DNA of 64,000 nt from Nocardia sp. BMG111209 (GTDB lineage Bacteria; Actinomycetota; Actinomycetes; Mycobacteriales; Mycobacteriaceae): contig NZ_KB907310.1 of NCBI RefSeq assembly GCF_000381925.1, forward strand, positions 62,001-126,000, in the 5' to 3' direction. The notes beneath the pieces are model-generated. The model was given only the letters and a program-made list of their open reading frames with translations. It was not told the origin of the DNA and ran no database searches. The position numbers were made by a program, and so were the translations under genes. Of this stretch, positions 1-64,000 are shown one piece after another. The number at the start of each line of letters is the position of its first letter. The first letter of the stretch is position 1.

Positions 1-2
1 TG

Positions 3-2147
3 CATCTGGCGGTGCGCACCAGCCCGTATCCACACGCCCGGATCGTCTCGATCGATACCGCGGCGGCCGAGGCGATTCCGGGCGTGTGCGCGGTGCTCAC
101 CGCCGACGACAGTCCCGCCTTCACCTTCTCGACCGCGCGGCACCAATTGCGGGAGGACGATCCGGACGACACCGTGATCCTCGATCGGGTGGTGCGTTTC
201 GCCGGGCAGCGGGTGGCGGCCGTGGTGGCCGAGACGCTCGATATCGCCCGCGCCGCCTGCCGTGCGCTGCGGATCGAGTACGAGCAGTTGCCCGCGGTCT
301 TCGATCCCGAGGCGGCGTTGCGCGCGGAGGCGCCGAAACTGCACGGGGACAAGCCCGTTGCGTCCCGCATCGCCGATACCGGCCGCAATCTGGTCGCGGA
401 GGTGCACGGCCGCACGGGCGATCTCGAGGCCGGGTCGGCCGCGGCCGCGGCGGTGGTCACGGGGGTGTGGCGGACCCCGCGGGTGCAGCACGTCCATCTG
501 GAGACGCACGGCAGTATCGGCTGGATCGACGACACCGGCCGGCTGGTGATCCGCACCAGTACCCAGGTGCCGTTCCTGGTGCGCGACGAACTGTGCCGGG
601 TGTTCGCGTTGCCCCGCAACCGGATCCGGGTGCTGGCCGCGCGCGTCGGTGGTGGTTTCGGCGCCAAACAGGAGATGCTGACCGAGGATCTGGTGGCGCT
701 GGCGGTGCTGCGCACCGGAGCGCCGGTGCAGTACGAGTTCACCCGATCCGATCAGTTCACTTCCGCGCCCTGCCGGCATCCGATGCGGGTGGCGGTGACG
801 GCCGGGGCCGACGCCGACGGCCGGTTGACCGCGCTCGCGGTCGACGTCCTCTCCGATGCCGGGGCCTACGGAAATCACAGTGCCGGAGTGCTTTTCCATT
901 CGGTCAGTGAATCGGTCGCGCTGTATCGCTGCCCCAACAAGCGCATCGACGGGCGGGCGGTCTACACCAACAATCTGCCGTCGGGCGCGTTCCGGGGTTA
1001 CGGCCTGGGTCAGGTCGGCTTCGCGCTGGAATCCGCGATGGACGAACTGGCGCGGCGGCTGGGCATCGATCCGTTCGAATTCCGCCGGCGCAACGTGGTC
1101 GTGCCCGGTGACGACCTGATCGGCGGATTCTGCACGCCGGACGACGATCTCGGTTTCGGCAGTTACGGTCTGGACCAGTGCCTGGATCTGGCCGAGGCGG
1201 CGCTGCGCCGGGGCAACGGGGTACGGCCGCCGGCCGGACGCTGGCGGATCGGCGAGGGGATGGCCGCCGCCATGATCGCCACCATCCCGCCGCGCGGGCA
1301 CCGGGCCACCGCCGAGGCGGTGCTGCTCTGCGACGGCGATTACGAGATCCGGGTGGGCACAGCCGAATTCGGCAACGGCAGCACCACCGTACATGCTCGG
1401 CTGGCCGCCGCCGCGCTGCACACCGACGTGTCCCGGATCCGGTTGCGGCACGCCGACACCGATGTCACCGAACACGACACCGGCGCCTTCGGTTCCACCG
1501 GAATCGTGGTGGCGGGCAAGGCGGTGCACACCGCGTGCACCCGCCTGGAGCGGCAGATCCTCGCCCGCGCGGCCGCTCTCAGCGACCGGGACGGCACCCT
1601 CGCGGCCGAGGGGGTGTACTGCGGGGATCGGCTGCTCACCGCGGGTGAGCTTCTCGCTGCCGGACCGTTGCGCGCCACCGCGGAACACGACGGCAGTCCG
1701 CGCTCGGTGTCGTTCAATGTGCACGCCGTGCGGGTCGCGGTGCACGCCGACACCGGTGTGGTCCGGATCCTGCAATCCGTGCAGGCCGCCGACGCGGGCA
1801 CCGTCCTCGATGCGCGGCAGTGCCGCGGTCAGGTCGAAGGTGGTGCGGCGCAGGCGATCGGCAGCGCGCTGTACGAGGACATGCGGGTGGAGAACGGGGT
1901 GGTCGGCGCGAAGACGTTGCGCCACTACCACATTCCGCAGCTCGCGGACCTGCCGATCACCGAGGTGCTGTTCGCCGACACCACCGACGCGCTCGGCCCG
2001 CTCGGCGCCAAGTCGATGAGCGAATCCCCCTACAACCCGGTCGCTCCCGCACTGGCCAACGCCGTGCGGGACGCGATCGGGGTGCGGCCGTACGAACTAC
2101 CGATGACCGCGGACCGGATCTGGTCGCTGCTCGACGAGAAGGCTTGA
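3..2147 (+). CDS. Molybdopterin-binding subunit of a xanthine dehydrogenase/CO dehydrogenase-type hydroxylase (5' end cut by window)
   Basis: This is the large, molybdenum-cofactor-binding subunit of a molybdenum hydroxylase, which oxidises an aldehyde, purine or similar heterocycle with water as oxygen donor. The visible 714 residues contain the cofactor-binding motif GGFGAKQE (about residue 217), the AFRGYG segment (about 328) and the C-terminal GAKSMSE stretch, where family members carry the catalytic glutamate. The reading frame is open to the left edge, so the true start lies outside the window, where small FeS and FAD subunits would be expected. The substrate cannot be read from the sequence. 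The gene converges on the secreted lipase at 2172-3386. Confidence 0.88.
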   Translation, partial: HLAVRTSPYPHARIVSIDTAAAEAIPGVCAVLTADDSPAFTFSTARHQLREDDPDDTVILDRVVRFAGQRVAAVVAETLDIARAACRALRIEYEQLPAVFDPEAALRAEAPKLHGDKPVASRIADTGRNLVAEVHGRTGDLEAGSAAAAAVVTGVWRTPRVQHVHLETHGSIGWIDDTGRLVIRTSTQVPFLVRDELCRVFALPRNRIRVLAARVGGGFGAKQEMLTEDLVALAVLRTGAPVQYEFTRSDQFTSAPCRHPMRVAVTAGADADGRLTALAVDVLSDAGAYGNHSAGVLFHSVSESVALYRCPNKRIDGRAVYTNNLPSGAFRGYGLGQVGFALESAMDELARRLGIDPFEFRRRNVVVPGDDLIGGFCTPDDDLGFGSYGLDQCLDLAEAALRRGNGVRPPAGRWRIGEGMAAAMIATIPPRGHRATAEAVLLCDGDYEIRVGTAEFGNGSTTVHARLAAAALHTDVSRIRLRHADTDVTEHDTGAFGSTGIVVAGKAVHTACTRLERQILARAAALSDRDGTLAAEGVYCGDRLLTAGELLAAGPLRATAEHDGSPRSVSFNVHAVRVAVHADTGVVRILQSVQAADAGTVLDARQCRGQVEGGAAQAIGSALYEDMRVENGVVGAKTLRHYHIPQLADLPITEVLFADTTDALGPLGAKSMSESPYNPVAPALANAVRDAIGVRPYELPMTADRIWSLLDEKA

Positions 2148-2171
2148 CGCACAAGCAATCCGAGTCGCCGC

Positions 2172-3386
2172 TCAGCGGAACAGGTTGCGCACGAACGGAA
2201 CCGAGTCGACCAGGGAGGCGTTGACGGTACCGCTGTGATCGGTCGGATAGGTCCTGGCCGTGACCGGCTGGCCGTTGGCGGTCAGCACGGCGATGAAGCG
2301 CAGGGTCTCCGGGGTCAGCACGTCGGTGTCCTGCAGGCCCTGACCCAGGAACAGCGGCCGGTCGTAACCGGTTTCGGGCAGGCCCAGATAGTCGTGCAGC
2401 AGGTTGTGCGCGTCGGGGAGATCGGCGAGGGGGCGAGCGAGGAGGTCGCCGCCGATCACCTTGCGGTCGTGCAGTTCCTGCTCCAGCGGGAGCAGGCATT
2501 CGTCGTGCGCGCGGTCGACCCAGTACCGGCCGGTGTCCGAGAGGTACGAGTCGATGTTCAGGTTCGGGAAGCTGGTGCGCAGGCCGTTGAGGATGTAGAG
2601 CGCGTAGGCGGTGATCCCGGCGGGCAGCGCCACCGGCGGCACGCCGGGGCCGAGCGCGGTCACCACGTCCTCGATGTAGGCCGGGGTGCCGGTCGCGACC
2701 GCGCCGCGGTAGTCGAGTCCGGGGCCGCCGTACTCGGTGGCGTAGCGCGCCGTGGTCACGGCCGCGCCGGCGCCCTGGGACTGGCCGACGACCACCCAGC
2801 GGTGCGACAGCGTGTCCCATGCACCGGTCGCGGCCTGTACCGCGTCGACCACGTTGTGGGCCTCGACCCGGCCGTTGAGGTACGGATGGTCGCCCCCGGT
2901 GCCGAGCCCGGCGTAGTCGGCGGCCACGATCGCGTAGCCCTGCTTCAGCCAGGCGCCGAGATAGGCCCAGTCCCGGTCCACCGCACCCGGCCCGGCGATG
3001 CTGTAGGCGCATTCGTCGGCCAGGCCGATGGTCCCGTGCGCCCAGGCGATCACCGGCCAGCCGCCGGCCGGGGCCTCGCCGGGCGGGAAGTAGATCGCCG
3101 CGCTCGCCACGGTCGGCGCGTCACCCGCGGTGGTGGTGCGGTAGAGGAAGCGATGCGCGTCGACCGAACCCGGCAGGGTCGCCGCGGCCGACAACGGCAG
3201 GATCTCGGTCAGCGTGCCGGTGTCGGCTGCCGCCGGTGTCCCGGTGGCAGCGGCCGACAGCGCTCCGGTGCCGGCCGCCGAAGCGGTGCCCGGGTCGGCC
3301 ACGGCCGTGGGCGGCAGCGTCGAGACTCCGGTGGCCAGCAGCGCCGCGGCCGCGAGCGCGGTCGCGGCGGTCGACAGTTTCCGCAT
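2172..3386 (-). CDS. Secreted lipase, LIP (secretory triacylglycerol lipase) family
   Basis: This 404-residue protein begins with MRKLSTAATALAAAALL, a Sec signal peptide, and continues with an Ala/Thr/Gly-rich linker to about residue 65. The alpha/beta-hydrolase domain follows, with the nucleophile elbow GQSQG and a C-terminal DHSG segment likely to hold the catalytic histidine. An in-frame start 63 nt further upstream exists, but the ATG at 3386 is preceded by AAGGAG at good spacing and opens directly into the signal peptide. Enzymes of this family hydrolyse triglycerides or other esters outside the cell. No operon partner is visible, because the upstream neighbour is the divergent aceA region. 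Confidence 0.85.
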   Translation of the reverse strand: MRKLSTAATALAAAALLATGVSTLPPTAVADPGTASAAGTGALSAAATGTPAAADTGTLTEILPLSAAATLPGSVDAHRFLYRTTTAGDAPTVASAAIYFPPGEAPAGGWPVIAWAHGTIGLADECAYSIAGPGAVDRDWAYLGAWLKQGYAIVAADYAGLGTGGDHPYLNGRVEAHNVVDAVQAATGAWDTLSHRWVVVGQSQGAGAAVTTARYATEYGGPGLDYRGAVATGTPAYIEDVVTALGPGVPPVALPAGITAYALYILNGLRTSFPNLNIDSYLSDTGRYWVDRAHDECLLPLEQELHDRKVIGGDLLARPLADLPDAHNLLHDYLGLPETGYDRPLFLGQGLQDTDVLTPETLRFIAVLTANGQPVTARTYPTDHSGTVNASLVDSVPFVRNLFR

Positions 3387-3945
3387 CGTTCTCCTTCGTG
3401 CACGGGTTTCCGGCTCAGTATCGCCTGCCGCGCGGCAGAACCGGACCAATCGGTCCCCCGTGCCGCCGGAGGGGCTTGCGCACCGGGTTAGAATTGTGCG
3501 CAGAGCACAATCCAGGGGAGATCAATCGTGGCGTGGCGCACAGTCCGAATGGAACGAACAGCCTGTGAACGTCCTCACATCGCCGATCCGCGACGTCGAA
3601 AAACGGCCACCGCGGACGGTCACGAAAACAGTACGACCGTTACGCAAAACCGCACGTCAGGGCTACCGGCGGGTAGATTTGAGGCGGGCAAGCATTCCGC
3701 AAATTTCACAGAATTGGCAATCGGGCCGTCAAAGCTAGCTCGTATTCACACTTGTAACAGGTAGACGGCCATTTTTTCCTGTGCCATCGTGTGGAAGTAC
3801 AACAGAAGGGCCTAGCAAGCCTGCAAATTGCCGCTCCAGCAGAGTCCGGACCCAGGGCAGCGCCGCCGCGCCGACCGCCCAGCAACCGCATCGTTCGGCG
3901 GTCGTGAGATTCGGACATGGGGCACGACGAGAAGTAGGAGTCACG
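3387..3945. promoter_or_regulatory. 559-bp divergent control region between the lipase gene and aceA
   Basis: No convincing gene lies here: open frames are short and have no ribosome-binding site. The stretch is less GC-rich than its surroundings near 3690-3790, as expected for a promoter. It contains the 19-bp inverted repeat at 3493-3511, listed separately. The 8-mer GCAAATTT at 3699-3706 faintly resembles half of a RamB acetate-regulator site. RamB controls icl1 in mycobacteria, but this match is weak and I do not call it as a site. Confidence 0.5.
3493..3511. promoter_or_regulatory. Candidate operator: ATTGTGC-N5-GCACAAT inverted repeat
   Basis: This perfect 7-bp inverted repeat around a GCAGA spacer lies about 435 bp upstream of aceA and about 107 bp upstream of the divergent lipase start. 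It looks like a dimeric regulator site. It contains TGTG and CACA, but with a 7-bp gap, whereas CRP/GlxR sites have an 8-bp gap. It may serve the lipase promoter rather than aceA. Confidence 0.4.
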
Positions 3946-5232
3946 ATGTCGAACGTCGGCACCCCCAAGACCGCTGCGGAAATCCAGAAGGATTGGGACA
4001 CCAACCCGCGGTGGAAGGGCATCACCCGCAACTACACGCCCGAACAGGTCGTGAAGCTGCAGGGTTCGGTCGTCGAGGAGCACACATTGGCTCGCCGCGG
4101 CGCCGAGATCCTGTGGGAGCAGGTCAACAACGAGGACTACATCAACGCGCTCGGTGCACTCACCGGCAATATGGCCGTGCAGCAGGTGCGCGCCGGCCTG
4201 AAGGCCATCTACCTCTCGGGCTGGCAGGTCGCCGGTGACGCGAACCTGTCCGGTCACACCTACCCGGACCAGTCCCTGTACCCGGCCAACTCGGTGCCCT
4301 CCGTGGTCCGCCGGATCAACAACGCGCTGCTGCGCGCCGACGAGATCGCCCGCGTCGAGGGCGACAACTCGGTCGACAACTGGCTGGTCCCGATCGTGGC
4401 CGACGGTGAGGCCGGTTTCGGTGGCGCGCTGAACGTCTACGAGCTGCAGAAGGCCATGATCGCCGCGGGCGCCGCCGGCACCCACTGGGAGGATCAGCTG
4501 GCCTCGGAGAAGAAGTGCGGCCACCTCGGTGGCAAGGTGCTGATCCCGACCTCGCAGCACATCCGCACCCTGACTTCCGCCCGCCTGGCCGCGGACGTGG
4601 CCGGCACCCCGACCGTGGTGATCGCCCGTACCGACGCCGAGGCGGCGACCCTGATCACCTCCGATGTGGACGAGCGCGACCAGGAGTTCATCTCCGGCGA
4701 GCGTACCGCGGAGGGCTTCTACCACCTGCGCAACGGCATCGAGCCCTGCATCGCCCGCGCCAAGGCCTACGCGCCGTACTCCGACCTGATCTGGATGGAG
4801 ACCGGCACCCCGGACCTGGAGCTGGCCCGCAAGTTCGCCGAGTCGGTCAAGAGCGAGTTCCCCGATCAGCTGCTGTCCTACAACTGCTCGCCGTCGTTCA
4901 ACTGGAAGCAGCACCTGGACGACGCGACCATCGCGAAGTTCCAGCGTGAGCTGGGCGCCATGGGCTTCAAGTTCCAGTTCATCACCCTGGCCGGCTTCCA
5001 CGCGCTGAACTACAGCATGTTCGACCTGGCCTACGGCTACGCCCGCGAGGGCATGTCCGCCTACGTCGAGCTGCAGGAGCGCGAGTTCGCCGCCGAGGAG
5101 CGCGGGTACACCGCCACCAAGCATCAGCGTGAGGTCGGCGCCGGGTACTTCGACACCATCGCCACCACCGTGGATCCGAACACCTCGACCGCGGCGCTGA
5201 AGGGCTCGACCGAAGAAGGCCAGTTCCACTGA
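3946..5232 (+). CDS. aceA: Isocitrate lyase
   Basis: Isocitrate lyase splits isocitrate into glyoxylate and succinate, the first step of the glyoxylate shunt needed for growth on fatty acids and acetate. The 428-residue length matches the short prokaryotic ICL1 class. The active-site signature KKCGHLGGK is present at about residues 186-194, with the conserved YNCSPSFNW segment further on. The ATG at 3946 is preceded by GTAGGAG and gives the family N-terminus [10 protein letters not shown]; a longer in-frame extension upstream lacks family similarity. fadB2 follows after a strong terminator, the same pairing as Rv0467-Rv0468. Confidence 0.97.
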
Positions 5233-5295
5233 GAATGCGGTTGTCCCGTTTCGCATCCGGGATATCCGCGGTCGCCCCTCGCGGGCGGCAGGCTC

Positions 5296-5331
5296 GGGCC
5301 GGGATCCAGCTGCACACCTGGATCCCGGCCC
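5296..5331 (+). terminator. Intrinsic-type hairpin after aceA
   Basis: A perfect 14-bp stem (GGGCCGGGATCCAG paired with CTGGATCCCGGCCC) encloses an 8-nt loop 64 bp after the aceA stop. There is no U tract, as is common in high-GC actinomycetes. It separates aceA from fadB2, so the two genes are probably transcribed separately or attenuated. Confidence 0.75.
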
Positions 5332-5385
5332 TTGCCACTACCACCGAAAACCGCCGCCACCAATGAGAATCACCCAGGAGCGGAC

Positions 5386-6258
5386 ATGAGCGAGAAGATT
5401 CAGCGCGTCGGCATCGTCGGCGCCGGACAGATGGGCGCCGGCATCGCGGAGGTCTGCGCCCGGGCGCACGTGGATGTGCTCGTGTTCGAACCCACCCGGG
5501 AACTGGCCGCCGCGGGCCGGGCCCGGATCCTGCGGTCGCTGGACCGCGGGGTGTCCAGCGGCAAGATCACCGAGCGGGAGCGCGAGCAGACCGCCTGGCG
5601 GCTGCGTTTCACCTCCGATATCGGCGACTTCGCCGACCGCCAGCTGGTGGTCGAGGCGGTCGTGGAGAACGAGGAGGTGAAGACCTCGATCTTCGCCCAG
5701 CTGGACAAGGTGGTGACCGATCCGGACGCGGTGCTCGCGTCCAACACCTCCTCGATCCCGATCATGAAGATCGCGGTGGCCACCGCCAACCCCGAGCGCG
5801 TGGTCGGCATGCACTTCTTCAATCCCGTGCCGGTGCTGCCCCTGGTCGAGCTGGTCACCACGCTGAAGACCAGTGCCGCCGTGTCGGAGCGCGCGGAAGC
5901 GTTCGCCGCCACCGTGCTCGGCAAGCAGGTGGTGCGCTCGGCCGACCGGTCCGGATTCGTGGTGAACGCGCTGCTGGTGCCGTACCTGCTGTCGGCGATC
6001 CGGATGGTCGAATCCGGCTTCGCCACCAAGGAGGACGTCGACAAGGCCATGGTGCTCGGCTGTGCCCATCCGATGGGCCCGCTGGCGCTGACCGATCTGG
6101 TCGGCCTCGACACCGTGAAATCCATCGCCGACTCGATGTATGCCGAGTTCAAGGAACCGCTGTACTCGGCGCCGCCGCTGCTCATGCGCATGGTCGAGGC
6201 GGGACTGCTCGGCAAGAAGGCCGGCGCCGGCTTCTACCAGTACTCGAACAACCGCTAG
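5386..6258 (+). CDS. fadB2: 3-hydroxybutyryl-CoA dehydrogenase
   Basis: This 290-residue enzyme oxidises or reduces 3-hydroxyacyl-CoA with NAD(P), in fatty-acid degradation or butyrate metabolism. The Rossmann motif GIVGAGQMGAGIAEV lies at residues 8-22. The HFFNPVPVLPLVE catalytic segment (His and Asn) sits near residue 143, and the C-terminal helical domain is complete. The ATG at 5386 follows an AGGAG at good spacing; a frame extending 54 nt upstream has no support. Its place directly after aceA matches Rv0468. The MetE-family gene starts 46 bp downstream with its own strong ribosome-binding site. Confidence 0.94.
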   Translation: MSEKIQRVGIVGAGQMGAGIAEVCARAHVDVLVFEPTRELAAAGRARILRSLDRGVSSGKITEREREQTAWRLRFTSDIGDFADRQLVVEAVVENEEVKTSIFAQLDKVVTDPDAVLASNTSSIPIMKIAVATANPERVVGMHFFNPVPVLPLVELVTTLKTSAAVSERAEAFAATVLGKQVVRSADRSGFVVNALLVPYLLSAIRMVESGFATKEDVDKAMVLGCAHPMGPLALTDLVGLDTVKSIADSMYAEFKEPLYSAPPLLMRMVEAGLLGKKAGAGFYQYSNNR

Positions 6259-6304
6259 TCGCTGTATCGGGCTGAAACCCGCTGCCGGAGAAGGAGTTCC
6301 GCTC

Positions 6305-8620
6305 ATGGTCAACGTCGCGGACGGGTTCGGGTCCAGCATCCTCGGTTATCCGAGGATCGGGCCGCACCGGGAACTCAAGCGCGCGCTGGAGGCGTACTGG
6401 CACGGCGAACTGTCGCGGGAGAAGCTGCTGGCGACCGGCCGGGAGATCCAGGACACGCAGTTCGCGGAACTGCACGCGGCCGGGCTCACCCAGGTGCCGG
6501 GCAATACGTTCTCCTTCTACGACCATGTGCTCGACAACGCGCTGTTGTTCGGCGCGGTGCCGAAGCGGTTCGAACCGTACCGTGACGATCTGCATCCGCT
6601 GGACTTCTACTTCCTGATGGCGCGCGGCCGGCCCGATCTGCCGCCGCTGGAACTGGTCCGGCTGTTCGACTCCACGTACCACTACCGGCAGCCGGAGCTG
6701 GACGCCGACACCGAGTTCTCGCTGCATCCCGAGGCGCTGCTCGACGAATTCGATCGGGCCATGGCCCAGGGCATCGAATTGCGGCCGGTGGTACTGGGAC
6801 CGGTGTCGCTGCTGCTGCTGTCGAAGGCGGGCCGGGTGCCCGGCGAGACCGAATTCGACCGGCTGGCGCTGCTGGACCGGCTGCTACCGGTCTACGAACA
6901 GCTGCTGGAGATCCTGGCCAAGCGCGGATCGACCTGTGTGCAGCTGGACGAGCCCTGCTTCACCAGCGACCGCACCCCGGCCGAACTCACGGCGTTCGAG
7001 GCTGCGTACCAACGACTTTCGACTGCGCCGCTACGGCCGCGGATCCTGGTCACCGGTCAGTACGGCGATTTCGGTGAGGCGGTGCGCATCCTGGCCGGAA
7101 CCTCGGTGGAGGCCATCGGTCTCGATCTCGCGGCGCACCGGATCCGGCCGGAGGAGCTGGCCCGGATTCCCGGGATCCGGCGGAAGCGGTTGTACGCGGG
7201 CGTGATCAGCGGCACCAACGTGTGGCGCGCGGATCGCTATGTCACCCTGCAGTATCTGCACGAGCTGTCCCAGGTGTGCCCGGATCTGGTGGTGTCCACC
7301 GGATCCACGCTGTTGCACGTGCCCTACGACCTGCTCGTCGAATACGATATCGACGGCCATGTGGCCGATCGCCTGGCCTTCGCGAAACAAAAAGTGCTGG
7401 AAGTGGTTTCGCTTGCAAAGGCGCTGACCGAGGGCCCGTCGCAGGGCTGGCGGCAGCGGCCGCGCGAGGTGCACTTCAAGCAGAAACACGCTGTGCGGCA
7501 ACGGGTCTACGCGGTCACCCCGCAGATGCGCGAGCGTGAACCGTACGAGCAGCGCCGTCTCGCGCAGCGCGAACGCCTCGACCTGCCGCTGGTGCCCGCC
7601 ACCACGCTCGGCTCCTTCCCGCAGACCGATACGATCCGGCAGGCCCGCTACGAACTGGGCGAAGGCCGGTTGTCGCTGGAGGAGTACCGCAAGCGGATCG
7701 AGGCCGAGATCGAATCGACCATCCGGTTGCAGGAGGACATCGGCCTGGACGTCCTCGTGCACGGCGAGCACGAGCGCAACGACATGGTCCAGTATTTCGC
7801 GGAACTGCTGGACGGCTTCGCCACCACCCACTTCGGCTGGGTGCAGGTGTACGGCTCGCGCTGCGTGCGCCCGCCGATCCTGTTCGGCGATGTGGCCAGG
7901 CCGCAGCCGATGACCGTGGACTGGATCACCTACGCGCAGTCGCTGACCGCCAAACCGGTGAAGGGCATCGTGACCGGCCCGGTGACGATGGTGGCCCGCT
8001 CGTTCGTGCGGCAGGACCAGCCGCTGCACGAGACCGCCGACCAGGTGGCCCTGGCCATCCGCGACGAACTGGCCGATCTGGAACGAGCCGGTGTGGCGAT
8101 CATCCAGGTCGACGAGCCGTCGATCCGGGAACTGCTGCCCCTGCGCACCGGCGGCCGCCACGAATACCTGCGCTGGGCGGTGAACGCCTTCCGCCTCGCC
8201 ACCTCCGGCGTGCGCGCGGACACCCAGATCCACACGCACATCGCCTATTCCGGCCGCGCCGAGATCGTCCGCGCGATCGAGGAACTCGACGCCGACGTCA
8301 CCGCGATCGTCGCCACCCGCTCCATCGAATGGGTGCTGAACGCCTTGAACGACGATGCCGCCGGCGGCCACGGCCTCTCCCACGGCGTGGGACCCGGTGT
8401 GTACGAAAGCCGTTCGGCCCGCATCCCCGACATCGACGAACTCGACGAACTCCTCACCGCCGCCGCCGCGGCCATCACCCCCCACCGCCTCTGGGCCAAC
8501 CCCGACGGCGGCCTGAAAACCCGCCACTACTGGCAACTGGAACCCTCCCTCCGCAACCTGGTCGCCGCCGCCCGCCGCGTCCGCCGCCGCACCGAACAAA
8601 CGAATCCCGCCACGGTCTGA
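6305..8620 (+). CDS. metE: MetE-family (cobalamin-independent methionine synthase) homologue lacking the zinc ligands
   Basis: The 771 residues align along their whole length with cobalamin-independent methionine synthase. The N-terminal ILGYPRIGPHRELK, the LGSFPQT homocysteine-site segment, HGEHERNDMV, YGSRCVRPPI and VDEPSIRE are all intact. Compared with E. coli MetE as I recall it, only the first zinc ligand survives (H645). The positions of Cys643, Glu665 and Cys726 read A647, V669 and G735. The catalytic histidine of the GVYDIHSP segment is R703, and the Trp of the TGPVTILCWSF segment is R565. The protein is therefore unlikely to catalyse the standard methyl transfer, and the symbol reflects homology only. 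The start at 6305 follows GGAGAAGGAG. This gene is not next to fadB2 in M. tuberculosis. Confidence 0.8.
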   Translation: MVNVADGFGSSILGYPRIGPHRELKRALEAYWHGELSREKLLATGREIQDTQFAELHAAGLTQVPGNTFSFYDHVLDNALLFGAVPKRFEPYRDDLHPLDFYFLMARGRPDLPPLELVRLFDSTYHYRQPELDADTEFSLHPEALLDEFDRAMAQGIELRPVVLGPVSLLLLSKAGRVPGETEFDRLALLDRLLPVYEQLLEILAKRGSTCVQLDEPCFTSDRTPAELTAFEAAYQRLSTAPLRPRILVTGQYGDFGEAVRILAGTSVEAIGLDLAAHRIRPEELARIPGIRRKRLYAGVISGTNVWRADRYVTLQYLHELSQVCPDLVVSTGSTLLHVPYDLLVEYDIDGHVADRLAFAKQKVLEVVSLAKALTEGPSQGWRQRPREVHFKQKHAVRQRVYAVTPQMREREPYEQRRLAQRERLDLPLVPATTLGSFPQTDTIRQARYELGEGRLSLEEYRKRIEAEIESTIRLQEDIGLDVLVHGEHERNDMVQYFAELLDGFATTHFGWVQVYGSRCVRPPILFGDVARPQPMTVDWITYAQSLTAKPVKGIVTGPVTMVARSFVRQDQPLHETADQVALAIRDELADLERAGVAIIQVDEPSIRELLPLRTGGRHEYLRWAVNAFRLATSGVRADTQIHTHIAYSGRAEIVRAIEELDADVTAIVATRSIEWVLNALNDDAAGGHGLSHGVGPGVYESRSARIPDIDELDELLTAAAAAITPHRLWANPDGGLKTRHYWQLEPSLRNLVAAARRVRRRTEQTNPATV

Positions 8621-8822
8621 AACCCCGCCCCGGACAAATCGGATTCATGCGGCGGCGCATCGCATTCGAACATTCCGGTCGGTTCGAATGCGATTTCCGG
8701 ATCGACGTGTCATCGGTAATGGGCTGCCTCCCGGCGTTGTGATGTAATCGTCGCGGGGCTGCGTCACAGGTCGGTGTTGTGGCTCCGGCTGTCCGCGCAT
8801 TGCTGATCGCAGGAGGGGTGGC

Positions 8823-9674
8823 ATGACCGACACCGAGGCGCTGTGGGACATGCTGGACGACCGGCTGCTGCCGTTGTTCCGGCAATATCGTCGGAATTTG
8901 TCCGATCTGCGTGTCGACACCAAAGCCGACGACACGCTTCTCTCCGAAGCGGATATCGCGGTGCAAACGGCGATCATCGATACGATTTCGCACCTTTTCC
9001 CGGGTTCCGAGTTCGTCGCCGAGGAAGACGATTGGACGGCGCCGACCAGTGGCGACCCGACCTGGATCGTCGACCCGATCGATGGCACAGCGGAATTCGT
9101 GGTACCCGGGCGGCGCGAGTTCTGCAGCGTCGTGTGCCGGGTCGACCGCGGAATACCTTCTGCCGCATATGTGCTCGCCCCCGAGCTCGGTACCGGAGGA
9201 ACGCCGATCTCGATCCACTGGGCGGAGGGGGTGACCGTCGACGGGCAACCGGCGCCGCCGCTTCCGGCTGCAGACCGGCCGGGCCGGGCATCCGTCACTC
9301 GCAGTGCCGATGTGCCCGCGCGTCGCTTCGAGAGCGAACTCGCGGACATCGGCTGCCGGATGAAGGTGCGCACCACATCCCAGACGCTCGACATGGTGCG
9401 TACCTGCATAGATCTCACCGCCTGGACCGGGGAGTCGCAGGAGCGGTTCGACCTGTTCTACCGAACCGACCAGAAGATCTGGGACGGTGCGGCAGGCATC
9501 GGCCTGAGTCTCGCCATGGGGCGATCGGCCACGGACGGTCGCGGTGCGGCCCTCGTGCCTCTGAGCGAGGAATTCTTGAATCTCCGGGAACCGGTGCTCG
9601 CCGAAACCGTCTCGGGCGCCGAGGGTTGCGTCCGGTGGTTCACCGAGCTACTCGCGGAGTCCCGGAGTATCTGA
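8823..9674 (+). CDS. Inositol monophosphatase/bisphosphate nucleotidase-family phosphatase
   Basis: This 283-residue protein belongs to the Mg-dependent IMPase/CysQ fold. The three metal-binding elements are visible: AEED (about residues 66-69), DPIDGT (84-89) and the late KIWDGAAG (about 217). Family members remove phosphate from inositol phosphate, fructose bisphosphate or 3'-phosphoadenosine nucleotides; the substrate here is not evident. The ATG at 8823 follows AGGAGGGG. The stop shares one base with the start of the next gene (TGATG), so the two proteins are probably made together. Codon use is less biased than in neighbouring metabolic genes, which hints at acquisition. Confidence 0.82.
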   Translation: MTDTEALWDMLDDRLLPLFRQYRRNLSDLRVDTKADDTLLSEADIAVQTAIIDTISHLFPGSEFVAEEDDWTAPTSGDPTWIVDPIDGTAEFVVPGRREFCSVVCRVDRGIPSAAYVLAPELGTGGTPISIHWAEGVTVDGQPAPPLPAADRPGRASVTRSADVPARRFESELADIGCRMKVRTTSQTLDMVRTCIDLTAWTGESQERFDLFYRTDQKIWDGAAGIGLSLAMGRSATDGRGAALVPLSEEFLNLREPVLAETVSGAEGCVRWFTELLAESRSI

Positions 9675-10933
9675 TGCCGCACAGCGTCATGGTGGATGTC
9701 ACGACATTCATCAGTGCAGAAGAATTCCTGTTGTCGCAGAATCGGAGTCGGGGCATTCGGCCGCGCGACCCCTTCTCCGAGCAGTGTTACGCGGAATTGG
9801 TGCAATCCCTCATCTATTTCGACGAGGTTCTCGTTCCGCATCCGACCCTGCTGAATCCGGTACCTGCGGACTACGGTGAGCAGCCCCGTATTCTGCGGCA
9901 CCTCTTCGATCTGTACATCGCCAGGCCACTGGTGATCGGTGACAGCGACAAACCGTTGCTCGCCGAAGCCGAGGCGTCCGCGGTGGAGACGTTGCAGACG
10001 AACGGCGTCCAAACGCTGTTGCAGTTCGTGGATCGCACCCGGCGTGCCGACCTCGAGATACAGCAGTACGGCGGCGGTCAGCGGCTGCTGCCCAAGATCG
10101 TGAAATGGTCCGACTACCAAGCCGGAAACATTCGGAGCCGGACTCACCACGGTGCGCGGATCAGCGGTCCCGACGGAGTCGAAGACGATCTCTTCGGGAA
10201 ATGGGCACGAGCTTCGTCCTTCGCACTCGAGGGCCGGTTGCGGAGTCTCATACCGGACAGCGAGCAACAGTTGTGGTTCATCGCGACCCTGGTGCGGTCG
10301 CTGCGCTACTCGGCGCGGGCCAAGGTGAAAAATGTGGCGTACACGCCGCATCCGCTGCGCCGGGACTTCTCGGTGATGTTCGACCTGTTCGATGACGGCG
10401 CTCCGGAGAACACCATCGAGGACGTCATCTCGGCGATACGCGGCATCCCGGGTGAGATAAACCGGGTGGCCGACGCACGTCCGGATCGTCCGCTGCAACT
10501 TCGTGTCCAGGAGTTGCCGCTCCTGGGCGGCAGATTGTGGAGCCAGGCGGAGCGCGAACGATACGACGACGAACGTTGGCTGCAGTTGATATGTGGCCGG
10601 ATCGATGAATACCGTTCTCGCGCAGCAGATTTCCGGAGCGTGCTGTCGATGGCCGACTCCGAGGAGGATATCCGCCGGCTCGAGATCGACGTTCTCGGTG
10701 TGCGCAACCAACTGCTGCGGAAGCTGGGTCTCGAGTCTGCGCAGGTGAACGAGACCGAGACGGCGTTGCTGGATACGACCGCTTCGATCGCCAAGGCCGG
10801 ATTCGGGATGCCCACCGAGGTGCCGGTGACGCAATTGCTGAAGCTCGCGTACGTTGCGCTGCGGCGATACAAGGGGTCGTTGGGCACCCCGCATCAAAAA
10901 TTCCTGTATCGCGAATTCGTTCGCGGCGTGTAG
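9674..10933 (+). CDS. Protein of unknown function coupled to the IMPase-like gene
   Basis: I do not recognise this 419-residue protein. It starts at the ATG that overlaps the upstream stop codon (TGATG), giving MPHSVMVDVTTFISAEE; the same frame stays open further upstream only inside the IMPase gene. The protein is soluble, with no signal peptide or membrane segment. It is rich in charged residues and probably largely alpha-helical, with many Leu/Arg/Glu stretches in the last 200 residues. The N-terminal VDVTTFI strand is weakly like the start of a PIN-like nuclease, but the later acidic residues of such a site are not obvious. The tight pairing suggests that the two gene products act in one process. 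Confidence 0.7.
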   Translation: MPHSVMVDVTTFISAEEFLLSQNRSRGIRPRDPFSEQCYAELVQSLIYFDEVLVPHPTLLNPVPADYGEQPRILRHLFDLYIARPLVIGDSDKPLLAEAEASAVETLQTNGVQTLLQFVDRTRRADLEIQQYGGGQRLLPKIVKWSDYQAGNIRSRTHHGARISGPDGVEDDLFGKWARASSFALEGRLRSLIPDSEQQLWFIATLVRSLRYSARAKVKNVAYTPHPLRRDFSVMFDLFDDGAPENTIEDVISAIRGIPGEINRVADARPDRPLQLRVQELPLLGGRLWSQAERERYDDERWLQLICGRIDEYRSRAADFRSVLSMADSEEDIRRLEIDVLGVRNQLLRKLGLESAQVNETETALLDTTASIAKAGFGMPTEVPVTQLLKLAYVALRRYKGSLGTPHQKFLYREFVRGV

Positions 10934-11026
10934 CCGCACCTCTCCGCGAAAGTTCTTCCCGCTGTCGTGGGTCTCGGCGACGAATGCTGTGTGTCCGGGA
11001 TCAGGTAGCGATGTGGAGGCGGCGGG

Positions 11027-12427
11027 TTGAACGGGATGGGGCAGGGGTTGACCGCGGGGGGTCGGGAGCGGTGGCGGCGGCGGGCCGAGGGGGTCGTGGG
11101 GGAGTTGCGGGAGCGGGGGGTGGTGGCGGTGGCGGTGACGTGGGTCGATACCGGGGGGATCGTTCGGGTGAAAACTGTTCCGGTGCAGCGGTTTCCGCAT
11201 GTGGCGGCGTGGGGGATCGGGGCCTCGCCGGTGTTCGATGTATTTCTGGCCGATGACAGCATCGTGGCGGGGCGGTATGCGGGTGGGCCGGTGGGGGATC
11301 TGCGGTTGCATCCGGATCCGGATCGGGTGGTGACGTTGGCGGCGATGCCGGGGTGGGCGTGGGCGCCGGCGGATCGGTACGACCAGGACGGGGGTGCGCA
11401 TCCGCACGATGCGCGGTTGTTGTTGCGGCGGCTGGTGGCGGAGCTGGCGGAGGAGGGGTGGTCGGTGCGGGCGGGGTTCGAGGTGGAGTGGGTGCTGGGG
11501 CGGCCTGCCGCCGACGATCGGTTCGTGCCGGTGACGACCGCGCCGGCGTACGGGATGGCTCGGGTGGTGGGGCTGGCGGATTATCTGCGGGATGTGATGG
11601 CCGCGCTGGGGGACAGTGGGGTATCCGTGGATCAGGTGCATCCGGAGTATTCGGCGGGGCAGTTCGAATTGTCCTTTGCCGCAACGGATCCGGTGGAGGC
11701 CGCGGATACCCTGGTGGTGGCGCGGGAGACGGTGCGGGCGGTGAGTGCGGCGTACGATATGCGGGTTTCGTTCGCGCCCAAGGTGGTTCACGATGCGGTC
11801 GGGAACGGTGGGCATGTGCACCTGAGTCTGTGGCGAGGTGGGATCAATGCCATGTCGGGGGGTGCGGGGCCGTTCGGGCTGACCGAGGCGGGGGAGTGCT
11901 TCACCGGTGGTGTGCTCGGGCATCTGCCTGCGCTCATGGCGGTCGGATGTTCTTCTGTCGCAAGTTATCTGCGGTTGGAGCCGTCGCACTGGGCCGGGAT
12001 GTTCGCGTGCTGGGGGCGGGAGAATCGGGAGGCGGCGGTGCGGTATGTCGGTGGGTGCCCGGGTGAGCGGGAGCGGGCGGCGAATGTCGAGGTCAAATGC
12101 TTCGATGCCACGGCCAATCCGTATCTGATGCTGGCCGGAGTGCTCGCCGCCGGTGCGGCGGGGCTGCGGGATGCGGTGCGGTTGCCCGCGCCGGTCGACA
12201 TCGATCCCGGCGCGCTGACCCCGGCGCAGCGCGCCGCCGCCGGGATCGACGCGCTGCCGGGCACTCTCGCCGAGGCCGTTGCCGCCTTCGAGGCGGATGC
12301 CGTGCTGGGCAAGGCCTTCGGGGCGGGGCTCGTCGACACCATCGCCACGGTGCGCCGCGGTGAGATCGCCGCCCTCGCGGGCCTCGGTCCGGCGGAGATC
12401 ATCGCTCGCACCCGGTGGCGATATTGA
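11027..12427 (+). CDS. Glutamine synthetase-family protein (gamma-glutamyl ligase-like)
   Basis: This 466-residue member of the glutamine synthetase superfamily has the family blocks. They are an FEVEW metal-binding strand (about residue 150), VHPEYSAGQFELS (about 205), NGGHVHLSLW (about 264), and RLEPSHWAGMFACWGRENR (about 321). Its size and divergent motifs fit the GlnA3/PuuA-like ligases that gamma-glutamylate amines rather than housekeeping GlnA. The TTG at 11027 is chosen because GGAGG lies 7 nt upstream; an ATG at 11036 is the alternative. The first three quarters of the gene are extremely G-rich in third codon positions, then C-ending codons take over near 12100. Confidence 0.82.
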   Translation: MNGMGQGLTAGGRERWRRRAEGVVGELRERGVVAVAVTWVDTGGIVRVKTVPVQRFPHVAAWGIGASPVFDVFLADDSIVAGRYAGGPVGDLRLHPDPDRVVTLAAMPGWAWAPADRYDQDGGAHPHDARLLLRRLVAELAEEGWSVRAGFEVEWVLGRPAADDRFVPVTTAPAYGMARVVGLADYLRDVMAALGDSGVSVDQVHPEYSAGQFELSFAATDPVEAADTLVVARETVRAVSAAYDMRVSFAPKVVHDAVGNGGHVHLSLWRGGINAMSGGAGPFGLTEAGECFTGGVLGHLPALMAVGCSSVASYLRLEPSHWAGMFACWGRENREAAVRYVGGCPGERERAANVEVKCFDATANPYLMLAGVLAAGAAGLRDAVRLPAPVDIDPGALTPAQRAAAGIDALPGTLAEAVAAFEADAVLGKAFGAGLVDTIATVRRGEIAALAGLGPAEIIARTRWRY

Positions 12428-12455
12428 GCGCGGGCCGAATCCGCCGGCGTGGAGG

Positions 12456-13508
12456 TCAGAAAGTGGCCGCGTCGATGACGAAGCGGTAGCGGACGTCGCT
12501 GGCGACCACCCGGTCGTAGGCCTCGTCGATGCGGTCGGCGGAGATGGTCTCGATTTCGGCGCCGATGCCGTGTTCGGCGCAGAAGTTCAGCATCTCCTGG
12601 GTTTCCGCGATGCTGCCGATCGTGGATCCGGCCAGGGAGCGGCGATTGTTGGAGAGGGTGAACGGCTGAACCGTGAGGTCGCTGTCGGGCAGGCCGAGCA
12701 CGACCAGGGTGCCGTCGGTCTTCAGCAGGCGCATGTAGTTGTTGATCGGCAGGTCGGCGGCGACCGTGTTCAGGATCAGGTCGAAGTGGTTGCGCAGGTC
12801 CCTGAAGGTCCGCCGCTCGCTGGTCGCGTAGTAGTGCTGCGCGCCGAAGCGGCGGCCGTCCTCCTGTTTGCGCAGCGATTGGCTGAGCACGGTGACCTCG
12901 GCGCCCATCGCCGCCGCGAGTTTCACGCCGACGTGGCCGAGGCCGCCCATACCGACCACGGCGACCCGCGTGCCGGGACCGGCATTCCAGTGCCGCAGTG
13001 GCGAATACAGGGTGATGCCGGCGCACAGCAGGGGTGCGGCCACGTCCAGGCCGAGCTTGTCCGGGATCGTGACCACGAAGTTCTCGGTCACCACCACCTG
13101 GGAGGAGTAGCCGCCGAGGGTGTGGCCGCCGGCCTGCAGTTCCTCGGGGACGGCGCCGTTGTAGGTCATGGTGTTGCCGTTGGCGCAGTACTGTTCCTCG
13201 CCGGCGAGGCAGAATTCGCAGCGGCCGCAGGAGTCGACCATGACGCCGACGCCGACCCGGTCGCCCACCTGGTGCCGGGTGACCGCCGAGCCGACCGCGG
13301 CGACGATGCCGGCGATCTCGTGGCCGGGTACACAGGGGTAGCGGGTGCCGTGCCATTCGTTGCGCGCGGTGTGGATATCGGAGTGACAGACGCCGGAGTA
13401 CCGGATATCGATGAGTACATCGTGCGGGAGCAGGTCCCGGCGCTGGATCGTCGTCTTCTCGAAGCGACCGTCGGATGAGCCGACGGCGTACGCGGCAGCA
13501 GTACTCAT
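12456..13508 (-). CDS. Zinc-dependent NAD(P)-dependent alcohol dehydrogenase (AdhC/YahK type)
   Basis: This 350-residue medium-chain dehydrogenase reduces aldehydes or oxidises alcohols. The catalytic zinc ligands lie in SGVCHSDIH and PGHE. The structural zinc loop is [15 protein letters not shown], and the cofactor motif GMGGLGHVG sits mid-protein. These features match the cinnamyl-alcohol-dehydrogenase-like group that includes mycobacterial AdhC. The ATG at 13508 gives MSTAAAYAV; the frame extends 45 nt further upstream but without family similarity. It converges with the glutamine-synthetase-like gene and diverges from the lipoprotein gene at 13677. Confidence 0.93.
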
Positions 13509-13676
13509 GGCACCATGCCTACCGCCGCGGGAATTCGGACGCAAGTGCCACAACGGCCACGAATCGGGGCCGGTGATGTTGCCGGTCGCCGCGCTGCGTC
13601 GGTGCCGGATCGGGCCCCCGGTTTCCGGTTAGCTGTACGGTGGCGGCCGCGGGGCCGGGATCCGGGAGGAGCAGGC

Positions 13677-15116
13677 ATGCAGCACAGTGGTTTCGGCTCG
13701 GCGCTGTCGCGCCGTTCGTTGTTCGGCGTCGGCGCGGTCCTGGCGGCAGGTGCGGGACTCGCCGCCTGCGGGGATGCCGAGAAGAAGAACGCACCCCTCA
13801 TGACCGGCAACAGTTCCGCCGCCGCGACCGGCGCCCCCACCGCCGCCGATCCGGTGTCCGTCGCGGCCGACGCCTATATCTTCGGCTATCCGCTGGTGCT
13901 GATGGATGTCACCCGCGAGCAGAGCGGCACCCCGAACGCCCTCTTCCACGCCCGTACCCTGCCGACCGCCGCCGATCACGCGGTGGTGCGGATGAACCTG
14001 GACACCCTCTACACCAGCGCGTGGCTGGATCTCCGGCCGGAGCCGATGATGTTGCAGGTGCCGGACATGGGCCCGGACCGGTACTGGCTGATGCAGCTGA
14101 TGGATGCCTGGACCAATACCGTGCACAATCCGAGCAACCTGAAACCGCAAGTGCGGCAAGGACAATCGTCGTTCACCTATGCCATCGTCGGGCCCGGCTG
14201 GTCGGGTGTGCTGCCGGCCGACGTGACTCGGCTGGACATGCCCACGGCCACCGCTTGGCTGATCGGCCGCACCCAGGTGAACGGCCCGGACGATCTCGAC
14301 GCCGTGCACGCCCTGCAGGATCGGATCGTGCTGGCGCCCGCGAGCGCCTGGACCGCGGGCCGGGTCGTGCCCGCCACCGGCGCCCTCATGGCCGCCGGTA
14401 CACCGCCGCCGAAGGTGGTGGCGGGTATGAACAGTCGCACCTTCTTCGATCGGATGTGCACGGTGCTCGCCGCGAATCCGCCTGCGGCAGCGGACGATGT
14501 CGTGATGAAGCGGTTCGCCGCGATCGGCGTCCGCCCGGGCGGCACGGTCGCGGGTCAGCCGGTCGACGCTCTCGATCAGGGCGTCGCGGCGGCGCAGAAA
14601 CGGTTGCAGGAGTTCCACGATCCGAAGGGCAAGAACGAGAACGGCTGGATCTTCGCCACCGATGTGGGCAGCTACGGCACCGATTACGACCTGCGGGCCC
14701 ATACCGCGAAGGTCGGCCTCGGCGCCAACCTGGCCGAGGATGCGGTGTACCCCAGCACATTCGGCGTCGCCGACGCCAACGGCACCCCGCGGCGCTACCG
14801 GATCCGGTTCGACCGGGACCAGTTGCCGCCGGTGGATGCGTTCTGGTCGGTCACCGCCTACGGATCCGACAACTATCTGGTGAACAATCCGGCCGGGATC
14901 TATGCCGTCGGCCATCTGATTCCGGTCGCACCCGGCCCGGACGGGCGGGTGACCATCGCGGTGCAGCACGAGGATCCGGGTCCGGACGTCGCGCCGGGGC
15001 ACTGGCTGCCGATCCCGGCGGCCGGTACCTTCTCGCTCAGCATGCGCCTGTACGCGCCGAAATCCGCAGCGCTGGACGGAAGCTGGCAACCGCCCGCGCT
15101 CACGCCGGTGAACTGA
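13677..15116 (+). CDS. DUF1254/DUF1214-domain lipoprotein, Tat-type signal
   Basis: This 479-residue exported protein starts MQHSGFGSALSRRSLFGVG, a twin-arginine-type signal, and has a lipobox LAAC near residue 31. It should therefore be folded in the cytoplasm and lipid-anchored outside. The N-terminal part shows the DUF1254 pattern (YIFGYPLVLMD, LDTLYTSAWLDL). The C-terminal part shows DUF1214 (FWSVTAYGSDNYLV, then a loop ending in HEDPGP). The biochemical role of the family is unknown to me. GGGAGGAG precedes the ATG at 13677. The following protease gene is 131 bp downstream and may have its own promoter. Confidence 0.85.
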   Translation: MQHSGFGSALSRRSLFGVGAVLAAGAGLAACGDAEKKNAPLMTGNSSAAATGAPTAADPVSVAADAYIFGYPLVLMDVTREQSGTPNALFHARTLPTAADHAVVRMNLDTLYTSAWLDLRPEPMMLQVPDMGPDRYWLMQLMDAWTNTVHNPSNLKPQVRQGQSSFTYAIVGPGWSGVLPADVTRLDMPTATAWLIGRTQVNGPDDLDAVHALQDRIVLAPASAWTAGRVVPATGALMAAGTPPPKVVAGMNSRTFFDRMCTVLAANPPAAADDVVMKRFAAIGVRPGGTVAGQPVDALDQGVAAAQKRLQEFHDPKGKNENGWIFATDVGSYGTDYDLRAHTAKVGLGANLAEDAVYPSTFGVADANGTPRRYRIRFDRDQLPPVDAFWSVTAYGSDNYLVNNPAGIYAVGHLIPVAPGPDGRVTIAVQHEDPGPDVAPGHWLPIPAAGTFSLSMRLYAPKSAALDGSWQPPALTPVN

Positions 15117-15247
15117 CCGCCGCCGGTCGTGCGGCAAATCGGCGTAACACAGCAGTAAACAGTATTGCGCGAACGGCCGGACTCGGGGCACGTTGGAAGG
15201 TACATCCATTCGCCGAGCCCGACCGGCGCAGACCCGCGGGAGTGGCC

Positions 15248-16369
15248 ATGTACCAGCCACGGTACGACGAGCGACGGTTCACCGGTGAATCCGAGCGGGT
15301 GGGCCGCACGGCCCGGACCGCCGCCGCGCTGCTGGTCGTGGTGCTGGCGCTGGCCGCATTTCTCGGTTATCGCGGAGAGTTTCCGAGCTGGGCCGGTCAG
15401 TCCCGGGGCGCCTCCGCCGCGCTGTACGGGCCGCCGTTGCCGCCGATGGACGCCACCGCCGTCGCGCACACCGTCGAACCGGAACTGGTGAACGTCGATG
15501 TGCAACTGCGGCCCAGCGGGGTCGCCGCGGCGGGGACCGGCATCGTGCTCACCGACGACGGGCAGGTCCTGACCAGCCATCACGTGGTCAAGGGCGCCGA
15601 CAGCATCACCGTCGGCGATCTGGGTACCGGCACCGAGTTCCCGGCCACCGTGATCGGCTACGACTCCGACGCCGATATCGCGCTGCTGTCGCTGACCGGC
15701 GCGCACGGGCTGCCGGTGGCCCGGATCGGCAGTTCCGGGGTGCTGCGGCTCGGTGACGAACTGGTGGCGATCGGCAACGCGGGCGGCACCGGGAGCCCGA
15801 CCGCGTTCCCGGGTTCGGTCACCGCGCTGGACTCCTCGATCGTGGCGCGCAACGCCACCGATATGTCCCGCAAGGCGCTGACCGGCCTGATCGAGGTGGC
15901 GGCGCCGGTGATGGCCGGGCAGTCCGGCGGCGCGCTGGTCGACCGCTACGGCGCGGTGGTGGGGGTGGTGACCGCGGCCTCCGGGGAACTGTCCCGGGTC
16001 TCCGGCCGGGGTAGCGGCTACGCGGTGCCGATCGATACGGCCATGAACGTGGTGCGGCAGATCCGGTCGGGCACGCCCACCGACGCGGTCCACGTCGGCC
16101 CGACCGCGACGCTGGGCGTGGTCACCTCGGACAGTCCGGCCGGGGCCCGCGTCGACGTCAGCCTGTACGGGCAGCCGGCCTTCGCCGCCGGGGTGTCCGA
16201 GGGCGAGGTGATCACCGGGATCGACGGCCGGGTGGTGGGTTCGGTGCAGGCGCTGCGGGCGGCGCTGAACATGTGCCGACCGGCCGATACCGTGCATCTG
16301 GATCTGACCGGGCCCACCGGCGCCCGCCGGACGGTGGCCGTCGTGCTGGCCGCGGGCCCGCCCAGCTGA
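15248..16369 (+). CDS. Membrane-anchored HtrA-like serine protease with C-terminal PDZ domain
   Basis: The 373-residue protein has one transmembrane segment (about residues 26-46), a trypsin-like domain and a PDZ domain from about residue 275. The catalytic triad is visible as His in LTSHHVV, Asp in DSDADIALL and Ser in AGQSGGALV; most relatives have GNSGG at the serine. The protease domain should face outside the membrane, where such enzymes degrade or refold damaged envelope proteins. GGGAG precedes the ATG. The gene converges on the VKOR gene with only 7 bp between the stops. The neighbouring DsbA and VKOR genes support a role in extracytoplasmic protein quality. Confidence 0.88.
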   Translation: MYQPRYDERRFTGESERVGRTARTAAALLVVVLALAAFLGYRGEFPSWAGQSRGASAALYGPPLPPMDATAVAHTVEPELVNVDVQLRPSGVAAAGTGIVLTDDGQVLTSHHVVKGADSITVGDLGTGTEFPATVIGYDSDADIALLSLTGAHGLPVARIGSSGVLRLGDELVAIGNAGGTGSPTAFPGSVTALDSSIVARNATDMSRKALTGLIEVAAPVMAGQSGGALVDRYGAVVGVVTAASGELSRVSGRGSGYAVPIDTAMNVVRQIRSGTPTDAVHVGPTATLGVVTSDSPAGARVDVSLYGQPAFAAGVSEGEVITGIDGRVVGSVQALRAALNMCRPADTVHLDLTGPTGARRTVAVVLAAGPPS

Positions 16370-16376
16370 GCCGGGA

Positions 16377-16952
16377 TCAGAACAACGAGGTCCAGTAGTC
16401 CTGGAAGCGCAGGAACACCAGCAGCAGCACCACGGCGTAGAACACCACCACGACCGTCCAGCGCCATTCGGCGATGATCCGCAGCGGGCCCCGGGCATCA
16501 CCCCAGAGCTGGTCCGTGACCACCGCGAGCAGCGCCGGGGTCACCACCCAGACCACCATGCAGTACGGGCACAGCGCGTTGATGCGGTAGAGGCTCTGGA
16601 AGATGAGCCAGCAGATGAAGCCGACGCCGAGCGCCAGGCCGATCCACAGCCCGCCCCAGATCCAGCTCGGCAGGCCCAGTCCGGCGACCGCGAGTACCGC
16701 GAGGGTGACCGCCACCGAGAATCCCACCACGCCGATCAGCGGGTTCGGGAAGCCGAAGGCCGCGGCCTGATGGGTGGCCATCACCGAACCGCAGGACAGG
16801 ATCGGATTGATACTGCACGACGGCTTGTAGCTCGGATCCATGAACAGTTTGAATCGCTCGTACGTCAGGGTGACGGCGGCGATCCAGCCCAGTAACGAGC
16901 CGATCAGCAGAATCCACGCGGATCGCGTGGGTGCGGCGACAGTGCCGGCCAT
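16377..16952 (-). CDS. Vitamin K epoxide reductase (VKOR) family membrane protein
   Basis: This 191-residue integral membrane protein has about five hydrophobic helices. It carries the loop cysteine pair in SCSINPILSCG and the active CPYC motif before the fourth helix. VKOR proteins re-oxidise DsbA by passing electrons to quinone, which drives disulfide formation outside the cytoplasm in actinobacteria that lack DsbB. The DsbA gene lies immediately upstream with 3 bp between them, so the two form an oxidative-folding operon like Rv2968c-Rv2969c. Confidence 0.94.
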   Translation of the reverse strand: MAGTVAAPTRSAWILLIGSLLGWIAAVTLTYERFKLFMDPSYKPSCSINPILSCGSVMATHQAAAFGFPNPLIGVVGFSVAVTLAVLAVAGLGLPSWIWGGLWIGLALGVGFICWLIFQSLYRINALCPYCMVVWVVTPALLAVVTDQLWGDARGPLRIIAEWRWTVVVVFYAVVLLLVFLRFQDYWTSLF

Positions 16953-16955
16953 CGC

Positions 16956-17741
16956 TTACTTGGCCGCCGCTTCGATGGTGGCCCGCAGGCCGCCGTTCTG
17001 CATCAACTCGGCCGAGGTGCCGATCTGCTTGTCGTTCACGAAGACCGTGGGCGTGGCCTGGATGCCGCTGTTCAGTACGTCCTTGGTGATCTTCTGTACG
17101 TAGGCGTCGAACTTGTGGTCGGTGATGCACTGCGCGGTGGCCGGATCGGTGTAGCCGGCGTCCTGCGCGATCTGGACCAGGGTTTCGTCGGTGAGGCCGG
17201 TGCCGTTCTCCGGCGGCTGCTTCTGGTACATCGTGATCAGCCAGGGCAGGAACTTCGAGGGATCGGCGTCGGCCAGGCAGTAGGCGGTACTGGCCGCGCG
17301 CGAGGAGTACCGGGTGCCGGAGGACATCTTGTCGAGGAAGGCGATGATGTTGTACTCGACGGCCGCGGTGCCGTTGTTCACCTCGTCCTCGATCACCTGA
17401 CCGTTGGCCGCCTCGAACGCCTTGCACGCCGGGCACTGCAGATCGGCGACCACGCGCACGGTGACCTTGGCGCCGGGCTTGCCGATCCGGATGGAGCCGT
17501 TGTCGGTGATCGCGCCGCCGATGCCGCCGGCGGACTGCGGGGCGGTGACCGCGGGGGTGGGACCGGCGTCGTTGCTCTTCGACTTGTGCATCGCGATGCC
17601 GATGCCGATACCGGCGATGAGCGCGATCAGCACGACCGCGACCGCCACCTGGACGGCGATGGTGCGTGAACGGTTGGGCCCCCGCACTGCCGCCAGCGAG
17701 TTCTTCCCACGCGGATTGTTGCTCACCGTTGCGTTCACCAC
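16956..17741 (-). CDS. DsbA-family membrane-anchored thiol oxidase
   Basis: This 261-residue protein has an N-terminal transmembrane anchor (about residues 28-51), then a thioredoxin-fold DsbA domain. The domain has the active motif CPAC and the cis-proline loop ATPTVFV. Two more cysteines (AYCLAD and QCITD) are likely to form a structural disulfide. It should introduce disulfides into exported proteins and be re-oxidised by the VKOR encoded 3 bp downstream. Two adjacent GTG codons could start translation (17741 or 17738), and AGGAAGG is better spaced for the second. Confidence 0.92.
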   Translation of the reverse strand: MVNATVSNNPRGKNSLAAVRGPNRSRTIAVQVAVAVVLIALIAGIGIGIAMHKSKSNDAGPTPAVTAPQSAGGIGGAITDNGSIRIGKPGAKVTVRVVADLQCPACKAFEAANGQVIEDEVNNGTAAVEYNIIAFLDKMSSGTRYSSRAASTAYCLADADPSKFLPWLITMYQKQPPENGTGLTDETLVQIAQDAGYTDPATAQCITDHKFDAYVQKITKDVLNSGIQATPTVFVNDKQIGTSAELMQNGGLRATIEAAAK

Positions 17742-17923
17742 GCCTTCCTGTGCTCACCGGACCACTGGGTAGCGCCCGGGCCGATCCTACGGGCTCGGCA
17801 TCGGTTGGTCGCGGACGCGCCCCGGGCACATCATGGTTGCCCAACCTGAGAGAACACGCAGAACAGACCCGGAGACGGGTGAGTGTGGCGGCCCGCGCCG
17901 CAGCGGATCCGGCGGGGCCCGAA

Positions 17924-18787
17924 TCAGCTCTTGCGCAGGCGCTTGCGCTGCTCCTCGACGTCGAAGTGGGCGGCGGGCCAGTCGAGCTTCAGCGTCTGCA
18001 GGGCGTCGATGAGCAGTTCGGTGACCGCCAGCCGGGCGTACCACTTGCTGTCGGCCGGTATCGCGTACCAGGGCGCGTACTCGGTATCGGTGAGATCGAA
18101 GACCTCCTGGTACGCCTCCTGATAGGCGGCCACGTGGGCGCGTTCGTCGATATCGCTCGGGCTGAACTTCCAGTGCTTCTCGGGCCGGTCCAGCCGCTGT
18201 TCGAGCCGCCTGCGCTGTTCCTCGAGCGAGATCAGCAGTGCGACCTTCACGATCGTGGTGCCGCTCTCGGCGGCCTTGCGCTCGAAGGCGTTGATCTCGG
18301 CGAAGCGCTTGCGCCACATATCCGGCGGCACCAGGTCGTGCACCCGGACGACCAGCACATCCTCGTAGTGCGAGCGATCGAACACGCCGAGCTGTCCGGG
18401 CCGGGGCAACTGCCGGCGAACTCGCCAGAGGTAGTGGTGGCGGCGCTCCTCGGCGGTGGGTACGCCGAAGGCGGCGTGATCGACGCCCTGCGGATCGACC
18501 GAACCGATCACGTGCCGGACGATACCGCCCTTGCCGGAGGTGTCCATCCCCTGCAACACCAGCAGCACGCTGCGCGGATCACCGCTGCGGCCGTTGGCGT
18601 ACAACTTCTCCTGCAGATCGGCCAGCACCGGGCGGCGCTGGTCGATCAGCAACTCCGCGGACTTCTTCGCACCCAGCTTCTTGTCGGGGCGGAAACCCGG
18701 GGTGGCGCTGGTGTCGAACTCGGCGACCGGCACGCCCGCGGCCCGCAGCGCCTCGGTCACCGGAACTGACCAGTTAGTTTTTGCCAT
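17924..18787 (-). CDS. Polyphosphate kinase 2 family protein (polyphosphate:nucleotide phosphotransferase)
   Basis: This 287-residue protein is a PPK2-family kinase, which transfers phosphate between polyphosphate and nucleotides. The Walker A motif GMDTSGKGG is at residues 80-88, the Walker B-like DRSHYEDV lies near 135, and the R-rich lid follows. The GMDTSGKGG form, as opposed to the EGRDGAGKGG form of M. tuberculosis Ppk2, points to the group that phosphorylates AMP and/or ADP. The ATG at 18787 gives MAKTNWSV; a GTG 42 nt upstream is possible, and neither has a clear Shine-Dalgarno. The gene stands alone between the DsbA gene and the EspG operon. Confidence 0.88.
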   Translation of the reverse strand: MAKTNWSVPVTEALRAAGVPVAEFDTSATPGFRPDKKLGAKKSAELLIDQRRPVLADLQEKLYANGRSGDPRSVLLVLQGMDTSGKGGIVRHVIGSVDPQGVDHAAFGVPTAEERRHHYLWRVRRQLPRPGQLGVFDRSHYEDVLVVRVHDLVPPDMWRKRFAEINAFERKAAESGTTIVKVALLISLEEQRRRLEQRLDRPEKHWKFSPSDIDERAHVAAYQEAYQEVFDLTDTEYAPWYAIPADSKWYARLAVTELLIDALQTLKLDWPAAHFDVEEQRKRLRKS

Positions 18788-18888
18788 GGGGGCAGTATGA
18801 ACGGAAGAAGGCGATATCGGAACATGCACGTGACGGATCGGTATCGACCGGGGGTGCGGATATCAATCGACCGGGCCGGAACGCAGGA

Positions 18889-18945
18889 CGCCCCCGGCCC
18901 GAAGGGGATTCGGGGCCGGGGGCGAGTCTCCCACTGAGCTGGGAG
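18889..18945 (-). terminator. Double hairpin at the end of the EspG operon
   Basis: The first stem pairs CGCCCCCGGCCCGAA (18889-18903) with its complement at 18909-18924, with one bulged G. The second pairs CTCCCA with TGGGAG (18928-18945). They lie just beyond the EspG stop codon on the minus strand and should end the operon before the PPK2 gene. Confidence 0.65.
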
Positions 18946-19006
18946 GCGAAGCAACAGCAACTATATCGGCCCGTCCCGGCGGCCGTAGGGGTTTCGGGCG
19001 GCCGGC

Positions 19007-19732
19007 TCAGAGATAGGGCTGGGAGGCGGATTCGATGCCGGACAGGCGCAGCAACTGTTCGGCGAAGTCGAGATCGGAGACCGGGGTCAGCGTGAGATCG
19101 GCGGCGGTGGTCAGCAGATAGCGGCCGTCGCCGGTGAAATCGAGCCAGGTGCGATGCCGGGTCGGCGGCGACATCGGATCGTCGGGAGCGATGGTGACGG
19201 TGAGGAATCCGCGCGCGTCGACCGGGGCCCGCAGCTTACGGCGGAAGTGCGCGGCGGTGCCCTGGTCGGGACTGCCGTCGGGGGCGAGGCCGTCGGAGCC
19301 GAGCACGGCGTCCTGCGGTTCCCGCAGCGGGCCCTGCACCCCGGCCGGCGCCGAGCCGATCACCGACACCAGGCGTTCGCCCACCGCGCGGGCGTGGCAG
19401 ACCGAGACGGAGACGGTATCGGTGCGGGCCACCAGGATTCCGGCGTGGTTGTGCACCACGGCGGCGAAGGCCAGGATCCGTTCCGGATCGTCGGAGCGCT
19501 CACCGGTGACGGTGATCGTGGTGGCGTCGGCGCGGGCGCACAGCATGAGCGCGGCGGTCAGGTCCGCATCGGTGTTGCGAGCGTATCGGGAGCGCAGACC
19601 CAGTGCGGCATACTCGGATTCGGTGCGCACGGTGGCGGCGGGGATCATGTTCACGGGGTACGGCCGGCGATCCCGCCCGGTCTCCGAGGCCCAGACGTGG
19701 GTGAATTCGTCCGGAGTCAGCGTCCATCTCAC
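19007..19732 (-). CDS. EspG-family type VII (ESX) secretion-associated chaperone
   Basis: This 241-residue protein matches the pattern of ESX secretion-associated EspG proteins. It starts with MRWTLTPDEFTHVW and an RRPYPV segment, has alternating beta strands through the middle (TITVTGER, SVSVCHAR), and ends with a helix of the form SDLDFAEQLLRLSG. EspG binds the tip of PE-PPE-type substrates in the cytoplasm and keeps them soluble for export. Its start overlaps the end of the upstream gene by 4 nt (ATGA). That gene encodes a PPE/WXG-like helical protein, its likely client. No ESX core genes are in the window. Confidence 0.72.
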   Translation of the reverse strand: MRWTLTPDEFTHVWASETGRDRRPYPVNMIPAATVRTESEYAALGLRSRYARNTDADLTAALMLCARADATTITVTGERSDDPERILAFAAVVHNHAGILVARTDTVSVSVCHARAVGERLVSVIGSAPAGVQGPLREPQDAVLGSDGLAPDGSPDQGTAAHFRRKLRAPVDARGFLTVTIAPDDPMSPPTRHRTWLDFTGDGRYLLTTAADLTLTPVSDLDFAEQLLRLSGIESASQPYL

Positions 19733-20319
19733 CGTTGCGGCCCTTCGCCGGGGCCGGAGTCCGGGGGCAGTGGCGCGAAGCGGGGCACGCCGTCGCCGGA
19801 CGCGGGCAGCGTCGGGTTGTACCGGTAGGTCATGACGTCGCGTACGTCGGCCAGCGTGGTGGCGTTCCGCAGGTCGTATTCGGCGCGGCGGCGGGCGCCG
19901 TGCACGGCCTCGGCGGCCGGATCCGCCAGCGGCAGATAGGGTGGCGGCGGTGGGGCGATCGCGTCCCGGATCGTCTGTGCCGCTTCGGAATCGGCGGCCA
20001 GCAGGCGGTGCAGCGCGGCGCAGGCGTCGGCCGCGGCCAGGCCGTGGCTCAGCAGCTGACGGGTGGCCTCCAGGGCGGCTTGGCGGGTGCGGCCGGACCA
20101 GCGCGCCAGTCCGGCGTCGGTGGCGGCCGCGAAGGTGTGGAACGCCTCGTCGATCAGTTCGCCGCGGCGCTGCCAGACCTCGGCCACCTGGCCGATCGCA
20201 CCGGGATCGAGTCGCTCGTGCACGAGTTCCCAGATCTCGCGGTGGCTGTAGCCGCCGAATATCTCTCGGTCGGGGACGTACGGTGTGTCCGTGTTCTCCG
20301 CTGGTCCGTCCGGACGCAT
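19729..20319 (-). CDS. Helical PPE/WXG100-like protein, probable EspG client
   Basis: This 196-residue protein has a predicted long helical hairpin (about residues 25-115) with a Trp-containing turn, EVWQRRGELID, then a proline-rich segment APPPPPYLPLADP and a basic-to-Pro/Gly C-terminus. The arrangement resembles the N-terminal fold of PPE and related ESX substrates, although the PPE motif itself is absent. The ATGA overlap with the EspG gene and the small helical gene upstream support a type VII substrate role. The assignment rests on context and helix pattern, not on a definite motif. Confidence 0.55.
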   Translation of the reverse strand: MRPDGPAENTDTPYVPDREIFGGYSHREIWELVHERLDPGAIGQVAEVWQRRGELIDEAFHTFAAATDAGLARWSGRTRQAALEATRQLLSHGLAAADACAALHRLLAADSEAAQTIRDAIAPPPPPYLPLADPAAEAVHGARRRAEYDLRNATTLADVRDVMTYRYNPTLPASGDGVPRFAPLPPDSGPGEGPQR

Positions 20320-20380
20320 CGCCGATGTCCTTGTCTGCCGGTGGGTTTCGTCGGTGATCCGCGCCGCCGGTCGGCGGTGG

Positions 20381-20776
20381 TCAGCGGCGTGCCTCGTCGT
20401 CGCCGGCCACCAGGCGCAATGCGGCGTGGTTCGCCGCCTCGGCCTCCGCGAACTGCTTGCCCGCGGCCAGGAATGCGGCCTCGAGCAACAGTGCGGCCTG
20501 CTGGAACGCGGTCACGGTGTCGGTGAATTCGCTTGCCTTGCCGGAGAAACCGCGGGCCAGCGCGCGGCCGGAGGGTAGCGCGCCGAAGCCCGGGCCGAAG
20601 GTGTCGGTCCGGCCGTCGAGGCGGGCGGCCTGCAGATCGTCGACCAGGCGGGAACAGGCCGAGGCCAGGTCCCGCGCCACGTCCGGGGCGATCTCGAGGA
20701 TCGCCTCGCCGTTGGATTCCAATGCCGCGGAATACAGTTCGCGTGCCGCTCGCTGCCCGATCTCCGGAATTGCCAC
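20381..20776 (-). CDS. Small helical protein, first gene of the EspG operon
   Basis: This 131-residue protein starts at a GTG preceded by AAGGGGAC and gives VAIPEIGQRAARELY. It is almost entirely helical and Ala/Leu-rich, with no signal peptide, membrane segment or cysteine. A Gly-rich turn (FGPGFGALPSGR) near the middle separates two helices. Size and hairpin shape resemble EspC/WXG-type substrates that dimerise with a partner protein, but the WXG motif is missing. The PPE-like gene follows 61 bp downstream. Longer in-frame starts on this strand run through an intergenic hairpin and are rejected. Confidence 0.55.
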   Translation of the reverse strand: MAIPEIGQRAARELYSAALESNGEAILEIAPDVARDLASACSRLVDDLQAARLDGRTDTFGPGFGALPSGRALARGFSGKASEFTDTVTAFQQAALLLEAAFLAAGKQFAEAEAANHAALRLVAGDDEARR

Positions 20777-20889
20777 CGTGTGGTCCCCTTCCCGACCGCC
20801 GATGGTCCGGCACCCTACCGCAGCGCAGCCGGTCTCGGGAACCCCCGGGGTTCCCGATCGGCCCCGAAGTGCCCGGCGGACCGGGTATT

Positions 20890-22131
20890 TCAGGCCCGTT
20901 CCACCCCGATGGTCATCCCGGCCGCGCGCAGTCGTTCGGTGAGCGCGTCGCCCATCGCCGCCGCCGGGGTCAGGATGCCGGTCTGCGGCGGCAGCGCGTC
21001 GTAGGCCAGGCACAGTCCGGACTCGCCGAGCAGGACGGATGTCGCCTGATATCCGGGATCGCCGGTGCCCGCGAAGGTGGCCACGTACTTGGCGCCGGAA
21101 GTGGTGTGCGCGAACGTCTTCATGGTGAACCAGCCGGTGCGGCGGGCCTTCTCGCTCGGACCGGTGCCGGGTGCGGGCAGGACCCGGTCCAGCAGCCGCC
21201 GTCCGGCCGACACCCGCGACAGCACGGCGCCGGCGGCGGTGGCGGCCACGATGCCGCCGGCCATCCCGGCGGCGACCAGCGGCGCGGTCCGCGATCGGCC
21301 CGCGCTCATCACCTCGCGGTAGCGGAAGTTCTTGCCGTACACCCAGCCCAGCAGCCCGTTGCTGCGGCGCACGATCTTGGTGTTGTGCGCGGCCATCACG
21401 AAGGTCGACACCCAGCCGTCGAGACTGCCGTCGATCGCCGAGGCCCGTTGCAGCGCTTGATCGGTCTGCCGGCCCACCTCCGGATCCAGCGCCGGGTCGG
21501 GGGACAGTGAATACGGATGCGACAGCACCCGGGCCTTGCCCGGATCCGCGGCGACCGCCTCCATCATGGCGCGCGCGGAATCGATGGTGCCGCCGCTCAT
21601 TCCGCCCTTCAGCCACGCCACCAGGGTGGTGTCGGTGAGTTCGCCGGTGTTGTCGGCGACTGTGCGGCGGTACAGCTGATACACGCTCAGATCCGACGGA
21701 ATCGAGTCGTAGCCACAGGAATTCACGATTCGCGCGCCGGTTGCCACGGCCGTTTCCTGCGCCTGATCGATACAGTCGCGGACGAACAGCGGCTCGCCGG
21801 TGAGATCGGCGTAGTGGGTGCCGGCCTGTGCGCAGGCCCGCACCAGCGGCAGCCCGTAACGGAGGTACGGCCCGACCGTGCTGACCACCACGCGGGTGCG
21901 CGCGGCCAGATCGTCGAGGCTGCGCTGATCCGTCGAATCCGCTTGCAGCAGCGGCCATTCCGCGGCGACGCCGCCCAGTTCGGCTCGCACCCGGGCCAGC
22001 TTGTCCGGCGACCGGCCGGCCAGCGCGATCCGCGCGCCCGCCGGCGCCGCCCCGGCCAGATATGCGGCGGTCAGCGCGCCCACGAAACCCGTCGCGCCGA
22101 ACAGCACGAGGTCGAATTCCCGGTCTGTCAT
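20890..22131 (-). CDS. Saccharopine dehydrogenase-like / trans-acting enoyl reductase family protein
   Basis: This 413-residue protein opens with a Rossmann fold (DLVLFGATGFVGALTAAYL), the ALAGRS segment and VVSTVGPYLRYG, all typical of the saccharopine-dehydrogenase-like group. Mycobacterial members include trans-acting enoyl reductases of lipid polyketide synthesis such as Rv2953. A hydrophobic Ala/Gly-rich stretch at about residues 275-300 may be a membrane-contact helix. The start at 22131 follows GGGAA. No polyketide synthase is in view, so the role may be general lipid reduction. Confidence 0.8.
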   Translation of the reverse strand: MTDREFDLVLFGATGFVGALTAAYLAGAAPAGARIALAGRSPDKLARVRAELGGVAAEWPLLQADSTDQRSLDDLAARTRVVVSTVGPYLRYGLPLVRACAQAGTHYADLTGEPLFVRDCIDQAQETAVATGARIVNSCGYDSIPSDLSVYQLYRRTVADNTGELTDTTLVAWLKGGMSGGTIDSARAMMEAVAADPGKARVLSHPYSLSPDPALDPEVGRQTDQALQRASAIDGSLDGWVSTFVMAAHNTKIVRRSNGLLGWVYGKNFRYREVMSAGRSRTAPLVAAGMAGGIVAATAAGAVLSRVSAGRRLLDRVLPAPGTGPSEKARRTGWFTMKTFAHTTSGAKYVATFAGTGDPGYQATSVLLGESGLCLAYDALPPQTGILTPAAAMGDALTERLRAAGMTIGVERA

Positions 22132-22207
22132 GAATTTCCCATCCGGTCGCCAGATGCGGCCCGCGATCGAGATCCGAGCCGTCGTTGTCCGGTACCTACC
22201 GTATCGG

Positions 22208-23623
22208 CTATCGGGACGGGCCGGGCCCTCCGCCTCGCCGCTCCAGCCAGGCGCAGTGGGCCTTGCCCAGCTCGGTGACCGGCGGATCGCCGTAGAGCCA
22301 CTCCCGCGCGATGCGATGCCAGTTGGCGGTGGCGCCGAGCTGGCCGAGCACCCCGAAGGTGAGGAAGTCGGCCCGCCGCGAGAACAGATGTTCGGCGGGC
22401 AGATTCTGCAACCGCATCCCCGAGTACTCGCCGACCCGCGGATCCACCGCGAGCAGGAAGGCGCCGCTGGCGAGCTCCGGGGTGATGGTGAGCTCCTCGT
22501 CGATCGCCACCCATTCCGACGCCGACAGCACATATTCCAGGGCCTGTTCGGCGGTGACCTCCGCCGGGGTCTCGATGACGCCGCGCTCGATCAGCAACTG
22601 CCGCAGATCCTCGGCGCGGTCCTCGGCGGCGGCCCGGATGCCCTCGGCCTCGAATCCGACATCGCGCGGATTCATCCGGTTGAACAGCCCGAAGTCCAGG
22701 AAGGCGACCCGGCCGTCCTCGCCGAGCAGCAGATTGCCCGGATGCGGGTCGCCGCAGAATTCGAAGAAGGTGAACAGCGAGCCGACGTAGAACCGGTAGA
22801 CGATCTCGCCGACCCGGTCGCGCTCGGCGGCGGGCAGCTGCTGGATCTGCCCGAAATCGCGACCGGGGAAATACTCGCTGACCAGCACGTGGGCGCTGGA
22901 CAGTTCGGGCAGCGCGCGGGGTACCACGATGAACGGGTGGCCGGTGTAGAGCTCGGCGATGGCGGCCTGGGTGCGCGCCTCGGCGACGTAGTCGAGTTCG
23001 CTCTCCAGATTCAGCCGCAACTCGTCCAGTACCGCCGGGGTGATCCACGGCATCGCCGTCTGCAGCACCCGCCGGAACATGGTCAGGTTCCGCAGATCCG
23101 CGCGGACCGCGCGATCGATCCCGGGGTACTGCACCTTGACCGCGACCTCGCGGCCGTCGTGCAGCCGGGCCCGGTAGACCTGGCCGATCGAGGCGGCGGC
23201 GACCGGTTCCGGTTCGAATTCGGCGAACAGTTCGGTCAGCGGCCGGCCGGCATCCTCCTCGATCACCGCGCGCATGGTGTCGAAGGACACCTCGGGGGCG
23301 CTGTCGCGCAGCACCGCCAGCCGGCGCTGGAAGCGTTCGCGATGCTCCGGCGGCACCAGATCCAGATCCAGCACGGACAGCATCTGCCCGAGCTTCATCG
23401 CGACACCCTTCATGGTGCCGAGGACCAGGACCATCTGCTCGGTGGAGCGCAGCATCGACTCCTCGGCCATGCGGGCCCGCACCTCCTCGGACCGGCCGCG
23501 CATCGACCGCCGGGCACGCTGGGCACGAATCACGTTGCCCGCGACCACCGCTCCGAGTTTCGTACCGCGCGCCAAACGGGACGTGGGAACCGCGTCGGCG
23601 GCCCGCTTCCCTGCGTCCTTCAC
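22208..23623 (-). CDS. ABC1/UbiB-family atypical kinase
   Basis: This 471-residue protein has the hallmarks of UbiB/AarF kinases: KLGQ in MKLGQMLS, AAASIGQVY as an Ala-rich replacement of the glycine loop, AVKVQYPG with the ATP-site lysine, DPHPGN and FLDFG. Relatives support quinone or lipid homeostasis, probably by using ATP to move or extract membrane lipids. Rv0647c is the likely mycobacterial counterpart. Translation starts at a GTG (23623). The gene follows the oxidoreductase-like gene on the same strand with a 76-bp gap. Confidence 0.9.
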   Translation of the reverse strand: MKDAGKRAADAVPTSRLARGTKLGAVVAGNVIRAQRARRSMRGRSEEVRARMAEESMLRSTEQMVLVLGTMKGVAMKLGQMLSVLDLDLVPPEHRERFQRRLAVLRDSAPEVSFDTMRAVIEEDAGRPLTELFAEFEPEPVAAASIGQVYRARLHDGREVAVKVQYPGIDRAVRADLRNLTMFRRVLQTAMPWITPAVLDELRLNLESELDYVAEARTQAAIAELYTGHPFIVVPRALPELSSAHVLVSEYFPGRDFGQIQQLPAAERDRVGEIVYRFYVGSLFTFFEFCGDPHPGNLLLGEDGRVAFLDFGLFNRMNPRDVGFEAEGIRAAAEDRAEDLRQLLIERGVIETPAEVTAEQALEYVLSASEWVAIDEELTITPELASGAFLLAVDPRVGEYSGMRLQNLPAEHLFSRRADFLTFGVLGQLGATANWHRIAREWLYGDPPVTELGKAHCAWLERRGGGPGPSR

Positions 23624-23729
23624 CGTCGGTCTCCCCGCGTCCTGGGCCGGAATCCGGCAGATTCACCGACCATCAGGGTAACGAGATCGGCGCTTCGCGG
23701 ACAGCTGCGGGATACGGTCGGGTGAACAG

Positions 23730-24431
23730 TCAGGGCAGCTGCTCGTCGGGGCCGGGCAGGTGGTGCGGGACCGCGTTGAACCGCTCGGGTGAACCGCCCG
23801 CGCGGACCATCCCCTCGATGGCGCTCCACGCCATCATGGTGAGGTGGTCGAGCATCGCGTCCTTGGACATGGTGCGGTTGGTGATCCACCAGTCCACCGC
23901 CAGCTGGACGCCGCCGACCAGCACGTGCGCCCACAGCATGACGCCCTCGGTGGAGACGCCGCGATCGAACGCCTTGTCCTGCAGGACCGCCGCCACCACA
24001 TCGGCGAACAGCCGCTCGAAATCGGCCAGCGTGGTCTTGTCGGTGCTGGAGGTGTTGCCCATGATGAAGCGGTACACGTCCGGATCGGCGTCCACGGTGT
24101 GCACATAGGCGGCCAGGGTGTTGCGGACCAGTTCGTACTCCTCCTGGTCGTCGCTGATCGCCTCGTAGATCCGCGGCATCAGGGTGGTCTCGATGAACCG
24201 CTCCATGGTCGCGCGGGTGAGATCGTTCTTATCGGAGAAGTACCGATAGAGGACCGTTTTGGAGACGCCGATCTCGGCGGCGATCTCGTCCATGCCGAGG
24301 TCGCCGCCGCGCTTGCGGATCGCCGACAGGGTGCCGTCGACCAGTTCCTCGCGGCGGTCGATCTTGTGCTGGTGCCAGCGCCGCTTGCGGCCGTCCACCC
24401 GGCCGCCGCGCGCCGGCGGGGTGCGCGTCAC
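23730..24431 (-). CDS. madR: TetR-family regulator, probable orthologue of MadR (Rv0472c)
   Basis: This 233-residue TetR repressor has its helix-turn-helix at about residues 48-67 (DEIAAEIGVSKTVLYRYF) and a C-terminal all-helical ligand domain. It is divergent from the DUF445 gene exactly as Rv0472c is from Rv0473. I recall Rv0472c as the acyl-CoA-responsive regulator of mycolate desaturases. The orthology is inferred from position and domain type. The GTG at 24431 is used; upstream candidates within the same frame lack a ribosome-binding site. The cyclopropane synthase genes next to it in Mycobacterium are missing here. Confidence 0.8.
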   Translation of the reverse strand: MTRTPPARGGRVDGRKRRWHQHKIDRREELVDGTLSAIRKRGGDLGMDEIAAEIGVSKTVLYRYFSDKNDLTRATMERFIETTLMPRIYEAISDDQEEYELVRNTLAAYVHTVDADPDVYRFIMGNTSSTDKTTLADFERLFADVVAAVLQDKAFDRGVSTEGVMLWAHVLVGGVQLAVDWWITNRTMSKDAMLDHLTMMAWSAIEGMVRAGGSPERFNAVPHHLPGPDEQLP

Positions 24432-24605
24432 GTCGACGAGTTCTTCGGTGGACAGGACGGGCTCCTATCGTCGATGGGAGGCTCGAGGGCATCTGGGGCA
24501 TACCCAGCTTAAGTCCTCGGCCTCGCCGCCGTTCGCCTTCCCGTCCGGTGGTCCGCTCCGGTGTCCATCCGGCGGGCCGCCCGCGCGACCTATCAGAATG
24601 GAATC

Positions 24606-25985
24606 ATGGAGCACTCAGCCGGTAGCAGCCCCGTCCTGGTGGAGCCCGGCGCTGTCGCCGGGCCGCCGCCACGCGCCGCGGCCGGGGGGCCGCCGCGCCG
24701 ACCGTCCCCGCCACCGGATTCCTTCGCCGGGCTGCTCGACGAGGCCGGCAAGCGCCGCGATCTGCGTCGGATGAAGACCGTCGCGACCGGCTTCCTGGTC
24801 GCGGCGACCGTGGTCTATCTGCTGTGCAGCTGGCTGAGCGCGCACGGCGCCGGAGCCTGGGTGGGCTATGTGCGGGCGGCCTCCGAGGCCGGCATGGTCG
24901 GCGCGCTGGCCGACTGGTTCGCGGTGACGGCGCTGTTCCGGCATCCGCTCGGGCTCCCTATTCCGCACACCGCGATCATCCGGAAGAAGAAGGATCAACT
25001 CGGCGAGGGGCTCGGCGATTTCGTGCGCGCGAATTTCCTCTCGCCCGAAACGGTCGCGGCGAAGGTGAATTCCGCGCAGATCTCGCTGCGGCTGGGCCGG
25101 TGGATGGCCGATCCGCAACACGCCGCGCGCGTTTCGCAGGAATCGTCCACGATTCTGCGCGCGGTGGTCGGCGCGCTGCGCGACGAGGATGTCGAGCAGA
25201 TCATCGACCAGACCATCGTCAAGCGCATCGCGGAACCGGAATGGGGTCCGCCGATCGGCCGCGTGCTCGCGGAACTGCTCGCCGACAACCGCCAGGCCGC
25301 CCTGTTGGACCTGCTCGCCGAGCGCGCGCACCAATGGGCGCTGGGCAGTCAGGAGACCATCGACCGCATCGTCATGCGGGACGCGCCGAGCTGGGCGCCG
25401 AAATTCGTCAACGTGCTGTTGTCGGAACGGATCTACCGGGAATTGGTGGAATTCACCTGGAAGATCCGGTCGCAGCCCGATCACGAGGTGCGGGTCGCGG
25501 TGAATCGCTTCCTCGAGGAATTCGCGCACGATCTGCAGTTCGACCCGGCGATGATCAAGAAGGCGGAGCGGGTCAAGGCGGAGATCATGGGCCGCGAGGA
25601 GATCACCGGCATGGCCCGCGCGACCTGGCGCGCGGCCAAGCGGATGATCCTGGAATCGGCCGACGATCCGAACAGCACGCTGCGCCGCAAGATCACCGAG
25701 AACGTGCAGCAACTCGGCGATCGGCTGGCCGACGATTCGGAGCTGCGCGACCGGGTGGACTCCTGGGTCGAACGCGGGGTGCGCTACCTCGTGGTCACCT
25801 ACGGCGCCGAGATCGCGACCCTGATCAGCGATACCGTCGCCCGCTGGGACGCCGACGAGGCGAGCAGCAAGATCGAGTTGCAGGCCGGGCGGGATCTGCA
25901 GTTCATCCGGATCAACGGCACGGTGGTCGGCTCCCTGGCCGGATTGGTCATCTACACCCTCTCGCATCTCGTGTTCGCCGTCTGA
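24606..25985 (+). CDS. DUF445 membrane protein (Rv0473-like)
   Basis: This 459-residue protein has a Pro-rich cytoplasmic N-terminus, a transmembrane segment at about residues 61-81, a second hydrophobic patch near 98-115 (GMVGALADWFAVTALF), and a C-terminal hydrophobic helix at about 440-459. Between them lies the long helical DUF445 region. The function of the family is not established. The segment ADWFAVTALFRHPLG is its most conserved part and is intact. The ATG at 24606 gives MEHSAGSS. The gene is divergent from madR with a 174-bp shared control region and may be under its control. Confidence 0.85.
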   Translation: MEHSAGSSPVLVEPGAVAGPPPRAAAGGPPRRPSPPPDSFAGLLDEAGKRRDLRRMKTVATGFLVAATVVYLLCSWLSAHGAGAWVGYVRAASEAGMVGALADWFAVTALFRHPLGLPIPHTAIIRKKKDQLGEGLGDFVRANFLSPETVAAKVNSAQISLRLGRWMADPQHAARVSQESSTILRAVVGALRDEDVEQIIDQTIVKRIAEPEWGPPIGRVLAELLADNRQAALLDLLAERAHQWALGSQETIDRIVMRDAPSWAPKFVNVLLSERIYRELVEFTWKIRSQPDHEVRVAVNRFLEEFAHDLQFDPAMIKKAERVKAEIMGREEITGMARATWRAAKRMILESADDPNSTLRRKITENVQQLGDRLADDSELRDRVDSWVERGVRYLVVTYGAEIATLISDTVARWDADEASSKIELQAGRDLQFIRINGTVVGSLAGLVIYTLSHLVFAV

Positions 25986-26022
25986 TCGGGCACGCGACAC
26001 CCCATGTCACGGGGTGCTAACT

Positions 26023-26058
26023 AGGGTGCTTGCAAGAGCTAGCACCCTGTCCTAGAAT
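26023..26058 (+). promoter_or_regulatory. Promoter and overlapping inverted-repeat operator of the XRE-hbhA operon
   Basis: A sigma-70-type promoter is visible: TTGCAA at 26030-26035, a 17-bp spacer and TAGAAT at 26053-26058. The inverted repeat AGGGTGCT (26023-26030) / AGCACCCT (26041-26048) brackets and invades the promoter, and a third copy, GGGTGCTAA, lies at 26012-26020. A regulator bound here would block RNA polymerase. The XRE protein encoded directly downstream is the obvious candidate for autoregulation. Confidence 0.72.
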
Positions 26059-26086
26059 CGGCGGCACAACCGCCGGAAGGTGAGTC

Positions 26087-26590
26087 ATGGCACAGGAGCC
26101 CGAGGTTTCCGACCAGACGACCGGGGAGTCCGCGGAACAGTCCGCAATCGCCGGAGATCGGGTGGGCCGCGTAGCCAACGCGGCACACGACATCGGAGGC
26201 TTCATCCGGGCGCAGCGAGAGGCCGCTCAGGTGTCGCTGCGTCAGCTCGCGCAGCTGGCGGGGGTGAGCAATCCGTATCTCAGCCAGATCGAGCGTGGAT
26301 TGCGCAATCCGTCCGCCGAGGTACTCGCGCAGATCGCGAAGGGTCTGCGGGTGTCCTCGGAGGTCTTGTACATGCGGGCCGGTTTCCTCGAGCAGAGGTC
26401 GCACGGTCCGGTCCGGGACGCCCTGCTGACCGACACCGCGATCACCGAACGGCAGAAGCAGGTCCTGCTGGACATCTACGAATCGTTCCGCCGGGAGAAC
26501 TCCGGCGGTGGCGCCGCCTCCGGGAGCCCCGACGGCGGCGCCGCCGTCGAGAGCCCTGGCCCCATCAGCCAGGAGAACGAAAAACCATGA
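26087..26590 (+). CDS. XRE-family transcriptional regulator (Rv0474-like)
   Basis: This 167-residue protein has a flexible acidic N-terminus and an XRE helix-turn-helix at about residues 43-97 (LAQLAGVSNPYLSQIERG). A helical segment and a Gly/Pro-rich tail follow. Position and size match Rv0474, which I recall as a copper-responsive regulator. GGAAGGTGA precedes the ATG. Its stop overlaps the hbhA start by 4 nt (ATGA), so the regulator and adhesin are translationally coupled under the promoter at 26030-26058. Confidence 0.92.
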   Translation: MAQEPEVSDQTTGESAEQSAIAGDRVGRVANAAHDIGGFIRAQREAAQVSLRQLAQLAGVSNPYLSQIERGLRNPSAEVLAQIAKGLRVSSEVLYMRAGFLEQRSHGPVRDALLTDTAITERQKQVLLDIYESFRRENSGGGAASGSPDGGAAVESPGPISQENEKP

Positions 26591-27348
26591 CCGAGACCAT
26601 CACCCCCAGCGTCACCAAATCGCTGTATGCCACCGTCGGCGCCGGTGACGCGCTGTACGCCGTCGTCACCGAGGTCGTCGACAAGGTGCGCGGGCGCGCC
26701 GGTGGCACCGATGTGAGCGGCCGGGTCGGCGAGGCCCGCGAGCGGCTGTCCACGCTGCCGGCCGACGTCCAGGAGCAGATCGAGGCGCTGCGGCACCGGC
26801 TGCCGGACGACATCGCCGAACTGCGCGAGAAGTACAACCCGGCCAAGCTGAGCTCGGCGGAGACCCGCAGCAAGCTGACCGCCGAGCTCAACGACCGGTT
26901 CGGTCCGGACGAGCTGCGCAAGCTGGCCGATCAGTACTACCAGCAGCTGCTCGGCGTCTACGCGGAACTCGCCGAGCGCGGCGAGGTCACGGTGGGCCGG
27001 CTGCGTGCCACCCCGGGTGTCGAGGAGCGCATCGACCAGGTCGAGGGCGTCTACAACGATGTCGTCCACCGCGCCGAGGGCGTGCTCGGCAAGGTGTCCG
27101 AGCAGGTCGGCGGCCTGCTCGGCAGTAAGGCCGGCCAGGCCGGGGACGTCGATCGGGGCGAGGACGTCGTGCCGGTCGTCGACGGCGAGGTGGTCGAGGT
27201 GACCACCGAGACCGAGACCCTCGCCGAACAGGCTGCCGCCGAGCAGACCGTGGCCGACGAGGCCGCCGCCGTGCAGGCCGCCGCGGAGCGGGCCGCCAAG
27301 AAGTCTCCGGCGAAGAAGGCCGCACCGCGGAAGCCCGTCGCCGAGTAG
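26587..27348 (+). CDS. hbhA: Heparin-binding hemagglutinin homologue
   Basis: This 253-residue protein matches mycobacterial HbhA. It has a short hydrophobic N-terminus (about residues 10-28), a long coiled-coil region with the PADVQEQIEALRHRLP segment, and a C-terminal Ala/Lys-rich tail. In M. tuberculosis that tail holds many lysine repeats and binds heparan sulfate, and it is methylated. Here it is reduced to roughly two short units (KKSPAKKAAPRK), so glycan binding may be weaker. The ATG overlaps the XRE stop codon. A strong terminator follows at 27371-27402. Confidence 0.9.
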   Translation: MTETITPSVTKSLYATVGAGDALYAVVTEVVDKVRGRAGGTDVSGRVGEARERLSTLPADVQEQIEALRHRLPDDIAELREKYNPAKLSSAETRSKLTAELNDRFGPDELRKLADQYYQQLLGVYAELAERGEVTVGRLRATPGVEERIDQVEGVYNDVVHRAEGVLGKVSEQVGGLLGSKAGQAGDVDRGEDVVPVVDGEVVEVTTETETLAEQAAAEQTVADEAAAVQAAAERAAKKSPAKKAAPRKPVAE

Positions 27349-27370
27349 TCCCGCACTCCGCTCGATTCAG

Positions 27371-27402
27371 CCGCCTCCGCGCATCTCCCTGTGCGGAGGC
27401 GG
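27371..27402 (+). terminator. Intrinsic terminator after hbhA
   Basis: CCGCCTCCGCGCA pairs with TGTGCGGAGGCGG around a 6-nt loop, with one G-U pair, and is followed directly by TTGTCATTT. It closes the XRE-hbhA operon. Confidence 0.8.
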
Positions 27403-27427
27403 TTGTCATTTCGCGCCGGCTCCTATC

Positions 27428-27721
27428 ATGGATCCCGTGTCCCTGACTCATGGCGTTCTCACCCTGATCTGGCTCGCCGCCGTAGGGGCGACCATCTTCG
27501 CGCTGATCCATGCCGTCCGGCAGCGGTCCGACGCGTTCACCGCGGTCGACAAGCTGACCAAGCCCATCTGGCTGACCATCCTCGGGGTGGCGCTGGTGTT
27601 CCTGGTGCTGGCCGAGACGGCGATCGGGCTGCTCGGCCTGGCCGCGGTGGTGGCCACCGGTGTGTATCTGGCCGATGTGCGGCCCAAGGTCGACGAGGTG
27701 CAGCGCGGCCCGCGCTGGTAA
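27428..27721 (+). CDS. DUF2516 small membrane protein (Rv0476-like)
   Basis: This 97-residue protein has two transmembrane helices, at about residues 9-29 and 47-70, separated by a loop containing DAFTAVDKLTKPIW, the conserved core of DUF2516. A short charged C-terminus ends it. Function is unknown. It directly follows hbhA as in mycobacteria, but the terminator between them implies its own promoter near 27400-27427. Confidence 0.88.
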   Translation: MDPVSLTHGVLTLIWLAAVGATIFALIHAVRQRSDAFTAVDKLTKPIWLTILGVALVFLVLAETAIGLLGLAAVVATGVYLADVRPKVDEVQRGPRW

Positions 27722-27812
27722 GGGGACTTGTCGTATTTCCCATGAGCCCGCCGGTTGCGTTGTGCGGGCTCACTGATCTGCCGTTTGCTCTGGTCGGCTC
27801 TGCCCCGGCAAG

Positions 27813-27848
27813 TTACTGTGTCAGTAAGTTACTGTTGTATTAGGTAAC
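27813..27848. promoter_or_regulatory. Candidate TetR-type operator cluster upstream of an alpha/beta hydrolase gene
   Basis: TTACTG-TGT-CAGTAA at 27813-27827 is a perfect 15-bp palindrome. It is followed by a second GTTACTG (27828-27834) and an inverted partner, GGTAAC, ending at 27848. The cluster ends 29 bp before the hydrolase start, where a repressor would cover the promoter. Paired palindromes of this size are typical of TetR-family sites. No dedicated regulator gene adjoins it. Confidence 0.6.
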
Positions 27849-27877
27849 ACACAGTTCTTGCACAAGGGAGTGTTCGG

Positions 27878-28885
27878 ATGCCGGCGGTGTTCTCGCCGAT
27901 CCAGGATCGGGTTCGTGATCTGTTGCGCGGACATCGCGCGAGCCTGCGCACGCGGCGCTACGCGACCGCGGCGTTCAACCCGCCCGCGGTGGCGGCGGAG
28001 GCGATCGAGGTGACCGGGGCCGACGGGACCCGGCTGCGGGTGCACGCCTACGGGCCCGCCGACGGTCCGGTGGTGGTGCTGGTGCACGGCTGGACCTGCT
28101 GCCTCGAGTACTGGAATCCCCAGATCAACGCGTTCGCCGGGGACTATCGCGTGGTCGCCTACGATCTGCGCGGGCACGGCGGCAGCGATCTCGGTCCCGT
28201 CCCGCCGACGCCGGACCTGCTGGCCGACGATCTCGGCGCCGTACTGGCCGCGGTGCTGCGGCCGGGGCAGCGGGCGGTCCTGGTCGGGCACAGCCTGGGC
28301 GGGATGACCATCCAGGCGTGGGCGGCGCGGCATCCCGGGCAGGTGACCGAGCGGGCGGCGGCGGTGGTGCTGACCAATACCGCTCCCGGGAATCTGATCG
28401 CCGAGACCACGGTGCTGCCGGTCTTCAACCGCGGGACGGTGTCGTTGCCGCACGGGCTGGGCCGCTGGGGTCTGGCCGCGCAGCTGCTGTTCCCGCCGAT
28501 TCCGCCGGTGCGCTGGGTCTTCCGCCGTCAGGTGATGACGCTGGCATCCACCGGGGACGTGGCCGATTTCGCGTTGTCGATCGTGCGGTCGTGCCCGGCG
28601 GCGGTGCGCGGGATGTTCGGACTGCTGCTGGGTGATCTCGCGCTCGGGCGGGCCGCCGAGAATCTGACCGTGCCCACCACCGTCATCGCCGGTGATCGCG
28701 ACGATCTGACGCCGCCGGTGCATTCCCGCCGACTGGTCGAAATGCTCACGCGGACAGGCTCTCTCGATACCTACCGGGTGTTGCGGACCGGCCATCTCGG
28801 CAATGTCGAGGCATATGCGGAGTTCAACGCCGAGCTGGCCCGGGTGCTGGTCGCGGCGCACCACAGCGCGGAGGCCACCGCCTGA
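27878..28885 (+). CDS. Alpha/beta hydrolase
   Basis: This 335-residue enzyme has the oxyanion-hole motif HGWT, the nucleophile elbow GHSLGG (about residue 134), and the late acid and histidine in AGDRDDLTPP and GHLGNVEAY. The substrate is unknown; the closest type is a lipase/esterase or epoxide-hydrolase-like fold. A basic N-terminal segment (RDLLRGHRASLRTRR) precedes the fold and may associate with membranes. The ATG at 27878 is preceded by an AAGGGAG-like sequence. Upstream lies the palindromic operator cluster, which suggests inducible expression. Confidence 0.86.
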   Translation: MPAVFSPIQDRVRDLLRGHRASLRTRRYATAAFNPPAVAAEAIEVTGADGTRLRVHAYGPADGPVVVLVHGWTCCLEYWNPQINAFAGDYRVVAYDLRGHGGSDLGPVPPTPDLLADDLGAVLAAVLRPGQRAVLVGHSLGGMTIQAWAARHPGQVTERAAAVVLTNTAPGNLIAETTVLPVFNRGTVSLPHGLGRWGLAAQLLFPPIPPVRWVFRRQVMTLASTGDVADFALSIVRSCPAAVRGMFGLLLGDLALGRAAENLTVPTTVIAGDRDDLTPPVHSRRLVEMLTRTGSLDTYRVLRTGHLGNVEAYAEFNAELARVLVAAHHSAEATA

Positions 28886-28925
28886 CGCGAATCGCCGGTA
28901 CGAACCGCATCGGGTCGTGCCCGGA

Positions 28926-28972
28926 GCAGGTTCCCGCACCCGTCTGGCGCGGAACAGGGTGCGGGACCCTGC
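28926..28972. terminator. Bidirectional hairpin between convergent hydrolase and purU genes
   Basis: A 16-bp stem with one mismatch (GCAGG T TCCCGCACCC with GGGTGCGGGA C CCTGC) encloses a 15-nt loop. It lies between two convergent stop codons and should terminate transcription from both sides. Confidence 0.75.
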
Positions 28973-29042
28973 CCCGGATACGAAACGTCGTGGGGCGGAA
29001 CGGAATTCGGGTCGTGACCGGCCGCCGGCGCGGTCCGGCGGC

Positions 29043-29933
29043 TCAGTCGAAGACGACCGTGCGGCGGCCGTGGACCAGTACCCGGCCCTCCAGATGCCAG
29101 CGCAGCCCCCGGGCCAGCACCACCCGCTCGATGTCGCGGCCCTGCCGCACCATGTCGCGGGCGGTGTCGGCGTGGTCGATGCGGGTGACGTCCTGTTCGA
29201 TGATCGGGCCCGCGTCCAGTTCCGGCGTCACGTAGTGGCAGGTGGCGCCGATCAGCTTCACCCCGCGCGCGAAGGCCTGGTGGTAGGGCCGCGCGCCGAC
29301 GAACGAGGGCAGGAAGCTGTGATGGATGTTGATCGCCCGGCCGGCCCAGTGTTCGCACAGCTCGGCGGGTAGCACCTGCATGAACCGGGCGAGCACCACC
29401 GCATCCGGTTCGTGGGCGTCGACCAGCGCGCGGACCTGCTCGAAGGCCGGGCCGCGCTCGGCCGGGTCGCGGGGGAAGGGCACGTGGTGGAACTTCACGC
29501 CGTGCGCGCTGGTCATCTCGGCCAGATCGGGATGGTTGCCGACGACCGCCTCGATGGTGGCCGGCAGTTCGCCGCTGGCGGCCCGGCCCAGCAGATCGTG
29601 CAGGCAGTGGCCGTCCTTGCTGACCAGCAGCACCGCCCGCCGCCGCTGCGCGGAATCCAGTACCTGCCAGTCCGTCTCCGGGCTCAGCCCCGCCGCCACC
29701 GCGCCGAACCGCGTGCGCAACTCGCCGAGCGGGAACGGCACCGTCGGCGCGAGGATGGCCTGGCGGGTGAAGAACCAGCCGGACTCCCGGTCGGAGTGAT
29801 ATCCGGCCTCCACGATCGACCCACCGAACTCGGCGATGAACGAGGTGATCCGGGCGATGATGCCCGGACGATCCGGGCAGCCGAGGGTCAGCACGTAACG
29901 CCGGTCGTCGGGGCGGGCGGGGGTGGAGCTCAT
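29043..29933 (-). CDS. purU: Formyltetrahydrofolate deformylase
   Basis: PurU hydrolyses 10-formyl-THF to formate and THF, balancing one-carbon pools and supplying formate. The 296-residue protein has an N-terminal ACT domain (about residues 12-90, starting YVLTLGCPDRPGIIARIT) and a formyltransferase-like domain. That domain carries NIHHSFLPSF with the active-site His, and DAGPIIEQDV. GGAG precedes the ATG. The acetyltransferase gene lies just upstream on the same strand with a 24-bp gap, so they may be co-transcribed. Confidence 0.95.
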   Translation of the reverse strand: MSSTPARPDDRRYVLTLGCPDRPGIIARITSFIAEFGGSIVEAGYHSDRESGWFFTRQAILAPTVPFPLGELRTRFGAVAAGLSPETDWQVLDSAQRRRAVLLVSKDGHCLHDLLGRAASGELPATIEAVVGNHPDLAEMTSAHGVKFHHVPFPRDPAERGPAFEQVRALVDAHEPDAVVLARFMQVLPAELCEHWAGRAINIHHSFLPSFVGARPYHQAFARGVKLIGATCHYVTPELDAGPIIEQDVTRIDHADTARDMVRQGRDIERVVLARGLRWHLEGRVLVHGRRTVVFD

Positions 29934-29957
29934 CGCTCCATCCTCGCAGGATGACGA

Positions 29958-30509
29958 TTACGGCCGATAGAAGGGTTCGGCGTAGCGGAACTCGCCCGTC
30001 ATCCCCGGCTCGTGCGCGGTCAGCGGCCGCACCTGGAAATGCGAGACCCAGGCCGGTTCGTCGGGCAGGATGCCCAGCCGCGCGCCGGGCAGGAAGCCGA
30101 AGCGCGGGTAGTAGTCGAGGCTGCCCAGCAGGCCCACCAGCGGTTCGTCCAGTGCGTCGGCGGCGCCCAGCGCGGCGTGCATCAGCGCCGATCCGATGCC
30201 CTCGCCCTGGCGCTGCGGCAGCACCCCGATCGGGCCCAGCGCCAGCACCGGGAATCGGCCCACCCCGGCACGGGTGAGGCAGACGTGCCCGACGACGTGC
30301 TGGGCCAGCTCCGCCACCAGCGACAGGGTCGGCATCCAGCCGGCATCGCTGCGCAGCCGGTGGACCAGGTGCACCTCCGCCGGATCGGCCGCGCCCGCAG
30401 GCGTCGCGGCCGGACCGCCGCCGTCGCCGGGATGTTCGCGGGCGAACGCGGCCCGGTGCACGGCGTCGATGGAGAGGATGTCGTCGGCCCGCTCGCGCCG
30501 GATCAGCAC
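29958..30509 (-). CDS. GNAT-family N-acetyltransferase
   Basis: This 183-residue protein has the GNAT core: a beta-strand block ending VGHVCLT, then the acetyl-CoA pyrophosphate loop QRQGEGIGSALM (R/Q-x-x-G-x-G/A), and the FGFLPG turn typical of YhbS-like members. The start is taken as the GTG at 30509, because GGAAGGAGAGG sits just before it; longer frames have no support. The substrate is unknown. It is divergent from deoC with a 113-bp control region. Confidence 0.88.
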   Translation of the reverse strand: MLIRRERADDILSIDAVHRAAFAREHPGDGGGPAATPAGAADPAEVHLVHRLRSDAGWMPTLSLVAELAQHVVGHVCLTRAGVGRFPVLALGPIGVLPQRQGEGIGSALMHAALGAADALDEPLVGLLGSLDYYPRFGFLPGARLGILPDEPAWVSHFQVRPLTAHEPGMTGEFRYAEPFYRP

Positions 30510-30622
30510 GATGACCTCTCCTTCCGCCCGGACGGGGCAGCCGTCGGCTTGTTGCTTCGAGTGTGCGCGCCGGGACCGGCGGCCCGCAACGTCGCGGCCC
30601 GCGTGTGCCAGACTGCACAATC

Positions 30623-31294
30623 GTGGCTGACATCCCCCTCGCACTCACCCGGCGGGAGGTGGCGGCGCTGATCGACCACACCCTGCTCGCCCCCGAGGCC
30701 ACCCCGGCCGATGTGACCGCGACCGTGGCCGAGGCCCGCGCACTCGGGGTCTTCGCGGTATGCCTGTCGCCGTCGATGCTGCCCGTGCGCGAACCCGGCC
30801 TGGCGGTCGCGACCGTCGCCGGATTTCCCTCCGGTAAGCATCACGCGCTGGTCAAGGGCTCCGAGGCGCGGCTCGCGGTGGAACAGGGCGCCGACGAGGT
30901 CGACATGGTCATCGACGTGGGCGCCGCGGTGGCGGGCGACTACGACGCGGTGCTGGCCGAGATCATCACCGTGCGCGAGGCGATCGGCGATCGGGCGCTG
31001 TTGAAGGTGATCATCGAATCGGCGGCGCTGTCGGATGCCGCGATCGTCGCGGTGTGCCGGGCCGCGCGGCGCGCGGGCGCCGATTTCGTGAAGACCTCCA
31101 CCGGATTCCATCCCGCCGGCGGTGCGTCGGTGCACGCGGTGCGGCTGATGGCCGAGGCGGTCGGCGGCCGGCTGGGGGTCAAGGCCAGCGGCGGGATCCG
31201 GACCGCGGCCGCGGCGGCGGAGCTGATCGCCGCGGGCGCCACCCGGCTCGGGCTGTCCCGCTCGCGCGAGGTGCTGGCCGGATTCCCGGAGTAG
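30623..31294 (+). CDS. deoC: Deoxyribose-phosphate aldolase
   Basis: DeoC cleaves 2-deoxyribose 5-phosphate to glyceraldehyde 3-phosphate and acetaldehyde in deoxynucleoside salvage. The 223-residue protein has EVDMVIDVG, the LLKVIIES strand, DFVKTSTGF with the Schiff-base lysine, and VKASGGIR. The GTG at 30623 gives [10 protein letters not shown] and the expected family length. No Shine-Dalgarno is visible. The M. tuberculosis orthologue is Rv0478, in the same place. Confidence 0.95.
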
Positions 31295-31301
31295 CGGCCG
31301 G

Positions 31302-32057
31302 TCAGCAGCGGATATCGGTGTTCTCGTTCGCCTGCAGCTGCGACGCGCCGCCGGTCAGCTGCACCGACAGGCCGTTGTCGGTGACGTGCACCGCCGTCGG
31401 ATGCATGTCCAGCGGGTAGGTCTGCAGGCTCTGGGTCATCACGTCGACGATGCCGGAGACCAGATCGGTGGGCAGGCCGATGCCGAGCAGCGAGGCCGAG
31501 GCCGTGGTGACCTGGATCTGGTTGCCGACGATCTGCGGTTTCAGCTGCAGGTCGGCCAGGCCGCCGAGCACCTTGACCGTCAGCGTGCCGGCCGACGCGT
31601 CGGATTTCACGTCGGACACCATGCCCTTCAGGGTCTGCTGGATGCCGTCGTCGCTCCAGGTGACGTCGGCGCTGCTGCTGCCCACGTCCGCGCCGCGACC
31701 GGCCATGCGGACGTCGTTGATCTTCGCGTGCACCTTCATGCCGACCGCCGGGCCGAACTTGGCGTCGTCGCTGTCGACCGTCACCGAGCCGACCTTGTGA
31801 TCGATCGCGGTGAGCAGCAACGGTTTCGCGCCGAAATGCACCGAAACCTTGGAGCCGAGGTCGTGTTCCGCCTGGGTGGCGATGCAGTCGGCGTAGTGCT
31901 TGCGGTAATAGGTCTCCGCGCCGACCAGCGCGGCGATCGCGACGAGCACGACCACCAGCCCGGCGATCAGGAGATTACGACGCAGGTTGCCGGTGCCACC
32001 GGGACGCGCGCCCATGGCGACTGTGGTATCAGTGCCGTAGTCGGGGTGCGAACTCAT
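31302..32057 (-). CDS. DUF2993 (LmeA-like) membrane-anchored lipid-binding protein
   Basis: This 251-residue protein has a transmembrane anchor at about residues 28-48 (LLIAGLVVVLVAIAALVGAE). The extracytoplasmic DUF2993 domain follows. LmeA, in the same family, binds phospholipids and affects lipomannan synthesis, and Rv0479c occupies the equivalent place in M. tuberculosis. One Cys after the anchor (ADCIAT) and one at the C-terminus (DIRC) could pair. The gene converges on deoC with 7 bp between the stops. Confidence 0.85.
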   Translation of the reverse strand: MSSHPDYGTDTTVAMGARPGGTGNLRRNLLIAGLVVVLVAIAALVGAETYYRKHYADCIATQAEHDLGSKVSVHFGAKPLLLTAIDHKVGSVTVDSDDAKFGPAVGMKVHAKINDVRMAGRGADVGSSSADVTWSDDGIQQTLKGMVSDVKSDASAGTLTVKVLGGLADLQLKPQIVGNQIQVTTASASLLGIGLPTDLVSGIVDVMTQSLQTYPLDMHPTAVHVTDNGLSVQLTGGASQLQANENTDIRC

Positions 32058-32165
32058 ATCCGCGATTCTTCCCGCTCATTCATGAGCGGCCCCTGTGGCG
32101 CGGCTGAGAGCACGGCCAAATTCTCGATCCGGGCCGATTACGGCTTGTCGCGATGGGCCCGAGCG

Positions 32166-32171
32166 TAACCT
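32166..32171 (+). promoter_or_regulatory. -10 box TAACCT of a leaderless AbiEi-like gene
   Basis: TAACCT fits the TANNNT consensus and lies 7 nt before the ATG at 32179. No Shine-Dalgarno precedes that start, so the transcript probably begins at or next to the start codon. Confidence 0.55.
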
Positions 32172-32178
32172 GAATCAC

Positions 32179-32787
32179 ATGTCCGGGGATGCTGCTATCG
32201 ACGAGGATCGCGATCCGGACTCGGATTGGTGGGCCTTGCGACAGCTGGCCCGGCGGCACGCCGGATACTTCACCACCCGCCTGGTGTGGCGCACCCGATG
32301 CGAGGCCAGGATCCGCACCGGACTCGACGACGGTTCGGTGATCCGGGTCGGGGTGGGCCTGTTGCGGATGACGGATTGGCCGCAGGGCCCGCTGGACGAG
32401 TACGCGATGTGGTCGGCGTGGTTCGACGGCGCCGCCGCGGTCTCCCATCACAGCGCCGCCGAACTGCACGGCCTGGGCCGGTTGCGACCGCGATTCGTGC
32501 ACATGTCGGCCGGTGACGGCCGGTTGCCCAGCGCACCCGGGCTGGTGGTGCTGCGCCGGGTGCTGCACGGCCGGGACGTGGAATCGGCGGGCACCTTCCT
32601 GGTCACCACCCCGGTGCGGACCGTACTCGACCTCGCCGAGGCCGGTATCGGACAGGACGCGCTGACCGAGGTGGTCGCCGACGCCCTCGCGATCCGGCGC
32701 TGCGCCGGGGCCGAGATCCGGCACGCGGCGGCGATCCTGCCGCCGCAGACGGCCGCCCGCTTACGCCGGGCCCTGGCCCGGTCCTGA
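32179..32787 (+). CDS. AbiEi-like (type IV antitoxin-type) protein without a toxin partner
   Basis: This 202-residue protein has an N-terminal winged-helix-like region (WWALRQLARRHAGYFTTR) and the segment AVSHHSAAELHGL, which is characteristic of AbiEi-family antitoxins. A beta-rich stretch and the TTPVRTVLDLAEAG segment follow. In complete systems this gene precedes an AbiEii nucleotidyltransferase toxin. Here the neighbour on the right is a methyltransferase on the opposite strand, and the stops overlap by 27 bp. The protein is thus an orphan and may work as a plain regulator. The start is chosen for the -10 box 7 nt upstream. Confidence 0.8.
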   Translation: MSGDAAIDEDRDPDSDWWALRQLARRHAGYFTTRLVWRTRCEARIRTGLDDGSVIRVGVGLLRMTDWPQGPLDEYAMWSAWFDGAAAVSHHSAAELHGLGRLRPRFVHMSAGDGRLPSAPGLVVLRRVLHGRDVESAGTFLVTTPVRTVLDLAEAGIGQDALTEVVADALAIRRCAGAEIRHAAAILPPQTAARLRRALARS

Positions 32788-33612
32788 CGGCGCGACCGCG
32801 GGCCACGGTACCGAGAGTACGCAGTCGCGCATCCGGCGGCGATAGTGCCGAATCGGAAAACCGTTCTCGCGCAACAGTTCCGCGGCCGCACGCCAGCGGG
32901 CCCGCGGCCCGTAGGGCGCCAGCGGCGCGGCGCGGGCCCAGGCCCGGTCGGCCGCGGCGAGCAGTGCGTGCACCGGTTCGCCGGGGATGTTGCGGTGGAT
33001 CAGCGCCTTCGGCAGCCGTTCCGCCAGATCGGAGGGGCGCTCCACGGTGAACGGGTCCCAGGCCAGCGTCAGCGACAGCGGACCGGAGCCGTCCAGCAGT
33101 ACCCAGGCGCAGCGGCGGCCCAGTTCGTCGCAGGTGCCGTCGACCAGCAGCCCGCCGGGGGCGAGGTTGCCGAGGACGGTCGCCCAGGCTCCGGCGACCG
33201 CCTCCTCCGGATACTGCCGCAGCACGTTGAACGCGCGGACCAGCACCGGCCGCAGGCCGGCCAGTTCGAATCCGCCACGCGCGAACCGGACCCCGTCCCG
33301 GCCGGGTACCACCCGCTCGGGATCGATCTCCAGGCCGATCACCCGCACCTCGGCGCGCACCCGCCGCAGCCGACCGGCCAGTTCCAGCGTGGTCACCGGG
33401 CTGGCACCGTAGCCGAGGTCGACGACCAGCGGATCCCGCGCCTGCCGCAGCCGCGCGGTCACCAGATCGTCGTGGATCAGCCAGCGGTCGCTGCGGCGCA
33501 GGCGGTTCACCCCGGTCGTGCCGCGGGTGATGCTGCCGACCGGCTTGCGCCCGGCGCCGGATCGGGCGGGGTCGGGGTCGCTCAGGTGAGCGGGTTGTGC
33601 TCGTCCAGCCAC
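32761..33612 (-). CDS. Class I SAM-dependent methyltransferase-like protein
   Basis: The protein (about 283 residues from the GTG at 33612) has a methyltransferase-like fold. DPLVVDLGYGASPVTTLELA is motif I with the SAM-binding glycines, and VIGLEIDPERV is the acidic strand-2 end. The N-terminal segment RKPVGSITRGTTGVNRLRR is well conserved in mycolata relatives as I recall, so the start must lie before it. The exact start is uncertain, and the chosen GTG overlaps the end of the upstream DUF2505 gene by 31 nt, suggesting coupling. The target molecule is unknown. Confidence 0.75.
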   Translation of the reverse strand: MAGRAQPAHLSDPDPARSGAGRKPVGSITRGTTGVNRLRRSDRWLIHDDLVTARLRQARDPLVVDLGYGASPVTTLELAGRLRRVRAEVRVIGLEIDPERVVPGRDGVRFARGGFELAGLRPVLVRAFNVLRQYPEEAVAGAWATVLGNLAPGGLLVDGTCDELGRRCAWVLLDGSGPLSLTLAWDPFTVERPSDLAERLPKALIHRNIPGEPVHALLAAADRAWARAAPLAPYGPRARWRAAAELLRENGFPIRHYRRRMRDCVLSVPWPAVAPSGPGQGPA

Positions 33613-34100
33613 TGCTTGGTGAACTCCGCTTCGGCTCGCAGCAGATCCACCAGACTGACCAGCATCAGCTGTTCCAGCCTGGCGCCCAGGAACGGGATCT
33701 GCACGGTGGCGATATTGGTGATCCGCAGCGTGCACCCGGTGTCGGTGGCGAACAGGTGCATGCTGCCGCCCAGCCCGCCCGGCGGACCGGACGGGATCTC
33801 GGCGACGTATTCGCCGAACACCTCGGGCCCGAACGGGCCGTAGACCTCGCGGCGGGTGATCACCATGTCCCGCCGCATGATCGACTGGGCCAGATCCGGC
33901 AGCATGACCCGCGGCAGCACCTGCTCCAGCACGACCGTGACCCCGCTGTCGCCCGCGTCGAGGGCGACCACCTCGTTGGGGGAGTACTTGCGCATCTCCT
34001 CCATCCGCGCATCCCAGTAGGCGCGGTCCGACAGCAGCGCGTACACCTCTTTGGTGGTGCGCAGCGGGAAGCGGGCTGAGTAGTTCAGTCGGCGGGTCAT
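33582..34100 (-). CDS. DUF2505 (SRPBCC-fold) protein, copy 1
   Basis: This 172-residue protein starts MTRRLNYSARFPLRTTKEVYALL and follows the DUF2505 pattern of a START/SRPBCC-like lipid-binding cup, ending with a long C-terminal helix. Rv0481c is the likely mycobacterial counterpart. A second copy lies just upstream on the same strand (34198-34689) and aligns through SDxxYW, the mid-protein motif RTEVY/RREVY and the last helix. The function is unknown. No transmembrane segment or signal is present. Confidence 0.82.
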   Translation of the reverse strand: MTRRLNYSARFPLRTTKEVYALLSDRAYWDARMEEMRKYSPNEVVALDAGDSGVTVVLEQVLPRVMLPDLAQSIMRRDMVITRREVYGPFGPEVFGEYVAEIPSGPPGGLGGSMHLFATDTGCTLRITNIATVQIPFLGARLEQLMLVSLVDLLRAEAEFTKQWLDEHNPLT

Positions 34101-34197
34101 GGGCGTTGAGGCTACTTGGTGTGACTCACGACTCTTCCGCCGCGGCCGTATTATGACCGCGGCAGCAACACGACTCGAAGGTGTCGGCGGTGTGCGA

Positions 34198-34689
34198 TCA
34201 GTGCTGGGAGACCCAGGTATCGGTGAAGGCGGCCTCGGAAGCCAGCAGTTCCAGCAGCTTTTCGGCAACCACGGCCTCGATCTTCTTGCCGAACAACGGG
34301 ACCGCGACGTGCACCGAACCCTCGACGGTGGCGACCGTGCCGGATCCGTTCTCGGTCAGGGTGACCGTCCCGTTGACCTCCGCGGGTGCGCCGTCCACAT
34401 GGGCCTCGAAGGTGCCGGTGTTCGAACCGGCGGTGTAGACCTCGGTCCGCGGGATGATCATGTCGCCGGGCCGGACCGAGGTGATCGAGCTCGGCAGCTC
34501 CGACGCGGCGATGGTCTGCACCATGCGGATCGTCAGTACCTCGCCGGCCGGTTCGAACGATTCGAGCCGGGCGCCGGGCCCGCCCACCTCGGCGAGCCGG
34601 TCCTTCCAGTACTGCTCCGAGGCGATTGCCGCACGGACCGCGTCGGCCGAATGCGAGTAGGTAGCGGTGAACGCCAGGGGTGTCGCCAT
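34198..34689 (-). CDS. DUF2505 (SRPBCC-fold) protein, copy 2
   Basis: This 163-residue paralogue of the adjacent gene starts [18 protein letters not shown]. It keeps the EQYWKDRL motif near residue 26, IIPRTEVY in the middle and the C-terminal helix with [11 protein letters not shown]. The ATG at 34689 has no Shine-Dalgarno but a minus-strand TAGCGT box 8 nt upstream, so it is probably leaderless. That promoter overlaps the one of the divergent murB gene, only 26 nt away. Confidence 0.82.
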
Positions 34690-34697
34690 GGGGCAAC

Positions 34698-34707
34698 ACG
34701 CTACCGT
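34698..34707. promoter_or_regulatory. Overlapping divergent -10 boxes for DUF2505 copy 2 and murB
   Basis: On the minus strand TAGCGT occupies 34703-34698, 8 nt before the ATG at 34689. On the plus strand TACCGT occupies 34702-34707, 8 nt before the GTG at 34716. Both fit the TANNNT -10 consensus. The two boxes share two base pairs, so polymerase can occupy only one promoter at a time. Confidence 0.55.
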
Positions 34708-34715
34708 CTGTGGTC

Positions 34716-35822
34716 GTGAGTACACATCAGGTGGTGTCGTCACAACACGTCAGCGCGTTGTTGGCGGCAACCGGTGCGCGGCTGCGCGATTCGGTGCCGC
34801 TGGCCGAGCTGACCACGTTGCGGGTGGGCGGTCCGGCGACGGTCGCGGAGTGCACCACGACCGAATCGCTGGCGGCGACCGTGCGCACGCTCGACGCCGC
34901 CGGGATTCCGGTGCTGCTGGTGGCCGGCGGCTCCAATCTGCTCATCGGCGACGGCGGATTCGGCGGGGTGGTGGTGCGGATCGCCACCACCGACGTGCGG
35001 ATCGGCGCCGACCACGTCCTGGCCGAGGCCGGCGCCGACTGGGATGCCGTGGTGGCCGCGACCGTCGAGGCCGGGCTCGGCGGCCTGGAATGCCTGTCCG
35101 GGATTCCCGGCTCCGCGGGGGCGACGCCGGTGCAGAACGTCGGCGCCTACGGCGTCGAGGTGGAACAGACCATCCGGCGGGTGCGGCTGCTCGACCGCGC
35201 GACCGGCGACATCCGCTGGGCCGAGCCCGCGGAACTGGGATTCGGCTACCGCACCTCGGTGCTCAAGCACAGTTCCGCCGCGGTGGTGCTGGCGGTGGAA
35301 TTCGCGCTGCGGGCCGACGGGACGAGCGCGCCGCTGCGCTACGGCGAACTGGCCCGCGCGCTCGGCGCGGCCGAGGGGGAGACCCGGCCGGCCGCCGACG
35401 TCCGGGCGGCGGTGCTGCGGCTGCGGGCCGGTAAGGGCATGGTTCTGGATCCGGCCGATCACGACACCTGGAGTGCGGGCTCGTTCTTCACCAACCCGGT
35501 GGTGCCGCACGCGGGGGAGCGGCGGATTCTGGACGCGATTGCCGCATATGTGGGGGAAGTCACAGTTCCGTCGTACCCCGCGCCGGACGGTGTGAAGTTC
35601 TCCGCGGGCTGGTTGATCGAGCGCGCGGGCTTCGCGAAGGGCTTCCCCGGCCCCGGCGCGCCCGCGCGATTGTCCACGAAACACACGCTGGCGCTGACCA
35701 ATCGGGGGGCCGCCACCGCCGCCGATCTGGTCGAACTCGCGCGGACGGTACGCGACGGTGTGGAGCAGCGCTTCGGCGTCCGGCTGGAGCCCGAACCGGT
35801 GACCGTCGGCGTTACAGTCTGA
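34716..35822 (+). CDS. murB: UDP-N-acetylenolpyruvoylglucosamine reductase
   Basis: MurB reduces UDP-GlcNAc-enolpyruvate to UDP-MurNAc with NADPH and FAD in peptidoglycan precursor synthesis. The 368-residue protein has [11 protein letters not shown] and [21 protein letters not shown] for FAD binding, GYRTSVLK, the catalytic SAGSFFTNP serine segment, and the C-terminal [12 protein letters not shown]. The GTG at 34716 is preferred because a TACCGT box lies 8 nt upstream; GTG codons at 34710 and 34680 are alternatives. The orthologue is Rv0482. Confidence 0.96.
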
Positions 35823-35874
35823 GAGCGTGGTGTTCGCCACGGTGTCGACCACCGGGGTGGCGATTTTTTCGCGG

Positions 35875-35880
35875 TAGATT
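35875..35880 (+). promoter_or_regulatory. -10 box TAGATT of the leaderless L,D-transpeptidase gene
   Basis: TAGATT lies 7 nt before the ATG at 35888. The 7-nt gap holds no ribosome-binding site, consistent with a leaderless transcript starting after murB. Confidence 0.6.
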
Positions 35881-35887
35881 CGAGAAA

Positions 35888-37141
35888 ATGAACGCCCGAG
35901 CAGCTGTGAGTCGCCGTGCCCTGTTGATGGGGGCAGCCGGCGTCGCGACGGCCGCGGTGGCTGCGGCGTGCTCGAACGGTAAGACCACATCCGGCACCGC
36001 AGCGCCCGCCACCACCGCCGGACCGACGGTCAAGGTGAAGCTGGAACCCGGTGACGGCAGCGCCAACATCAACCCGGTCGCGCCGGTCACCGCCACCGTG
36101 TCCCAGGGGCACATCGACAAGATCGCATTGACCAATGCCGCCGGTAAGGAGGTCACCGGCGAGCTGTCCGCGGATCGCGTCAGTTACAAGATCAGCGAGC
36201 CGCTCGGCTACAACGCCGCCTACACCTGGAGTGGTACCGCGGTCGGCACGGACGGGAAGTCCGTCCCGATCTCCGGCAAATTCACCACGCTGGCGCCGAA
36301 ACAGTCCGTGCCCGCGACGATCAACATCGGTGACGGCCAGGAGGTCGGCATCGCGGCGCCGCTGATCCTCCAGTTCAAGAGTCACGTCGTGAACAAGGCG
36401 GCGGTGGAGAAGGCGCTCAGCGTCACCACCACGCCCGAGACCGAGGGCGGCTGGGCCTGGCTGCCCGACGAGAACGGCGGTTCGCGCGCGCACTGGCGGC
36501 CGCACAACTACTGGCAGCCCGGCACCGCGGTGACCTTCGGCGCCAAGCTGTACGGGCTGGACCTCGGCGACGGCGCCTACGGCTACGGCGACCTCACCTC
36601 GCAGTTCAAGATCGGCCGCAGCCAGATCGTGAAGGGCACCGCCGCCAGTCACCGGGTGCAGGTGATCCGGGACGGCTCGGTCGTCTTCGACTTCGCGTGC
36701 AGTTACGGCGAGGGCAACGAGGCGCGCAACGTGACGCGCTCCGGCATCCATGTGGTGACGGAGAAGTACGAGGACTTCATGATGTCGAATCCGCCGTTCT
36801 ACACCAACGTTCGCGAGCGCTGGGCCGTACGCATCTCCAACAACGGCGAATTCATTCACGCCAACCCGGAATCGGCCTCCGCGCAAGGTAATTCGAACGT
36901 CACCAACGGCTGCATCAACCTCAGTACCGAGGATGCGCAGAAGTACTTCCCGACCGCGCTCTACGGCGACCCGGTCGAGGTGACCGGGACCTCGATCGCG
37001 CTGTCGGCCGCCGACGGCGACCTCTACGACTGGACCATCGACTGGGATACCTGGAAGACGTTGTCCGCCTTGAACGGTGAGCCGAGCGGGGCGGTGTCGG
37101 CTACACCACTGCCGCCGCAGGCCGTGGGCGGCGGGCACTAG
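35888..37141 (+). CDS. lprQ: L,D-transpeptidase lipoprotein (LprQ/LdtMt5-like)
   Basis: This 417-residue exported enzyme makes 3-3 peptidoglycan cross-links. The N-terminus ([11 protein letters not shown]) is Tat-like and ends in a lipobox AAAC at about residue 28. Two immunoglobulin-like domains precede the YkuD catalytic domain, from about residue 250 onward. The catalytic region reads FIHANP, then [11 protein letters not shown]. The nucleophilic Cys is present, but the common SHGC is TNGC here. This is also my recollection of the LdtMt5 class. A Trp-rich C-terminal subdomain ([10 protein letters not shown]) ends the protein. It follows murB as Rv0483 follows Rv0482. Confidence 0.92.
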
Positions 37142-37199
37142 CCACCGGTGATCCCGCGGGCCGAATGATGTTCGGCCGCTTCGTGTTACCGAGCGCCGG

Positions 37200-38048
37200 T
37201 CAGCGGGGCGGGCCCGCCTCGATGCGGTCCAGGGCCGCGTCGTACTCGCCCGCGCCGGGGCGGAAGCCCTCGATCCACCAGGTCGCGCCCGCGGCCGCGA
37301 CGGCGCCGACGGTGTCGCGGGCCGCATCCGGCTCGGCGGCCGGGGTGCGGCCGGTGATCACGACGTCGAACGGGTCGTCGCCGGTGCGTAGTTCACCGGT
37401 CGCCGCGACCAGGTCGGCGACCGCGGCGGGGGTGGGCCGCCAGGAGCCGTCGGCCGGGTCGACCATCGTCGGCGCGATACCGTCCCAGCGCACCGCGCGG
37501 CGCAACGGCCGGCGGTTCGGCCAGTCGCAGCCGATCCAGATCGGCGGACGGGGTTGCTGGATCGGGGCCGGGCGGAAGGTGACGTCGGCGGCGGTCAGGT
37601 GCTCGCCGTGGAAGTCCACCCGCTCGCCGGACCAGAGTTCGGCGAGCAGCGCCAGGCCCTCGTCCAGCCGGTCGGCCACCGTGCGCGGCTCGGTCGGCTC
37701 GCCCCAGGTGCCGAATTCGGCGGGCAGGGTGAATCCGAGGCCCGCGCCGAGGACGAGACGTCCGCCGGACAATCGGTCCAGGGTGGTCGTCCGGCGGGCC
37801 AGCGGGCCCGGCCGGTAGCGCGCGACGGGAGTGACCATGGGGCCGAACCGGATTCGCGTGGTGGACGCGGCGACCAGGGTCAGCAGCACCCAGGGGTCGG
37901 CGGTCTCGAGCGGTCCGTAGGCGAAGACCACGTGATCCCAGACGAAGAAGCCGTCCCAGCCCGCGTCCTCGGCGCGGCGGGCCAGTTCGGCGACCCGCCG
38001 CGGATCGGTGAACTCGCCCAGGTTCGGCACGGACAACCCGAATCGCAC
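37200..38048 (-). CDS. LLM-class (luciferase-like) flavin-dependent oxidoreductase
   Basis: This 282-residue protein has the TIM-barrel pattern of luciferase-like monooxygenases and F420-dependent reductases: FGLSVPNLGEF, then WDGFFVWDH, IRFGPMVTP and the GRLVLGAGLG strand. Whether it uses FMN or F420 cannot be decided here. The GTG at 38048 has no Shine-Dalgarno, but a minus-strand TAGCAT box lies 7 nt upstream, so it is probably leaderless. The upstream SDR gene on the same strand ends 58 bp away. Confidence 0.85.
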   Translation of the reverse strand: MRFGLSVPNLGEFTDPRRVAELARRAEDAGWDGFFVWDHVVFAYGPLETADPWVLLTLVAASTTRIRFGPMVTPVARYRPGPLARRTTTLDRLSGGRLVLGAGLGFTLPAEFGTWGEPTEPRTVADRLDEGLALLAELWSGERVDFHGEHLTAADVTFRPAPIQQPRPPIWIGCDWPNRRPLRRAVRWDGIAPTMVDPADGSWRPTPAAVADLVAATGELRTGDDPFDVVITGRTPAAEPDAARDTVGAVAAAGATWWIEGFRPGAGEYDAALDRIEAGPPR

Positions 38049-38106
38049 GATCCGGATGCTACCGAGATCGGGCCGGAAAGGACACGACCAGAACGGTTTT
38101 CGCCGG

Positions 38107-38841
38107 TCAGCCGCGGCGGGCGAACCGGGTGGCGCCGGCCTGGTCGCGCGGCTTCACGATGATCTGGTCGAGGTTCACATGCGCGGGCCGGTCGGCGACG
38201 AAGCCGATGATCTCGGCGATGTCCTGCGCCACCAGCGGATCGATGCCCTGGTAGACCTTGGCGGCCCGGTCGGCGTCGCCCTGGAACCGGACCAGCGAGA
38301 ATTCGGTCTCGACGGCGCCGGGGGCGATTTCGGTCAGCCGCACCGGCTGCCCCACCAGCTCGTCGCGCAGCGTGCGGTGCAGGACGCCCTGGGCATGTTT
38401 GGCGGAGGTGTAGCCGGCGCCGTTCTCGTAGACGGTCAGCGCGGCGATCGAGGTGACCGTGACGATCAGGGCGTCGCCGGAGGCGATCAGCTTCGGCAGC
38501 AGCGCCTTGGTGATCCGCAGCGTGCCGAGCACGTTGGTCTCCCACATCCAGCGCCAGTCGTCGAGGTCGGCCTCGGCGATCGGGGCCAGTCCGTGCGCGC
38601 CGCCCGCATTGTTGACCAGTACGTCGACCCGGTCGACCGCCTCGGTGAAGGTACGCACCGACTCGTCGTCGGTCACGTCCAGCGGCAGCGCCGTCGCGCC
38701 GATCTCGTCGGCGAGCCGCTGCAGCCGGTCCTGCCGCCGGGCGCCGACGACCACGTGATAGCCCTGCGCGGCGAGCTGTCGTGCGGTGGCTTCCCCGATT
38801 CCGGAACTGGCGCCGGTGACGACGGCGGTACGAGAGGTCAT
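38107..38841 (-). CDS. Short-chain dehydrogenase/reductase (Rv0484c-like)
   Basis: This 244-residue classical SDR has the cofactor motif TGASSGIG (residues 9-16), NNAG, and the catalytic Ser-Tyr-Lys as SIAA, then YTSAK. The substrate is unknown; the orthologue by position is Rv0484c. A minus-strand TAAGCT box lies 6 nt upstream of the ATG with no Shine-Dalgarno, so leaderless translation is likely. It is divergent from the hydrolase gene at 38925, with 83 bp between the starts. Confidence 0.93.
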   Translation of the reverse strand: MTSRTAVVTGASSGIGEATARQLAAQGYHVVVGARRQDRLQRLADEIGATALPLDVTDDESVRTFTEAVDRVDVLVNNAGGAHGLAPIAEADLDDWRWMWETNVLGTLRITKALLPKLIASGDALIVTVTSIAALTVYENGAGYTSAKHAQGVLHRTLRDELVGQPVRLTEIAPGAVETEFSLVRFQGDADRAAKVYQGIDPLVAQDIAEIIGFVADRPAHVNLDQIIVKPRDQAGATRFARRG

Positions 38842-38924
38842 GCGCAGAGCTTAGGACCCGGGCGCCGGGATCGGTCCGATCGGCGGCGGTGATCACCGCC
38901 ACGACCGGCCGCTAGCCTGACCCC

Positions 38925-39755
38925 ATGTCGATTCGGGAAGTCGTGAGCGAGGACGGGACCGCGATCGTGTACCGGGTGACCGGTCCCGCGGCCGCGCGGC
39001 CGCTGGTCCTGCTGCACGGGTGGTCGGGCAACCTGCAGTGCTGGGGGCGGGCCGCTGACGTGCTGGCCGCGCGCTTCCGGGTGATCGCGGTCGACCTGCG
39101 CGGCCACGGCTACTCCGGCGCCCCCGAGACGGGCTACGACGATCCGCGCAATTGGGCCGCCGACGTGGCGGCCGTGCTGGCCGGTGAACGGATCGAGACC
39201 GGTGCGGTGCTGCTCGGCTGGTCCTACGGCGGCATCGTGCTCACCGACTACCTGGCTCGCTACGGGACGGGCGCGGTGGCGGGGGCCGTGTACAGCGGCT
39301 CGCAGGCCGGGATCGGACGCGGGGTGCCGGGCTCGGAGCCCGGTCCGGCGATGCGCAAGGCGATCCCGGACGTGTTCGAGGAGAGCGCGGGCCGGGCCAT
39401 GCGCGGATTCGCGGCGTTCGGCAACGCCAACACCGGTCCCGGCCGGGACAAGGGCGCCGACGCCCAGCGCCTGTTCGGCGGCAGCCTGTCCACGCCGCCG
39501 CGGGTCCGCAAGGCGCTGATGTATCGCACTGTGGACAACACCGCCACCCTGCGCACCCTCGACATCCCGGTCCTGGTCCTGCACGGCACCGCCGATCCGG
39601 TGGTGCCGGTGGAGAACGGCCGCTACACCGCCGCGGCCGTGCCGGACGCCGAGACCTCGTTCTGGGAGGGCGCGCAGCACGGCCTGTTCCTCGAGGATCC
39701 CGACCGCTTCGCCGCCGAGGTGGGGGCGTTCGTCGACGGGTTACCCGGCCTCTGA
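38925..39755 (+). CDS. Alpha/beta hydrolase (haloperoxidase/esterase-like)
   Basis: This 276-residue hydrolase has HGWSGN at the oxyanion hole, the nucleophile elbow GWSYGG (about residue 93), the acid in HGTADPVVP and the His in GAQHGLF. The active-site set is complete. The GWSYGG elbow is like non-heme haloperoxidases and esterases. A TAGCCT box lies 6 nt upstream of the ATG, so the message is probably leaderless. It is divergent from the SDR gene and followed by the repeat array at 39764-39912. Confidence 0.87.
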   Translation: MSIREVVSEDGTAIVYRVTGPAAARPLVLLHGWSGNLQCWGRAADVLAARFRVIAVDLRGHGYSGAPETGYDDPRNWAADVAAVLAGERIETGAVLLGWSYGGIVLTDYLARYGTGAVAGAVYSGSQAGIGRGVPGSEPGPAMRKAIPDVFEESAGRAMRGFAAFGNANTGPGRDKGADAQRLFGGSLSTPPRVRKALMYRTVDNTATLRTLDIPVLVLHGTADPVVPVENGRYTAAAVPDAETSFWEGAQHGLFLEDPDRFAAEVGAFVDGLPGL

Positions 39756-39763
39756 TCGCCGGA

Positions 39764-39912
39764 GTGCGCGATTCCCGACCTGGGGGACGAAACCGGCCTG
39801 GTCCGCGATTTCCCTGCTCCTGGAAACGGCCCGGCGTCCGCGATTCGCCTGCTCCGGGGACGAACGGCCTGGAGCCTGCGATTCTCCCGGATCCCGGGGC
39901 GAGACGCCGCAC
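39764..39912. repeat. Four imperfect tandem repeats of about 37 bp
   Basis: Four copies of a degenerate unit begin with GCGATT at 39768, 39805, 39840 and 39878, a spacing of 37, 35 and 38 bp. Each unit continues with a CCC-rich stretch, TGCTCC or similar, then GGGGACGA/GGAAACG and CGGCCTGG. The array starts right after the hydrolase stop and contains no convincing gene. Confidence 0.7.
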
Positions 39913-40280
39913 GCACCAGCCGGAGTGCCCCACGTGAGTCATCGGCTGCGACAGTTCGAGAGCCGGATGATATGTCCTGCTTCACCTTTACCGGCGTGCC
40001 GGTCGAAAGTTGTTCCGATGCAGCTGTTTCCGGATGGTTCCGGGCTTGCGAGGTTGCCCGGTCGTTGTGTGCCAACGGTTTTCGCGTATCCGGGGTTTCG
40101 GGGCCGGCCGGCCGGGTATCGCGGCCACATGTGTCGAACCGGAGGGTCGCGGGGACCGTTGTCAGAGGTGTGGGTGAGCACACAGGATCGGGTGCGGCGG
40201 ACGGGTGTGCGCTTGTGACGGCAGTCACTCGATGGCGGAGCGCGCGATACGGGCGGGAATCGGCCGTGCACACTGGAGGG
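39913..40280. other. Gene-free region upstream of mshA
   Basis: About 370 bp show no gene that I can support. Two short inverted sequences are present, including GTGTG-N6-CACAC near 40168-40183. The mshA promoter should lie here, but I cannot place a convincing -10/-35 pair. In M. tuberculosis a regulator gene (Rv0485) occupies the equivalent interval and is absent here. Confidence 0.5.
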
Positions 40281-41627
40281 GTGAGTCAACGCCCGGACCT
40301 ACGGCCCCATCGGATCGCCGTGTTGTCGGTGCACACCTCACCTCTTGCTCAGCCGGGCACCGGCGACGCGGGCGGGATGAACGTCTACGTGCTGCAGACG
40401 GCTCTCCAGCTGGCCCGGCGCGGCGTCGAAGTGGAGATCTTCACCCGGGCCACCTCGTCGAACGACGAGCCGGTCGTGGAGGCCGCGCCGGGGGTGCTGG
40501 TGCGACATGTGGTCGCCGGACCCTTCGAGGGGCTGGACAAACACGATCTGCCCACCCAGCTGTGCCCGTTCGCCGCGGAGGTGCTGCGGCAGGAGGCGCG
40601 CCATCTGCCGGGTCACTACGACCTGATCCACTCGCACTACTGGCTGTCCGGCCAGGTCGGATGGCTGGCGCGGGATCGCTGGCGGGTGCCGCTGGTGCAC
40701 ACCGCGCACACCCTGGCCGCGGTCAAGAACGCCTATCTCGCCGAGGGGGACACGCCGGAGCCGGTGGCCCGGGAGATCGGCGAGAAGCAGGTCATCGCCG
40801 AGGCCGATCGGCTGGTGGTGAACACCGCCGACGAGGCCCGGCAACTGGTGGATCGGTACGGCGCCGATCCGGGTCGCATCGATGTCGTGCTGCCGGGCGC
40901 CGATCTGACCCGCTACCGGCCCGGTGATGCCGCGGCCGCGCGGGCCGAACTGGGTATCCGGCGCGACGAGCAGGTGGTGGCGTTCATCGGGCGGATCCAG
41001 CCGCTGAAGGCGCCGGATGTGCTGGTCCGGGCCGCCGCCGAGGTGTTGCGTACCGAACCGGATCGGCGGCTGCGGGTGCTGATCGTCGGCGGGCCGTCCG
41101 GGAGCGGGCTGGAACGGCCGGACGCGCTGATCGAACTGGCCGCCACCCTCGGCATCGCGGATCGGGTGACCTTCCTGCCGCCGCAACCGCCGCAGCGGCT
41201 GGTACAGGTGTACCGGGCCGCCGATGTGGTGGCCGTGCCGAGTTACAACGAATCCTTCGGCCTGGTGGCGATCGAGGCCCAGGCCAGCGGCACCCCGGTG
41301 CTCGCCGCACGGGTCGGCGGGCTGGGGACCGCGGTGCGCGACGAGGTGTCCGGGCTGCTGGTGCCGGGGCACGGCGCGCCGGAGTGGGCCGCCGCGCTGC
41401 GCCGGCTGCTGGACGATCCGGCACGGTTGCGGCACATGGGTGCGGCGGCCGTGGCGCATGCCGCGAACTTCTCCTGGGAGCACACCGCCGAAAGCCTGCT
41501 CGACAGCTATGCGCACGCCTTGCAGGACTTCCGTGGCATGCCGTCGCGGCTGGCGGCCGGCTCGGCGGCGGACAATCCGGCCAGATCGCGCACCGTGTGG
41601 CGCCGCCGGATCGGGGTGATGCGCTGA
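40281..41627 (+). CDS. mshA: D-inositol 3-phosphate glycosyltransferase (mycothiol biosynthesis)
   Basis: MshA joins N-acetylglucosamine from UDP-GlcNAc to inositol 3-phosphate, the first step to mycothiol. The 448-residue GT-B enzyme has the N-terminal [20 protein letters not shown] motif, [35 protein letters not shown], and the GT4 nucleotide-binding [16 protein letters not shown]. The GTG at 40281 gives VSQRPDLRP, but GGAGGGG lies too close to it; the in-frame GTG at 40266 is an alternative. The stop overlaps the YbjN gene (TGATG). Confidence 0.95.
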
Positions 41628-42148
41628 TGTCCGTCGAGCAGACCGCGCAGCTCATCGAGGACACGCTGCGCGACCACGAGATCGAATACAGCCGGGACAC
41701 CCCGGAGACGTTCGTCGCGATCCTGCCCGGCGAGCGCAAGTACCGCACGCCGGTCATGCTGACCGTCAGCGAGCCGGGGGTCCGGTTCGAATCCTTCGTC
41801 TGCCGCAAACCGGAGGAGAACGCCGACGGCGTGCACTCGTTCCTGCTGCGGCGCAACGCCCGGCTCTACGGGGTGGCCTACGCATTGGATCAGATGGGTG
41901 ACATCTATCTGGTCGGCCGCATCGCCACCTCCGCGGTGAGCGCGGACGAGCTGGACCGCGTCCTCGGTCAGATCCTGCAGGCCACCGACGACGACTTCAA
42001 CACGCTGCTGGAGCTCGGATTCGCGGGAGCCATTCGGCGGGAATGGGATTGGCGGGTCTCGCGGGGCGAGTCGCTGCACAATCTGCGGGCCTTCACCCAT
42101 CTGGTGGACGACGACGACGCGCAGGCGCGCGTGGCCGAATCGGAGTAG
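41627..42148 (+). CDS. YbjN-domain protein (Rv0487-like)
   Basis: This 173-residue soluble protein follows mshA with a 1-nt stop/start overlap (TGATG), as Rv0487 follows Rv0486. The YbjN fold, related to type III secretion chaperones, is suggested by FVCRKPEENADGVHSFLLRRN and by the C-terminal helix with the DDDF and RREWDWRVSRGESLHNLRAF segments. Coupling to mshA suggests a link to mycothiol synthesis or stability, but the function is not known. Confidence 0.88.
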   Translation: MSVEQTAQLIEDTLRDHEIEYSRDTPETFVAILPGERKYRTPVMLTVSEPGVRFESFVCRKPEENADGVHSFLLRRNARLYGVAYALDQMGDIYLVGRIATSAVSADELDRVLGQILQATDDDFNTLLELGFAGAIRREWDWRVSRGESLHNLRAFTHLVDDDDAQARVAESE

Positions 42149-42187
42149 CGGCCGCTCGCCGCCGGACCCGCTGGATACGCTCGGGGT

Positions 42188-42859
42188 ATGGAGCTACGCG
42201 ACGCGCTGCGGACGACGGGGGCGATCCGGGACTTCACCGGCGAACCGGTGCCCGACGAGACCCTCTACCAGATTCTCGACACCGCCCGCTTCGCACCCAG
42301 CGGCGGCAACCGGCAGGGCTGGCGGGCGATCGTCGTCCGTGATCCGCAGGTGCGGGCCGCGCTGCGTGACCTCTACCTGGTCGGCTGGTACGACTACCTG
42401 GCGCTCGGCCGCGCCGGGCTGGTGGCCTGGGCCCCGCTCACCGATCGCGAGGCCGAGACCCGCGCGCTGGCCGAGCCGCGCCCGCCCGCCCGCGCGGGGT
42501 TCGCGGAACAGTTGCACGAGGTGCCCGCGCTGCTGGTGGTGCTGGCCGATCAGCGCGCGCTCGCGGCGATGGACCGGGATTTCGACCGCTACACCTTCGC
42601 CGGGGGCGCCTCGGTCTACCCGTTCGTGTGGAGTGTGCTGCTCGCCGCCCGCGAATTCGGGCTCGGCGGCGTGATCACCACCATGCTGGTCCGGTCCGAG
42701 CCGCAGGTGAAGGCGCTGCTCGGCGTTCCGGACGAATTCGCGGTGGCGGCCGTGGTCGCGCTCGGGCATCCGGTCCGGCAGCCGTCGCGGTTGCGGCGGG
42801 CCACGGTCGAGGATTTCACCACGGTCGACCGGTTCGACGGCGCGGAGTTCACCCGCTGA
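42188..42859 (+). CDS. Nitroreductase-family protein
   Basis: This 223-residue flavoprotein has the FMN-binding pattern of nitroreductases: AIRDFTGEPVPDETL, then RFAPSGGNRQGWR and the late GLGGVITTM. Such enzymes reduce nitro compounds, quinones or flavins with NAD(P)H. TACGCT lies 6 nt before the ATG at 42188 and no Shine-Dalgarno is present, which points to a leaderless message. The neighbour upstream is the YbjN gene. Confidence 0.9.
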   Translation: MELRDALRTTGAIRDFTGEPVPDETLYQILDTARFAPSGGNRQGWRAIVVRDPQVRAALRDLYLVGWYDYLALGRAGLVAWAPLTDREAETRALAEPRPPARAGFAEQLHEVPALLVVLADQRALAAMDRDFDRYTFAGGASVYPFVWSVLLAAREFGLGGVITTMLVRSEPQVKALLGVPDEFAVAAVVALGHPVRQPSRLRRATVEDFTTVDRFDGAEFTR

Positions 42860-42981
42860 TCGGCGGATGGTCGGTGCCGGTGGGAATTCCGCCCGCTGAT
42901 GCACCGGACACGCAGGCGCACAAGGCGTATCGAGCGCGGGCCCGGCACGGCGGGGTCCGCGAGGTGTGAGGAGAAGGTGAC

Positions 42982-43869
42982 GTGACGGTGCTGGCGCTGG
43001 ACATCGGTGCGACGAAGTTCGCGGCCGGTGTGGTGCGGGGCGGGACGGTCGAAGCGGTACGGCAGGTGCCGGTGCCGGCCGAGCGGGTGTGGGACGCCTG
43101 CCGGGAACTGCTGCGCGGGGTGGCCGGTGGGGAGGTCGTGACCGCGGTCGGCATCGGGTCGGCCGGGCCGGTGCGGGTGTCCGACGGGATCGTCGCACCG
43201 CTGAACATTCCGGAGTGGCACAACGGATTTCCGGTCGTGGCGACGGTCGGCGAGCTCTTCCCCGGGGCGGTGGTCCGGCTCGCGGTGGACGGCGCCTGCC
43301 TGGCGCTGGCCGAACTGCACGTCGGCGGGTTGCGCGGGCTGCGCAACGGGATGGCCATGACGGTCTCGTCCGGGATCGGCGGCGGCATCGTGATCGACGG
43401 CCGGGTCGCGGTGGGTAACACCGGTAATGCCGGGCACGTCGGCCACATCGTGGTGCCCGGGTTCGACGATCCGTGCGGGTGTGGCGGTCGCGGCTGCGTG
43501 GAGGCGGTCGCCAGCGGGATGTCCTCGGTGCGGTGGGCCCGGTCGCAGGGGTGGACCGGGAATTCGGGGGTGGAACTGGCGCGCGCGGCCCATGCGGGTG
43601 AGGCGGTGGCGGTGGCGGCGTTGCGGCGCGCGGGAACCGCACTGGGCACGGCGATCTCGTCGGCCGCCGCACTGCTGGACATCGACCGGGTGGTGATCGG
43701 TGGCGGGTTCGCGGAATCCGGTGCGCCACTGTGGGATCCGATGCGGGCTGCGATTCGCGAACATGCCCGGCTGGTGTTCACCCGGGAACTGCGGGTGGTC
43801 GCGTCCGAGATCTCCGGCGGCGCCACACTGTTCGGCGCGGGCGTACTGGCCAGTGGCGCGGCCGAATAG
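42982..43869 (+). CDS. ROK-family sugar kinase
   Basis: This 295-residue ROK kinase has the phosphate-binding DIGATKFAAGVV, the catalytic Asp in LAVDGACLALAE, the GHVGH motif and the zinc motif CGCGGRGCVEA. It lacks a DNA-binding N-terminus, so it should be a glucokinase or N-acetylhexosamine kinase rather than a repressor. AGGAGAAGG precedes the GTG start. The tandem repeats downstream separate it from gpmA. Confidence 0.9.
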   Translation: MTVLALDIGATKFAAGVVRGGTVEAVRQVPVPAERVWDACRELLRGVAGGEVVTAVGIGSAGPVRVSDGIVAPLNIPEWHNGFPVVATVGELFPGAVVRLAVDGACLALAELHVGGLRGLRNGMAMTVSSGIGGGIVIDGRVAVGNTGNAGHVGHIVVPGFDDPCGCGGRGCVEAVASGMSSVRWARSQGWTGNSGVELARAAHAGEAVAVAALRRAGTALGTAISSAAALLDIDRVVIGGGFAESGAPLWDPMRAAIREHARLVFTRELRVVASEISGGATLFGAGVLASGAAE

Positions 43870-43891
43870 TGGTTGCCGCGGTGGCGCGTCG

Positions 43892-43994
43892 GCGGTGGCC
43901 GGTGCGGCACAGCGGTGGCCGGTGCGGTACAGCGGTGGTGGCCGGTGCGGCACAGCGGTGGTGGCGGGTGCGGTGTAGCGACGGTGGCCGGCGC
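43892..43994. repeat. Five 20-23-bp degenerate tandem repeats
   Basis: Units beginning GCGGTGG start at 43892, 43912, 43932 and 43955, with a degenerate fifth at 43978. The consensus is GCGGTGGCCGGTGCGGCACA, and two copies carry an extra GGT. The array begins 22 bp after the ROK kinase stop. Confidence 0.8.
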
Positions 43995-43996
43995 AT

Positions 43997-44101
43997 CGGC
44001 TCGGCGGTGGGGCGGCGCATCGGCTCGGCGGTGGAGCGGCGGATCGGCTCGGCGGTGGGGCGGCAGGTCGGCTCGGCGGTGGGCGGTTCGGCTCGGCGGC
44101 C
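43997..44101. repeat. 24-bp tandem repeats (about 4.5 copies) upstream of gpmA
   Basis: CGGCTCGGCGG begins at 43997, 44021, 44045, 44069 and 44089, with periods of 24, 24, 24 and 20 bp. The full unit is CGGCTCGGCGGTGGGGCGGC plus four variable bases. The period is a multiple of three and leaves frames open on both strands, but I see no gene in it. It ends 28 bp before the gpmA start, so it occupies the gpmA promoter region. Confidence 0.82.
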
Positions 44102-44128
44102 GGAAACCGCTCGTGGGAGGATGGCGCC

Positions 44129-44866
44129 ATGACCTACACCCTCGTGCTGCTGCGCCACGGCGAGAGCGAATGGAATGCCCTGAACCTGTTCACCGGCTGG
44201 GTGGACGTGCGCCTGACCGAGAAGGGCATCGCCGAGGGGAAGCGGGCCGGTGAGCTGTTGCGGGAGAAGGGCATCCTGCCCGATATCGTCTACACCTCGC
44301 TGCTGCGGCGGGCGATCAGCACCGCGAATTTCGCGCTCGACGCCGCGGATCGGCACTGGATTCCCGTGGTGCGCGACTGGCGACTGAACGAGCGGCACTA
44401 CGGCGCGTTGCAGGGCAAGAACAAGGCGCAGGTGCGCGATCAGTACGGCGAGGACCAGTTCATGTTGTGGCGGCGCAGCTACGACACCCCGCCGCCGCCG
44501 ATCGAATCCGGTTCGGAGTACAGCCAGGACGGTGACCCGCGTTACGCCGGCATCGACCTGCCCGCGACCGAATGCCTGAAGGACGTCGTCGCCCGGATGA
44601 TCCCGTACTGGGAGGAGACCATCTCCCGGGATCTGGTGGCCGGGAAGACCGTTCTGGTTGCGGCGCACGGCAATTCGCTGCGCGCGCTGGTGAAGCACCT
44701 CGAGGACATCTCCGACGACGACATCGCCGGCCTGAACATCCCCACCGGCATCCCGCTGCGCTACGAACTCGACGAGAACCTGCGGCCGATCGGCGCGGGC
44801 GAGTACCTGGATCCGGCGGCCGCCGCGGCCGGCGCCGCCGCGGTCGCCAATCAGGGTGCCAAATAG
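44129..44866 (+). CDS. gpmA: 2,3-bisphosphoglycerate-dependent phosphoglycerate mutase
   Basis: This glycolytic enzyme interconverts 3- and 2-phosphoglycerate. The 245-residue protein has the phosphohistidine motif [19 protein letters not shown], and [10 protein letters not shown] with the second His. The Ala-rich tail ([16 protein letters not shown]) is typical of actinobacterial forms. GGGAGG precedes the ATG. Its usual promoter space is taken up by the 24-bp repeats. M. tuberculosis gpm1 (Rv0489) is the orthologue, just upstream of senX3 there. Confidence 0.96.
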
Positions 44867-44883
44867 CACTTCTCCCGACGCGC

Positions 44884-44914
44884 GCCCCGGACGTCCCCAG
44901 CGGACATCCGGGGC
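44884..44914 (+). terminator. Hairpin after gpmA
   Basis: GCCCCGGACGTCC pairs with GGACATCCGGGGC (one G-U pair) around a 5-nt loop, 18 bp after the gpmA stop. The sequence GTGTTCGC follows. Confidence 0.75.
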
Positions 44915-45124
44915 GTGTTCGCATTCCGGTCACGTGTACGAAACGCGTACTGGTCGGATCGGTCGAGGGCTGGTAACGTTACGCCGTTCAGCGCTCGGCG
45001 ACCGTTGAAATACTTTCTGCCAAGGGGGATTTCGCGCCGTCACGGCTTTCCGGCTGCCGGTGCGGTGGACGCGAGGGAATCCTTCCCGGTACGCGATCCG
45101 GGTGAGCAGAAAAGGGAATGACAC

Positions 45125-45871
45125 ATGGGTGCAGCAAGCCGGGCCCGATCGGTGCGTCGGGTCCTGGTGCTGATGGCCGCGTCGGTGAGCACGGGGGCGG
45201 CGGTGCTGGCGGGGGCCGGGACGGCCGCCGCGGACGGACCGGCCGTGGTCGGCGGCGGTTCGGGAGTTTTCGTCGAGCAACTCGACGATCCGAATTCGAT
45301 CGGGGCGTGCACGGTCACCGCGGTCGGCTTCGACGCCGACAATCGGCTGGTGGGGCTGACCGCCGGACATTGCGGTGAGGTCGGCGCGCGGATCCTGGCC
45401 GAGGAGTCGGTGCATTCGGGCGTGATCGGCGTGATCGCCAACAAGAGCGCGGGCGGGGACTGGGGCGTGATCCAGTTCGATCCGGGTCGCGTGGCCCCCA
45501 CCCGTCAGGTCGCCCAGTCGGTGATCAACGGGGTCGGCGCGCCGCCGCGGGTGGGCGATATCGCCTGCAAGAACGGCCGGACCACGGGTTACACCTGCGG
45601 ACTGGTGTGGGAATCGAATCCGGTGTTCTTCCGCAGCCAGGTGTGCGCCAACCACGGCGACTCGGGTGCGCCGGTGCTGCTCGGTGATCGGCTGGTCGGC
45701 ATGGTGATCGGCGCGGCCGACGTCGACGCCGGCCCGGTCAGTGTCGAGTTGCCGATGTGCGAGGGCGCGGGCGATCTGGTGCACGAGCCGGAGGTGGCGA
45801 CCACCATCAGCGCCGTACTCGCCGATATCAACGCGCACGGTGGCGTGGGCGCGGGCTTCCGCACCTTCTGA
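45125..45871 (+). CDS. Secreted S1-family serine protease
   Basis: This 248-residue exported protease has an Arg-containing signal peptide ending near AAADGPAVV, about residue 36. The chymotrypsin-fold triad follows: His in TAGHCG, Asp in DWGVIQF and Ser in GDSGAPV. Four further cysteines (GACTV, IACKNG, YTCGL, QVCANH) are available for disulfides. No prodomain like that of alpha-lytic protease is evident. The ATG at 45125 follows AAAAGGGAA. It is flanked by terminators, so it is a single-gene unit. Confidence 0.9.
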   Translation: MGAASRARSVRRVLVLMAASVSTGAAVLAGAGTAAADGPAVVGGGSGVFVEQLDDPNSIGACTVTAVGFDADNRLVGLTAGHCGEVGARILAEESVHSGVIGVIANKSAGGDWGVIQFDPGRVAPTRQVAQSVINGVGAPPRVGDIACKNGRTTGYTCGLVWESNPVFFRSQVCANHGDSGAPVLLGDRLVGMVIGAADVDAGPVSVELPMCEGAGDLVHEPEVATTISAVLADINAHGGVGAGFRTF

Positions 45872-45879
45872 CACCGGAT

Positions 45880-45911
45880 GGGCCGGGTGGCGTGGTCGCG
45901 CCGCCCGGCCC
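45880..45911 (+). terminator. Hairpin after the secreted protease gene
   Basis: A 13-bp stem, GGGCCGGGTGGCG with CGCCGCCCGGCCC and one G-U pair, closes the protease gene 9 bp after its stop. Confidence 0.72.
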
Positions 45912-46137
45912 GTGCTGTGGTTCCGATCGCATCTCGGCCGGTATCGCTATGACCGGCCGGAAACCTGTGCGCGCGCTGTGCCAGCGGATTTGCCGCGGCG
46001 CCGGGAATCGGTCCGTTCGCGGTCGCATGAGGGGATGAGAGAATTTCCTTCCGATTGGCGTATCGGCGGTGTGCAACCTACTGGTCGGTAGATACACTCT
46101 CGATCGTCCGATTTCGGCGAGAGATGGATCACGTTCG

Positions 46138-48204
46138 ATGAAGCATGCGTTGCGCGCCACAGTGGCGGCGACCGCCGCGGCGGTGGCGGTTCCGTTCCTC
46201 GCCACTGCGGTGACCCCGGCCACCGCGACCGCGTCGCCGGTCGCCGCGGGTCCGGACGGCGGCGCCGTCGGCGCCGGCTGGGCCGCCGCCGAGGACGGCG
46301 CGCAGGAGTATCCGAACATCCACATCGACTGGGACGTCCCGATCACCATGAGCGACGGCGTGGTGCTGAAGGCGAACGTGTACCGGCCCGCCGATGCCGC
46401 CGGCCGCCCGATCGGCGCGGCGACGCCGACGATCGTCAACCTGACGCCCTATACGAAACTGCTGTCGGCCGTCGCCGATCAGCTCCAATCCGTACCGGGC
46501 CTGTCGGATTCGCTGCTGGAGTTCTTCCGGAGCATCGATCTGGACGGCACCCCGATGTCGGGACTGGGCGATCTGCTCAACGCCGTCGGCAACGGCGAGA
46601 TGCGCAACTTCGCCGTCGACCGCGACCTGATTCGCGGCGGCTACACCCAGGTGGTGGTGGACGTCCGCGGTACCGGTTTCTCCCAGGGCGACTGGGATAT
46701 GCTGCGCGACCGCGAACAGCAGGACTCCGTCGAGGTGATCGACTGGGCCGCCGCGCAACCGTGGTCCGACGGCCGGATCGGGATGAACGGGATGTCCTAT
46801 TCGGGCATCAACCAGTTGCAGGCCGCGCAGCGGCGACCGGCCGCGCTGCGCGCCATCTTCCCGGTGGTGCCCGGCAGCGATCTGGTCGACGACGTCCTCG
46901 CGCCCGGCGGTGGGTTCGGCTTCAACTTCATCCCGTTGTGGCTGAGCCTGGTCGACGGCCTGAAGCTGGTCCCGGACCTCTCGGCGCTGGCGAACGGCAC
47001 CTTCGACACCCGATGGCTGGCCGACCGCGCGGCCGATCCGTTCACCTATATGGACGTGCTGCTCAGCGCCTACACCAGTACGCGCATCGAGGATCTGGAT
47101 CCGCGGGTGCGCGCGATGCTCACCGATGTCACCTCGGAACGGCAAGCGTGGCTGGGTGATCCGAGCCGGGTCGAGGTGCCGACCTTCGTCGTCGGCGGCT
47201 GGCACGACCTGTTCACCTACTCGGAATCGAAGATCTACGAAGCGATTCCGCTGCCGCCCGGGCAGAAGCAACTGCTGATGGGCAACACCTATCACGTGAG
47301 TTCCGGCAGCGAGGCGGGGAAACCCGGTCTGCCGCCGCGCCTGGACGTACTGCAGCGCGCGTGGTTCGACAAGTGGCTGAAGGGAATCGACAACGGTATC
47401 GACGGGTACGGCCCGGTGACCCTGCGGCAGCAGGGCGGCGGCTGGGTGACCCAGGGTGGCTTCGGCCCCTCGGAACCCGCGGGCGAATCCGGCCGGTATC
47501 GGCGGATGTACTTGTCCGCCAACGGAAGTGGTACCGCGGCGAGCGCGTACGACGGTTCGCTGAGCGGCGCGGCCGTTCCGGCGGTGACCCAGCTGACCGT
47601 GGCGCCGGGCCTGACCATGGTGTGCTCCAACGACACCGCGCAGGCGACCATGGGCCTGCTGTCGGTGGTGGACGCCTGCGCACTGGATTCCCGGATCGCC
47701 GAGACGAATGCGCTCACCTTCACCAGCGATCCCGTCACCGGGCCGACCACGATCTCCGGGCCGATCGCGGCGCATCTGGAGACCGTGCAGGACGCCGCCG
47801 ACGGGTACTGGGTGGTGACCGTGAACGACGTTGCGCCCGACGGCCGTTCGACCGTGCTGTCCTCCGGTCAGCTGCTGGCCTCGCTGCGGCAGGTCGACGA
47901 GGAGCACAGCTCCCGCTCGGACAGCGGCGACTACACCGACCCCCGCGCCTACACCTCGCTGGACAGGCGGCAGCCCACCGAACCGGGCGAGCCGACCACG
48001 CTCGACATCGCGCTGCCGGCCACCGACGCGGTCCTGCAGCCGGGACATCGGCTGCGGGTGGACGTGTTCGCGAGCAACTTCCCCAAGGGGCTGCCGATCA
48101 CGCCGATGCTGCTCGACACCGGCCTGCGGCCCGAACACGTGCGGCTGGATCCGGATGCGCCCAGCTACGTGAACGTCTCGCTGCGCGGCGAGACCGGCTG
48201 GTGA
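46138..48204 (+). CDS. Secreted CocE/NonD-family hydrolase (X-Pro dipeptidyl-peptidase-like)
   Basis: This 688-residue protein has a Sec signal peptide (MKHALRATVAATAAAVAVPFL, continuing to ATASPVAA). An alpha/beta-hydrolase domain follows with the nucleophile in GMSYSGINQ and a late WHD segment, VGGWHDLFTYSE. The C-terminal jelly-roll domain typical of CocE-like enzymes begins near residue 430. The family includes cocaine esterase, glutaryl-7-ACA acylases and X-Pro peptidases; the substrate is not evident. The ATG at 46138 directly opens the signal peptide. A half-symmetric TACTGG/CGGTA stretch near 46079-46091 could be an operator. Confidence 0.87.
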   Translation: MKHALRATVAATAAAVAVPFLATAVTPATATASPVAAGPDGGAVGAGWAAAEDGAQEYPNIHIDWDVPITMSDGVVLKANVYRPADAAGRPIGAATPTIVNLTPYTKLLSAVADQLQSVPGLSDSLLEFFRSIDLDGTPMSGLGDLLNAVGNGEMRNFAVDRDLIRGGYTQVVVDVRGTGFSQGDWDMLRDREQQDSVEVIDWAAAQPWSDGRIGMNGMSYSGINQLQAAQRRPAALRAIFPVVPGSDLVDDVLAPGGGFGFNFIPLWLSLVDGLKLVPDLSALANGTFDTRWLADRAADPFTYMDVLLSAYTSTRIEDLDPRVRAMLTDVTSERQAWLGDPSRVEVPTFVVGGWHDLFTYSESKIYEAIPLPPGQKQLLMGNTYHVSSGSEAGKPGLPPRLDVLQRAWFDKWLKGIDNGIDGYGPVTLRQQGGGWVTQGGFGPSEPAGESGRYRRMYLSANGSGTAASAYDGSLSGAAVPAVTQLTVAPGLTMVCSNDTAQATMGLLSVVDACALDSRIAETNALTFTSDPVTGPTTISGPIAAHLETVQDAADGYWVVTVNDVAPDGRSTVLSSGQLLASLRQVDEEHSSRSDSGDYTDPRAYTSLDRRQPTEPGEPTTLDIALPATDAVLQPGHRLRVDVFASNFPKGLPITPMLLDTGLRPEHVRLDPDAPSYVNVSLRGETGW

Positions 48205-48650
48205 GTTTCCGGCGCCGTCGCCGACGGCGCCGCGACCCGGTGTCCGGCCCGGCAGGGGCGGGCCGGACACGGGCTCGGACCGGGCCACCGGGCATTCGCG
48301 TGCCGGGTGGAATCCGGGGATCCGGGATACACAACGGCGTGTGTCCCGAATTCTCCCGGTCCGCTGCGTCGGAAATCACATTCGGGCCGGGCGGCGGCAG
48401 CACCCGATACCGTCGGTCACAATAGGGTGTCGTTCACGTCGGCGTCGCCCGGTCGTGAGATCCCCGGTGCCGGAACGAAAAGTGCCGGTGTCACCATTGT
48501 CGACGCGGGTAAGTCGGGAAATGCCGGAACCCGCGTTCGGGGAGAATTTTTCGTAAACGCCCGGCTAATGGCCGCATAAGTACCTGTGACCTGGGGGAAA
48601 CTTCGCGGACCCCCGCTCGGGAAACGCATCGGCGACCGTACGATTCAATT
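48205..48650. promoter_or_regulatory. 446-bp control region before senX3, starting with two terminators
   Basis: The first 70 bp hold two perfect hairpins, GGCGCCGTC-GCC-GACGGCGCC (48211-48231) and a 12-bp stem GTGTCCGGCCCG with CGGGCCGGACAC (48240-48270). They terminate the CocE-like gene. The rest has no supported gene. A single GTTCAC element near 48431-48436 could be one half of a RegX3/PhoP-type box, but no second half at proper spacing is visible. The -10 box TACGAT lies at 48639-48644. Confidence 0.6.
48639..48644 (+). promoter_or_regulatory. -10 box TACGAT of leaderless senX3-regX3
   Basis: TACGAT fits TANNNT and lies 6 nt before the GTG at 48651. No Shine-Dalgarno is present, so the operon mRNA probably starts at the start codon. 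Confidence 0.6.
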
Positions 48651-49907
48651 GTGAGCGTTCCCGAGGCCGTGCTGATGGCAGTACTCGCGGCCGTTGTCGG
48701 CCTCGCGGTCGGCGGGCTGCTCATCCCCTATGTGAACGCCCGGCAGGCGCAGCGCCGCGAGGCGGATTCCGGGCTCACGATGTCCCAGGTTCTCGACCTG
48801 ATCGTGCTCGCCTCCGAGAGCGGTATCGCGGTCGTCGACGAATATCGCGACGTGGTGCTGGTGAATCCGCGCGCCGAGGAACTGGGCCTGGTCCGTGACC
48901 GGTTGCTGGACGAACGCGCCTGGTCCGCGGTCGAGAAGGTGCTCGCCACCGGCGAGGATGTCGACTTCGACCTGACCGCGAAGAATCCGATGCCCGGCCG
49001 CAGCCGCATCGCGGTCCGCGGCGTGGCCCGCGCGCTGTCGCGCGAGGAGTCCAACTTCGTGGTCCTGTTCGGCGACGACGATTCCGAGCAGGCGCGGATG
49101 GAGGCGACCCGCCGTGACTTCGTCGCCAATGTGAGCCACGAGTTGAAGACCCCGGTCGGCGCGATGAGCCTGCTCGCGGAAGCGTTGCTGGAATCCGCGG
49201 ACGATCCCGACTCCGTGCGGCACTTCGGCCAGCGCCTGCTCGCCGAATCCCGCCGGATGGGCAAGATGGTCACCGAGCTGATCGCGCTGTCGCGGCTGCA
49301 GGGGGCGGAGAAGCTGCCGGAACTGGAGGCCGTCGACGTGGACACCGTCGTCAACGCCGCCATCGAGCGCTCCCGCACCGCCGCCGAGGCCGCCGGCATC
49401 ACCGTCAGCACCGACGCCAACAGCGGGCTCGAGATCCTCGGCGACGACACCCTGCTGGTCACCGCGCTGTCGAACCTGGTGGAGAACGCCATCAACTACT
49501 CGCCGAAGGGTTCGCACGTATCCGTGAGCCGGTCGCTGCGCGGGGGCTATGTGAACATCGCCGTCACCGACCGCGGCATCGGTATCGCCAAGGAGGATCA
49601 GGAGCGCGTGTTCGAGCGTTTCTTCCGGGCCGACAAGGCGCGGTCCCGGGCGACCGGCGGCACCGGACTCGGACTGGCTATCGTCAAGCACGTGGCCGCG
49701 AACCACAACGGCGAGATCGCCCTCTGGAGCAAACTGGGTACCGGCTCCACGTTCACGCTGCGTATCCCCGCTGTCGAGTCCGAAGACCAGGTCTCCACCG
49801 TCCCGGTGGAGAAGAAGAGTCCCGCCGCGATCCAGGCGGGAAAGAAGGAAACCGGCGCGCGCCCTGTGGCGCGGGCCAGACCCAACGGTGTGGAGGCAAC
49901 CCGATGA
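48651..49907 (+). CDS. senX3: Sensor histidine kinase SenX3 (phosphate sensing)
   Basis: This 418-residue kinase has one or two N-terminal membrane helices (about residues 5-27), a PAS-like domain (about 45-140), and the dimerisation/phosphoacceptor helix with [10 protein letters not shown] (His163). The catalytic domain has [17 protein letters not shown] and GGTGLGL. In mycobacteria SenX3 regulates RegX3 according to phosphate supply through PhoU and the Pst transporter. A charged C-terminal tail of about 40 residues follows the kinase domain. The stop overlaps the regX3 start (ATGA), unlike in M. tuberculosis, where repeats separate the genes. Confidence 0.95.
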
Positions 49908-50593
49908 CGAGTGTGCTGATCGTCGAGGACGAAGAGTCGCTGGCCGATCCGCTCGCGTTCCTGCTGCGCAAGGAGGGGTTCGAAGTCACCGTGGTCGGCG
50001 ACGGCCCGTCCGCCCTGGCGGAATTCGATCGGTCCGGGGCCGACATCGTGCTGCTCGACCTGATGCTGCCCGGGATGAGCGGTACCGACGTCTGCAAGCA
50101 GCTGCGCACCCGCAGCAGTGTGCCGGTGATCATGGTGACCGCGCGCGACAGCGAGATCGACAAGGTGGTCGGGCTGGAACTCGGCGCGGACGACTACGTC
50201 ACCAAGCCGTACTCGTCGCGGGAGCTCATCGCCCGCATCCGCGCGGTGCTGCGCCGCGGCGCGGGCGAGGAGATGGACGGCACCAGCGAGAGCGGCGTGC
50301 TGGAGGCCGGGCCCGTGCGGATGGATGTGGACCGGCACACCGTGCAGGTCAACGGCAAGCCGGTCACGCTGCCGCTGAAGGAGTTCGACCTGCTCGAATA
50401 CCTGTTGCGCAACTCCGGCCGCGTGCTGACCCGCGGGCAGCTCATCGACCGGGTGTGGGGTGCGGACTATGTCGGCGACACCAAGACCCTGGACGTGCAC
50501 GTGAAGCGCCTGCGGTCGAAGATCGAGGCGGATCCGGCCAAGCCGGAACATCTGGTCACGGTCCGAGGCCTGGGCTACAAACTGGAAGCTTGA
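49904..50593 (+). CDS. regX3: OmpR/PhoB-type response regulator RegX3
   Basis: This 229-residue regulator has a receiver domain with the phospho-acceptor Asp52 in LLDLMLPG and Lys in [10 protein letters not shown]. The winged-helix domain has [12 protein letters not shown] and [13 protein letters not shown]. It activates phosphate-starvation genes such as the pst and phoA types when phosphorylated by SenX3. It is translated from an ATG that overlaps the senX3 stop. The next gene is on the opposite strand. Confidence 0.96.
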
Positions 50594-50720
50594 GCTGGGC
50601 TGAGCCGCCTCTCCGGGGTTTTTGGCCATACAAGTTGGAGCCTCGGGGGTTGGTTGCAGGTCTTGCGTGGGTGGCGCTCGGGTGGGAGTTTCCCGGGGAG
50701 TTACCCATGTGCTCGCGGGA

Positions 50721-51278
50721 TCAGTGGGTTGCGTCGGGGAGCTTCGGTTGTGCGGGTAGGGCGGCGGCCAGGGTGGCGGCGGTTGTTGCCAGGTGGGTTC
50801 GGATGGCCGGGTCGTGGATCGTGCCGTCGTCTGCCACGTCGGCGCTGAGGATGGGGATTCGGGGGCAGGCGGGGGCGATGATGTCGGCGCCGACGTAGCC
50901 GAGGACGGTGCGCAGGGAGGCGGTGGCGCCGTCGCCGCGGCCGGGGGTGGCGACGGTGATCCAGGCGACCGGTTTGGTGTGGAGGTCGGCGGTGCCTACG
51001 GTCCACTCCAGGAGGTTCTTCAGGCTGCCCGGGATCAGGCCCGCGTATTCGGGGGTGCAGAAGAGGACGGCATCCGCGGCGGCCAGGTGTCGGCGCAAAC
51101 GGGTCACCGGTGGCGGAGATGGGCCGTCGCCGGGGACGAAGGCGGGGAGGGTGGTCAGCTCGTCGTAGAGGTGGGTCGAAATACCTTGGGGGGCAACCTG
51201 TTGCAGGGTGCGCAGAGTCGCGGTGTTGGTCGAGCCGGTGCGAGTGCTGCCGGAGATCAGCAGGAGGTGTACGCCCAC
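50721..51278 (-). CDS. NADPH-dependent FMN reductase-family protein
   Basis: This 185-residue flavodoxin-fold protein has LLISGSTRTGSTNTA for FMN phosphate binding and the CTPEYAGLIPGSLKN segment typical of NADPH-dependent FMN/azo/quinone reductases. Codons end mostly in C, in contrast to nearby genes, while the opposite strand is strongly G-rich. It starts with GTG at 51278. It sits between regX3 and the Rv0495c-like gene, where M. tuberculosis has other oxidoreductases. Confidence 0.88.
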   Translation of the reverse strand: MGVHLLLISGSTRTGSTNTATLRTLQQVAPQGISTHLYDELTTLPAFVPGDGPSPPPVTRLRRHLAAADAVLFCTPEYAGLIPGSLKNLLEWTVGTADLHTKPVAWITVATPGRGDGATASLRTVLGYVGADIIAPACPRIPILSADVADDGTIHDPAIRTHLATTAATLAAALPAQPKLPDATH

Positions 51279-51353
51279 TCGGGTTTACAAGTGTCGTGGG
51301 GGTGGATGTATTCCGTTGTCGTTGGGGGTGTTTCGCCGGGAGGAGAAGAGGCG

Positions 51354-52211
51354 CTACTCCGGCTTTTTCGCTTCCGCGGCTGTGGTGGCGGGGTGGACGG
51401 CGATCAGGCCCAGGCCCTCGCGGCGTTTGCAGTGGCGGGCGAGTTCGTCGTAGGCGGGTTGACCGAGTAGTTCGATCAGTTCGGGGGCGTAGGACTGCCA
51501 GACCGGGCGGGTGCCGGTGTGGGCGTCGGGGGAGCCGGAGCAGTACCAGTTCAGGTCCTCGCCGCCGGGGCCCCAGCCGCGGCGGTCGTATTCGGTCACC
51601 ACGGTGCGGAGGATCTGGACGCCGTCGGGGCGGTCCACCCAGTCCTGGGTGCGGCGGATCGGAAGTTGCCAGCACACATCGGGTTTCACCGTCAGGGGTT
51701 CGACGCCCTCGCGCAGCGCCATCACGTGCAGGGCGCAGCCGGGGCCGCCGGCGAAGCCGGGACGGTTCAGGAAGATGCAGGCGCCGTCGTGGCGGCGGGT
51801 GCGCAGGGCCGGCTCGTCGTCGAGTTCGTCCTTCTCGAGGTAGAGCTTGGGGCGGACCCGGCCCTCGTCGTCGCGGGCCTCATCGATCAGCTGCCACTCG
51901 ACGGGTGTGAGCAGTTTCACAGCGCGTTGCAACTTCTTGCGATCGTCGGTGTCGCACAGGAATGCGCCGTGCGAACAGCAACCGTCGTCGGGGCGGCCGG
52001 CGATGATGCCCTGGCATGCCGGCGTCCCGAAGACGCAGGTCCAGCGGGACAGCAGCCAGGTCAGATCGGCGACGATGGTGTGCTCGTCGTTGTCCGGGTC
52101 GGTGAATTCGATCCACTCCCGTGGGAAGTCGAGCCCCACCTCGGGCGCCGGGTCGATCTTCGCCGCTGGTAGCGGCCGCTTCGGCCGCTTCACGGATGCG
52201 CGTTCCGTCAC
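51354..52211 (-). CDS. Cys-rich conserved protein of unknown function (Rv0495c-like)
   Basis: This 285-residue soluble protein carries a cluster of cysteines suited to binding metal or an FeS cluster: [20 protein letters not shown], then [18 protein letters not shown] and HCKRR. The layout resembles DUF3109-type proteins. It is conserved next to ppx in mycobacteria (Rv0495c). A minus-strand TAGCGT box lies 7 nt before the GTG start with no Shine-Dalgarno, so it is probably leaderless. The function is not established here. It is divergent from the ppx gene. Confidence 0.85.
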
Positions 52212-52307
52212 TCGCCAGACGCTAACAGTTCTGTCGCTGTGGCGGCGGTTGCGGGGGTTATCGGGTTACCCGCTCCCGGGGATCGCCCAACCCAGTACCG
52301 TGTTCTT

Positions 52308-53303
52308 GTGCGGTTGGGAGTTCTCGATGTGGGCAGCAACACCGTTCACCTGCTGGTGGTGGACGCCCATCGGGGTGGCCATCCGACGCCGATGAGCTCG
52401 ACGAAGTCGACGTTGCGGCTGGCGGAGAACATGGACGCCGAGGGCCGGATCACCCCCGACGGCGCCACCCGGCTGACCGAGACGGTCGCCGAATTCGCCA
52501 GCATCGCGCAGACCTCCGGCTGCGAGCAGCTGATGCCGTTCGCGACCTCCGCGGTGCGCGAGGCCACCAACTCCGAGGAGGTGCTCGCCCGGGTCCGGCG
52601 CGAGACCGGTGTCGACCTGCGGGTGCTCTCCGGCGCCGACGAGGCCCGGCTGACCTTCCTCGCGGTGCGCCGCTGGTACGGCTGGAGTGCGGGCCGCATC
52701 CTCAATCTCGATATCGGCGGCGGCTCGCTGGAGATGAGCAACGGCGCCGACGAGGCGCCGGATACCGCGTTGTCGCTGCAACTCGGCGCGGGCCGGTTGA
52801 CCCGCGACTGGTTGCGCGAGGATCCACCGGGCAAGCGGCGTGTCGCGGTACTGCGCGATTGGCTGGACGCCGAACTGGTGCTGCCCGCCAAGCAGTTGCT
52901 CGCCCCCGGTCGTCCCGATCTGGCGGTGGGTACCTCGAAGACTTTCCGATCACTGGCTCGGCTGACCGGTGCGGCCCCCTCGGCCGCGGGTCCCCGGGTG
53001 CGGCGTATTCTCACCAGTTCCGGCCTGCGGCAGCTGATCGCCTTCATCTCCCGGATGACGGCCGCCGACCGGGCCGAGCTGGAAGGCGTCAGTTCCGACC
53101 GGTCGCAGCAACTGGTGGCCGGCGCGTTGGTCGCGGAGGCGAGTATGCGGGCGTTGTCCCTGGACACCCTCGAAATCTGCCCCTGGGCGCTGCGCGAAGG
53201 GCTGATCCTGCGCAAACTGGATACCGACCTGGACAGAGAACCGGGCGCCGGTAACGGCCGGCCCGCAGGTGTCCCCGGACCGACCGAAACGGTGTCGCGA
53301 TGA
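52308..53303 (+). CDS. ppx: Ppx/GppA-family exopolyphosphatase
   Basis: This 331-residue enzyme of the ASKHA fold releases phosphate from polyphosphate or hydrolyses pppGpp. The phosphate loop GVLDVGSNTVHLL opens the protein, FATSAVREATN follows, and NLDIGGGSLEMS holds the second glycine loop. It is the short, two-domain form like Rv0496. TACCGT lies 6 nt before the GTG at 52308, so translation is probably leaderless. The stop overlaps the next gene by 4 nt (ATGA). Confidence 0.92.
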   Translation: MRLGVLDVGSNTVHLLVVDAHRGGHPTPMSSTKSTLRLAENMDAEGRITPDGATRLTETVAEFASIAQTSGCEQLMPFATSAVREATNSEEVLARVRRETGVDLRVLSGADEARLTFLAVRRWYGWSAGRILNLDIGGGSLEMSNGADEAPDTALSLQLGAGRLTRDWLREDPPGKRRVAVLRDWLDAELVLPAKQLLAPGRPDLAVGTSKTFRSLARLTGAAPSAAGPRVRRILTSSGLRQLIAFISRMTAADRAELEGVSSDRSQQLVAGALVAEASMRALSLDTLEICPWALREGLILRKLDTDLDREPGAGNGRPAGVPGPTETVSR

Positions 53304-55090
53304 GTGACGATTCCACGCAGCTGTCGGTTGCCGAACTGCTGGCACGCAACGGCAAGGGTTCGCCCTCGTCCGGTGGCGGCGGCAGGCGACGGCGCGGCGG
53401 CCGTGGCATCTCGGTCAACGAGTTGACCGGCGATCTCCCCATCGTCAAGGAGGGTTCGTCCGCGCACGCCGCGCCCGAGGAGGAGGCGAGCCCCGAGCCG
53501 CCCGCCCGCCCGGCGGAGGGTGAGGCGTATTCGCCGTTGTCGGGCCCGATCTCGTTGTACGACCCGCTCTCGCCGGCTCCCGCGCCGGAGCCCTGGCCGG
53601 CCGCCGAATCGTGGTCGGCGCCCCCGGCCGCGCCGCCCTTCGGCGGGGTCGACCGCGAGCCCGTCCGCTACCAGGCGCCGGCCATGCCGGATTCCGCGCT
53701 GCGCGAGCCCGGCACATTCGGCTGGCCCGATCCGGCGGCGCCGAATCCCCATCCGTTCGCGGGCGCCGAGGCGGCCCCGCCGAAGGAGGGCCGCCGGGCG
53801 CGTCGCGAGCGTGAGGAACGGATCGATCCGCTGTCGGATCAGGTGTCCGTCGCCGAGCTGGAGGGCACCGTACCCCCGCCGACGCGCGGCGGCCGCCGTC
53901 GCCGCCGGCGCGAGGAGGAGGACACCGCCGACGTCCAGCCGTTCCGCGGTGGGGCCCGGGAGGCGGCCGAACCGCCCGCGCTGCGTCGTGCGCCGGAGCA
54001 GCTGCCGCCACCGCCACCACCTCCGGACACCCGGCCGAAGCCCGACGGCCGTCCCGGTCCCGCGGCCGGGCCGCGTCCCGGACCGCCGCGTCCGGGTCCG
54101 GGGCCGGGTCCCGCCTGGCAGGGCGGCGCTCCGCAGGGCCGCCCCGAGGCCGCGGCCTCGCCCTGGGGTGTCCCGGGCGCCGCGCCGATCCCGCCGGACC
54201 AGCGCCGCGACCCGGCCGGTGAGCGCACCGAATTCCTCGATCCGTCCAAGCTGCCGCGGTCGGCGCGGCGCGGGCCGAATCCGAATCCCGCACCCGGCGA
54301 ACCCGATCTGCCGGAATGGTCGGCCCGGCGACGGAAGTCCCCGGAGCGGCCGGCCCCCGGCACCGAATGGCCCACCCGCGACGGTGGCCGCCGGCGCGGT
54401 AAGGCCGAGCCGCCGCCTCCGCCGCCTCCGCCGCCCGACGAGGTGGCCGGCGCGCCGACCGCGGTCTGGTCGCTGGCGGGCCGCGATCAGCAACTGCTGT
54501 CCGGCCCGACCCTGGCCGGGGATCTGATCCGCGCCGACGCCGAACGGGAATCCCGGCGTGGCGAGCCGGACCGGGAACCGCCCCGGCGCGGCGAGCCGCC
54601 CCGCGGCGAGCCGCCCCGCGGTGGGCGCGGCGCGCGTCGCGGCGCCACGGCCGTGCGGGCCGATGAGCTCGACGACCTCGACGATCTCGAGGACGAGCAC
54701 GATTTCTACGATCCCGATCTGGACGACGACCTGGATCTGGACGACGAGGACGACGACCGCCGCCCCGCCCGGCGCCGGCGTCGGCCGGCGGGGGGCCGTT
54801 CCTGGTCCCGCGCGGGTGCGGTGGATCCGAACCGCAAGCAGTGGATGGTGCTCGGCGGTCAGGCCGTCGGCGCCGCCGTCGCGGGTATGTTGCTGTTCAA
54901 GGGCTTCGAGAAGATGTGGGACGTGTTCCCGTTCGTCGCCCTGGCACTGGCCATGGTCGTGATTCTGGGCCTGGTCGCCCTGGTGCGGGTACTGCGCCGC
55001 ACCGACGACATCACCAGTACGGTGATCGCCGTCGTCGTCGGAATTTTCGTGACGTTGGGACCGCTGGCCTTCCTGCTCAGTACCAACTGA
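53300..55090 (+). CDS. Long Pro/Arg-rich membrane protein (Rv0497-like)
   Basis: This 596-residue protein has about 510 residues of low-complexity, Pro/Arg/Gly/Glu-rich, probably disordered sequence. A polyacidic run (about residues 454-487) is followed at once by an Arg-rich run. Three C-terminal hydrophobic helices begin with WMVLGGQAVGAAVAGMLLF. Short motifs recur in the disordered part: LSVAELL near the start, VSVAELEG near 180, and ISVNEL near 38. The relative Rv0497 is about 310 residues, so the disordered part is greatly enlarged here. The ATG overlaps the ppx stop. The function is unknown. Confidence 0.82.
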   Translation: MSDDSTQLSVAELLARNGKGSPSSGGGGRRRRGGRGISVNELTGDLPIVKEGSSAHAAPEEEASPEPPARPAEGEAYSPLSGPISLYDPLSPAPAPEPWPAAESWSAPPAAPPFGGVDREPVRYQAPAMPDSALREPGTFGWPDPAAPNPHPFAGAEAAPPKEGRRARREREERIDPLSDQVSVAELEGTVPPPTRGGRRRRRREEEDTADVQPFRGGAREAAEPPALRRAPEQLPPPPPPPDTRPKPDGRPGPAAGPRPGPPRPGPGPGPAWQGGAPQGRPEAAASPWGVPGAAPIPPDQRRDPAGERTEFLDPSKLPRSARRGPNPNPAPGEPDLPEWSARRRKSPERPAPGTEWPTRDGGRRRGKAEPPPPPPPPPDEVAGAPTAVWSLAGRDQQLLSGPTLAGDLIRADAERESRRGEPDREPPRRGEPPRGEPPRGGRGARRGATAVRADELDDLDDLEDEHDFYDPDLDDDLDLDDEDDDRRPARRRRRPAGGRSWSRAGAVDPNRKQWMVLGGQAVGAAVAGMLLFKGFEKMWDVFPFVALALAMVVILGLVALVRVLRRTDDITSTVIAVVVGIFVTLGPLAFLLSTN

Positions 55091-55116
55091 GCCCGGCCGG
55101 CAGTGGGGAGAGCCCC

Positions 55117-55983
55117 GTGGGGACGATCCGGGTCGGATTGTCGACGGCATCGGTGTATCCGGAGAACACCGAGGCCGCCTTCCGCTACGCTGCCGAACTC
55201 GGGTACGACGGCGTCGAATTGATGGTCTGGGCGGAGTCCGCCAGCCAGCAGATCGCGGTCGTGCGGGAGTACTCCCGGCGCTACGAGATGCCGGTGCTCG
55301 CGGTGCACGCACCCTGTCTGCTGATCTCGCAGCGGGTCTGGGGTTCGGATCCGATCGCGAAGCTGACGCGCAGCGTGCACACCGCGGAGGAACTCGGCGC
55401 CCGCACCGTCGTGGTGCATCCGCCGTTCCGCTGGCAGCGCCGCTACGCGGAGGGGTTCGCCGCACAGGTCGCCACCCTGGAGGAGCGCAGCCGGGTGCTG
55501 GTCGCGGTGGAGAACATGTTCCCGATGCGGGCGGACACCCTGTTCGGCCGGGGTTCCGGGGCCGCGCGGCTGGAGCGCCGGGGCGGGCCCGGCCTCTCGG
55601 TGACCGCCTTCAGCCCCTCCTACGACCCGACCGACGTCGGCTTCGAGCACTACACCCTGGATCTGTCGCACACCTCCACCGCGGGTACGGATGCCCGCGC
55701 GCTGGCCGAGCGGATGGGGTCCGGTCTGGAACATCTGCATCTGGCCGACGGCCGCGGCGCGGCGCACGACGAGCACCTGATTCCCGGCGACGGCACCCAG
55801 CCCTGTGCGGAGATCTGTGCACATCTGGCGCACAGCGGTTTCCGGGGCCACGTGATCCTCGAGGTCAACACCCAGAATGCGCGGACCACGACCACGCGCG
55901 CGGCGATGCTGCACCGCGCGCTGACCTTCGCCCGGCTCCATCTCGACGGCGTCCACCCGGAACCGACCGGCCACCGGCACTGA
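55117..55983 (+). CDS. Sugar phosphate isomerase/epimerase-family TIM barrel (Rv0498-like)
   Basis: This 288-residue AP-endonuclease-2-type TIM barrel has GYDGVELMVWAES, then VLAVHAPC, TVVVHPPF, LVAVENM, HLHLADG and VILEVNTQ. These His and Glu residues form a divalent metal site. The family includes xylose isomerase-like and inosose dehydratase-like enzymes; the substrate is unknown. GGGGAG precedes the GTG at 55117. It belongs to the ppx-Rv0497-like transcription unit, starting 26 bp after the preceding stop. Confidence 0.9.
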   Translation: MGTIRVGLSTASVYPENTEAAFRYAAELGYDGVELMVWAESASQQIAVVREYSRRYEMPVLAVHAPCLLISQRVWGSDPIAKLTRSVHTAEELGARTVVVHPPFRWQRRYAEGFAAQVATLEERSRVLVAVENMFPMRADTLFGRGSGAARLERRGGPGLSVTAFSPSYDPTDVGFEHYTLDLSHTSTAGTDARALAERMGSGLEHLHLADGRGAAHDEHLIPGDGTQPCAEICAHLAHSGFRGHVILEVNTQNARTTTTRAAMLHRALTFARLHLDGVHPEPTGHRH

Positions 55984-56102
55984 TCCACGCCACCCGCCGG
56001 TGTGGCACAGACCTCACCGGCCCGGGGGAATCCGCAGCGGAATCCCGTCGCTTATACGCTGTACGGGAGACCGGCCGGCGTGGCCGGGTGAGAGGAGCAG
56101 CG

Positions 56103-57002
56103 GTGACCGAAGCGACCGTCCGGGCGCAGTCGACGGCCGAGGATACCGATATCGCACCCTTCGCCCGGGTCTGCGCGGTGACCGAGGCGCCGTCCGACCT
56201 CGCGGACATCGGCCGCTACCGCGGCGTCATCGAGGACATCTGGACCATCGGCCCGAAGCTGCACGGCGGAACCATGGTCGCCGCGAGCGCCGCGGCCGCG
56301 ACCCGCTGGCTGCGCCGCACCGTCCCCGACGCGCGGGACATGTTCCCGATCTCGGCGAGTACCGACTTCCTCGGCGCACCCGATCCCGGCGAGGTCGAGT
56401 TCGCCGTCCACACCCGCAAGACCGGCCGCCAGATCTGCCTGGTCGAGGCCGATCTGGTGCAGCACGGCCGCGCGCTGGTGCACACCGCCTTCACCTTCGG
56501 CCGGCTCGACGACACCCCGCCGCTGCACGCCGCGGACGTCGTCGCGGACATGCCCGTCGAGCCGCCCGCCGACGCCCTCGGGTACGGCGCGGAGGCGCCG
56601 ATGGGCGATATCGTGCACGTCGCGCACGGCGCCACGATGGCGATGGATCGCGACTGGGCGCGGTTCGTGGCGGGTGAGCAGGGCGAGCCCCGGCTGCGGC
56701 TGTGGATCCGGCCCCGGCCCGGTGACGAACGCGACCGCGAGGTGGCCGTGTTCTTCGCCCTCATGGCCGGCGACATCAGCCCGCCGGTGACCATGAACCT
56801 CGGCCGCTTCGGCTGGGCCCCGACCGTCCAGCTGACCACCTATCTGCGCCGCCGCCCGGCCCCCGGCTGGCTGCGGGTGATCTCCACCGCGCAGCAGATC
56901 GGCGAGCGCATGTTCGACGAGGACCAGGTGGTGATCGACGCCACCGGCGCGGTGGTCGTGCAGAGCCGGCAGCTGGCGCTGTTGCCGCAGTCGTCCTGGT
57001 AG
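56103..57002 (+). CDS. Thioesterase-family (double hotdog) protein (Rv0499-like)
   Basis: This 299-residue protein has two hotdog-like halves: IWTIGPKLHGGTMVAASA with SASTDFLGAPDPGEVEF in the first, and FGWAPTVQLTTYLRRRPAPGWLRV in the second. The order is that of acyl-CoA thioesterase II-like enzymes, which hydrolyse fatty acyl-CoA. A catalytic Asp/Gln/Thr set cannot be assigned with confidence by eye. GAGAGGAG precedes the GTG at 56103. proC follows closely. Confidence 0.82.
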   Translation: MTEATVRAQSTAEDTDIAPFARVCAVTEAPSDLADIGRYRGVIEDIWTIGPKLHGGTMVAASAAAATRWLRRTVPDARDMFPISASTDFLGAPDPGEVEFAVHTRKTGRQICLVEADLVQHGRALVHTAFTFGRLDDTPPLHAADVVADMPVEPPADALGYGAEAPMGDIVHVAHGATMAMDRDWARFVAGEQGEPRLRLWIRPRPGDERDREVAVFFALMAGDISPPVTMNLGRFGWAPTVQLTTYLRRRPAPGWLRVISTAQQIGERMFDEDQVVIDATGAVVVQSRQLALLPQSSW

Positions 57003-57021
57003 CCCGCTAGCCTTGGACGCC

Positions 57022-57840
57022 ATGACGAGAATTGCGGTGATCGGCGGCGGGCGGATCGGTGAGGCGTTGGTCGCCGGGTTGTTGGAGGCCGGGACGCCGG
57101 GCAAGGATCTGGTCGTGGTGGAGCCGATGCAGGCCCGCGCGGAATTCCTCGTCGATCGGTTCGGTATCCGGGTCACCGACAGCGTCGTCGACGCGGCGAA
57201 CGTGGCCGATCTGCTGGTCGTCGCCGTGAAGCCGCACGATGTCGACGCCGTGCTCACCGATCTGGCGAAGGCCGGGATGGACGACGACCGCGATCAGCTG
57301 CTGATCTCGCTGGCCGCCGGCATCACCACGGCCCATCTGGAGGCCAAACTGCCCGCCGGCTTCCCGGTGGTCCGGGTCATGCCGAATTCGCCGATGCTGG
57401 TCGGCCAGGGTATGAGCGCCATCGCCGCGGGCCGCTACGCCAAGGAGCCCGAGCTGCGCCTGGTCACCGAGCTGCTGGAGTCGGTGGGCCGGGTGGTCAC
57501 CGTCGCCGAAGCGCAGATGGACGCCGTCACCGCGGTGTCCGGCTCCGGCCCGGCGTACCTGTTCCTGCTCGCCGAGGCGATGATCGACGCCGGCGTCGGC
57601 CTGGGCCTCAGCCGGGAGGTGACCACCCAGCTGGTGGTCCAGACCCTGCTGGGTTCGGCGGCGCTGCTGGCCGAGGCGGGGCAGGGGCCCGCCGAATTGC
57701 GGGCGGGGGTCACGTCGCCGGGCGGCACCACCGCGGCCGCGCTGCGCGAGCTGGAGCGGGCCGGCGTGCGGTCGGCATTCTGGGAGGCGCTGGCAGCCGC
57801 ACGGCAGCGCTCGATCGAACTGGGAGCGACCGAGAGCTGA
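57022..57840 (+). CDS. proC: Pyrroline-5-carboxylate reductase
   Basis: ProC reduces pyrroline-5-carboxylate to proline with NAD(P)H. The 272-residue protein starts MTRIAVIGGGRIGEAL (Rossmann loop), has VVAVKPHDVD, RVMPNSPMLVGQG and the C-terminal signature VSGSGPAYLFLLAEAM with SPGGTTAAALRELE. TAGCCT lies 8 nt before the ATG at 57022, so a leaderless message is likely; an in-frame TTG at 57013 is less likely. The orthologue is Rv0500. Confidence 0.96.
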   Translation: MTRIAVIGGGRIGEALVAGLLEAGTPGKDLVVVEPMQARAEFLVDRFGIRVTDSVVDAANVADLLVVAVKPHDVDAVLTDLAKAGMDDDRDQLLISLAAGITTAHLEAKLPAGFPVVRVMPNSPMLVGQGMSAIAAGRYAKEPELRLVTELLESVGRVVTVAEAQMDAVTAVSGSGPAYLFLLAEAMIDAGVGLGLSREVTTQLVVQTLLGSAALLAEAGQGPAELRAGVTSPGGTTAAALRELERAGVRSAFWEALAAARQRSIELGATES

Positions 57841-57974
57841 ATGGCGATCGAATCCTATTTCTCCCACCCGTCGCAGTAATCCCACGGGCACCGCTAAGCT
57901 TCAAGGAGCACGTGCGTGTCTGTTCCGCTGGTGGGGAAGCCGGCGGCGCGGACGTGCCGGAGGTCAGTGGCGCA

Positions 57975-58196
57975 ATGATGTCTGGAAACAGCTCTGCGAG
58001 TGGTCCCGTGCTCGGCGGGGGAACCCAGTTCCTCACCGTCGCCGAGGTGGCGAATCTGATGCGGGTCTCGAAGATGACGGTGTATCGGCTGGTGCATTCC
58101 GGCGAACTACCCGCGGTGCGGGTGGGGCGGTCGTTCCGCGTGCATGCGCGGGCCGTCCACGACTATCTGCAGACGTCGTATTTCGACGCCGGCTAG
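57975..58196 (+). CDS. Excisionase-type helix-turn-helix protein (BldC/Rv0500A-like)
   Basis: This 73-residue MerR-type winged-helix protein has the core LTVAEVANLMRVSKMTVYRL, then HSGELPAVRVGRSFRVH, typical of the BldC-like small DNA-binding proteins of actinobacteria. It has no effector domain, so it probably binds DNA cooperatively, as BldC does. GGAGG lies 11 nt before the ATG at 57975; the adjacent ATG at 57978 is also possible. It stands between proC and the bS22 gene as Rv0500A does. Confidence 0.9.
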   Translation: MMSGNSSASGPVLGGGTQFLTVAEVANLMRVSKMTVYRLVHSGELPAVRVGRSFRVHARAVHDYLQTSYFDAG

Positions 58197-58292
58197 CCCT
58201 CCGGGCCGGCCGTCCGACACCCGGCGCAGGCCGGGGCCGTTTCGTTCGGCAACGGTCGGCCCGGTACCATGAACCACCGTCGTGTTCGCCTG

Positions 58293-58322
58293 CCGGTGCC
58301 CCTCTTTCGGGGCCGGCACCGG
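58293..58322 (+). promoter_or_regulatory. Hairpin upstream of the bS22 gene
   Basis: CCGGTGCC (58293-58300) and GGCACCGG (58315-58322) form a stem 71 bp before the bS22 start. It may be a terminator for the helix-turn-helix gene or a leader structure for bS22. No U tract follows. Confidence 0.45.
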
Positions 58323-58393
58323 GAGCGCGGGCACTGGGCGTACGTAAACCGGCGTGCGCGCCGAGGAGATGAGAGAACGCGAGGAACAGCCGT

Positions 58394-58495
58394 ATGGGTT
58401 CTGTGATCAAGAAGCGTCGTAAGCGGATGTCGAAGAAGAAGCACCGCAAGCTGCTTCGCCGCACCCGTGTGCAGCGTCGCAAACTCGGCAAGTAA
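58394..58495 (+). CDS. Small ribosomal protein bS22 (AURKAIP1/COX24-domain, Rv0500B-like)
   Basis: This 33-codon gene encodes [20 protein letters not shown] followed by [13 protein letters not shown], an extremely basic peptide. It matches the actinobacterial small-subunit protein bS22 (Rv0500B), which sits near the decoding centre. The ATG at 58394 is preceded by GAGGAACAG. A clear intrinsic terminator follows at 58554-58587, so it is expressed as a short separate message. Confidence 0.93.
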
Positions 58496-58553
58496 CCCGG
58501 TATCCGGCCGGCCGCGTTCGCAACGCGCGCGTAACGGTCTGTTCGCTGTCGAG

Positions 58554-58587
58554 GCCCGTCACCGTTGGGTGGCGGGCTTTTCGTTTT
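58554..58587 (+). terminator. Strong intrinsic terminator after bS22
   Basis: GCCCGTCACC and GGTGGCGGGC form a stem (58554-58577) with a GTTG loop, followed by TTTTCGTTTT. It is the most canonical terminator in the window. Confidence 0.88.
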
Positions 58588-58702
58588 CCGGCGGCGGAAG
58601 TGATCGTAAGAAGCTGGTTAATAGTCTCTCCGGCGAGGTGGGTACGGTTACGCTGGAACGCGGAAATGGCGGAAAACGGGGGCCTCACAGGCAGGATCCG
58701 GC

Positions 58703-59776
58703 ATGGGTGTTGGTGCACGGGACGGACATGTGTCGAAGGTCGTGCTGGTGACCGGCGCCAGCCGCTACTTCGGCAGTAGTGTCGTGGCCGCGCTGGCCGC
58801 CGACCCCACTGTGGAACGTGTCCTCGCCGTCGACGCCCGGACGCCCGCGCCGGATCTGCTGCGGAGTTTCGGCCGCGCCGAGTTCATCCGATCGGATATT
58901 CGAAATCCGTTGATACGCAAGGTGATCGACGGTCACGACGTGGACACGGTGGTGCATCCCGCGGTACTGTCGCGGCCGCCCGCGGGCGGTGGCCGGGCCG
59001 CCATGAAGGATTACAACGTATTCGGCGCGATGCAGTTGCTGGCCGTCTGCCGCAAGGCGCCGAGCGTGCGCCGGGTGGTGGTCCGCTCGTCGTCGGCGGT
59101 CTACGGTTGCGGCCCCAAGGATCCCGCGAAATTCACCGAGGAAATGAGCGCGCGTACGCCGCCGAGCGGTTCGTTCGCACGCGACATGATCGATGTCGAG
59201 GGATTCGTTCGTGGCCTGGCGCGTCGCCGCCCGGATATCGCCGCCGCAATATTACGATTTCCGCCGATAGTGGGTCCGCGACTGGTCGATCGGGGTATGG
59301 AGATTTTCCGATCTCCGGTCACACCCACCATTCTCGGCCGTGATCCGCGCATGCAACTGTTGCACGAGCAGGATGCGATCGGGGCGTTGGTGCACGCGGC
59401 GTTGCGGGCACCGGGCGGTACGTTCAACGTCGCCGGCGACGGCGCGCTCACCCTGTCCCAGGCGATCCGCCGGGCCGGGCGGATCGAGGTGCCGGTGCCG
59501 TTCACGGCGTTCCGCACCGTCGGTCGGGCGCTCATGGGACCGGTGATGCGAGGTTTCACGGCGGAGCAGATCGACTATTTCCATTACGGGTGCGGATTGG
59601 ACACCACCCGGATGCGCGCCGAATTCGGCTTCCAGCCGCGCTGGACATCCGTACAGGCGTTCGACGACTTCGTCGGGGGCGCAGCGTTGCGGCCCGTCAT
59701 CGATCCGCGCTGGATCGACGCTGCAGAATCGACACTTCTCGGCCTCGTCGGGGCCGGAGCGGGAGCAGACCAATGA
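58703..59776 (+). CDS. NAD-dependent epimerase/dehydratase-family protein without YxxxK (galE2/Rv0501-like)
   Basis: This 357-residue extended SDR has the NAD-binding motif VTGASRYFGSS and the RSSSAVYG strand. The catalytic Tyr-x-x-x-Lys is missing: the site reads F158-A-R-D-M162 in GSFARDMID. It may bind a nucleotide sugar or lipid without classical epimerase chemistry. A GTG at 58730 is an alternative start. The stop overlaps the acyltransferase gene (ATGA), as in the Rv0501-Rv0502 pair, which suggests that the two proteins work together on envelope lipids. Confidence 0.85.
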   Translation: MGVGARDGHVSKVVLVTGASRYFGSSVVAALAADPTVERVLAVDARTPAPDLLRSFGRAEFIRSDIRNPLIRKVIDGHDVDTVVHPAVLSRPPAGGGRAAMKDYNVFGAMQLLAVCRKAPSVRRVVVRSSSAVYGCGPKDPAKFTEEMSARTPPSGSFARDMIDVEGFVRGLARRRPDIAAAILRFPPIVGPRLVDRGMEIFRSPVTPTILGRDPRMQLLHEQDAIGALVHAALRAPGGTFNVAGDGALTLSQAIRRAGRIEVPVPFTAFRTVGRALMGPVMRGFTAEQIDYFHYGCGLDTTRMRAEFGFQPRWTSVQAFDDFVGGAALRPVIDPRWIDAAESTLLGLVGAGAGADQ

Positions 59777-60795
59777 ACGACGTGGCCAAGGTGATCCGAC
59801 TACGAGACGTGGACTTCGGGACACGCCCGCGAACGACCGGCCGGCGTCGGGCGGGTGAGCCCGCGGTCCGTCCGGTCACCTCGCTGGCGGCCAAACGAGC
59901 GGAGTCCGCTCCGCCGCCGACGGGCCCGGACCTGCGGCTGGAACGGGTGCGCGACGCCGTGACCGCCGGAATCCGCGGCACCGCCGAATTCGCCCGCCGC
60001 CGCCTCACCGGCGACTATCGGGTGGACGAGTTCGGCCTCGACGACCATCTGCTCGAGTCGGTGATCCTGCCGTCGCTGCGCCCGTTGTCGAAGCTGTGGT
60101 TCCGGGTGGAGGTGCAGGGCGTCGAACATCTCCCGGAGTCGGGTGCGGCGCTGATCGTCGCCAACCATGCCGGGGTGCTGCCGCTGGACGCGCTGATGTT
60201 GCAGGTGGCGGTGCACGACCGGCATCCCGGCCACCGCTCGCTGCGACTGCTGGCCGCCGACAAGGTGTTCGAGACCCCGGTGCTCGGCGGGCTGGCCCGC
60301 AAGGCCGGGCACACCCTGGCCTGCCCCGCCGACGCGGAGCGACTACTGCGCTCCGGCGAACTGACCGGCGTGTTCCCGGAGGGTTTCAAGGGCATCGGCA
60401 AGCCCTACTCCGAGCGCTACAAGCTGCAGCGATTCGGCCGCGGCGGCTTCGTGTCGGCCGCGGTGAAGACGGGCGTGCCGATCGTGCCGTGCGCGATCGT
60501 CGGCGCCGAGGAGATCTATCCGAAGATCGGCGACCTCAAGCCGCTGGCCCGGCTGCTGGGCCTGCCGTACTTCCCGGTCACCCCGCTGTTCCCGCATCTG
60601 GGCGTGCTGGGCCTGGTGCCACTGCCGTCGAAGTGGTCGATCGTCTTCGGCGAGCCGATCCCGACCTCCGGCTACGCGCCGGAGGAGGCGGACGATCCGA
60701 TGACCATGTTCGAGATCACCGATCAGGTCCGGGAGAACATCCAGCAGACGCTGTACCAGCTGCTCACCCGTCGCGGGAATCCGTTCACCGGCTAG
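59773..60795 (+). CDS. PlsC-like lysophospholipid acyltransferase (Rv0502-like)
   Basis: This 340-residue acyltransferase transfers an acyl chain to a lipid or glycerol-type acceptor. After a variable N-terminus of about 110 residues, the domain has VANHAGVLPLDAL (His with Asp 7 residues on, as in MGAT-like acyltransferases) and GVFPEGFKGIGK for phosphate binding. It is probably membrane-associated, though no clear transmembrane helix is present. The ATG overlaps the epimerase-like stop. It converges on the HAD phosphatase gene with 12 bp between the stops. Confidence 0.9.
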   Translation: MNDVAKVIRLRDVDFGTRPRTTGRRRAGEPAVRPVTSLAAKRAESAPPPTGPDLRLERVRDAVTAGIRGTAEFARRRLTGDYRVDEFGLDDHLLESVILPSLRPLSKLWFRVEVQGVEHLPESGAALIVANHAGVLPLDALMLQVAVHDRHPGHRSLRLLAADKVFETPVLGGLARKAGHTLACPADAERLLRSGELTGVFPEGFKGIGKPYSERYKLQRFGRGGFVSAAVKTGVPIVPCAIVGAEEIYPKIGDLKPLARLLGLPYFPVTPLFPHLGVLGLVPLPSKWSIVFGEPIPTSGYAPEEADDPMTMFEITDQVRENIQQTLYQLLTRRGNPFTG

Positions 60796-60807
60796 GACGC
60801 GCGGCCG

Positions 60808-61827
60808 TCACTGCTGCGCCTCGCGCTTGCGGGTGAGCACGGCTGCCGCCGCGCCGCCGGCGGCGCCGAGCGCCAGCGCGGTCGGCACGCCGATCTTCGC
60901 CGCCTTGCGGCCGGTGCGGAAATCGCGGATCTCCCAGCCGCGGTTCTTCGCGACCTCGCGCAGATCGGAATCCGGGTTGATCGCCACCGCGGTGCCGACC
61001 AGCGACAGCATCGGGATGTCGTTGTGGCTGTCGGAATAGGCGGTGCAGCGCTTGAGATTCAGGCCCTCGCGCACGGCGAGCGCGCGGACCGCGTGCGCCT
61101 TGCCGAGACCGTGCAGGATATCGCCGACCAGGCGTCCGGTGAACATTCCGTCCACACTCTCCGCGACCGTGCCGAGGGCGCCGGTGAGCCCCAATCGTTT
61201 CGCGATCACCTGGGCCAGTTCGACCGGGGTCGCGGTGACCAGCCACACCTGTTGTCCGGCGTCCAGATGCATTTGTGCCAATGCCCTGGTACCGGGCCAG
61301 ATCTTGTCGGCGATGATCTCGTCGTAGATCTCCTCGCCGAGTGCGGCGAGTTCCGCGGTGGACCTCCCGGCGATGAAGGCGAGCGCCTTCTCCTTGCCGC
61401 TGGCCATGTCGCCCTGGCTTTCCCGGCCGGTGACCCGGAATTTCACCTGTTTCCAGGCCATATCCATCAGATCGCCGGTTTTGAAATACTTCCGCGCGGC
61501 CAGGCCGCGCGCGAAATGCACGATGGACGCGCCCTGCACCATCGTGTTGTCGACATCGAAGAACGCGGCCGCGGTCAGATCCCGCGGCGGCAGGAAATCC
61601 GTTTCGGTGGTGCCGGATTCCGCCAGCTCGGCATCGTGCAGGGCGAGCGCGGCGTCGGCGCTCGCCTCACCGGCGAGGTTGGCCCGCACCTCCTCCTCGC
61701 TCGGGCCGAACGGACTGCGGGTGATGCGGGTGAGCTGGTCGGACAGGCCCTGGCTCCAACGCGCCGGGAACTCGCCGAACCTGCCCGCGATGAACCCCGT
61801 CCTCGCATCCTTCGATCGTTCCGGCAC
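60808..61827 (-). CDS. HAD-IB family hydrolase (SerB1/Rv0505c-like)
   Basis: This 339-residue phosphatase of the SerB-like HAD subfamily has motif [14 protein letters not shown] (about residue 95), Thr in [10 protein letters not shown], and the late [11 protein letters not shown] metal motif. The N-terminal 85 residues are charged and variable, and the C-terminus has a hydrophobic Ala/Gly helix ([15 protein letters not shown]) followed by lysines, perhaps a membrane anchor. Substrates in the family include phosphoserine and phospholipids. GAGGAGG is 5 nt before the GTG at 61827. Longer frames upstream antisense to the redoxin gene are rejected. Confidence 0.9.
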
Positions 61828-61887
61828 AAGTACCTCCTCGCGCGGGGGCTCGTCGCCCCGCGTCCATGGTCCAGCATGATGGATCTC

Positions 61888-62148
61888 ATGGCCAATTCGA
61901 CACATTCGGTGACATTGCTGACCCGCTCCGGTTGTGGATTGTGCACCACAGCGCTGGCACAACTGCGGGTCATCTGCGCGGATTTCGGGATCGAACCGGA
62001 CACCGTCGACGTGGACGCCGCCGCGGCGACCGATCCGAGTCTGCGCGCGGAGTTCGGCGACCGCCTGCCGGTGGTTTTGCTGGACGGGCGGGAACACAGC
62101 TACTTCGACGTGGACGAACCGCGCCTGCGGGCGGATCTGCGACATTGA
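61888..62148 (+). CDS. Glutaredoxin-like thiol protein (Rv0508-like)
   Basis: This 86-residue thioredoxin-fold protein has the motif [10 protein letters not shown] at its N-terminus (CxxC) and the cis-Pro region RLPVVLLDG. It is likely to reduce protein disulfides or mycothiol mixed disulfides. The start at 61888 gives [11 protein letters not shown]; in-frame ATGs at 61876 and 61879 are possible. It is divergent from the HAD gene and upstream of rex-hemA, as Rv0508 precedes hemA. Confidence 0.87.
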
Positions 62149-62503
62149 CGACGGTGTCGTCGGTCACAGCAATGTCGGGTGTGTCCTCGGCCACACCGGC
62201 CGGGGCGCACTTCGGCGCGTTGGGCGGCGGCCGTGCCGATCGCCGGGGTTGAATATCCGGGCGCGACCGGGCATCCGCGCGCCCGGCGCCGGTGGATGCG
62301 AATAAAAGAACAGTGCGCGTGGGAGTGACCGAATTCACCGACTTTGTGCAGGGCTTCACAAGCGGTTACGGTGGTGGCACGCAAGCCGCCTGCCTCGGGC
62401 AGCGGAGCACCTGAACCCCGATGAATCGCCACCGGCGCTGTCCCGGCGTCGGCGGAGATGCGACACCGGACACTTATCCCGGCCGGACGAGGAGCCGAAC
62501 GAC
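62149..62503. promoter_or_regulatory. 355-bp control region of rex-hemA
   Basis: No gene is supported here. It holds the Rex operator at 62344-62361 and an AT-richer GCGAATAAAAGAACAG stretch near 62297-62312 that may be part of the promoter. The operator is 142 bp before the rex start, so the 5' untranslated leader is long. Confidence 0.6.
62344..62361 (+). promoter_or_regulatory. Rex operator (ROP) upstream of rex-hemA
   Basis: The 18-bp site TTGTGCAGGGCTTCACAA matches the Rex consensus TTGTGAA-N4-TTCACAA with one deviation (C for A at position 6). Rex binds such sites when NADH is low relative to NAD+ and releases when NADH rises. The encoded Rex protein lies just downstream, so autoregulation of rex and redox control of heme synthesis are expected. 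Confidence 0.85.
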
Positions 62504-63373
62504 GTGACAGAGCAGCACGAGACACCAGGTGGTGTCTCCGGCAGGGCTCTGACCGTGCAACGGGATATTCCACAGGCCACGGTTACCCGTTTGGCGACCT
62601 ATCTCCGTGTTCTCGCCGCACTCGCCGACGAGGGTGTGCTCATCGTATCGAGTGAGGAACTCGCTGTCGCGGCGGGTGTCGGTTCCGCCAAGCTGCGCAA
62701 GGATCTTTCCTTCCTGGGCCCCAACGGAGTCCGCGGTGTCGGCTACGACGTGGCGAGGTTGCGCGGCCGCATCGAGGAGGCGCTCGGCCTGTCCGACGGG
62801 CACCGGGTGATCCTGATCGGGGCCGGCAATCTCGGCCGTGCGCTGGTCGGTTACCGGGGCTTCCGGCGGCGGGGTTTCAGCATGGTCGGCGTCTTCGACC
62901 GGGATCCGGCGCTGATCGGGGAGTCGATCACCGGCCTGACCGTCCGCGATGTCGCCGGACTGGCCGGTGCGGTGGCCGAACTGGCCCCGACCATCGCGGT
63001 CGTCGCGGTACCGGACGCCGCCGCGCAGGCCGTCTGCGACGATCTGGTAGCCGCCGGGTTGCGCAGCATTCTCAGCTTCTGTTCGATCACGCTGGAGGCC
63101 CCGGCGGCCGTCGAGGTCCGTCGCGTGGACCTGGCCGTCGAACTGCAGATGCTGTCCTTCGAACAGGCGCGTACCGCCGGCGACACCACCGTGGAACCGG
63201 TGGCGCGCAGCCTGGCGGGCGCGACGGTGCATCCCGTCACCTGGTCCCCGGGCCATACGGGACACGGCCGCAGCGGGGCCCCCGCCGCGATGTGCCAGGC
63301 CGTCCACACGGCGGCACAGGCCGGGCAAACGGCAACGGAGCCAAGCAACAAGGGATCGGTGGTTGCACCATGA
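62504..63373 (+). CDS. rex: Redox-sensing transcriptional repressor Rex
   Basis: This 289-residue Rex has a winged-helix DNA-binding domain (about residues 20-95, with [20 protein letters not shown]) and a Rossmann NADH-binding domain with [18 protein letters not shown] at about residues 103-120. It senses the NADH/NAD+ ratio and represses respiratory and heme genes. The C-terminus beyond about residue 220 is longer than in Bacillus Rex and appears disordered. GAGGAG precedes the GTG start. The stop overlaps the hemA start (ATGA). Mycobacterium lacks rex here, whereas Streptomyces has rex-hemA in this order. Confidence 0.95.
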
Positions 63374-64000
63374 GCGTGCTTCTGGTCGGTGTGTCACATC
63401 GCAGCGCCCCCGTCGCGGTGCTGGAGAAAGTAGCCGTCACGGAGGACGACCGGCCCAAGCTGACCGATCGGATGCTCGTATCGCAGCACGTCTCCGAGGC
63501 CATGATCGTGTCCACCTGCAACCGGGTGGAGATCTACGCGGTGGTCGACGCCTTCCACGGTGGTCTGGCCGAGATCGGCGATCTGCTCGCCAAGCATTCC
63601 GGGCTGCCGCTGCCGGAACTCACCAAACACGCCTACGTCCGCTACAGCGAGGCCGCCGCCGAGCACCTGTTCGCGGTGTCCAGCGGCCTGGACTCGCTGG
63701 TGGTCGGGGAACAGCAGGTGCTCAGCCAGATCCGCGCCGCCTACGCCGCCGCCGACGCGCAGCAGGCCGCCGGGCGCACGTTGCACGAACTGGCCCAGCA
63801 CGCGCTGCGGGTCGGCAAGCGGGTGCACAGCGAGACCGGGATCGACTCGGCCGGCGCCTCGGTGGTGTCGGTGGCGCTGGATCGCGGCCGCGCGGTGCTC
63901 GGCGACCTCACCGGCCGCACCGCCGTCGTGGTGGGCGCGGGCGCGATGGGCGGCCTGGCGGCGGCGCATCTGGCGCGGGCCGGAGTGGGCCGGATCATCG
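63370..64000 (+). CDS. hemA: Glutamyl-tRNA reductase (3' end cut by window)
   Basis: HemA reduces glutamyl-tRNA to glutamate 1-semialdehyde, the first committed step of tetrapyrrole synthesis in C5-pathway bacteria. The visible 210 residues start [15 protein letters not shown] and have the active-site Cys50 in STCNRVEIY, then [17 protein letters not shown] and the NADPH domain start [11 protein letters not shown]. The ATG overlaps the rex stop, so synthesis is translationally coupled to the redox repressor. The gene continues beyond the right edge, where hemC and hemD would be expected. Confidence 0.97.

Follow-up and report, generated by a model that had tools for sequence, protein, structure and literature searches.

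In Nocardia sp. BMG111209, the gene that we call metE', the third of an icl-fadB2-metE' triplet, probably encodes a neofunctionalised, zinc-free paralogue of the cobalamin-independent methionine synthase MetE that does not make methionine, serves an operon of FadB2 and the glyoxylate shunt, and is misannotated; this reading is drawn from sequence comparisons. The gene lies in a window of 64,000 nucleotides (contig NZ_KB907310.1, positions 62,001 to 126,000 of the forward strand), the whole stretch of DNA that was analysed. The parts needed for MetE chemistry are gone, yet relatives keep the gene behind icl and fadB2, and metE' therefore very probably does a job other than methionine synthesis. 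The features concerned, in window coordinates, are as follows.

3946..5232, + strand: icl (aceA), isocitrate lyase, the first gene of the triplet (PF00463; NF011645 at 781 bits, cut-off 562)
5386..6258, + strand: fadB2, 3-hydroxybutyryl-CoA dehydrogenase (PF02737 and PF00725; NF005875 at 525.9 bits, cut-off 319)
6287..6296, + strand: ribosome-binding-site-like GGAGAAGGAG before the metE' ATG, read from the sequence
6305..8620, + strand: metE', zinc-less MetE paralogue, 46 nt downstream of fadB2
7997..7999, + strand: codon 565, pterin-stacking Trp replaced by Arg (alignment, with roles from the accessible part of PMC539065)
8237..8245, + strand: codons 645-647, zinc His kept (645) and zinc Cys replaced by Ala (647) (structure and family alignments)
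8309..8311, + strand: codon 669, zinc Glu replaced by Val (structure and family alignments)
8405..8416, + strand: codons 701-704, D-I-H-S of DIHSP replaced by E-S-R-S (alignment, with roles from the accessible part of PMC539065)
8507..8509, + strand: codon 735, zinc Cys replaced by Gly (structure and family alignments)

The metE' gene and its active-site residues

The initial annotation described an intact gene without a frameshift whose product aligns with MetE from end to end, and both descriptions hold. The reading frame runs from ATG to TGA over 771 amino acids with no internal stops, and solved MetE structures match the protein over its full length, which holds two (beta/alpha)8 barrels; the best is 1u1h (E 2.1e-186, query residues 10-762). 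GC3 is 0.880 in metE', 0.897 in the genome's canonical metE and 0.93 in the two genes upstream. Pfam recognises two MetE domains only (the N-terminal PF08267 at 343.5 bits) and no signalling domain. The protein passes the methionine synthase model NF003556 (931.5 bits, cut-off 541) but fails the equivalog TIGR01371 (860.8 bits, cut-off 929.95), as do two other metE' members (881.7 and 870.5), whereas two canonical copies pass it with 1041 and 991.2; this combination probably explains why the methionine synthase name is carried across the family. Among the best 120 matches in each listing, every metE' match is named 5-methyltetrahydropteroyltriglutamate-homocysteine methyltransferase in its source, so that genome-based predictions of whether Nocardia, Rhodococcus, Gordonia and related bacteria need methionine or B12 count a gene that is very probably unable to do the step.

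Residue roles were transferred from T. maritima MetE as described in the accessible part of PMC539065. The zinc ligands His618, Cys620, Glu642 and Cys704 correspond here to H645, A647, V669 and G735; the homocysteine residues Asp577, Glu462, Ser411 and Met468 to D603, E488, S437 and M494; the pterin contacts Glu583, Trp539 and Lys104 to E609, R565 and R119; the glutamate-tail residues Arg15, Lys18, Arg493 and Arg496 to R22, K25, R519 and R522; and His672 to R703. The equivalence of Lys104 and His111 with positions 119 and 126 is our own reading of the KWFDTNYH segment. Alignment confirms all five replacements that had been listed from the sequence (A647, V669, G735, R565 and R703), and the one zinc ligand retained is H645, the second His of HTH.

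These replacements are not peculiar to one genome. In a Nocardia-clade set of 232 rows (120 database proteins and 112 loci, duplicates included), Cys647, Glu669 and Cys735 occur in none, and R565, R703 and G735 occur in every one, while the 28 canonical MetE rows compared with them all retain the Cys, Glu, Cys, Trp and His; neither chance nor sequencing error accounts for replacements shared so widely. Our main set comprises 31 metE' rows (30 of them different, drawn from 23 genera with three database proteins added) and 33 canonical rows, and the three lost ligands are absent from all of the former and present in all of the latter, leaving His645 alone of the zinc site. The metE' residue sets (232, 60, 55 and 31 rows, and 30 more loci) overlap, and the picture is the same in each.

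The residues that were kept form two groups. H645, D603, E488, S437, M494, D493, R519 and R522 are present in 31 of the 31 rows, so that the Ser, Glu and Asp that bind homocysteine, together with the Met, are complete throughout; the same pattern is repeated in 60 database proteins and in 30 further loci (with one start-cut row lacking S437). In the glutamate-tail groove, R22 is found in 27/27 and K25 in 26/27 rows (four rows being start-cut), along with R519 and R522 in all 31. The pterin contacts fared differently: there is no Trp at position 565 in any of the 31 rows (R in 23, L in 3, F in 3, G in 2), and position 609, a Glu in the window gene, is E in 24, T in 6 and Q in 1, the equivalent of pterin Glu583 being missing also from 12 of the 60 database rows. 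Position 119, an Arg in the window gene, is K in 16, R in 13 and another residue in 2; position 126 is H in 17, Y in 11, F in 2 and L in 1; and position 703 is R in 27, H in 2 and K in 2, with His seen at this position in three Hoyosella-group rows among the 60 database proteins. Because R565, E609, R119, H126 and R703 differ between genera, the rebuilt site does not amount to a single, fixed set of catalytic residues. W676, C211, M562, Q744 and E701 are new constants, present in all 31 metE' rows, M562 being found also in one of the 33 canonical rows.

On these alignments, selection has retained the basic groove and the pocket for the amino acid and has dropped the zinc and the methyl-folate chemistry, although the retained amino-acid residues might be conserved for structure. 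With the gene under selection and the catalytic residues of its parent gone, metE' fits the description of a pseudoenzyme in these respects, though it may still catalyse a reaction.

Distribution and the icl-fadB2 neighbourhood

A metE' match is present in 148 of 148 sampled Nocardia genomes, one of which (G015) contains only part of the gene, and metE' occurs in 23 of the 31 genera sampled from the GTDB family, with the three zinc ligands missing in all aligned rows. The family protein search covered 49 hand-picked genomes from 30 genera other than Nocardia, and full-length metE' (61-80% identity) was found in 30 of these genomes, in 22 genera; a clade confined to Nocardia, which we had considered, is thus rejected by the family-wide searches. 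Named members are found in Rhodococcus, Rhodococcoides, Skermania, Antrihabitans, Aldersonia, Hoyosella, Lolliginicoccus, Speluncibacter, Tomitella, Williamsia and Gordonia. YESRSARIP, sought as a DNA pattern that is blind to variants such as ETHSARIP, matches 118 of 301 family genomes in 13 of 31 genera; a slightly wider pattern matches four of 394 genomes of the class, all of them Nocardia, and no match to the changed DIHSP segment was found in the 358 class genomes outside the family (36 of the 394 belong to it). Among 200 genomes of the order, which include few genera of the family, there is no full-length match above 56% identity outside Nocardia, and short fragments there reach 64%.

The expectation that zinc-less members form a clade of their own is borne out by a quick tree, in which all 31 metE' members fall on one side of a single branch (SH-aLRT 100) with a long stem (0.49). 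As to a horizontal source, the nearest canonical row, in this tree for which no root was inferred, is that of locus L118 (family code f14), and neither icl nor fadB2 was seen in its neighbourhood (L248).

The gene had been described as selected and not decaying, and substitution rates agree with this: the median dN/dS of metE' is 0.150 (maximum 0.248; 210 pairs from 21 Nocardia loci), the icl and fadB2 medians at the same loci being 0.178 and 0.087, and between genomes the protein is conserved to the same degree as canonical MetE (72.1% and 69.1% identity respectively between G000 and G414, 72.2% and 69.6% between G000 and G442). Sequencing error or decay is ruled out by the 148 matching Nocardia genomes together with this dN/dS.

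The order icl, fadB2, metE' on one strand is found in 63 of 63 loci, namely 15/15 in one set and 48/48 in another that consists of 40 loci chosen from DNA-pattern matches (the window included) and eight Nocardia loci. The gaps in the window are 153 nt between icl and fadB2 and 46 nt between fadB2 and metE', and metE' is presumably co-transcribed with its two neighbours; at one locus (L160) an extra ORF is called between icl and fadB2. The solved structure nearest to FadB2 by sequence is 6hrd. Among the 48 loci, 35 contain an alcohol dehydrogenase gene, and 29 have somewhere a regulator that we take to be RamB-like. This fixed neighbourhood, which the initial annotation had not used, points to acetate or fatty-acid metabolism and suggests that metE' is an unrecognised component of growth on such substrates. 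The icl-fadB2 pair is itself broader, since 16 of 18 family genomes without a full-length metE' have a FadB2 match and icl adjoins it in 13 of the 16, so that metE' is probably an addition that is sometimes lost. In a group coded g2, presumably mycobacteria, icl likewise adjoins fadB2 (L262, L263), but a different ORF follows and metE' is in neither of the two g2 genomes searched. No Rfam family matches at gathering level in window positions 2900-9000, so no riboswitch was found at metE', and control by B12 of the kind known for canonical metE is rejected on the same grounds. A scan for promoters and terminators gave nothing above chance.

Some loci of genus g3 show what may follow fadB2 otherwise. 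At L251 (genome G305) it is followed by a 91-residue ORF and by the alcohol dehydrogenase gene that is common after metE' elsewhere, as if metE' had dropped out from between them. At L252 and L255-L258, also without metE', a different ORF follows fadB2, its product starting MRTFGRFADLTAAAFGYLARD in three of them; we assume that it is perhaps related to YrbE/Mce.

FadB2 in genomes with and without metE'

Genus g3, with eight genomes that have metE' and 21 that do not, allows the partners to be compared in both backgrounds; icl and fadB2 share one locus in all 29 genomes, and metH is present in all 29. Mean identity of FadB2 to the Nocardia protein is 86.6% with metE' and 80.8% without it, and to the g84 protein 88.6% and 79.9%, whereas the controls show no difference (ICL 86.4/86.4 and 93.4/93.5, MetH 81.8/81.7). 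Root-to-tip distances agree, with FadB2 at 0.099 (0.069-0.117) in the presence of metE' and 0.222 (0.100-0.302) in its absence, as against 0.163 and 0.150 for MetH and 0.088 and 0.068 for ICL; FadB2 has thus evolved about twice as fast where metE' is missing, which is not so for MetH or ICL. The median dN/dS of FadB2 is 0.034 with metE' (28 pairs) and 0.120 without (209 pairs, the pairs not being independent), and that of ICL also rises, from 0.042 (24 pairs) to 0.075 (209 pairs).

The shift follows metE' and not canonical metE, since in g3 genomes without metE' the mean root-to-tip distance of FadB2 is 0.240 where metE is present (n=7) and 0.213 where it is not (n=14). In two of the 21 genomes without metE' (G563 and G583) FadB2 is as slow as in those that have it, which a recent loss of metE' would explain. 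It counts against a link with metE' that its independent losses are few (the g3 genomes without it form a few groups, the fewest changes on the MetH tree being two), that genus g68 shows a small FadB2 difference, that the dN/dS of ICL rises to some extent, and that canonical metE is more frequent, too, among the g3 genomes that have metE'. There are 12 FadB2 positions conserved in g3 genomes with metE' and variable in those without; S122, H143, E155 and N194, which we take to be the active-site residues of the family, are conserved in both. We infer a function common to FadB2 and metE' or a contact between them, although the shift could also reflect a shared pathway that has been given up. We note also that ICL identity to the g84 copy is uneven among g3 and g85 loci, being 97% at L251 and L259 and about 93% at many others, a hint that genera have exchanged icl with one another.

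Possible functions of metE'

The mechanism that we propose is read from the residues that are kept and lost. The protein retains the MetE double barrel with the amino/carboxylate pocket for homocysteine (D603, E488, S437, M494) and the basic groove for the folate glutamate tail (R22, K25, R519, R522); the thiol-activating zinc ligands are gone, as are the Trp and His that handle methyl-folate. With pocket and groove kept and these parts lost, metE' would most likely bind an alpha-amino acid and an anionic second ligand at the cleft, at a zinc-free site. In the acetate/fatty-acid (glyoxylate-shunt) operon it would work together with FadB2, whether as an enzyme that converts a related metabolite without zinc or as a partner of FadB2 that responds to a ligand. 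From sequence evidence, then, we infer that metE' no longer binds zinc or makes methionine, that it binds an amino acid and that it is coupled to FadB2; it is likely to be a MetE shell that still binds an amino acid but has no engine for methyl transfer. We lean towards a FadB2-coupled function, with an enzyme and a non-catalytic partner about equal. The initial annotation had offered both a new reaction and a ligand-binding protein, and both are still viable.

The non-catalytic half of this explanation, in which metE' would sense folate or a homocysteine- or methionine-like amino acid and tune FadB2 or the glyoxylate shunt accordingly, is a tentative but quite real possibility. The rate shift of FadB2 where metE' is missing is consistent with it, as is the fact that, among the old functional residues, those for the amino acid and the glutamate tail are the most constant and those for the pterin and proton donation the least; against this, Pfam shows the two MetE domains alone with no signalling domain, and the new constants W676, E701 and Q744 could equally be catalytic. 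Taken as an enzyme, metE' would be a new zinc-free member of the MetE fold, with an alpha-amino acid in the former homocysteine pocket and an anionic partner in the arginine-rich cleft. The partner might be glyoxylate produced by isocitrate lyase or an acyl-CoA that FadB2 makes or consumes, and the protein would then form an undescribed link from the glyoxylate shunt or C4-CoA metabolism to amino-acid or one-carbon metabolism in mycolic-acid bacteria; in this specific form the idea is possible but on the unlikely side.

The other methionine synthases of these genomes bear on two further explanations. A search for canonical metE or metH in the same genome, as had been advised, found both, and a cobalamin riboswitch stands at the canonical metE (L002) and at an N-terminal metE fragment (L003). 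This fragment is a third copy (L003 1160-2652; G000:C1, about 345,600-347,100) that matches residues 2-378 only, at 43%, and is preceded by a cobalamin riboswitch match of 74 bits; it looks like a truncated relic that has retained its riboswitch. Among the 30 metE' genomes outside Nocardia, canonical metE is missing in 12, a metH match is present in 29, and none lacks both. In Nocardia, 13 of 148 genomes have a single MetE match and no canonical metE, and all 13 have metH; three of these (G032, G055, G123) are incomplete or fragmented drafts, and as at most seven candidates were scored in each genome, a canonical copy may have been missed in single cases. In two genomes metH appears as two adjoining pieces (G043:C1:6008278-6011804 and G347:C1:1747257-1750774, both pieces of the latter below cut-off), which are either split genes or frameshifts.

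It is unlikely that metE' serves canonical MetE as an inactive subunit or as its regulator. Within g3, canonical metE accompanies metE' in 8/8 genomes and occurs in 7/21 of those without it (Fisher p 0.002, not corrected for kinship), as such a partnership would have it; however, the 12 of 30 and 13 of 148 genomes above that have metE' and no canonical metE argue that the one does not depend on the other, and metE' sits with icl-fadB2 where no riboswitch was found, unlike the canonical copy. The earlier suggestion of an inactive partner of a true MetE thus falls as an obligate role, ruled out by metE' genomes without metE and by metE genomes without metE'. It is about as doubtful that metE' is still a methionine synthase, whether with a different metal site or by a mechanism that does without zinc (H645 with E701 or other residues, for instance). 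The fold, the homocysteine residues and the folate-tail groove are all there, and NF003556 gives it that name (931.5 bits, cut-off 541), but three of the four zinc ligands, the pterin Trp and the DIHSP His are missing, as is the pterin Glu583 equivalent in 12/60 rows; the score is below the TIGR01371 cut-off (860.8 against 929.95, the canonical copy reaching 1041), and metE' is the sole methionine synthase in none of the 30 genomes and in none of the 13 Nocardia genomes that have one MetE match. That metE' is a relic under relaxed selection is hardly credible, for although it is missing from 21 of 29 g3 genomes and from 8 of 31 sampled family genera, its dN/dS is low (median 0.150, maximum 0.248), all 148 Nocardia genomes match, and it is conserved like canonical MetE between the same genomes (72.1% and 69.1%).

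Compared with known systems, the FadB2-coupled paralogue that we favour is closest to cobalamin-independent MetE (EC 2.1.1.14; TIGR01371), with which it has in common the full-length two-barrel fold, the homocysteine residues and the glutamate-tail groove; it differs in the replaced zinc Cys/Glu/Cys, pterin Trp and DIHSP His, in its score below the TIGR01371 cut-off, in its neighbourhood and in that no riboswitch was found. The core methionine synthases MesA-MesD share the C-terminal barrel, but according to the accessible part of the account by Price et al. (2021, PMC7857596) they are without folate-binding domains, whereas metE' has the N-terminal domain PF08267; the MesB-like proteins of Chloroflexales and the MesC of MSBL-1 described there also are without zinc ligands, in other lineages and with other residues than here. 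Uroporphyrinogen decarboxylase, with one barrel, 12-16% identity and other chemistry, is a precedent and not a relative in membership: it is a metal-free enzyme that, as suggested in the accessible part of PMC539065, may descend from a MetE-like barrel. The metE' clade offers a natural experiment on the MetE double barrel after loss of its metal. As far as its text was accessible, we found no report in the open-licence PubMed Central literature of a zinc-less full-length MetE clade of these bacteria or of the icl-fadB2-metE' triplet; the accessible part of an account of N. cyriacigeorgica region RGP-Cy15 (PMC3751702) places metE and isocitrate lyase there as ordinary genes.

Further downstream in the window, a 414-residue protein with no Pfam match is encoded at 9689-10933 (+ strand), with an inositol-monophosphatase-like gene on one side and a glutamine-synthetase-like gene on the other. 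The latter (11036-12427, + strand; PF00120, with the N-terminal domain match below cut-off) encodes what is maybe a gamma-glutamyl-amide synthetase.
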